In this document: positions 1 to 26,434 of the stretch, piece after piece | Layout: each line of letters opens with the position of its first letter | Position numbering within the stretch: position 1 is the stretch's first letter | Origin: a virus | Reading direction: 5' to 3' (one strand) | IMG/VR virus record: IMGVR_UViG_3300017963_004677 | Location: 1 to 26,434 of that record | Length of the DNA stretch: 26,434 nucleotides | Translations under genes and position numbers: made by a program | Notes under the pieces: model-generated | What the model saw: the letters and a program-made list of their open reading frames with translations, nothing else | What the model was told of the DNA's origin: nothing | The model's database searches: none

Positions 1-16
1 ATAAAGTCAAAACTGT

Positions 17-45
17 TTGACATTAAAACGTTTTTGTGAGATACT
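17..45 (+). promoter_or_regulatory. Strong sigma-70 promoter, lambda-PL-like
   Basis: A perfect -35 box TTGACA (17-22) is followed after exactly 17 bases by GATACT (40-45). The -10 box is preceded by TGA (37-39), an extended -10 element. From memory, the same two hexamers and the same spacing are found in phage lambda PL. Transcription would start near base 52 and read the rightward operon 171-2155. A second reading of the -10 as TACTAT at 42-47 gives a poorer 19-base spacer. Confidence 0.75.
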
Positions 46-68
46 ATAGGTAATAGGAACTCCGATAA

Positions 69-135
69 GTGTTAGGCTGCTTACTTAACACAGTTTGAGT
101 ATGGTGGTCGCTTTAGAAGGCCGGCCACCTTTTTT
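69..135 (+). terminator. Leader hairpin followed by intrinsic terminator (attenuator-like)
   Basis: The leader of the left operon holds two stems. The first is a 6-bp perfect stem, GTGTTA (69-74) with TAACAC (86-91). The second is GGTGGTCG (103-110) with CGGCCACC (122-129), 8 bp with one G-U pair and an 11-base loop, followed directly by six T (130-135). This is an intrinsic terminator lying between the promoter and the first gene at 171, so most transcripts would stop after about 84 bases unless polymerase is made resistant or the stem is prevented from forming. Attenuation or antitermination is inferred; the stems and T-run are seen. Confidence 0.65.
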
Positions 136-170
136 ACCAAGTGGGAAATATGGTTTACTGAGGGGGAAAC

Positions 171-227
171 ATGGGAATAATAGGTGTAATTGTGACAATA
201 TTAATAATAAGGTGGATACTAAAATGA
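171..227 (+). CDS. Tiny one-pass membrane peptide (18 aa)
   Basis: The ATG at 171 follows a purine-rich AGGGGGAA at 161-168, and the frame ends in a TGA that overlaps the next start as ATGA at 224-227. The peptide is almost wholly hydrophobic (Ile, Val, Leu, Gly), with an Arg-Trp and a Lys near the C-terminus, so it could cross a membrane once. No family is recognised. The ribosome site and the ATGA coupling argue that it is translated; it could instead be a leader peptide whose translation feeds ribosomes into the next gene. Three other tiny hydrophobic frames in this window are built the same way. Confidence 0.5.
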   Translation: MGIIGVIVTILIIRWILK

Positions 228-508
228 GTGATCAACCGTCAATACAGACATGGAAAGATCCAAGAATAAGACATGCTGCACGAGATGCGTGGCGTCGATT
301 CAAAAAGGACAACCATCCGTGTGATATGGGTCCAGAAGTAGAAAATATAATGCTGTACTGCATAGCTATCGAGACATTCAGAACAGGTAAGACCATGTAC
401 GACAGCCAAATATATGAGATCATGCTAAATGCATTCGAACAAGCGAAAGATGATCTTGAGCAGAAGCTAGAAGAACAGATAGAAAAAGAAGGACCAATAA
501 AATGGTAG
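224..508 (+). CDS. Small acidic helical protein, unknown function
   Basis: A 94-residue protein. The ATG at 224 is chosen because AAGGTGG (209-215) lies upstream and because the start forms an ATGA with the preceding tiny frame; a longer frame from 95 has a TTG start and reads through the terminator hairpin. The middle looks alpha-helical and the C-terminus (about residues 70-90) is rich in Glu, Lys and Gln with heptad-like spacing, so a short coiled coil is likely. No catalytic motif is visible and no family is recognised. It belongs to the rightward operon from the promoter at 17-45 and overlaps the next gene by 7 bases. Confidence 0.75.
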   Translation: MSDQPSIQTWKDPRIRHAARDAWRRFKKDNHPCDMGPEVENIMLYCIAIETFRTGKTMYDSQIYEIMLNAFEQAKDDLEQKLEEQIEKEGPIKW

Positions 509-750
509 ACGTATACATGATGGTCGGAATAATGCTAGCTTTTTTTGTTGGAGGCTATTTTCTATCAAAAGGTGCTGTCGACAGAGAGAAGATGATCATG
601 GACCACTGTCATGAGGTAGATAAAAAGTTAATAGATCTGTGCGCGCTCAATGCCGAGTGCGTCGCAAAGAATAAAATAGATTTAATGAAACTTGAAGCAA
701 AGGTAAAGGAGCTAGAATGTGTTATCAAAAGCAATTCGAAGACCTATTAG
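502..750 (+). CDS. Membrane-anchored coiled-coil protein, unknown function
   Basis: An 82-residue protein. Residues about 5-24 form one hydrophobic segment (VYMMVGIMLAFFVGGYFL), followed by a charged region up to residue 75 that is strongly helical with Leu/Ile/Val heptads and several Cys. This N-terminal anchor plus coiled coil is the layout of inner-membrane spanins and of many phage membrane accessory proteins, but no matching outer-membrane partner is visible, so lysis is not claimed. The start overlaps the end of the preceding gene by 7 bases and the end overlaps the next start by 34 bases, as expected for a coupled operon. Confidence 0.7.
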   Translation: MVDVYMMVGIMLAFFVGGYFLSKGAVDREKMIMDHCHEVDKKLIDLCALNAECVAKNKIDLMKLEAKVKELECVIKSNSKTY

Positions 751-1133
751 AAGGTGTATTCCTACAGTCGTCCGCTTTTACGGCGTACGCAGTAGGAAAA
801 CGACCTTGCGAAGAAAACGACTATACAGTGTTTGTTACACTGAACGAGCTCAAGGCGATCAGCGACGAGATGTTAGCTTCAGTGCTACAACAAAATGTAC
901 TCACCTACTTCACGCTGAGAAAATACGAGGATTACATCGAAGAACATATGCCTAAAAAGTTTGTACGGCTGTATCATAGATTTCGGAAGCTCCAAACGTT
1001 TGTGGCGCTACGCGGACACAAGGTCGATCGCGATGAGCTTTTCGAGTTTCTTAGCGATGAATCTGCAGAATATGAAGAGTCGTTAACTAGAAGCGATATC
1101 GACTTTATAAAAAGAAAATATTATGACAGATAA
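717..1133 (+). CDS. Conserved-looking helical protein, unknown function
   Basis: A 138-residue protein. AAAGGAG (705-711) sits five bases before the ATG and fixes the start, although the gene begins 34 bases inside its neighbour. The sequence is mixed alpha-helical, rich in Glu, Lys, Arg, Phe and Tyr, with a basic aromatic stretch near residues 80-95 and a charged C-terminus. I see no membrane segment, zinc site or nucleotide-binding motif and recognise no family. Its last 11 bases overlap the following gene. Confidence 0.7.
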   Translation: MCYQKQFEDLLEGVFLQSSAFTAYAVGKRPCEENDYTVFVTLNELKAISDEMLASVLQQNVLTYFTLRKYEDYIEEHMPKKFVRLYHRFRKLQTFVALRGHKVDRDELFEFLSDESAEYEESLTRSDIDFIKRKYYDR

Positions 1134-1380
1134 GCAAGCGAGGGAAATCCTCGAGAAAGTAATCAATGTAGGGCTCAGAACAGTACATTTGAGCGCTGAG
1201 TATGATCCAGAGCTACAACTCAAAGAGACAGAGATTAGATGTGAGTGTATCACGGTACTGTTACAGCCAGCGTTTGAATACATGAAGACAATGGATGTCG
1301 AGAACTTGCCAGAGCTGATGGTCCAATTTGAAAGCCTGTATCAAACAATGGTAGATAGGGGTCAAATACAGAAGGACTAG
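1123..1380 (+). CDS. Small acidic helical protein, unknown function
   Basis: An 85-residue, mostly alpha-helical, acidic protein without membrane segments or recognisable motifs. It starts 11 bases inside the preceding gene, so translation is probably coupled; the region upstream is A-rich (AAAAAGAAAA) rather than a clear Shine-Dalgarno site. It lies in the middle of the rightward early-type operon, followed within three bases by a tiny membrane protein. Confidence 0.65.
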   Translation: MTDKQAREILEKVINVGLRTVHLSAEYDPELQLKETEIRCECITVLLQPAFEYMKTMDVENLPELMVQFESLYQTMVDRGQIQKD

Positions 1381-1382
1381 TG

Positions 1383-1493
1383 ATGATAGCATGGATATTA
1401 TTATTGATATTATTGAAGATGATGGGCGTGACTAACACAACGTTGATATGGCTGCTAATAATAGGTGTGCTGTGTAGCATAATATGCTCATGA
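1383..1493 (+). CDS. Tiny two-segment membrane protein (36 aa)
   Basis: The ATG at 1383 has AAGGA (1372-1376) six bases upstream and the frame ends in TGA at 1491, forming an ATGA with the next gene. The peptide has two hydrophobic stretches (about residues 2-11 and 21-34) separated by a short polar loop with Lys, Asn and Thr, giving a possible helical hairpin. It fills the only gap between two coupled genes exactly, which supports real translation. It is too short to place in a family. It could be a holin-like or host-membrane-active peptide, but nothing in the sequence proves that. Confidence 0.6.
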   Translation: MIAWILLLILLKMMGVTNTTLIWLLIIGVLCSIICS

Positions 1494-1774
1494 AGACTAC
1501 AAATTTAACTGCCCGCATAGACCCAGGGATACATAAGAAATTCACAGCGCTATGCAAAGCTAGGCAGCGTAAGAAGTCGGACATAATAGAGATGCTCGTG
1601 ACAGAGTACGTCAAACATGCTGACGAGAACGGCTGGACAGAGTACGTCACATCTAGATGTACAGCCTGTCAAAAAGAGTTTAAACAAGACCGACTTAAGC
1701 AAAAATCATGGTGTTCTCCGGAATGCCATCTTTTATGTGCAATATATTGGAAAGAACTAAAACAGAAACGTTAA
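1490..1774 (+). CDS. Ribbon-helix-helix DNA-binding protein with C-terminal zinc site
   Basis: A 94-residue protein from the ATG at 1490, which overlaps the previous stop as ATGA; an in-frame ATG six bases earlier is less likely. Residues about 4-45 match the Arc/CopG ribbon-helix-helix pattern: a short beta strand (LTARIDPGIHKKF) followed by two helices with a KKSDIIEMLV turn region. Residues 57-79 carry four cysteines (C57, C60, C75, C79; CxxC and CxxxC pairs), a likely structural zinc site. The probable role is a sequence-specific transcription regulator acting as a dimer, in an early operon. The join of a ribbon-helix-helix fold with a Cys4 element is less usual and may add DNA or protein contacts. 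Confidence 0.75.
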   Translation: MKTTNLTARIDPGIHKKFTALCKARQRKKSDIIEMLVTEYVKHADENGWTEYVTSRCTACQKEFKQDRLKQKSWCSPECHLLCAIYWKELKQKR

Positions 1775-1783
1775 GGAGTAGAA

Positions 1784-2155
1784 ATGTTAGAACTTTACGA
1801 GGTACCGCTTAATATCAATGCAATATCAGAAGAACACTTAAACGCTCCCTTAGGGCAATTGGGCCTAGGCGTAAGAGCACATATGTGCTTGAAACACTCC
1901 GGCTTTAATACCGTAAGAAAAGTATTAGAAAGTACAGATGCCGAGCTATTATCGATAAAGAACTTTGGGCGGAAAGCACTGCGTGAAACAAAAGAAGCGC
2001 TTCGCAACCACTTAATATCATACGTAGGGCCAATCAAGCCTAGGGTAGATATAGAAGCAGAGCTAAAAGAGCTACGAAAGGACATAGACGATCTGTACGA
2101 AAGATCAGATGAATTTAACACACGCATCGAGGATTTGGAATACGAGGTACTATAA
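1784..2155 (+). CDS. Stand-alone RNA polymerase alpha C-terminal-domain homologue
   Basis: A 123-residue protein; AAGGAG (1773-1778) precedes the ATG. Residues 23-77 align without gaps to the C-terminal domain of bacterial RNA polymerase alpha (RpoA). Mapped to E. coli numbering from memory, DNA-contact residues R265, C269, N294, G296, K298 and E302 are kept as R31, C35, N60, G62, K64 and E68, while N268 is Met34 and S299 is Ala65. The sigma-contacting acids D259 and E261 are Gln25 and Gly27. The N-terminal assembly domain of alpha is absent; instead residues 88-121 form an acidic, probably coiled-coil tail. The fold is a double helix-hairpin-helix, so DNA binding is likely. A role in redirecting host transcription is inferred from the homology and the position as last gene of an early-type operon. 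Confidence 0.8.
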   Translation: MLELYEVPLNINAISEEHLNAPLGQLGLGVRAHMCLKHSGFNTVRKVLESTDAELLSIKNFGRKALRETKEALRNHLISYVGPIKPRVDIEAELKELRKDIDDLYERSDEFNTRIEDLEYEVL

Positions 2156-2168
2156 TATTAGCTAATAT
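2155..2168. repeat. 14-bp palindrome between convergent stop codons
   Basis: ATATTAGCTAATAT is a perfect palindrome lying between the stop of the alpha-CTD-like gene (2153-2155) and the stop of the convergent large terminase gene (2162-2164). It is too AT-rich to be a convincing terminator and has no T-run. No other terminator separates the two convergent operons here. Confidence 0.5.
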
Positions 2169-3553
2169 CTAGGCAGATCATCTCTGAACACAGGAGGCAT
2201 GTGCGCCTGGTTGCCATACATCGCTTCTCTGTAACGTTTCTCTAGTTCCTCAGGCGATGTGTTGGAATTGATTTTTCGTAGCGATACGCAGAGATATCGC
2301 ATGCTATCAGCGAAGTTGCTGAATACATCGTGCAGTGGCTTCTCTTTGTAGACCTTTCTTTTAGGGTCGTACTCCTGCCTATAGTTCTCTAGAGCTTTAA
2401 TGAGCGACGCACAGTTGTTTGCGTCAAACCACATCGAGGGTAGCTTAGACCTAACCGCTTCAATTCCATCCATGATCCCAATTTTGTCAGCGACTGTAAA
2501 TGTGATTCCAAGCTGTCTTGCTTTCTCCCATCTTGTGATGCCTGTGCTGAAGTCCATGTTTCTGATGTCGTGCGGTCCGATGTGCTTACCGTACGTGTAC
2601 TCTTTCGATTTAAGAACATTAACATAGTGCTCTATCCCTTCTTTATTCTTCTCATAACAATCTATAACACGTATAACCTGCCCCGCAATTTGAAAAAATA
2701 TGATGGACGTCATATCTCGGCAACCGATGTCCCAACTTGTATGTACAGGTAGTCCAGGTTCCCATGGAACGTGAGATATCTGCCCGTTGAGACGTAGACG
2801 ATCAAGGTATTTGGTATAATACGCACCCTCAATACCCATATCAAACGATGTCCAATACTCTTGCAACTGCAAATCCTCGCTCATCGAGCCTTCGCGACGT
2901 TCTTGTTCTATTTCTTCAAGGGGAATGTGACCAGTGTCATCTACAGTGAGCTTAGATACATACCAGGAGTTAGGATTCTCAAGCGCTGTATTGTACATTT
3001 CCCACATAAAATTCTTTCCACGAGGTGTACTGACTATCAGAGCCCACCCTCCATTGGCTGATAGAATAGGTCTAACGAACGAATATGCTAATGGATTACT
3101 AATAGCAAACTCAGAGAACACAACACCTTTCGGGTTGGTTCCAACGAGTGCATTATCGTAGTTGTCTGACCCTATGACCTGAAAGACAGAGCCGTTCTTG
3201 AGCTTGATACGCATGAGCTGTTCGTTCTTGGACTCTATGAGTTCTTTAGGAAGGTAATCAAGTATTCTAAAGCCGTCGTTATTAATGGCGTCCCACAATA
3301 TACGACGGCCACTTGAGTAGGTGGGAAAGACATAATAAATTGTTTGAACGGTGCGCAGCAATTCTTGGATACATATGTTCCAAGCACACATATCCTTGCC
3401 GCTTCTTCTTGGCCAGACGGCCATAACTTTTTTAAAACCGCAATTGATAATTGCATCGAACAGGCACTTTTGGTATTCACGAGGTACAAACTTATTTAGA
3501 TGTACCTTTACCTCTGGCGTCAGCCCTGTCAGATGGCTCGCTTCTTGAAACAT
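2162..3553 (-). CDS. terL: Large terminase subunit (DNA-packaging ATPase and nuclease)
   Basis: A 463-residue protein, usual size for the family. The N-terminal ATPase shows a Walker A motif PRRSGKD (48-54), a Walker B strand ending in the catalytic acid (GVVFSE, E148) and a coupling motif STPRG (175-179). The C-terminal RNase H-like nuclease shows the expected acids in WDIG (D275), PHDIR (D329) and FADSMRY (D416). It should dock on the portal, drive DNA into the prohead and cut the concatemer. It is the last gene of the leftward block 6984-2162. The ATG at 3553 lies inside the upstream frame by 62 bases, preceded by an AGAGAGAGAGAAGAAG purine run. The GKD ending of Walker A is common in this terminase branch and not a defect. 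Confidence 0.93.
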   Translation of the reverse strand: MFQEASHLTGLTPEVKVHLNKFVPREYQKCLFDAIINCGFKKVMAVWPRRSGKDMCAWNICIQELLRTVQTIYYVFPTYSSGRRILWDAINNDGFRILDYLPKELIESKNEQLMRIKLKNGSVFQVIGSDNYDNALVGTNPKGVVFSEFAISNPLAYSFVRPILSANGGWALIVSTPRGKNFMWEMYNTALENPNSWYVSKLTVDDTGHIPLEEIEQERREGSMSEDLQLQEYWTSFDMGIEGAYYTKYLDRLRLNGQISHVPWEPGLPVHTSWDIGCRDMTSIIFFQIAGQVIRVIDCYEKNKEGIEHYVNVLKSKEYTYGKHIGPHDIRNMDFSTGITRWEKARQLGITFTVADKIGIMDGIEAVRSKLPSMWFDANNCASLIKALENYRQEYDPKRKVYKEKPLHDVFSNFADSMRYLCVSLRKINSNTSPEELEKRYREAMYGNQAHMPPVFRDDLPRY

Positions 3554-3686
3554 GCTTCTTCTCTCTCTCTCTTTGCTTCACTTGCTCTCTCGCTCTTTTC
3601 CAGTCTGATTCATCCCACTCTGGTGTTCGCTTCATACACCATAGTGTTGGCGCCAACAAAATGGTCAGCGCCACGAGTCGACTCAT
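3492..3686 (-). CDS. Small protein with N-terminal hydrophobic segment
   Basis: A 64-residue frame that starts as an ATGA with the upstream gene and runs 62 bases into the large terminase gene. Residues 4-16 are hydrophobic and end in a Cys, followed by a long, highly charged Arg/Glu/Lys helix. It could be a one-pass membrane protein or a short secreted or lipid-attached peptide, although the lipobox is poor. An internal ATG at residue 18 would give a soluble charged peptide instead. The exact ATGA coupling supports it; the overlap with terL and lack of a recognised family keep confidence moderate. Confidence 0.5.
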   Translation of the reverse strand: MSRLVALTILLAPTLWCMKRTPEWDESDWKRAREQVKQREREKKHVSRSEPSDRADARGKGTSK

Positions 3687-3997
3687 TCGTCTTCCTTACC
3701 CGTCCAGCTTTCACCAGTACGCAAGTTGACGAACCAACGTTCATTTTCAAGCTTGTATTGCTTCGGGTCTAGATCTTGTGGAGGTGGTGGACATTCAGCA
3801 GCTACCTTATCAAAACTGTCAGGCACCTCTCGCCACTCTGCTCCGTTATCACTTATAAACACTAACCAATAGTGTCCCTCTTTAGGATCTCTCGGTGGTG
3901 TCAGTTCATTACCGAACGCGTCCTGTACCCGGACTTGAATGTCATTCTCCTCCAGGAAGTTGGCGTTCGCCCATGAGTAATCTGGCTTGTCGTTCAT
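3683..3997 (-). CDS. Unknown acidic protein of the packaging operon
   Basis: A 104-residue protein; GGGAAACAG before the ATG at 3997 is a fair ribosome site. It is rich in Trp, Pro, Asp and Glu, with a proline run (PPPPQD) near residue 71 and Trp-containing beta-like segments on each side. There is no membrane segment or metal site, and no family is recognised. The start lies 56 bases inside the upstream gene and the stop forms an ATGA with the downstream one. Confidence 0.65.
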   Translation of the reverse strand: MNDKPDYSWANANFLEENDIQVRVQDAFGNELTPPRDPKEGHYWLVFISDNGAEWREVPDSFDKVAAECPPPPQDLDPKQYKLENERWFVNLRTGESWTGKEDE

Positions 3998-4265
3998 CTG
4001 TTTCCCTTTTCTTTCTCTCTTTGGGCGCCATCATGATATATGTATCCCAAATGTGGACCATATCACAATAACACTCACCTTCATCACATTCTATTGAGTC
4101 TCCGCACTCGTAATCGTCTATAAGCATCCACACCTTGTTGCCGTATGCGTTACGTTTGATCACATACCAATCACCATTACAAGTATCGAAATACAATGAG
4201 CCCTCTTCAAGGTCCTCGAACCTCTCGATTAACGGCAGGATCCTAGATCCACCTTTTGTGGCCAT
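3942..4265 (-). CDS. Unknown small beta-rich protein with Cys cluster
   Basis: A 107-residue protein from the ATG at 4265, preferred over an ATG at 4286 because of the purine run GAGAGAGAG just upstream. Residues 25-60 look beta-rich (Tyr, Trp, Val), then an acidic stretch carries several Cys (CGDSIECDEGECYC). The cysteines could bind metal but their spacing fits no motif I know. The C-terminus is very basic (KERKKRE). It overlaps the genes on both sides (23 and 56 bases). Confidence 0.6.
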   Translation of the reverse strand: MATKGGSRILPLIERFEDLEEGSLYFDTCNGDWYVIKRNAYGNKVWMLIDDYECGDSIECDEGECYCDMVHIWDTYIMMAPKERKKRETDERQARLLMGERQLPGGE

Positions 4266-4413
4266 GTAATTTCTCTCTCTCTTCATCCATAATATCTTGT
4301 ATCTCTTCTTTGTGTTTACTTCTTAAGAAGACACGTTTATGTATCTTCACCTCGATCCTAAGATCTCTCAGCTCACGCTCAAGCTTTCTTAGTCTCTCTT
4401 GTAGATTTTTCAT
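4243..4413 (-). CDS. Small coiled-coil protein (56 aa)
   Basis: A short frame from ATG at 4413 to TAG at 4243-4245. It encodes an almost entirely charged, Leu-spaced helix (Arg, Lys, Glu, Leu at heptad intervals for about residues 4-50), typical of a short coiled coil. It starts 35 bases inside the upstream gene and ends 23 bases inside the next, bridging what would otherwise be a 113-base gap in a tightly overlapped operon. No family is recognised. Confidence 0.5.
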   Translation of the reverse strand: MKNLQERLRKLERELRDLRIEVKIHKRVFLRSKHKEEIQDIMDEEREKLHGHKRWI

Positions 4414-4750
4414 TCTTACCCTTTTTCTTTGGCCGACCTACTTTTTTACACTCTGTACCATCTGCGATAACAACGAACGAAGAACCGGTCTGCGCTTTCT
4501 CTGCCTTTGGCGCTTCTAGTTTTTCTATCTTTTTTTTTATTATACATATGTCAGCTAACGTATTATCTATATCGTTACGACAATGTAATGCATCTGAGCC
4601 CATACTGAACACTCGTCTCTTGAGATCCTCATGGAGCGATTTACACTGGTCGATCTCTCGCTTGAGATCCCTGTGTGTGTTGAGTGATATGATGATGTCA
4701 GCAGCAAGTAAAATACACAAAAAGATAAGTAACATTGTAGCGATAGCCAT
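4379..4750 (-). CDS. Membrane-anchored coiled-coil protein with basic tail
   Basis: A 123-residue protein. AAGGGAAC precedes the start, which forms a TAATG with the upstream stop. Residues 3-22 are one hydrophobic segment (Ile, Leu, Met, Ala), residues 25-80 a coiled coil with Leu/Ile heptads, and the last 25 residues are strongly basic (GRPKKKGKNEK). The layout resembles the membrane-anchored protein at 502-750. Possible roles are spanin-like lysis or a membrane-bound organiser of replication or packaging; neither is shown by the sequence. The gene sits two genes downstream of the putative small terminase. Confidence 0.65.
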   Translation of the reverse strand: MAIATMLLIFLCILLAADIIISLNTHRDLKREIDQCKSLHEDLKRRVFSMGSDALHCRNDIDNTLADICIIKKKIEKLEAPKAEKAQTGSSFVVIADGTECKKVGRPKKKGKNEKSTRETKKA

Positions 4751-5208
4751 TAGTTCCCTTTCAGCTTATTCCAGGCCTTCTCTTCCTTCTCGGTTGCGGC
4801 CTTTATAGATTTGATCTTCTTACTATTCAGAATGTCCCTCGCCCTCTCTAGAGCCTGACCTACGTTTTCACCAGCAATTCCGTTCAGAATAGCAACTTTC
4901 CTGAACTCATAGTTATCTCCGTAGATAGTGATCTTAACAGAGTACGTCCCTTCTTTTTCTTTCTTGATGCCCACACCTTCTGAGTATCTGAGCTTGTAGA
5001 ACTCGTGGAACTGCATCTGTTCTTGTTCCATTTTTTGACCGTGATCTAATACTAGTATCTTTGATATGTCTTTAGCGCCTACACGCCAGTTACCACCAAC
5101 CATCAGATCAACAAAAGCCCCGTTCTCACAGTCGCATTTCTGGAAGTCGCGAGGTTTTTTAGACCATAAAGTGGTGTGACATTCAAGACACTTTATTCTT
5201 GCTTTCAT
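4750..5208 (-). CDS. Small zinc-ribbon protein
   Basis: A 152-residue protein. The ATG at 5208 is chosen because CCAAAAGGAAAAG lies directly upstream; in-frame ATGs at 5232 and 5250 would give longer forms. Residues 5-34 carry C7, C10, C25 and C27 in a layout seen in small phage zinc-finger proteins (CxxC, about 14 residues, then CxC followed by Gly-Ala and Asp). The rest is beta-rich up to about residue 110 and ends in a basic helix. A DNA- or RNA-binding accessory role is plausible but unproved. It overlaps the putative small terminase gene by 26 bases. Confidence 0.65.
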   Translation of the reverse strand: MKARIKCLECHTTLWSKKPRDFQKCDCENGAFVDLMVGGNWRVGAKDISKILVLDHGQKMEQEQMQFHEFYKLRYSEGVGIKKEKEGTYSVKITIYGDNYEFRKVAILNGIAGENVGQALERARDILNSKKIKSIKAATEKEEKAWNKLKGN

Positions 5209-5710
5209 CTTTTCCTTTTGGGCGTCTCTCATCTGGAATGACGCGTTCATTGTTTGGCATTATAACTGTCACATTACCTTTACTATCTCCGTCTTCTTTC
5301 TTTCTCATTTCGTGTTGTCGTTCTTCAGCTGCTGCAAACCCTGGATCATATTGGTATTGCCTGAGCTTTAGGATAAGTGCGTTAGCTTTCTCCATGGCTT
5401 GCTCTCTACGTAGGCCTATGATCTCTAAGCATAGGTTATGTCTATCTTTAAGGTATTGAGATTTCTCTAACCAGTCGTAATAGAGTGACTTACGCACTCC
5501 ACGTGTCAGGTAGTATTGATTAATATATTTTGCGTCTTTATTCTCGCAGAAATACTTTAATTGATCGTCTGCAAACTTGTCGATATATTCTGGTGCTACA
5601 TGCTTTTCTGAAGACAAATAATAGAGCATACTCTCGATATTGTATGGAGTAGCTTCTTTTTGACCCTCATCTTTAGGGGGTTTACGCTTATTACTTATTA
5701 CTTTCCTCAC
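5183..5710 (-). CDS. Probable small terminase subunit
   Basis: A 175-residue protein. It begins with GTG in a GTGA overlap with the RusA-like gene. Residues about 40-105 look like the helix-turn-helix region of small terminases: a run of helices ending with YLTRGVRKSLYYDWLEKS, then a helix (EIIGLRREQAMEKA) of the type that mediates ring assembly. The tail is charged and disordered-looking. Small terminases bind packaging sites and feed DNA to the large subunit; the position upstream of terL in the same operon fits, although seven genes lie between the two, which is unusual. It could instead be another DNA-binding protein. Confidence 0.5.
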   Translation of the reverse strand: MRKVISNKRKPPKDEGQKEATPYNIESMLYYLSSEKHVAPEYIDKFADDQLKYFCENKDAKYINQYYLTRGVRKSLYYDWLEKSQYLKDRHNLCLEIIGLRREQAMEKANALILKLRQYQYDPGFAAAEERQHEMRKKEDGDSKGNVTVIMPNNERVIPDERRPKGKDESKNKVS

Positions 5711-6210
5711 TTCTTCAACCTCGTTATCTTTATCTCTGTTCTGGGTTCTTTGTCATATATCTTTTTTAGCTTAACTGAGGCTATAGTGCAATCTTTCTTA
5801 TACAGGACGCCTTGTAGTGCATGGTCAAGAAAGTTAAATAAGCTGAAAATGGGTGGTGCGTGAGTATGTATCTTTTTGTTGTGTTTCTCTTCACGCTTTT
5901 TTCTATCTTCTTCGCTCTCGTCTTTTCTTTTAGGTAGTTCATGTAGTTTCATGTAGAAAGTAGCTTCGAGCTTGATTGGTCCGTCGACATATTGTCGACG
6001 ATTGATGCTGCCTTCTTCAAAGCAACAATTAATAAAGTAGTGATCGTGTAGGTTTTTTATTGTCTGGATATATTTAAATCGAGCTGCCTTGTATGCGTCC
6101 CACACTTTGGGACCTTCTGTCTCTGTCACTTTTGCAAGTGGCATCGGTTCGCCGCGTACGATATAGTTGAACGTTTTTCTATTTCGTCTCTTTAGGAATT
6201 TCATAGTCAT
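5707..6210 (-). CDS. RusA-like protein with degenerate active site
   Basis: A 167-residue protein with AAAGGAG five bases before the ATG. It follows the RusA Holliday-junction resolvase plan: an N-terminal strand with a Gly-Glu-Pro turn (15-24), a central beta region, then a His-containing loop and helix (115-132) and a final strand pair. RusA has PDxDN at the loop and a DD pair after the helix. Here the loop reads PPIFS (119-123), so the two acids equivalent to D70 and D72 of E. coli RusA are Pro and Phe; the later pair is Lys139-Asp140. The fold is probably kept and cleavage probably lost, leaving a junction- or branch-binding protein. Its place next to the terminase genes suggests a role in preparing DNA for packaging. 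Confidence 0.7.
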   Translation of the reverse strand: MTMKFLKRRNRKTFNYIVRGEPMPLAKVTETEGPKVWDAYKAARFKYIQTIKNLHDHYFINCCFEEGSINRRQYVDGPIKLEATFYMKLHELPKRKDESEEDRKKREEKHNKKIHTHAPPIFSLFNFLDHALQGVLYKKDCTIASVKLKKIYDKEPRTEIKITRLKK

Positions 6211-6225
6211 CGTCTCCTTTTAGTA

Positions 6226-6984
6226 TTACGTATGACCAGTATTACTCTCCTCTTGTGTCTCAAGGGTAGTTAATCTGTGTGTCTCTATAATAGCACTAAG
6301 CTCTGTATCTTTCCAGTGTGAGCTATGTACCATATCCCTGATGTCGTCGTATTTAAGCATTCCTATAGCAACTAAATACTTTATACCTTCAACGTTTACT
6401 TTGCCTTGCTTGGCAATCTCGAGAAACTTCCGTTTCTCTTCTTGCCAGTACTCTGGTGGTTGCTCAAGTCGTTCTTCAATAGCAGGGTCACTCCACACCT
6501 TGGTCTCTTTGGGTCTAAGGTATGTTTTGCCGTACTTAACGTAGGTATCTCCACTAAACTGTGGTCCCTTCTTTACCTCGTTACTTTTCATATACTTGCT
6601 CCTGGGCTTGCTATGCTCTTTCACTAGAGCATCTACTGCTTTTTTTACTAAAAGAGGTGAATCTGATAAGAACTCGTTCTCTTCAGTTACACGTGATCCG
6701 TGTTCAACGTTGTAATATTTACAGAGATCGAGTGTTTTATTCCATTTTGGTTCTTCTTTTAGTGCTTGAGCAGTTTCCATACACAAAGCTAGGAAGTAAT
6801 TGAATGGCTTGTCTAGCTTGACGAACTTCCCTCTTACTTGTCTGAATTTGTCTTTTGATTTTAAAATAGTTTTTCTTGAAAATGGTGAAAGTGATATGGC
6901 TCCAAATATCGTTAACGCAAGATCTTTCTCCTTGCGTAGCTTTTGAATCTCGTCCGCAATGAGACTCATCCTCTTTTTTTCCAA
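6226..6984 (-). CDS. Unknown 252-aa protein heading the packaging operon
   Basis: The frame opens with TTG at 6984, with AGAGGAAG about five bases upstream; an ATG five codons on (6969) is an alternative but has AGAGG pressed against it. The product is basic, mixed helical, with a Lys/Arg-rich middle (about residues 123-140) and helices at the C-terminus. I see no motif that fixes a function. It is the first well-supported gene of the leftward block. Its stop lies just before the ribosome site of the RusA-like gene. A run of seven A near its start (6974-6980 on the plus strand as T) separates it by one base from a long open frame upstream. Confidence 0.7.
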   Translation of the reverse strand: MEKKRMSLIADEIQKLRKEKDLALTIFGAISLSPFSRKTILKSKDKFRQVRGKFVKLDKPFNYFLALCMETAQALKEEPKWNKTLDLCKYYNVEHGSRVTEENEFLSDSPLLVKKAVDALVKEHSKPRSKYMKSNEVKKGPQFSGDTYVKYGKTYLRPKETKVWSDPAIEERLEQPPEYWQEEKRKFLEIAKQGKVNVEGIKYLVAIGMLKYDDIRDMVHSSHWKDTELSAIIETHRLTTLETQEESNTGHT

Positions 6985-7028
6985 AATACTTCCTCTTTAA
7001 GCTTCTTAACTCTTTTTTTATAAAAATA

Positions 7029-7277
7029 AAACGCGCCGCTGGCATGAAACGCGCCGTTCTTCTAAGATATGCTATAAATGGGCTGATTGATAGCGGCGAA
7101 CTTCTACAGCGTACCGCTGTGTTCGCTAAAGTGGTACAAAAAGGGGTAGAAATAGAAAAATCCCCGAGCCCCGTCCTTACGAATTCGTTATAGGCTTTTG
7201 AACGTAGTTGGATATCAAACGGAGAGAAATCTTTTTTCACTTGTTCTATCGGCGCGTTTACTCTGTTTGGCGCGTTC
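7029..7277. repeat. Two inverted pairs of 10-bp repeats with 18-bp spacing
   Basis: AAACGCGCCG occurs at 7029-7038 and 7047-7056 in the same direction, 18 bases apart start to start. Its exact reverse complement CGGCGCGTTT lies at 7250-7259, and a partial copy with the core GGCGCGTT at 7268-7277, again 18 bases apart. The two pairs face each other about 190 bases apart around the hairpin at 7091-7128. Such GC-rich words stand out in AT-rich DNA. They look like iterons of an origin or paired operators that could support DNA looping; which of these is not decided by the sequence. Confidence 0.6.
7091..7128. other. Strong hairpin/cruciform in the control region
   Basis: The core is a perfect 6-bp inverted repeat, ACAGCG (7106-7111) and CGCTGT (7115-7120), with a 3-base loop. 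Outer arms TAGCGGCGAAC (7091-7101) and GTTCGCTA (7121-7128) extend it with a small bulge. There is no T-run, so it is not an intrinsic terminator. It lies between the two 10-bp repeat pairs and could act in an origin or in a leftward leader RNA. Confidence 0.55.
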
Positions 7278-7394
7278 TTTTTTTTAAATATAAAGGGGAG
7301 AGAAGAGAGAGAAAGTTGTAACCACAGGGAATTCTTTCGAGAACGTTTCAACGAAGCAAGTGATCTTGGGACTATTCGGAAGGGAACTAAAAGT

Positions 7395-7423
7395 ATACTA
7401 GAACTTTTCGAAAATCGTGTCAA
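7395..7423 (-). promoter_or_regulatory. Candidate leftward promoter
   Basis: On the minus strand a perfect TTGACA (7423-7418) is followed after 17 bases by TAGTAT (7400-7395), a four-of-six -10 box; a better TATACT lies three bases further but with a 20-base spacer. A start near 7388 would give a leader of about 400 bases before the 252-aa gene, containing the 10-bp repeats and the hairpin. This may be the promoter of the packaging block. Confidence 0.45.
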
Positions 7424-7478
7424 GCTATTTTTTTTCCACCTCACTCGATTATTCACATAGACAGATTTTAAGCTATAT

Positions 7479-7508
7479 TTGACACATGCGGGTCTAGTTA
7501 TGTATGCT
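7479..7508 (+). promoter_or_regulatory. Candidate rightward promoter for a small RNA
   Basis: A perfect TTGACA (7479-7484) is followed after 18 bases by TATGCT (7503-7508, four of six). Initiation would be near 7515, two bases before the 5' arm of an 11-bp inverted repeat whose 3' arm is followed by a terminator. No gene lies between, so the product would be a short untranslated RNA. Confidence 0.5.
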
Positions 7509-7514
7509 TGTGGA

Positions 7515-7642
7515 CGAGATTCTTCGATTTTTATTGATGTAAACCACCTCTGAGACAACAAAACTAGTACTAAGTTGTAGCGTTTTAAGTGTTTTTTCGA
7601 AGAATCTAACTTGAGAAGGTGTCCGAGTGGCACCTCTTTTTT
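7515..7642 (+). ncRNA. Candidate structured small RNA (about 128 nt)
   Basis: The boundaries come from the promoter at 7479-7508 and the terminator at 7613-7642. The RNA would be closed by a perfect 11-bp stem, AGATTCTTCGA (7517-7527) with TCGAAGAATCT (7597-7607), and has a possible inner stem ACAAC/GTTGT (7555-7559 with 7574-7578). No rightward reading frame of useful length is present. The promoter, closing stem and terminator arriving in the right order is the evidence; no known RNA family is recognised. It is antisense to any leftward transcript that crosses the region. Confidence 0.5.
7613..7642 (+). terminator. Rightward intrinsic terminator of the small RNA
   Basis: AGGTG (7617-7621) pairs with CACCT (7631-7635) and CC (7623-7624) with GG (7629-7630), with one bulged T and a GAGT loop, followed by CTTTTTT (7636-7642). 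It points rightward and faces a leftward terminator 24 bases further on. Confidence 0.6.
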
Positions 7643-7665
7643 ATGATCTCCCATAAACTACTCCT

Positions 7666-7694
7666 AAAAAAATAGGCACCTGGGAAAGGCGCCT
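7666..7694 (-). terminator. Leftward intrinsic terminator
   Basis: On the minus strand AGGCGCC (7694-7688) pairs with GGTGCCT (7680-7674) through seven pairs, one of them G-U, with a seven-base loop, followed by A and seven T (7672-7666). It lies about 80 bases downstream of the leftward promoter-like site at 7756-7783, so that promoter would make only a short RNA or an attenuated leader. Confidence 0.65.
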
Positions 7695-7708
7695 CCATAA
7701 AAGTTACA

Positions 7709-7762
7709 ATATGCTAATTTGAGCTAAGAAGGAACTGTAGCTTTTACTCCTAATCAGCATAT
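7709..7762. repeat. Inverted repeat, operator-like
   Basis: ATATGCTAATT (7709-7719) and AATCAGCATAT (7752-7762) are inverted copies matching at 10 of 11 positions, 32 bases apart. The right copy contains the -10 box of a leftward promoter candidate. The left copy lies upstream of the leftward terminator. The pair is a reasonable site for a dimeric repressor controlling the divergent promoters. Confidence 0.5.
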
Positions 7763-7783
7763 CACACATATTTGTAAATGCAA
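7756..7783 (-). promoter_or_regulatory. Candidate leftward extended -10 promoter
   Basis: On the minus strand TATGCT (7761-7756) is preceded by TGA (7764-7762), an extended -10 element, with a weak TTGCAT (7783-7778) 16 bases upstream. A start near 7749 would produce an RNA of about 85 bases ending at the terminator 7666-7694. The -10 box falls inside one arm of the inverted repeat 7709-7762. Confidence 0.4.
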
Positions 7784-7805
7784 ACCTTTTTTAATTTAAA
7801 AGTGC

Positions 7806-7834
7806 TTGACTTTATAAATGTTTAAAGTTATAAT
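7806..7834 (+). promoter_or_regulatory. Near-consensus sigma-70 promoter of the ERF operon
   Basis: TTGACT (7806-7811, five of six) and a perfect TATAAT (7829-7834) are separated by 17 bases. Initiation near 7841 leaves a leader of about 34 bases before the first gene at 7875, whose ribosome site TAGGAG is at 7864-7869. Unlike the promoter at 17-45 it is not followed by a terminator. Confidence 0.85.
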
Positions 7835-7874
7835 GTTAGAGATAGTAAGTTGAATCATAACTATAGGAGTAACC

Positions 7875-8045
7875 ATGACGGTAAAAGATAAAGAAAAACC
7901 CATCAAAAAAAAGAACCACATACCAACAGAAGAAGAATTCTTACGCAACCAGGAAGAATATGAATCCAAAAATAAAGTTGTTCGCTACTACGATAAGGGT
8001 AAATGGCACGAAATACCTATCAAGGACGATAATGAAAATAAATAG
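7875..8045 (+). CDS. Small charged protein (56 aa), first gene of the ERF operon
   Basis: The ATG at 7875 has TAGGAG five bases upstream and is the first start after the strong promoter. The peptide is very rich in Lys and Glu, with a basic stretch at residues 11-15 and an aromatic Tyr-Tyr...Trp-His segment at 38-45; the start and end look disordered. It is the first protein made from this operon, a position often taken by small anti-host or regulatory proteins. No family is recognised. Its last 14 bases overlap the next gene. Confidence 0.65.
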   Translation: MTVKDKEKPIKKKNHIPTEEEFLRNQEEYESKNKVVRYYDKGKWHEIPIKDDNENK

Positions 8046-8379
8046 AAAAAAGAAAACCGTGATCTTTGACGGTATAGATGAAAAAGAATACACATACTAC
8101 ACCATGGAAGACCTAAAAGAACTATATGATGTCTTTGATCAAGCTCTCCAAGTATGGGGCGTAGCAGCTTTAGAAGAAGGCGATAAAGGCACATGTGTCA
8201 GAGGCGCTGGTATCAAAGTATATATGCTCCCTAAAGGATGTAGATACGTAAGAGAATGTATGGTGGTGTCGCAACCAGTACAAGGAAATTTAACATTAAC
8301 AAAAACAGTAGGTCCAGCCCTACAACTTCTTAAGAACGAAGGCATAGAGTGCTGGTACACAGAAGGATACATGGACTAA
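8032..8379 (+). CDS. Unknown protein of the ERF operon
   Basis: A 115-residue protein from the ATG at 8032, chosen because AAGGA (8022-8026) lies five bases upstream; an earlier in-frame ATG at 7960 has no good ribosome site and sits deep in the previous gene. The first half is charged and helical, the second half more beta-like with Gly, Val and three Cys. There is no membrane segment and no family is recognised. The stop overlaps the next start as TAATG. Confidence 0.7.
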   Translation: MKINRKKKTVIFDGIDEKEYTYYTMEDLKELYDVFDQALQVWGVAALEEGDKGTCVRGAGIKVYMLPKGCRYVRECMVVSQPVQGNLTLTKTVGPALQLLKNEGIECWYTEGYMD

Positions 8380-8618
8380 TGACTATAAAAGAATTGGCAG
8401 ATAAGCTACAAATAGAGATAGATGACAAGATGGAAGCTTTTAATGTGCTTGGTAAAGAAGCTAAAAAGCTCGGTCAAAAGATAGAGAAGATACACCAGCA
8501 GATGGGAAAGCTGCTGCAAGATCTTGAACCCGTAGACTCTTTAATAAGAGCTCAACACCCAGAGAAAGTGCAGCTATTTGACGCCCTGTTGGCGAAAGCG
8601 AAGAAAGAAAATGAGTAA
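8379..8618 (+). CDS. Small coiled-coil protein of the ERF operon
   Basis: A 79-residue protein starting in the TAATG at 8377-8381; a longer frame from 8349 is not supported. Residues 3-50 form a continuous charged helix with Leu/Ile heptads (a coiled coil), followed by a second helix rich in Leu and Ala. Likely an oligomeric accessory protein; function unknown. Its last 8 bases overlap the next gene. Confidence 0.7.
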   Translation: MTIKELADKLQIEIDDKMEAFNVLGKEAKKLGQKIEKIHQQMGKLLQDLEPVDSLIRAQHPEKVQLFDALLAKAKKENE

Positions 8619-9000
8619 AGAACTATTAGAGGCAGTAGATGCCATAGAAGTACTCCAAGATAATCTAGGCAGAGTATCTGATATGATCAAAGCCATAGAG
8701 AACAAGCTAGAGAAACAGAACAAGTTTAAGCTGGAGTTCCAATACCACGCATGTAACATAGAAGGCGTCTTCATAAGCTGGAGACGCATATATGAATCCA
8801 AAAAGAAACGCTGCCGCCTTTTTTTGAAGATAGTAGAGAAAGACATTGATAGACCATTTTGTGAGCTCCCTGTCCAATTACGGCTGGACTACGTGAAATA
8901 CCTAGGGCCATTCCTGATAGCATTTAGAGAGTTCGCAGAAGAAAAAGCTAAAGAAGTTCAGAAAGTGATAGAGACCATGGAAGACGAGTGGGGTTTCTAA
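8611..9000 (+). CDS. Helical coiled-coil protein of the ERF operon
   Basis: A 129-residue protein from ATG 8611, overlapping the previous stop. Residues about 5-45 form a coiled coil, residues 46-80 a basic segment with Trp and a Lys/Arg cluster (ESKKKRCRLF), and the C-terminal 40 residues a long Glu/Lys helix. A nucleic-acid-linked role is possible because of the basic patch, but no family is recognised. Confidence 0.65.
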   Translation: MSKELLEAVDAIEVLQDNLGRVSDMIKAIENKLEKQNKFKLEFQYHACNIEGVFISWRRIYESKKKRCRLFLKIVEKDIDRPFCELPVQLRLDYVKYLGPFLIAFREFAEEKAKEVQKVIETMEDEWGF

Positions 9001-9074
9001 AAGTTGCGATATATGCAATCATGACAGTTGTTGCTTATTTTATAGTTTCGATAGGAAAATATAAAGGAAGATGA
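8988..9074 (+). CDS. Tiny one-pass membrane peptide (28 aa)
   Basis: A GTG at 8988 inside the end of the previous gene opens a frame that ends with TGA at 9072-9074. Residues 3-22 form one hydrophobic segment (Ala, Ile, Val, Tyr, Phe), followed by a short basic tail (KYKGR), as expected for a membrane peptide with its C-terminus inside. The ribosome site is weak (GAAGACGA). The main support is that this frame and the next fill the 143 bases between two larger genes in the coupled manner of the rest of the operon. Confidence 0.4.
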   Translation: MGFLKVAIYAIMTVVAYFIVSIGKYKGR

Positions 9075-9151
9075 TGGTTGTATTTATACCTGTAACGATT
9101 GGTGTGCTAGGATTTTTACTATACTTACTATACAGGGAAATATATGGATAA
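9074..9151 (+). CDS. Tiny one-pass membrane peptide (25 aa)
   Basis: AAAGGAAG (9063-9070) precedes ATGATG at 9071-9076. The second ATG gives the better spacing; the first gives an ATGA overlap with the previous stop. The peptide is hydrophobic for about 19 residues (Val, Phe, Ile, Leu, Tyr), then has Arg-Glu near the end. The stop lies 8 bases inside the following gene. With the peptide before it, this is a tandem of two membrane peptides; no family is recognised. Confidence 0.5.
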   Translation: MVVFIPVTIGVLGFLLYLLYREIYG

Positions 9152-9566
9152 AGACAAACAAAAAGAATTTGAAGAACGAATCAAAGAACAAGGCAAAAGA
9201 ACCGTAGCAAAATATTTATTGTCAGCTCAGATGCATAAGGAGTTTGAGTGGGAAAGATTTATGTATGAGATACCAAAGATATCATTCCCAAAAGAGTGGA
9301 AAGTACAGCTTCAGCCACCATACATGACAGCTATAGCTAGGTTTGTAGCTTATGACGGCGACGAGAAAATAAGCGTATACCTTGATGGATTCAATACCCT
9401 AGGGATATATAGGTTCGGATCATTCAAAAAAGAAGATATAGTTCCGTACTGGGAAGCCTATGAAATTGAGGGCGAAACGTTTAGATGCGACATGAATGAC
9501 ACAGAAGAGTTAATAAATGTCATGAAAGACGAATTTAAAAGAAGAAGGACCAAAGATGGACAATAA
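9144..9566 (+). CDS. Unknown protein upstream of ERF
   Basis: A 140-residue protein; AGGGA (9134-9138) precedes the ATG. It opens with a charged helix (residues 1-30), then a segment rich in aromatic residues and beta-like strands (about 40-110), and ends with a basic helix (KRRRTK). No catalytic motif is seen. It overlaps the ERF gene by 11 bases, so a helper role in recombination is possible by position only. Confidence 0.7.
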   Translation: MDKDKQKEFEERIKEQGKRTVAKYLLSAQMHKEFEWERFMYEIPKISFPKEWKVQLQPPYMTAIARFVAYDGDEKISVYLDGFNTLGIYRFGSFKKEDIVPYWEAYEIEGETFRCDMNDTEELINVMKDEFKRRRTKDGQ

Positions 9567-10299
9567 AGATATGGTATTGATACTTGATGCTATCGCCAAG
9601 TTAGCCAAACAGGTGTCAGATTTAAAACCTAAGAAAGAAAAACGCATCGTCCCACCTCATAGGTCGGATGACGTAAAAGAGTTGTTTACAGCGCTTGCTA
9701 AAGCTCAGGCTGAATTTAAGCCAGCTGGACTCACCAAAGAGAACCCATACTTCAAATCTAGGTATGCTGACCTGGCAGAAATGATCAAAGCATCCAGGCC
9801 ATCACTTGCTAAAAATGGTCTATCTGTCTCACAGAAGATCATACAAGATGAAGATGGCGCTAACATATTGCTCACACTTTTACAGCATAGCTCAGGACAA
9901 TGGACAGAATCCAGAATGCGAGTGCTGCCACCAAAGGCAGATATACAGTCGTTTGGCAGCTATGTGACATATTTAAAACGTTATTCTTACGGCGCATTAG
10001 TTGGTATCGTCGCTTCAGATGAAGATGATGATGGAGAACTAGCAGTACACGAATACAGACAGGACTTCAACAAAGGTACTGGACTCAACCACAAGTACAA
10101 CCCAAAGAAACAATCTTATGAGACCATAACAAAAGAACAGTTAGAAGAACTTAGATATGAGCTGGCGTCACATACCGATTTAGCCGAAGAAATACTTGAG
10201 AAGATGAAAATTCAAACTCTTGCAGACATGCCAAAGAATAAATTCATGGCATCCATAAAGAGAATACGACAGATCGTTAAAGCCAGAGATGGCAAATAA
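9556..10299 (+). CDS. erf: ERF-family single-strand DNA annealing protein
   Basis: A 247-residue protein, the usual length for ERF. The core, residues 39-160, shows the family landmarks in order: a helix rich in Ala and Lys, NPYFKSRYADL (63-73), a helix leading to NGLSV, HSSGQW (111-116), QSFGSYVTYLKRYS (131-144) and the acidic DEDDDG (155-160). ERF proteins form rings on single-stranded DNA and anneal complementary strands, as P22 Erf does when it circularises or recombines phage genomes. The C-terminal part (about 175-247) is a variable helical region. It is the last gene of the rightward operon, followed by a terminator. No partner exonuclease is recognisable in this window. Confidence 0.93.
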   Translation: MDNKDMVLILDAIAKLAKQVSDLKPKKEKRIVPPHRSDDVKELFTALAKAQAEFKPAGLTKENPYFKSRYADLAEMIKASRPSLAKNGLSVSQKIIQDEDGANILLTLLQHSSGQWTESRMRVLPPKADIQSFGSYVTYLKRYSYGALVGIVASDEDDDGELAVHEYRQDFNKGTGLNHKYNPKKQSYETITKEQLEELRYELASHTDLAEEILEKMKIQTLADMPKNKFMASIKRIRQIVKARDGK

Positions 10300-10330
10300 G
10301 CTCCTAGTATGGTTAGGGGCACTGCTTGCT

Positions 10331-10359
10331 GAGGGGACCCAATGGTCCCCTCGTATTTT
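10331..10359 (+). terminator. Intrinsic terminator after ERF
   Basis: GAGGGGACC (10331-10339) and GGTCCCCTC (10344-10352) form a perfect 9-bp stem with a 4-base loop, followed by GTATTTTA. It lies between the end of the rightward ERF operon and the end of the leftward fibre block. The T-run is modest and only on the rightward side. Confidence 0.75.
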
Positions 10360-10372
10360 AAAGGTAACGTTT

Positions 10373-11788
10373 TTAAAGGTAAGCTAATAAAAATCCAGCA
10401 AACCAAGTCTTAATATTATTCCCAGCACCAGCTATAACATCGATACGTTTAAACGATGCCGATGCTGTAAAGGTAAATTTTGCAGTATCTCCTATCTCCA
10501 TTCTTTGCGTAGTATTTGTAATCGCTGTTACCGTTTCAGCAGCTCCAGTTTCAATAGCATTCAAGTTAATATTAGTAGACGCGTTATCCTGAGCATATAT
10601 ACCAGTCACCCTGATACGAGAGTCAGTATTGTCACCCCTCATATCCTCCAGCCATACATGACACAAGAAGCAGTATATTCCGTCTGCCGGTGCAGTAAAT
10701 TCTCCCGTGCCACCAATACCGTAATCACCATTAAGATCCCATAACGTCGCATCAAACGGAATAATAAACTCTGTTCCGTCACCCGTCGCATTAAATTGGC
10801 TAGCAGTTAAGTAGGCTTTAAAGTTTGAGAACGCAGTTGGCGCTCCACTTCCGGTCGACGCTATTTCTATTTGATTAGCAATATTAGTGATAGTTACATC
10901 GGCACCCTCAGTCAGGTTCGCCCATAGCGGAGGGGCCCCTGTTGCACCGATTATGAGCTCACCATCGTCACCCTTTGATGCAGCAAATAAACCAGTAGCG
11001 TCACTAAATACCACACCCTCTCCAGGGTCATCCATGTCCACGGTTACATTGTTTGCCGCCGCTGAGGTGGTCAGGTTACGGCCTCCCAAAATATTCATGT
11101 CTCCACCCACGGCCACAGCAGTTCCCGCATCAGTGACAATCTCATCTATATCTAGCACTATACCAGTCACAGTCACAGTATTGCCCGCAGCTGCGGTCGC
11201 ACCTCCAACTCCTCCAAGCATTTGAATCACGCCTGCGGCAGGGGTTGCTACGCCCGCATCCGTTTGATAAGTATCAGCTACAGAGTCAGGATTAAAGTTC
11301 ACAGTAACAATATTAGCTGCCCCTGTAGTAGCTGCGTCCTGTCCCCCCAAAACTTGGAGTATCCCACCAGCCGGTGTGGCATTTCCAGCGTCCGTCTCAT
11401 ATGTGTCAGCTATAATCCCTGGTACTATATCGACGGTTAAGGTGTTGAGTGTACCAGTGGTAGCTATGTTTGGGCCCCCAACGATATCTACATTAAACGC
11501 TCCATCAGGAACAACAAGTATCCCAACATCAGGAGTAATGCTCGCTACTTCAGGCGTCGCCACCTTTACCCATGTCGCAACGTTATTATTTTTATGAATT
11601 AAAACATAGAACCTACCGTCAGGAGCCGCCGACCTATCCAGCCAGCGATCCCCTATGTTATATCTTTTGTAATCATCTACCGTTGGAGCTCTGTCCATAG
11701 AGAGCACGTCATACGTTGCAATAGGCTCTACGCCCATATATGCAAACGGATGAAGCCCCGTTCTTTTGTTAGTCTTTTTTTCAGCCAT
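10373..11788 (-). CDS. Tail-fibre-type protein A with C1q-like tip
   Basis: A 471-residue protein. The ATG at 11788 is chosen for GTAGGAGATAGC just upstream. Residues 1-77 are a probable attachment domain shared with the next gene and, more distantly, with the 907-aa fibre (pattern: Arg-x-Pro-Thr, Ile-Gly-x-x-Trp-x-Asp, Ala-Thr-Trp). Residues about 80-265 hold four repeats of about 45 residues with the core TDAG-x-A-x-P and ILGG followed by a GNTVTV strand. The C-terminal 150 residues resemble a C1q/TNF-like jelly roll (FKAYLTASQ near the start, FTAP...GIYCF in the middle, WFAGFLL at the end), the usual trimeric receptor-binding tip. It probably recognises the host surface. Confidence 0.8.
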   Translation of the reverse strand: MAEKKTNKRTGLHPFAYMGVEPIATYDVLSMDRAPTVDDYKRYNIGDRWLDRSAAPDGRFYVLIHKNNNVATWVKVATPEVASITPDVGILVVPDGAFNVDIVGGPNIATTGTLNTLTVDIVPGIIADTYETDAGNATPAGGILQVLGGQDAATTGAANIVTVNFNPDSVADTYQTDAGVATPAAGVIQMLGGVGGATAAAGNTVTVTGIVLDIDEIVTDAGTAVAVGGDMNILGGRNLTTSAAANNVTVDMDDPGEGVVFSDATGLFAASKGDDGELIIGATGAPPLWANLTEGADVTITNIANQIEIASTGSGAPTAFSNFKAYLTASQFNATGDGTEFIIPFDATLWDLNGDYGIGGTGEFTAPADGIYCFLCHVWLEDMRGDNTDSRIRVTGIYAQDNASTNINLNAIETGAAETVTAITNTTQRMEIGDTAKFTFTASASFKRIDVIAGAGNNIKTWFAGFLLAYL

Positions 11789-11796
11789 GCTATCTC

Positions 11797-13215
11797 CTAC
11801 GGTAATGTAGCTAGCAAAAAGCCACCAAACCAAGTACGAATATCCCCAACACCACCAGTCGAAATTATATCAACGTTCTTAACACCACCAGATATTGTCA
11901 TGGTTAACTCTGCCGTATCTCCTGCGTCCATCCGAGTTGTAGTAGAAACAACAAATGTATACTGATCAATATTATCTACAATAGGTGTAGGATCGATGTT
12001 GTTCTGAGCGTTGGTCTGGTTATATGTTCCTGTAATTTGAACTTGTGTTTGCGCCGCATTGTGACCAAGCGCCGTATCTTCACAAAGAATGTTACCTATG
12101 AAGCAATATATTCCCTTAGAGGTTGCTGTAAATTTACCAGTTGTGGTGTCAAACTCCCCAGCAATATCAAAAAACTCTTGGTCAAAGGGTATCTGGTACA
12201 CGGTCCCGTCACCCGTTACATTGGCCTGAGAAGCGCTTAGGTATGCTTTAAAGTTTGAGGTTGCAGTTGGTGCAATACCGGAAGCAGATATCTGTATAGA
12301 GTTGGGACCATTAACAATAGTTACACCGGCTCCAGCGGTCAACGTGTTCCAAGCAGGGGTACCTCCGGTCGCACCAATTAGGAGCTCTCCGTCGTCACCC
12401 TTTGAAGCAGTAAATACCCCAACAGCACTAGACTGAACTACGCCTTCTCCAGGATCATCAGTGTCGATCGTTATGGTGTTACCCACAGCCGAGGTCGCTA
12501 TGTTCCGACCTCCAAGGAGGTTTATAGTTCCTGCCACAGGTAGAGCAGTCCCTACGTCCGTCACAATTCTTTCAATAGCCGCATCAGCAGCGATAGTTAC
12601 GGTGTTTCCTGCCCCTGTGGTGGTGACCCCTATGCCTCCCAAAATATTTATGACGCCTGCCACGGGGGTTGCATTTCCCACGTCAGCGACGTATGTATCA
12701 GCAATGGTGTTAGGTACCACATTGATCGTTACAATATTTCCGGCTCCTGTGGTCCCCATGTTTAGGCCCCCCAAAACTTTAAGTATCCCTAAAGCGGGTT
12801 GAGCATTTCCTGCATCCGTCTGGTATGTATCGGCAATAGTGTCTAGCGCTATATTTATAGTCAAGGTGTTAGCTGTACCTACCGTCTGTAAGTTAACCCC
12901 CCCAAGCATATTAACATTGCCAACACCGTCAGGAAGAACAAGAATACCAGCGTCAGGAGTAATAGTTTCGATACCATCTCCAGATCCTATACGTATCCAT
13001 GTAGCAATTGCATCATCTTTTTTAACCAATGTCCAAAGCTGTCCATTAACACCTCCAGACCTATCCAGCCAAATTGTACCTATATTGTACCCTGCATAAT
13101 CGTTCGTGGTAGGCTCTCTTTGAGCTGAAAAAAATAGGGATGGGGCAGTTGGCTCTATCCCCATATAGGCTAACGGATTAAGTCCAGTTAACCTTGAATC
13201 TTTCCTGTTAGCCAT
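11797..13215 (-). CDS. Tail-fibre-type protein B, paralogue of A
   Basis: A 472-residue protein with AAGGA before the ATG. It repeats the plan of the neighbour downstream: attachment domain (1-77), four TDAG/ILGG repeats (about 80-265), a linker with SKGDDGELLIGATG, and a C1q-like tip with FKAYLSASQ and WFGGFLL. The two proteins match closely in the first domain and linker but much less on the strands and loops of the tip. That pattern is expected of duplicated fibres whose receptor-binding ends have diverged. The gap to protein A is only eight bases. Confidence 0.8.
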   Translation of the reverse strand: MANRKDSRLTGLNPLAYMGIEPTAPSLFFSAQREPTTNDYAGYNIGTIWLDRSGGVNGQLWTLVKKDDAIATWIRIGSGDGIETITPDAGILVLPDGVGNVNMLGGVNLQTVGTANTLTINIALDTIADTYQTDAGNAQPALGILKVLGGLNMGTTGAGNIVTINVVPNTIADTYVADVGNATPVAGVINILGGIGVTTTGAGNTVTIAADAAIERIVTDVGTALPVAGTINLLGGRNIATSAVGNTITIDTDDPGEGVVQSSAVGVFTASKGDDGELLIGATGGTPAWNTLTAGAGVTIVNGPNSIQISASGIAPTATSNFKAYLSASQANVTGDGTVYQIPFDQEFFDIAGEFDTTTGKFTATSKGIYCFIGNILCEDTALGHNAAQTQVQITGTYNQTNAQNNIDPTPIVDNIDQYTFVVSTTTRMDAGDTAELTMTISGGVKNVDIISTGGVGDIRTWFGGFLLATLP

Positions 13216-13224
13216 GATTGTTCC

Positions 13225-13533
13225 TTAACTTGGTAAATTAGCTTGAGCTTCGTCCGTCTTTGTTTGCGCATCTTTATAGTCATCTTGTGCAAACACTAAC
13301 AACGCATAGTCATCTTTATCCGTTGGAATAGACACTACGCCACGAGCTGCAAGTTTTGGATCCCACTCTTCTTTTAATCTTTTAAAACACTGACGATATT
13401 TGTGATCTATGATGTAGAACAATCTACGCTTCATATCTTCATCAAATATCCCAGAAGGTATGTCGTTCTTAATTACCTTCTTTTGAGCTTCTGTAAGTTC
13501 AAACAACTTAACATCATCAACTTTTACTATCAT
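13225..13533 (-). CDS. Small helical protein within the fibre cluster
   Basis: A 102-residue protein; AAGGGAAC precedes the ATG at 13533. It is mainly helical and charged, with a central segment DHKYRQCFKRLKEEWDPKL (about 43-61) and a C-terminal DDY..A motif. It lacks the beta-repeat character of its neighbours. Small helical proteins of this type are common next to fibre genes; a chaperone or attachment role is a guess from position. Confidence 0.65.
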   Translation of the reverse strand: MIVKVDDVKLFELTEAQKKVIKNDIPSGIFDEDMKRRLFYIIDHKYRQCFKRLKEEWDPKLAARGVVSIPTDKDDYALLVFAQDDYKDAQTKTDEAQANLPS

Positions 13534-13548
13534 TTCTGTTCCCTTCTT

Positions 13549-14211
13549 TTAACACGCTAAATATCCTGTAAGAGCTCCACGTACTGTAGCTCCATCGTTA
13601 TAACCTATATCTACTACTTTTGAACCACCAGACACCTTATTGACCATAGTTACTGTGTCAGAAGCATCTACGTCCGCCAGCACACCAACAAATCCAAATG
13701 CTCCCTGATCAGAGCCACCTTGAACTTGTGCATATGGATTCTGAAAAATTTTATACGTCCTATTTGATGTAACTATGTATAGTTCTTCTGAGGTATGCGA
13801 CGAGGTAAGATCGTTTTTCCAAGTAAAACCACCGAGCCAGTAGCGGCCCGCCACAGGAGCGGTGAAAGTTGTTGTGGTAAAATCGCTACTCTGATCAAAA
13901 CGCTCTTCATATTCACACGTCGCTGCAGTACCATCACCAGTTACATTTTGCATATCAACCTGGTACACTTCTCCTGAAAATGCGGGAGTTAATGGATGAG
14001 TTATCTCTCCTGCCGCTGTAATAACCATAAAATCATTCGACCCCAAAGCCGACCCTTGAGAAATCTTAAAGCTATCCCCTGCATCATCATCTACACCTAC
14101 CCTGAATTCTCCGGTCCCGTTTATTGAGAACTGGGTATATGAATCACCCGAGCTACCCGGATCAATGGTCATATCTCCAGCTTTGTTATTTATACTGTTT
14201 TTTGTTGCCAT
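13549..14211 (-). CDS. Short fibre/tip protein C
   Basis: A 220-residue protein with GAGG before the ATG. Residues 1-75 contain a phage fibre motif (SYTQFSINGTGEFR, FKISQGSALGSND, ITAAGE). Residues 85-220 form a C1q-like jelly roll (NVTGDGT, FTAPVAGRYWLGGF, and a final Gly-Tyr-Leu). It lacks the TDAG/ILGG shaft repeats. It probably forms a short receptor-binding tip or head fibre. The first 60 codons are a direct repeat of the next gene upstream. Confidence 0.75.
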   Translation of the reverse strand: MATKNSINNKAGDMTIDPGSSGDSYTQFSINGTGEFRVGVDDDAGDSFKISQGSALGSNDFMVITAAGEITHPLTPAFSGEVYQVDMQNVTGDGTAATCEYEERFDQSSDFTTTTFTAPVAGRYWLGGFTWKNDLTSSHTSEELYIVTSNRTYKIFQNPYAQVQGGSDQGAFGFVGVLADVDASDTVTMVNKVSGGSKVVDIGYNDGATVRGALTGYLAC

Positions 14212-14878
14212 ACTCGCCTCAAACCGCTAAGAACCCACTAAACCATGTATATGGATCAGTAGCTCCATTGGTTATAACATCTACAACTTTACTTGCATTA
14301 CCTATAGTCACAGTGGTTGTCGCTGTGTCAGCCGCATCCATATCACATAAAATAGAAGTGCTACATCCAAACTGACTTGATCCATCATCTACCGCCTCTG
14401 GATTGTTTTGCACAAAGAGATAATCCCTATTGCTCGTCCTTATATAAAATAGCCCAACAGTTTGTGAGGCTATTCCTCCGAGCGTTATACCAGTCTGTAG
14501 ATGGTATTTTCCGTCAACCGGAGCGGTGAACGTTGATGTGCCGTCAAAATCGCTGTTTTGATCAAATATCTCACTATCATACACTATGGTATATGACGTA
14601 TTGTCGCCCGTTACATTGGATTTTTGCGAGGTAACAACAGCTAAAAATGCCGAAGTTAAAGGCTTGGTGACCTCGCCAGCAGCAGTGATGACCAGGCAAT
14701 CATTTGACCCTAAGGCCGATCCCTGAGAAATCTTAAAGCTATCGCCAGCATCGTCATCCACGCCAATACGAAACTCACCGGTTCCATTGATAGAAAACTG
14801 GGTATATGAATCACCTGACGCTCCTGGATCTATAGTTAAATCTTGAGTCTTATTATTAATACTATTTTTTGTCGCCAT
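14034..14878 (-). repeat. Direct repeat of fibre gene starts (14034-14211 and 14703-14878)
   Basis: About 177 bases at the start of protein C and of protein D can be aligned over their whole length with mostly third-position differences, by eye about three quarters identical. The repeat ends where the variable tips begin. It records a tandem duplication and would allow homologous exchange between the two genes, for which the phage supplies an annealing protein (ERF). Confidence 0.75.
14219..14878 (-). CDS. Short fibre/tip protein D, paralogue of C
   Basis: A 219-residue protein. The ATG at 14878 follows TTAGGAGATAGT; a longer frame to 14950 would enter the neighbouring gene. The N-terminal 70 residues are nearly the same as in protein C. 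The C-terminal jelly roll keeps NVTGDNT, FTAPVDGKYHL and WFSGFL but otherwise differs. This is again the pattern of a kept base with a changed tip. Confidence 0.75.
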   Translation of the reverse strand: MATKNSINNKTQDLTIDPGASGDSYTQFSINGTGEFRIGVDDDAGDSFKISQGSALGSNDCLVITAAGEVTKPLTSAFLAVVTSQKSNVTGDNTSYTIVYDSEIFDQNSDFDGTSTFTAPVDGKYHLQTGITLGGIASQTVGLFYIRTSNRDYLFVQNNPEAVDDGSSQFGCSTSILCDMDAADTATTTVTIGNASKVVDVITNGATDPYTWFSGFLAV

Positions 14879-14886
14879 ACTATCTC

Positions 14887-17727
14887 CTAAACAACCGTTA
14901 TATTTCCTTTTGATGTCAACACTGTCCACGTTGTGTTCGCCACAGTACAAAGAACTTCAACAGCGTCATAATCGTCCGTCGAGGCTAGATATCCACCCAC
15001 CCCAACAGTTGTGGAAGAATCTTCGTCCCAAATTATGCTTTCTGATGCGTTCTGAGCTAATTTCCAGCCACCTGCACCCTTACCACAAATTCGTACAACT
15101 GAGCCCAATGCTGCTGTGTCTGGAAGCGTAACTGTAACCAACCCTGCGTTGTTCGTAATATAGCCATTGTCGACAGCTGCTGACTGAGATGTTCCGGTAA
15201 CCTCGTTCCAGGTTAGCCCTCCACCTCCACCAGTAGCATTGATCGTTACAGTGGAGCCTGAGCCCGAGGTGGTCACGTTTGTGCCCCCTGCGAAGGTTAT
15301 TGTTCCCGCTGCTGCCGTCGCATTTCCCCCGTCTGTCGCATAGGTTGTAGCTACAGCGTCAAAATCTATGTCTCTATCATCTACGGTCCATGTTCTCACT
15401 GTAGAGGTTGTTATACCTGAGCATTGGAAAGCTAACTTTCTACTGTTGTCTCCATCATCTATAATTCTAAATACATTATCTTCAAACTCGTTAGATACTG
15501 CTCCAGTAGCGGTGATCGTCAAGGTGCTGCCCGAGGCCGAGGTGTTGATTCCACTTCCTCCACTCACGGTGAGTATCCCTAACGCGGGAACTGCGGATCC
15601 CGAGTCACTGGTAAACGAATCAGCTACGTTGCCATCTACATCAAAAGTTACGGTAGAGCCTGCTGCTGCAGAAGTTAAGTTGTTTCCACCTGCAAAGGTA
15701 AATACAGCTGAAGCAGCCTGAGCCGTTCCGCCATCTCCTGCAAATGTAAGATCATCGATCGTTTCTAAAGCAGATTGAACGGTAGTATCGGCCGCACTGA
15801 GTATGTGGTCAAAATTTGTTGTATCTGTTAGAACAAGAGCCGCACCGGTTGATGTTGCCCCAGAGAAACTTGTTCTTGCTGTTTCTTTTGCAATGATGAC
15901 ATCCACTATAGATGTAGAAGACTCTTCAAAGATAATAAACCCTAGTTGCGCCATTTCCAACCTGGCGAGCTCGCCAGTAGATGTCGGTATAGAATCGTTA
16001 GCTACAGCTGTTTGAGCTGCCGTTAAATTATTATATTGAGCGTCCCCAAGCACTGCAAAGTATTGTGGGGTTGTGGTATTAAGATCATCTTTAGATACGT
16101 ACAATCTATAAACAGAGTACTTGTTAGCTCCAAGTGCTGTTGCTGTACCAGCATTGTTCCATGTTCCATCAAACGTATCGCTTGATGCGTATCTTGCCCA
16201 TTTTCCAGAGCCATTTGTAAAGTATTGATTAAATACTTCTGCTACGCCTCCGCTGTCAGGTATTGTAGTCTCTAAACCATGATCTTCTAGTTCATCAGCC
16301 CCTGATATTTCTATTTTTTGTGTTCCATTTAGTGTAATATTTGCGCCATTTTGGTTGTCAGCTATGACAGGTCCTATTGTATCGTGAGCCCAAATCGATG
16401 TTGAATATGGGAATTGGTATGGATGGTTTTCTTTAACAGTCTGTTGGATGTTCGTTCCGGATGTGGAGTCACGCATACACTCAAACAGCACTACATTATC
16501 TCTAAATAATGACTCACTGTATGTAGTTGTCTTTTGTATTGTTCCAGTATTATCCATGTAGATATAATAAGTGTTTCCGGCTGTTAGCCCTGTCACTGTT
16601 TGTGGAGCGGTCCATGTTACAGGCTCACCTTTTATGTATCCTGTACCTGCTTGAGAAACTGTAAATTGTCCAAGAGTTGTATCATCAAAGTATGGAGATC
16701 CGCCTGACCAAGTAGCAAAACCTGACATGATTCTTAAGCCTGTTCCCGCTTCTATATCTATAGTTCCAGCGCCGTTCGTCACGGTCAGCGTGCCATCAGT
16801 AGCAGTTATTGCCCCTAAGACAGGGTCTGCGCCTGCCGATCCGATTGGGATCTCTCCGTTTCCAGCAACCCCTAATTCAGTAACAGCAGCTGTGCCCGAA
16901 CCGACAATAAGCGAGTGGTCCGTGATCGAGGCAACTCCGGTACCTCCGTTATCAACTGGTAAAACACCAGTGACGTCACTCGTTAAATCAACTTGTCCCC
17001 ATGATGGGTTTGCTCCTGTATTACCTTTAAGAACGGTGTTAGTGGCTCCTACTGCTAGAGAGTCTAAGCTCCCTGTAGCATCTCCAACTTGTACACCATA
17101 TTGTGTAGTACCAGAAACAGCAACTGACACGGTATTACCCGCACCGCTTGTAGATATATTTCGCCCAGCCAGTCCCAAAATATTTAGAACTCCAAGAGCG
17201 GGTGTAGCTGTACCCGAATCCGTGGGAAAAGAATTTGATGTAGCTCCACTAGTTTCAATATTTAAACTGTTTGGACCTGGTGTAATGGTTATCGTTCCCC
17301 CTGAAGAGGAAAGTGTCGCAAAGTCTGGTGAACCCGCTGTTGCAGCTATTAAGAGCTGTCCATTGGTACCAGCAGAAGTCCAACCAAAAGCAGAGGCTGT
17401 TCCCGCGCCAAAAGGCACAGCGTTAGCCGTCTGTGTTCCTAGTTTTGCTGTCAAACCACTTGGTACTATAGCTCGTGTCGTATCAGTACCGGCTATGGTT
17501 TCAGCGCTAGTCGCTAGTTCTACCACGCCGACAGCTGAGGTCGTCGCGTCTGATATAGATATAGTTAAAGTAAAAGCACCGGGATTACCTGTGACAAGTA
17601 TTGGTCCCGATCCTACTAGATTTAAATTAGCTACGCCATCTGGCCCAACTGCACCGCCTACGTCACCAGTTATGGTTCCGACGGCGCCGATGGACCCTGC
17701 GTTTATAAATTTTCCTAACTGTGACAT
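14887..17727 (-). CDS. Large tail-fibre protein (946 aa)
   Basis: The ATG follows CTAGGAGATAATC, whose TAG is the stop of the upstream gene. Residues 61-96 match the phage tail-fibre repeat type (GVVELATSAETIAGTDTTRA). Four TDSG/ILG-type repeats follow, one near residues 165-205 and three in the last third, sharing their core with proteins A and B. The middle, about 335-640, is a different module with Trp- and Tyr-rich beta strands and may be a receptor- or sugar-binding insertion. The C-terminal 95 residues are Thr/Ser/Val-rich beta strands ending in ITVV rather than a C1q tip. No catalytic motif of a depolymerase is recognised. It is probably a main side fibre. Confidence 0.8.
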   Translation of the reverse strand: MSQLGKFINAGSIGAVGTITGDVGGAVGPDGVANLNLVGSGPILVTGNPGAFTLTISISDATTSAVGVVELATSAETIAGTDTTRAIVPSGLTAKLGTQTANAVPFGAGTASAFGWTSAGTNGQLLIAATAGSPDFATLSSSGGTITITPGPNSLNIETSGATSNSFPTDSGTATPALGVLNILGLAGRNISTSGAGNTVSVAVSGTTQYGVQVGDATGSLDSLAVGATNTVLKGNTGANPSWGQVDLTSDVTGVLPVDNGGTGVASITDHSLIVGSGTAAVTELGVAGNGEIPIGSAGADPVLGAITATDGTLTVTNGAGTIDIEAGTGLRIMSGFATWSGGSPYFDDTTLGQFTVSQAGTGYIKGEPVTWTAPQTVTGLTAGNTYYIYMDNTGTIQKTTTYSESLFRDNVVLFECMRDSTSGTNIQQTVKENHPYQFPYSTSIWAHDTIGPVIADNQNGANITLNGTQKIEISGADELEDHGLETTIPDSGGVAEVFNQYFTNGSGKWARYASSDTFDGTWNNAGTATALGANKYSVYRLYVSKDDLNTTTPQYFAVLGDAQYNNLTAAQTAVANDSIPTSTGELARLEMAQLGFIIFEESSTSIVDVIIAKETARTSFSGATSTGAALVLTDTTNFDHILSAADTTVQSALETIDDLTFAGDGGTAQAASAVFTFAGGNNLTSAAAGSTVTFDVDGNVADSFTSDSGSAVPALGILTVSGGSGINTSASGSTLTITATGAVSNEFEDNVFRIIDDGDNSRKLAFQCSGITTSTVRTWTVDDRDIDFDAVATTYATDGGNATAAAGTITFAGGTNVTTSGSGSTVTINATGGGGGLTWNEVTGTSQSAAVDNGYITNNAGLVTVTLPDTAALGSVVRICGKGAGGWKLAQNASESIIWDEDSSTTVGVGGYLASTDDYDAVEVLCTVANTTWTVLTSKGNITVV

Positions 17728-17736
17728 GATTATCTC

Positions 17737-18075
17737 CTAGTCTGCGCCATGAAATGCGGTTACATATACGGCACCCTGTGTTGGAGCACTAATCTGTTTC
17801 ACATATATCCTCGCACCCTCTGGTATATAAAACCCGTGCTCTATAGATTTATTTGCTGTGATATCTAAAAGTATGAAACCCTCTCGTGGGAGAGGAATGT
17901 GATCATCTATACCATCAAAGGAGAACATCAGTGTGGCGTCAGTTATGTTTTGAATTACTATAATCCGTATAGGATTTTCAAAAGCGGTACCAACTCCCAT
18001 ATAGGAGGCACCTATCGATCCGTGAGCTAACGTTCGAGCTGGCTCAGGAACTAAACGTATTGCTTGCGCAGGCAT
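17737..18075 (-). CDS. Small beta-rich virion-type protein
   Basis: A 112-residue protein with AAGGAATAGAA before the ATG. Alternating hydrophobic strands (RIIVIQNITDATLMFSFDG, GFILLDIT) and a final YVTAF strand suggest a beta-sandwich. Small proteins of this type occur in many tailed phages near tail or head-completion genes; the exact role is not known to me. The stop supplies part of the ribosome site of the large fibre gene. Confidence 0.6.
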   Translation of the reverse strand: MPAQAIRLVPEPARTLAHGSIGASYMGVGTAFENPIRIIVIQNITDATLMFSFDGIDDHIPLPREGFILLDITANKSIEHGFYIPEGARIYVKQISAPTQGAVYVTAFHGAD

Positions 18076-18077
18076 TT

Positions 18078-18278
18078 CTATTCCTTTTTATTTTCTTTTT
18101 TCGCTTCTTTCTTCTCTTCTGAGCCAGGACTCAAATCAATATCGATTCCCGTCTCCCTTTCTATTACTGCTTCAGCTATCTCTTCTATCTTATTGTCTTG
18201 CTTCAATTTAAACACGATAGTAGAGCCTACACCTACAACGATAGATCCAACGATAAGAACTATACTCCACACTGACAT
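18078..18278 (-). CDS. Small one-pass membrane protein
   Basis: A 66-residue protein; GGGGAA lies upstream of the ATG. Residues 3-24 are a hydrophobic Gly/Val/Ile segment, then comes a conserved-looking EEIAEAVIERETGIDIDLSP stretch, then a Lys/Glu-rich tail. Similar small anchored proteins are widespread in phage virion clusters. A holin is possible but only one segment is seen and there is no endolysin nearby, so no lysis function is assigned. Confidence 0.65.
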   Translation of the reverse strand: MSVWSIVLIVGSIVVGVGSTIVFKLKQDNKIEEIAEAVIERETGIDIDLSPGSEEKKEAKKENKKE

Positions 18279-18299
18279 ACATTCCCCTTTGAATTTTAA

Positions 18300-18527
18300 T
18301 TAGTTAGCTTGAGCTTCACCCTTTTCAAGCTTCACATCATCATCAGTTTTTATCTCTACTTCTCGGGTTGCTCGTTTTTGTGCTTCTTGAGATAGTTCAA
18401 CTATTTTCCCCATCATTTCATGACATGCATCATATGCCTCTCCGTACGGTGCTCCAAACGGCATCATGAACTCATAGTTGCGCTCATCTTTTTCTATCAC
18501 AAACTTGAGCATTCCTAATTGTTCCAT
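18300..18527 (-). CDS. Small acidic protein of the fibre cluster
   Basis: A 75-residue protein with AAAGGAG before the ATG. It has two beta-like strands at the start and a long helix (about residues 28-55), ending in an acidic tail. It is the first gene after the terminator at 18616-18646, so it may begin a separate transcript with the genes 18278-10373. No family is recognised. Confidence 0.65.
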   Translation of the reverse strand: MEQLGMLKFVIEKDERNYEFMMPFGAPYGEAYDACHEMMGKIVELSQEAQKRATREVEIKTDDDVKLEKGEAQAN

Positions 18528-18540
18528 GGTTCTCCTTTGT

Positions 18541-18553
18541 GGGATTTTATCCC
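18541..18553 (-). other. Short hairpin upstream of the ribosome site at 18527
   Basis: GGGAT and ATCCC form a perfect 5-bp stem with a 3-base loop, placed just before the AAAGGAG of the 75-aa gene. It has no T-run and is more likely a 5' mRNA stabilising or translation-control hairpin than a terminator. The 130 bases between 18528 and 18659 otherwise hold the terminator below and AT-rich sequence with no clear promoter. Confidence 0.4.
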
Positions 18554-18615
18554 TCTATAAGATTAAAAATTCGCTTCGTTCATATAATATCAAGTCGAAC
18601 TGTAGCAATCCATGC

Positions 18616-18646
18616 AAAAAATGCCCCACCCAGACAGATGGGGCAT
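18616..18646 (-). terminator. Intrinsic terminator after the 907-aa fibre gene
   Basis: ATGCCCCA (18621-18628) and TGGGGCAT (18639-18646) form a perfect 8-bp stem with a 10-base loop; on the minus strand it is followed by a run of six T (18621-18616). It lies 14 bases after the stop of the large fibre gene and is the clearest terminator in the window. Confidence 0.88.
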
Positions 18647-18659
18647 ACAACAGATATGA

Positions 18660-21383
18660 TTAATTAAGCACCCAGAAAGAGATATATACACTTCCGTTAA
18701 GAGCCGCAGCGCCATTATTTTTAAGAATGACCTCTACAGATCCGGCTTTTTGTTCAATCCTATTTATAGTCATTTGCGCATCATTTGCTCCACCATTTGT
18801 AGCGGTTAAGATCAACGCATTTGACGTGGTTATCGAGCTGTTGGTGATTGTGAAGGTGGTTGAAGCTCCTGCACCAGTCGTTTGACCTGTGAAGGTAGCC
18901 TGTCCAACACGTCCGTTCAACGTAAGAGATACACCCGCAACACTATTTGTCACAGGAACAACATCTACATTACCAGAAGCAGACAATGTTATACCTCCTG
19001 AACCCGCCTGAATGAGCGTGTCAGAGGTAGTATTGGACGAACCGACAGTCACGTCTCTCGCAGCTGCACCAGTACCGATATTAACAGCTTGAGCATCTGC
19101 ATCGTTACCGATAGAGATAGCCCCACCTGTGGAGTTCAACTCAAGTACACCAGTTGCATCAACTGTGATAGCATCTGTAGACGTTAAGTTAAGGTCCCCT
19201 GTACCAGACTGTACAATCGTTTGAGCGGTTGTGTTCGTGCTTCCGAGAGTTACCACCCTTGCAGCAGCACCCGTTCCGACGTTCACTGCTTGCGCAACTG
19301 CGTCATTACCAATGTTTATAGCGTCAGCTGAAGAGTTCAACTCGAGCACACCATCTGAATCCAACAATAATGTGTCATCAGAATCAAGTGTGATATCACC
19401 AGTTCCAGTAGAAACTAAAGCGATGCCTCCTGTTCCAGCGTTCAGCGCCAATGCTGTCGCACCTGAAACATTACCCATGGTTATGGTTCGAGCAGCTGCC
19501 CCAGTTCCTATGTTTATGTCTTGTGCAACGGCGTCGTTACCGATACCTATTACACCCGCAGATGAGTTAAGTTCTAATACACCTGTAGCATCGAGAGTAA
19601 TCTCGTCACCAGATGTAATAGCTGTATTTCCTGTTCCAGACTGAATTACCGTTGCTCCCGCACCTGTGGTCGTTCCGACAGTTACGGTGTGAGCTACAGC
19701 ATTCGTTCCTATGTTCACAGCTCCGGTTCCAGCGTCTAGGACGACACTTGTCGCACCTGTGCCGTTACCGAGAGTGATTGTTCTAGCTGCTGCTCCGGTT
19801 CCGACATTGATTGCAAATGCATCAGCATCGTTACCGATATTAATAGCTGCGCCGCTAGAGTTAAGTTCAAGGACTCCATCAGAATCCAACAACAACGTGT
19901 CATCAGAATCAAGCGTAATGTCGCCTGTACCTGTAGAAACAAGCTGGATGCCAGCGGTTCCAGAATTTAGAACAATCTGACTTGCACCAGACACATTTCC
20001 CAAGGTGATAACGCGAGCTGCTGCTCCTGTACCAATATTGATATCTTGAGCTACGGCATCGTTACCAATTCCGATAACACCAGCTGAAGAGTTAAGCTCC
20101 AATACGCCCGCTGAGTCGATAGTTACAGCGTCTGTGGATGTTACAATAACATCTCCTGTTCCAGACTGAACGACCGTCGATGCGGTTGTGTTGGTGCTTC
20201 CCAAGGTGACCGTCTTTGCAGACGCACCGGTTCCGACGTTGATAGCAGCTGTTCCAGATTCGATAGCTATGACACCGTTTCCAGTTACCATGCTAATTCC
20301 GGCAGTTCCTGCATCAATATCGATACCACCACCAGCGTTTGTCGCATCAATTACGATTGCGTCAGCGGCAGCTTCACCAGCTGTTAAGTTCAATGAACCA
20401 GCAGCGGTTTCAAGTGTAAGGTCGTTAAGTGCACCTGTTACAGAGAAGTTCGATGCAGCAGCACCATCTAGAGAGATAGCACCAGTCGAATCTATAGCTA
20501 TACCAGATGTACCCGCGTCAATGTCGATACCACCAGCAGCGTCAGAAGCTACTATGTTTATAGCATCGGCAGTTGAAAGACCCGAGTCGATATCAATTCC
20601 ACCAACATCGGCGTGGATATCAATAGCGCTAGTACCAGTACCTTGATCACTGTGAATATCAATAGTTTCACTTGTTCCTCCGTTTGCGTGGAGATAAATT
20701 GTTTGAGCTGCATCTGTAGTACCAGTTATCGTGCAGTCACCACTTGTCATGGTGAGGTCTACACCAGCAGTCACAGAACCAGCGAGTGAAATAGAAGGAT
20801 CCATATTTACGGTTACGGTCCCGCCCACTCCGGTGGTCCCGAGGTTTAGGCCCCCAGCGATGGTGGTTGCCCCCGCCACAGGGGTTGCAGTTCCGGCATC
20901 CGTTGGGAATGTCGATGCGACCGCTCCAGTAGCGTCTATTGTGATAGAACCAGCAGCGTTGGTTATATTAATACCAGCACCAGCTGTTATAGTTGCCCAC
21001 GCAGGAGCCACAGCACCTGTGGATGCGATAAGCACCTGTCCGTCTGTTCCATCAGAAGAAGAAAGTAAACCAGTAGCATCAGCTTGAACTACGCCAAGGC
21101 CAAGGCCACTCACTGTTAAAGTTGTACCAATTGTTGCTGTGGTTGTAACGACAAGCGAGTTAAACGTACCTGTCCCTCCACCAGCATTAATCCACGTAGC
21201 ACTATTTGCCACAATGGACGTTAAGATATATGAATCATCGTTTGGTTGATCAATCCAGATAGTACCAATTTCACGTTTATCACGAGTTGTAGGCGCCCTC
21301 TGAGAAATAATCGGAGTTGGGGGAACTTCTATGAAATCATCCCCTAAACCATAAACGAGATTCCGTTTTTGATTTCTAGGCAT
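18660..21383 (-). CDS. Giant repeat-rich tail-fibre protein (907 aa)
   Basis: The ATG follows ATAGGAGACTAGG. Residues 1-70 contain the shared attachment pattern (RAPTTRD, IGTIWIDQ, SATWIN). One TDAG-type repeat follows (about 163-195), then a long low-complexity region: first Gly/Asp/Ile-rich (IDIDAG, DAINI, about 235-370), then seven copies of an element with core IGND-A-x-A and N-[IV]-GTGAAAR spaced 35-75 residues apart (about 375-790). The last 90 residues form a different beta domain ending in SFWVLN. The regular Ile/Thr/Val spacing with turns at Gly-Asn/Asp suggests a beta-solenoid shaft. It is probably a long side fibre, an extended rod carrying a terminal binding domain. Confidence 0.8.
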   Translation of the reverse strand: MPRNQKRNLVYGLGDDFIEVPPTPIISQRAPTTRDKREIGTIWIDQPNDDSYILTSIVANSATWINAGGGTGTFNSLVVTTTATIGTTLTVSGLGLGVVQADATGLLSSSDGTDGQVLIASTGAVAPAWATITAGAGINITNAAGSITIDATGAVASTFPTDAGTATPVAGATTIAGGLNLGTTGVGGTVTVNMDPSISLAGSVTAGVDLTMTSGDCTITGTTDAAQTIYLHANGGTSETIDIHSDQGTGTSAIDIHADVGGIDIDSGLSTADAINIVASDAAGGIDIDAGTSGIAIDSTGAISLDGAAASNFSVTGALNDLTLETAAGSLNLTAGEAAADAIVIDATNAGGGIDIDAGTAGISMVTGNGVIAIESGTAAINVGTGASAKTVTLGSTNTTASTVVQSGTGDVIVTSTDAVTIDSAGVLELNSSAGVIGIGNDAVAQDINIGTGAAARVITLGNVSGASQIVLNSGTAGIQLVSTGTGDITLDSDDTLLLDSDGVLELNSSGAAINIGNDADAFAINVGTGAAARTITLGNGTGATSVVLDAGTGAVNIGTNAVAHTVTVGTTTGAGATVIQSGTGNTAITSGDEITLDATGVLELNSSAGVIGIGNDAVAQDINIGTGAAARTITMGNVSGATALALNAGTGGIALVSTGTGDITLDSDDTLLLDSDGVLELNSSADAINIGNDAVAQAVNVGTGAAARVVTLGSTNTTAQTIVQSGTGDLNLTSTDAITVDATGVLELNSTGGAISIGNDADAQAVNIGTGAAARDVTVGSSNTTSDTLIQAGSGGITLSASGNVDVVPVTNSVAGVSLTLNGRVGQATFTGQTTGAGASTTFTITNSSITTSNALILTATNGGANDAQMTINRIEQKAGSVEVILKNNGAAALNGSVYISFWVLN
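19021..20265 (-). repeat. Seven tandem repeats in the fibre shaft
   Basis: The DNA encoding the IGND/GTGAAAR elements recurs near 19060, 19262, 19492, 19690, 19789, 20015 and 20222, about 200-230 bases apart except for one short unit. Longer stretches are also repeated, for instance the segments near 19350-19400 and 19868-19920 that encode the TLLLDSDGVLELNSS part. Copies differ mostly at silent positions. Such repeats can change number by recombination or slippage and so alter fibre length. Confidence 0.75.
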
Positions 21384-21403
21384 CCTAGTCTCCTATATAT
21401 AGG
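21376..21403. promoter_or_regulatory. Two adjacent palindromes at the fibre start codon
   Basis: CTAGGCATCCTAG (21376-21388) has perfect 5-bp arms and contains the start codon of the 907-aa fibre gene in its centre. CCTATATATAGG (21392-21403) is a perfect 12-bp palindrome just upstream. Between this site and the rightward gene at 21529 there is only 125 bases. Paired short palindromes are typical operators of ribbon-helix-helix dimers, and a gene for such a protein lies next door. TTGATT (21369-21374) and TATATA (21394-21399) could form a rightward promoter with a long 19-base spacer. Confidence 0.5.
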
Positions 21404-21528
21404 TTTAAATTATGTATCGAGAACAGTACATCGCGTCTAACGCTAGCAATCAACGAATCGAGAAACTTTTGTGTACACAATTGGCTAGAAATGCTTTACT
21501 AAAAGAAAAAGAGTGTAAGGAGTGTCGC

Positions 21529-21684
21529 ATGGCGAGAAAAGGTAGGAAACGTCTGGCGATGGATGTGCCAACTAAAATTCACGAAGAGATAAGACAATAT
21601 GCAAAAGCGCGTAACATTACCATAACTAAATGGGTGTTACGCGCTATATATGCAAAATTGTTGCTTGAACGACAATCTAATTAA
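21529..21684 (+). CDS. Arc-type ribbon-helix-helix repressor (51 aa)
   Basis: The ATG at 21529 has AAGGAG (21517-21522) six bases upstream; a longer frame from 21412 has no good ribosome site. The 51 residues have the size and plan of phage Arc/Mnt-type regulators: a basic N-terminus, a short strand (KRLAMDVP, 7-14), helix 1 (KIHEEIRQYAKARN), a turn with Thr, and helix 2 (KWVLRAIYAKLLLE). It should bind DNA as a dimer. It is one of only two rightward genes inside the leftward virion block, and it diverges from the fibre gene across two palindromes, so control of its own and the fibre transcript is a fair inference. Its stop overlaps the convergent 488-aa gene by 4 bases. Confidence 0.75.
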   Translation: MARKGRKRLAMDVPTKIHEEIRQYAKARNITITKWVLRAIYAKLLLERQSN

Positions 21685-23147
21685 ATCCAGGGAAATATAT
21701 GCTTCAAGAATGGTCTTGCTTTCTCGAGGCCTAGAAGTGTTTCTGGTGGCTTGCTTTGTGGCTGCTGAGGAGTGCCAGGTGTCGCAATCTGGTCAAAAGC
21801 TTTTGTAAGATCTTCTCCTAAACCAACCCGTTCTTTCTTTTGCACCGCTAAGTTCTTTTTAACTTCATCAGTAACGCCCTTGATTTGACCTTCCAACTCT
21901 CTCAAGTATGGCTCCATCTTTTTAAAGAGCTTACCTTTGAAGTTCTTTGGTATCTCACCGTTGTTCTTTTCTATAAGATCGTTAGCTATCCTGCTTTTTA
22001 TAACAGGTATCTCGTTCATATACTGGTTCGTTTTAATAACTCGAGCTCTACCTTCTGGGCTTTGCATCAAGTTAGGTATTGTCGAAAGGTATAGTTGAAC
22101 TTCTGCTTGAGTAATTCTACTGGTACCAAGCGTCTCTTTAACGTTCTTGATAAAGTCTTTACTTAACTTCTTCATAGCTTGAGCGTCAGCTGTCTGCAAG
22201 CTGGTCAAGTTGATGCCAAGTCCAAACAGTCCATGTTCGAGAGCGTCTGCAAATATATTGAACGCGTTACTTCCCAAGTCGCCTTCATTATTAATTCGCT
22301 CCATCTCTGCGAACCGCGCTTTATCCATCAGCGCCGCTTCAGCTTTACTTCTAATTTTCTCAAGAGCTGGTTTATTTTCTTTATCGATCTTCTCTTGCGC
22401 TAAGCGCTTTTCTTTGCGTTCTTGAGCTGCTAGGTCAGAATAATATTTATCTTTCTGTAGATCGTGTTTTTGTTGCGCTAAATCCTGTTGTTTTTCAAAC
22501 CTACGCTCTGCATTCTTCTCGCGCTGTTCATTAACTACCATCTTGGTCAATAGAGCTTCTTTATTTGAGATTTCGTTAGCTAGCCTGTCAAAATAACGAG
22601 GTCCCACTTTAGGGAGTGCCTCTTTCATTCTTGTGATCTCACTTTGAAGCTGATTTGCCATGGTAAACTTTTCAGCAGGCTTCTTTGGAATCACTGGAGG
22701 CTTTTGAGGAGCCGGTGCCACTGCCGTTGGTTCAGCGGGGGACACTGCTTGCTGAGCTAGTTGCTCTGGGGGAACCGGAGCCTCTAGCTGTGGCTGTGCT
22801 GCCTCCATAGGAGCTTTCGTAGGCTCTGGGGCACCTATACCAGGAACGACATCTTGACCAAACCTAGCTTGTTGGTACGCTTGACGCCCAGGAGCTTCAA
22901 AATCTTGCTGAAGTAGTGCACCTAGCACTTTTGGATCATCTTTACCAATTCTCGCATAAAGAGCCGCCTTCTCAGGTGAGACGAGAGGTTTAAGCGATTC
23001 TTCTAGCGTTTTAACTTTTTGTTCGTCTTGTAGACGTTGTAATTTCATATCTATGAGACTTGAGATGCCGCTTGCTAGGCCGCTTCCCATGCCAGCCCCT
23101 AACCCGGAGCCAAATGATTGCTGTTGAGGCAATTGTATTAGAGCCAT
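21681..23147 (-). CDS. Probable internal virion / DNA-ejection protein
   Basis: A 488-residue protein with AAAGGATAAAAA before the ATG. It opens with a Gly/Ser/Leu-rich amphipathic segment (GSGLGAGMGSGLASGISS, 12-29), then a helix, a Pro/Ala/Gln-rich linker (about 100-165), a long Lys/Glu/Gln coiled coil (about 170-275) and a more globular helical C-terminus. This mix of Gly-rich start, low-complexity linker and long helices is what phage ejection (internal core) proteins look like. Placement between the fibre genes and the hub-like gene fits. No lytic transglycosylase motif is seen. An alternative is a minor tail or scaffold-like protein. Confidence 0.5.
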   Translation of the reverse strand: MALIQLPQQQSFGSGLGAGMGSGLASGISSLIDMKLQRLQDEQKVKTLEESLKPLVSPEKAALYARIGKDDPKVLGALLQQDFEAPGRQAYQQARFGQDVVPGIGAPEPTKAPMEAAQPQLEAPVPPEQLAQQAVSPAEPTAVAPAPQKPPVIPKKPAEKFTMANQLQSEITRMKEALPKVGPRYFDRLANEISNKEALLTKMVVNEQREKNAERRFEKQQDLAQQKHDLQKDKYYSDLAAQERKEKRLAQEKIDKENKPALEKIRSKAEAALMDKARFAEMERINNEGDLGSNAFNIFADALEHGLFGLGINLTSLQTADAQAMKKLSKDFIKNVKETLGTSRITQAEVQLYLSTIPNLMQSPEGRARVIKTNQYMNEIPVIKSRIANDLIEKNNGEIPKNFKGKLFKKMEPYLRELEGQIKGVTDEVKKNLAVQKKERVGLGEDLTKAFDQIATPGTPQQPQSKPPETLLGLEKARPFLKHIFPWI

Positions 23148-23160
23148 TTTTTATCCTTTA

Positions 23161-24012
23161 CTAGCTAAACAATCCCAATTTTTGACCTAACCACGCAGTA
23201 CCCAGCTGCATACCAGCTTGCCCTAACCCTGGAGCTAATGACTGCAAGAAAGAAGGCGATTTTGGCTGGATAGCTTGGTGATACGGAGATGCTACTCCAC
23301 CACCTAATAGATTTGCCAACAGTGCCATTCTTTGCTGAGCTGGAGCTCTAGATGCAAGTTCGTGCTGTAGTGCAAATTGACCTTCTCTTAATCTCTGACC
23401 TCTGGCTTGTAGCCCTAGTTGTCCTAGCTGTCCAGCTAACTGACCACGTTGTAAACCATATTGAGCTCTTTGAAGATCATATTGTGGCTGTAATTGGGCT
23501 TGCATTGCTGCTAGTCCTGTTTCTAGACCTTCAGCAGCTTTAGCTTTCTGCCTTTCGAAAGCACCACTTCTCTGCCCACCACCTGTTATAGAGGTAAATC
23601 TCTCAGCAAGTGTAGGTATAGTATCAGTCTGAAACCTCTGCCTAGCTTGCTCAGCTATGGGACCGAAATCTAGCGAAGATAAGTCAGCTTCTGCCGGCAT
23701 CTGTGGGAGCTCTGGCCCCTCACCAAAAGCTTCATGCTGCCTTTGCATAACTTCTTGTAGCTCTGGAAACGCTTCAGGTTCAGCCATCAGCTCTTTCATT
23801 ATCTCCGGCATCTTCTCATTAAGTAATTTTTCCATTTCAGGATCATATTTGGATACCTGTGTTACATCAGGTCCATCTCCTGAACCACCTCCACGTTTAC
23901 CTCCCTTACCTCTTTTTCGTCCTCCTCCAAAGAGTTTATTATAGAGCCAGCTACCGACCTTACTTACACCGTAAGATGCTATAGCTCCTCCCAGAATCGC
24001 TCCTAAAGCCAT
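23161..24012 (-). CDS. Probable second ejection-type virion protein
   Basis: A 283-residue protein with AAGGGAAG before the ATG. The first 28 residues are a hydrophobic Gly/Ala segment that may insert in a membrane, followed by a very basic Gly-Lys-Arg linker (GGGRKRGKGGKRGGG, 29-43). Then comes an acidic helical part, and residues 160-235 are Gln/Leu/Ala/Arg-rich helices with repeated Q-x-G-L-Q-R words. Hydrophobic plus Gln-rich helical makeup is typical of P22-like ejection proteins. It is next to the 488-aa protein with a 13-base gap, so the two probably act together. Confidence 0.5.
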   Translation of the reverse strand: MALGAILGGAIASYGVSKVGSWLYNKLFGGGRKRGKGGKRGGGSGDGPDVTQVSKYDPEMEKLLNEKMPEIMKELMAEPEAFPELQEVMQRQHEAFGEGPELPQMPAEADLSSLDFGPIAEQARQRFQTDTIPTLAERFTSITGGGQRSGAFERQKAKAAEGLETGLAAMQAQLQPQYDLQRAQYGLQRGQLAGQLGQLGLQARGQRLREGQFALQHELASRAPAQQRMALLANLLGGGVASPYHQAIQPKSPSFLQSLAPGLGQAGMQLGTAWLGQKLGLFS

Positions 24013-24106
24013 AATACTTCCCTTAATTTATTGTTATCAAGCAACACCACACTTATAGTATAATTATTAACGTGAGATTTTAATCATTACTTAGAGAGGG
24101 CGTAGT
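24013..24106. promoter_or_regulatory. AT-rich divergent intergenic region
   Basis: This 94-base gap separates the leftward ejection-type gene from a rightward gene. On the plus strand TATAAT lies at 24059-24064 but no good -35 is found at 16-18 bases. On the minus strand TATACT overlaps the same bases. Some promoter activity for the rightward gene is likely because all genes around it run the other way, but the exact site is uncertain. Confidence 0.4.
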
Positions 24107-24652
24107 ATGGCAATAGATACCAGGCAAGGCATGTTTGTGCCTTTAACTGAAGTATTTGAAATAGAGAATTTAGATCATATCGATATCAATAGTCCAGAGT
24201 TTAAAGACTTCTTGGTCAGGTTGCGGCAAATCTTCAATAACCACGCTATGGCGTTAAATCTAAAGAAAACAGGGATATATTCTAAAACAGAGTTCGTAGA
24301 TGGTGAGGTGTGGTTCCCAGACCCAGATCTATCGAGCCAAACACCAAGAACACCTACAGAAAGACAAAAGGTAACTATAGTAATTGAGTGCGGGATACTC
24401 CCAAACGCGGCAACTAAAACAATAGCTCACGGCATCACCTTTCCGACTCCAGATACATATACAGCAATAAAAATAACTGGAGCAGCATCAGACTATACAA
24501 ACAAAGTAAAAATCCCTCTTCCATACTCCTCTACCACCTTGATTAACAATATAGAAGTAAATATAGATGATACTAACGTTAATATAACAACTGGAATAGA
24601 TAGAACTTCTTTCACAGAGTCACACATTGTGTTTGAGTTTATAAAAGAGTAA
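24107..24652 (+). CDS. Unknown rightward gene inside the virion block
   Basis: A 181-residue protein; GAGAGGG (24094-24100) precedes the ATG. Residues 1-60 are helical with an acidic start; residues 85-181 are beta-rich (Thr, Ile, Val, with VNIDDTNVNITTG) and look like a small beta-sandwich. This resembles small virion proteins such as head-decoration or tail accessory proteins more than a regulator. It has its own terminator directly downstream, so it is a one-gene unit against the direction of its neighbours, which suggests separate control or recent insertion. Confidence 0.65.
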   Translation: MAIDTRQGMFVPLTEVFEIENLDHIDINSPEFKDFLVRLRQIFNNHAMALNLKKTGIYSKTEFVDGEVWFPDPDLSSQTPRTPTERQKVTIVIECGILPNAATKTIAHGITFPTPDTYTAIKITGAASDYTNKVKIPLPYSSTTLINNIEVNIDDTNVNITTGIDRTSFTESHIVFEFIKE

Positions 24653-24706
24653 AATATTCTCAGTATGTTTAGTCATTATGGCTTCATTACTACTCTCCTT
24701 TTTTCG

Positions 24707-24740
24707 CCGTGTTGATTTCATGTCAGCACGGTGTTTTATT
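24707..24740 (+). terminator. Intrinsic terminator after the rightward 181-aa gene
   Basis: CCGTGTTGA (24707-24715) pairs with TCAGCACGG (24723-24731) over nine positions, one of them G-T, with a 7-base loop, then TGTTTTATT. It points rightward and ends at the stop codon of the convergent hub-like gene. There is no T-run on the other strand. Confidence 0.75.
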
Positions 24741-26434
24741 TAGAGTTCTTGTGTAGGAGACGCATGAAACAAGATTCCGTGTATCTCAAAGCCTACATAT
24801 GGGATGTTACCATCTCTCATCTGCTCATCAGTCCAGTAAAGTCTAAGCTGTATAGATTCTCCCTGTGCTTGTAAATAGACAGCATGCCAGAATCTTTTTT
24901 GGACGTTTTCAAGGTCAGTGTACGGATCCATCTCAAGTACAGAAGAGCCTAAAATAGCTCCATTATCTATACCATCCTGCCTCATGGAAAGTCGAGATGC
25001 AGAAACAAGATAATCAACAGTGAGCGCACCGTCGTCATTCTTGTCTACAAGAAAATCTGTCTTTTCTATATTTGTGTTATCACCCTGTTTTGAATAAAAA
25101 TTAAATCGCTTTGAATATATATCAACTTTACTTACAAGTATTATTCCAGCGCCACCAGTATACGGGCCTGTAAATACAGGAGGGTGGTCGATCGTAAACG
25201 TGTCAGCTGATTGAACGTTTACCTTGTAGTTGTTATCTTCGAGCTCTGGGCATCCGTTAGCGTTAACAAAACTTATCCAATCACCTGAAGATAAGTTATG
25301 AGCTATTACTTTAACTGTGATAACTCCGGCTGCTTCTGTTATGTCTGTAACTGGTTTAGATATAGCGTTAAACTCGAACTCTCTATGCATCAAGAAAGTA
25401 TATCCGTGCTGATTTCCCGCAATAACATATCTAAACTTTGACTCCATGGTACCGTCGTTCCACTGATCATCATTCTGCTCCCACTCTTGGTCCATCTCTG
25501 ACCAGGTAAGATCATCTGATATTTGGTGATATCCAAAAGCGGTGACGTGATCATCAAAGAATGCCCATGTGTTCTCTTTATAGTTAAACACTAACAGTTT
25601 ATTTGGAAACGATTGATAACTATGCTCATATGGCATCGTCCAATATACCATCTCATTATAGTAGTCACGTATGCCATGTACTCTAAATACACCGTCATCA
25701 TCGTTATGTATCTCAAATACCTCGTCTGGAATCTTTGTATCAATACGCTCTACGTTTGCTCCGGTGCATGCGTGGATGCCGGTTTGACCGACACCCAACA
25801 CAGCCTTATCAAAAGGAACAACCGAAAAGGTAGATTCGCAACCTAAGGTAGAGTTAATTTCTTGCCACCTAAACGGATAAATCTGGTTACCCGTATATAC
25901 AAGCTCATATGTACTTCTCTCAAAGAAGACGATCAATCTGTTCTTAATCTTTTGGCAGCTTACAATAGCTTCTCTTGTGGGAGCATCTATAAAACTACCC
26001 TCTCCATCTATATCTTCTCTATAAGAATCAGCGCCGATTGGACTACCAACGCGTGAATATCTACATCTATTTACAAAGGTAAAGTTGATGCCGTTTTCAT
26101 CGCTCTCAACAGTATTCAATAATAGTAATCTATTTTGAAATGGAATAATTAATCTTGCCGTCTCTATCGTGTTTAGGACATTAGAGGCATACTGAGGTTG
26201 CCACCTAGTCCAGTTAGTACCATCAAAATAGCGAAGATTATCTGTAGCGCTGTAGTTAGTAGAAAATAATAGGTATGTGTAATCATCGGTTCCTCTCCAG
26301 TTTGTACTCCAAAAAAAGTCACTGTTAGTTCCGGTCCATATATCGGCTGCGGGAGTAGCTATGCTATTCCCGATGCGTTCCCACCCTGTTGAGAGAAGCT
26401 TATAAGAAAATTTTGTATCAAACCCATACGTATC
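24740..26434 (-). CDS. Tail-hub-like beta-rich protein, 5' end cut by window
   Basis: I read the frame codon by codon from the window edge at 26434 to the TTG at 26119 and found no stop, so the gene extends beyond the window and at least 564 residues are present. The sequence is Trp/Tyr/Asp-rich with repeated blades of the kind [FY]-x-G-T-N-W-T-R-W, RLIVFFERSTYEL, GQTGIHACTG and NKLLVFNYKENTW, suggesting a beta-propeller or repeated beta-sheets. Its middle (about 250-320 residues after the TTG) holds an inserted Ig-like segment (VITVKVIAHNLSSGDWISF). Propeller-like proteins of this kind include tail-hub and head-closure proteins such as P22 gp10; that identity is tentative. The start codon is outside the window. 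Confidence 0.6.
   Translation of the reverse strand, partial: DTYGFDTKFSYKLLSTGWERIGNSIATPAADIWTGTNSDFFWSTNWRGTDDYTYLLFSTNYSATDNLRYFDGTNWTRWQPQYASNVLNTIETARLIIPFQNRLLLLNTVESDENGINFTFVNRCRYSRVGSPIGADSYREDIDGEGSFIDAPTREAIVSCQKIKNRLIVFFERSTYELVYTGNQIYPFRWQEINSTLGCESTFSVVPFDKAVLGVGQTGIHACTGANVERIDTKIPDEVFEIHNDDDGVFRVHGIRDYYNEMVYWTMPYEHSYQSFPNKLLVFNYKENTWAFFDDHVTAFGYHQISDDLTWSEMDQEWEQNDDQWNDGTMESKFRYVIAGNQHGYTFLMHREFEFNAISKPVTDITEAAGVITVKVIAHNLSSGDWISFVNANGCPELEDNNYKVNVQSADTFTIDHPPVFTGPYTGGAGIILVSKVDIYSKRFNFYSKQGDNTNIEKTDFLVDKNDDGALTVDYLVSASRLSMRQDGIDNGAILGSSVLEMDPYTDLENVQKRFWHAVYLQAQGESIQLRLYWTDEQMRDGNIPYVGFEIHGILFHASPTQEL

Follow-up and report, generated by a model that had tools for sequence, protein, structure and literature searches.

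What might a phage do with a free C-terminal domain of the RNA polymerase alpha subunit (alpha-CTD)? The question is raised by a 123-residue open reading frame at positions 1784–2155 (+ strand) of a stretch of viral DNA of 26,434 nucleotides, the whole of which was analysed and is here called the window. Phages reprogram host RNA polymerase by several routes, including sigma appropriation, ADP-ribosylation of alpha and DNA mimics; a free alpha-CTD would directly mimic the promoter-upstream sensor.

Identity and contact surfaces of the phage domain

The gene is preceded by a good ribosome-binding site (AAGGAG at 1773–1778, read directly in the sequence), and an identical copy is carried by contig L002. 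A profile search assigned residues 16–74 (1829–2005, + strand) to Pfam family PF03118 (RNA_pol_A_CTD) with 57.8 bits and an E-value of 8.9e-16, the curated cut-off being 23.8 bits; the next-best Pfam match had an E-value of 0.005. A chance ORF is ruled out by a match at this level (E 9e-16). The top phmmer matches among PDB sequences were bacterial alpha-CTDs (best 3ihq, E 1.5e-9), and RNA polymerase alpha subunits made up 52 of the 53 distinct PDB chains found at E ≤ 1. Bacterial alpha-CTDs aligned with the phage domain at 33–38% pairwise identity and without a gap throughout residues 16–74; a preliminary description of this DNA had likewise given a gapless alignment, for residues 23–77. An AlphaFold2 model of the 123-residue protein, built from 15 aligned phage sequences, gave a mean pLDDT of 86, with values of about 95 or more over residues 21–70 and a separate helix at residues 90–122. 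When the model was compared with the PDB using Foldseek, the leading matches included alpha-CTDs and RNA polymerase alpha chains, with 9dvt_A superposing at 0.9 Å over 60 residues (probability 1.00). The profile and fold matches rule out a different helix-hairpin-helix family. Judged by profile and predicted fold, the identification of residues 16–74 as a true alpha-CTD of RNA polymerase is secure, and the proposal of a phage-encoded stand-alone alpha-CTD is borne out; the further suggestion in that description, of a decoy or tether that might divert host transcription, is a hypothesis on function.

Only 15 residues precede the CTD in the phage protein. Because full-length rpoA models match through their last ~65 positions only, the N-terminal assembly domain of rpoA is, by this alignment, absent. 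The preliminary description had the assembly domain replaced by a C-terminal coiled coil. The coiled coil itself stood up to analysis, as a predicted helix with heptads; replacement in place did not, since the domain that is absent lies N-terminal to the CTD in a genuine alpha subunit. The tail (residues 90–122; 2051–2149, + strand) is a single predicted helix with hydrophobic a/d positions I90, L94, L97, I101, L104, S108, F111, I115, L118 and V122, in which Ser108 is the sole break, and a heptad periodicity as strong was matched in 0.05% (0.0005) of shuffles. Because the helix bears so regular a heptad repeat, a dimer is likely, and the sequence and the model are most simply read as a homodimeric coiled coil. 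The computed pI values are 9.5 for the basic CTD part and 4.3 for the acidic tail. Relatives with the same tail, a search for which the preliminary description had proposed, were not found among viral contigs (protein search and two alignments) or genome contigs (protein search); these searches returned the identical contig and domain-only relatives, and nothing else.

Alignment with the E. coli domain allowed the DNA- and sigma-facing surfaces to be read residue by residue. Among the eight DNA-contact residues (R265, N268, C269, N294, G296, K298, S299 and E302), six are kept, namely R265 as R31, C269 as C35, N294 as N60, G296 as G62, K298 as K64 and E302 as E68, and two are changed, N268 to M34 and S299 to A65. 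The sigma-facing patch has lost its three acids, D258 being replaced by G24, D259 by Q25 and E261 by G27. The substitutions and the six retained contacts reported in the preliminary description were thus correct, and the loss of D258 is to be added to them. A residue census was taken with a single HMM applied to loci that profile or protein searches had retrieved. N268, S299 and E261 were each present in 51 of 51 distinct bacterial domains. In the phage domains, S299 was Ser in 27 of 33, and N268 was Asn in 31 of 33 and Met in none; at N268 the phage sample carries a partial bias, because two search patterns permitted only N/M or only N there, and the bacterial set is unbiased. N268M was accordingly seen in 0 of 51 bacterial and 0 of 33 phage domains compared.

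In published structures the side chains of R265 and N294 reach into the minor groove, K298 touches the backbone (PMC7822876, PMC5101437), and in E. coli alpha D259/E261 contact R603 of sigma70, a contact with a role in UP-element function (PMC5511352). When the residues kept and lost are set against these published roles, the DNA site appears to keep its core, with changes at two supporting positions, and the sigma contact is, on the alignment, erased. With two DNA-determinant positions changed (N268M and S299A), and given that activators dock on alpha-CTD (PMC5101437), the free domain might alternatively be a protein-binding decoy that titrates factors docking on the host alpha-CTD, such as activators and NusA, its own DNA binding having become dispensable or lost. 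We consider this unlikely: R265, N294, G296, K298 and E302, for which a decoy that binds only protein would have no use, are conserved, and the equivalent of the activator-facing loop 285–288 reads T D A E and is not specially conserved.

The accessory site beside the terminase gene

The 26.4-kb record encodes the terminase large subunit (terL), an Erf-type annealing protein, a RusA resolvase and virion proteins, and is a fragment of a tailed phage. Its minus strand also encodes, between 10373 and 21383, several very long, repetitive, low-complexity virion/fibre-like proteins of up to 946 residues with tandem paralogous modules. Searches of the window against Rfam and for tRNA gave no match, and a search for defence systems gave none beyond a weak PglW domain match. 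The tailed-phage marker terL (2162–3553, − strand; PHROG terminase, E 3.5e-24) is convergent with the alpha-CTD gene, the two lying seven bases apart, and 53 terminase large subunit loci were recovered from viral contigs. Contig L002, which overlaps the record at 99.97% identity over 3,353 bases, extends the sequence by 4.3 kb to the left; the record and L002 may stem from one sampling effort.

The alpha-CTD gene is the last of a cassette (224–2155) that runs in the order four genes of unknown function, a small membrane ORF, a ribbon-helix-helix (RHH) protein gene and the alpha-CTD. The cassette has a sigma70-type promoter at 17–45 (+ strand; L002 4293–4321), TTGACA-17-GATACT with an extended −10 TG, which is matched by promoter pairs in sister phages. 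The first four genes (224–508, 502–750, 717–1133 and 1123–1380, + strand) overlap or adjoin one another; Pfam and PHROG searches gave no curated family match for them, and among terL relatives they had no match except in the near-identical contig L005/L002. The RHH gene (1484–1774, + strand) encodes a protein whose C-terminal half is rich in Cys (CTAC...CSPEC); it is assigned by a PHROG match to Arc-like repressors (E 3e-4) and by a Pfam RHH_9 match (E 0.002) that lies under the family's cut-off. Between promoter and first gene there is a structured leader (59–135, + strand; fold −30.5 kcal/mol, z −2.4) made of two hairpins, of which the second precedes a T6 run and resembles a terminator; the leader could be an attenuator, an antitermination site or a small RNA. 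Other hairpins are found at this place in sister phages (L010 13095–13186, L011 12210–12316 and L033 12910–13024, all − strand), and the z-scores across the window and these phages range from −1.3 to −3.9.

Contig L002 shows that the cassette promoter is one of a back-to-back pair with extended −10 elements (L002 4258–4321), serving an RHH-type gene leftward and the cassette rightward. The pair is near-consensus and has facing −35 boxes, a GTCAAA-ACTG-TTTGAC inverted repeat between them and A/T-rich flanks; the RHH-like gene on the other arm, the second at this locus, was assigned by eye. Sister phages with 73–84% identical terL have retained a back-to-back promoter pair here, ahead of an RHH gene (L006 ~11724; L010 ~13216–13223; L011 ~12346–12354; L033 ~13054–13062). 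One arm of the recurring pair feeds a variable accessory gene site beside terL. Where the interval between promoters and terL was read in sister phages, its genes were assigned by eye as those of signal-peptide proteins and a GroES-like protein and as a short coiled-coil ORF; the GroES-like gene occupies L011 11260–11583. An alpha-CTD was found in 0 of 45 terL-related records, many of which are fragments. Because none of these relatives carries an alpha-CTD and other genes fill the site in sister phages, the alpha-CTD gene is an accessory one, acquired at a variable site.

That the gene is host DNA contaminating the contig was ruled out as far as possible, with terL only seven bases away, the junction repeated on L002 and the location a variable phage site. 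Relatives of terL in metagenome-assembled genomes (MAGs) span phyla (Methylococcaceae 55%, Acidobacteria 47%, Simkaniaceae 40%), and these may be misbinned phage contigs. The phage domain shares only 25–34% identity with alpha-CTDs from genomes of the phylum to which the Simkaniaceae MAG belongs. Of two genome searches with different centres, G072 and G076, the second brought back the neighbour genomes of the first and so contributed little; the phylum labels in those two sets are unsure.

The neighbourhood bears on three further accounts of the gene. The first takes its cue from the adjoining terL, and from alpha-CTD-like domains in non-polymerase proteins (PglW and the large L117/L118 proteins described below), and holds that the protein is a generic DNA-binding helix-hairpin-helix module of phage DNA metabolism or packaging, with the tail linking it to another phage protein. 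This is rather improbable, as terL is convergent, unrelated genes occupy the site in sister phages, and the alpha-CTD match stands far above that to HHH_5 (E 9e-16 versus 0.02). According to the second, the alpha-CTD would be a positive adaptor that binds A/T-rich DNA beside the RHH protein and stabilises it at the divergent promoters, as a repressor or activator partner. The co-directional RHH gene next door, the conserved promoter pair with its inverted repeat and A/T-rich flanks, and the RHH-like gene on the other arm are in its favour, although the promoters are also kept in sister phages that have no alpha-CTD, and we hold such a partnership to be quite doubtful. The third account, that the gene is a functionless, decaying fragment of a captured rpoA, could appeal to its occurrence in a single phage lineage and to its two altered DNA-contact positions; it is very improbable in view of the intact ORF, ribosome-binding site, operon and promoter, the well-formed predicted fold, the added heptad tail and the similar genes kept in many phages.

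Alpha-CTDs in other phages and proteins

A further 26 IMG/VR records exceeded the Pfam cut-off for alpha-CTD. In four of them (L058, L061, L070 and L083) tested Pfam domains established a fusion of sigma70 region 4 with alpha-CTD. The same order was recognised by eye in L062, L067, L075, L076, L077 and L081, making the fusion a recurrent one, and some of these proteins have a Cro/C1 HTH added in front. L068 encodes tandem alpha-CTD domains, and L066 and L074 each have two neighbouring alpha-CTD genes; of the two gene products at ~7448–8230 of L066 and L074, one (84 aa) has His in place of N268 and NVV in place of the NxG loop. On L063 one strand carries an alpha-CTD gene of the stand-alone type and the other an alpha-CTD split by an in-frame insertion. 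In L117 and L118, from position 2734, two tandem alpha-CTDs form the N-terminal part of a protein of >1,000 residues of unknown function.

Isolated phages carry such genes as well. Bacillus phage Goe8 encodes a 210-aa alpha-CTD protein annotated as RNA polymerase subunit alpha, the gene (L071 1959–2591; also L072) lying within an exact 7,436-bp terminal repeat; in SPO1, a relative of Goe8, the host-takeover genes sit in the terminal redundancy (PMC6873191). The alpha-CTD protein of Microbacterium phages Mazun, Morrill, Atraxi and TrippleS is annotated as a DNA binding protein, Ruegeria phage V16 also carries an alpha-CTD, and BFVD holds further proteins of 111–149 aa named RNA polymerase alpha C-terminal. 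Streptomyces plasmids gave alpha-CTD matches too, which were taken as domain matches irrespective of gene length. Phage-collection matches from Listeria, Enterococcus, Staphylococcus, Salmonella and Acinetobacter records resemble bacterial rpoA; these records appear to lack annotation or to be mislabelled or contaminated, and the matches were left out of the count of phage alpha-CTDs. No functional study of any phage alpha-CTD was found in the open-access literature.

The novelty implied in the preliminary description is thereby reduced: the annotations of several isolated phages, and BFVD, already include alpha-CTDs that stand alone, many metagenomic phages have the domain either free or fused, and the present protein is no new kind. 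What is unusual in it, leaving aside the tails of the BFVD proteins, is the C-terminal coiled coil together with the erased sigma contact.

Proposed function and relation to known systems

Our preferred reading, to which we give a probability of roughly 0.4, is that the protein is an early accessory regulator, a free alpha-CTD made dimeric by its coiled coil that would sit on A/T-rich minor grooves without recruiting polymerase and would compete or regulate at upstream promoter DNA. Host RNA polymerase would transcribe the gene from the near-consensus sigma70 promoter as the last of the accessory operon, and the protein would pair through its C-terminal coiled coil. The two tethered domains may then settle on UP-element-like DNA, in minor grooves that are narrow and A/T-rich, through the equivalents of R265, N294 and K298, probably with lowered affinity per domain because N268 and S299 are gone. 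Since the sigma-facing acids are erased and there is no N-terminal assembly domain, the dimer would be expected to fail to recruit polymerase, from which it would follow that it competes for upstream promoter DNA of host or phage, or regulates locally there, early in infection. We infer dimerisation, DNA binding, failure to contact sigma, early timing (from promoter type alone) and the effect on transcription.

Other phages offer parallels on either side. Alpha-CTDs that are paired (L068) or that come as neighbouring genes (L066/L074), or adjacent to sigma region 4, fit, by analogy, use as a paired promoter-DNA module. The location of the Goe8 gene in a terminal repeat, taken with the host-takeover genes in the SPO1 terminal redundancy, we count for the regulator. 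Against it, N268M and S299A weaken two DNA-determinant positions, so that DNA binding could be lost, and the alpha-CTD-like domains of non-polymerase proteins (PglW, L117/L118) mean that a role in transcription does not follow from the fold. A bolder and distinctly unlikely form of the proposal is that the protein acts as a bivalent clamp on A/T-rich upstream DNA, unable to touch sigma, and as a dominant competitor of UP-element recognition would selectively weaken strong UP-dependent host promoters (rRNA) and spare the near-consensus promoters of the phage.

Alpha-CTD genes turn up repeatedly in phages that are not related to one another (Herelleviridae, Akonivirus, Casjensviridae and many uncultured), often beside sigma region 4, and the present protein, with its sigma contact erased and pairing, as predicted, built in, would be a small, testable example. 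It shares with the bacterial alpha CTD (PF03118; PDB 9dvt_A, 1z3e_B, 3gfk_B) a common fold, a gapless alignment and the equivalents of R265, N294 and K298, and differs from it in lacking the assembly domain, in having G/Q/G for D258/D259/E261, Met for N268 and Ala for S299, and in its extra C-terminal coiled coil. The sigma70 region 4 fusions likewise place an alpha-CTD outside RNA polymerase; unlike the present protein, they possess a −35-reading domain and mostly keep the acids of the 258–261 patch. PglW, a BREX-type kinase, and other large proteins have weak alpha-CTD-like similarity (E 0.001–0.002) and are large multidomain enzymes. The database phage alpha-CTDs of 111–210 aa (BFVD A0A6J5L490 and A0A6J5NZM6, Mycobacterium phage Mithril, Mazun gp26 and Goe8) are also without the assembly domain; the Mazun and Goe8 proteins begin with an unrelated part and have the CTD at their C-terminus, whereas in the present protein it is N-terminal and is followed by the coiled-coil tail.
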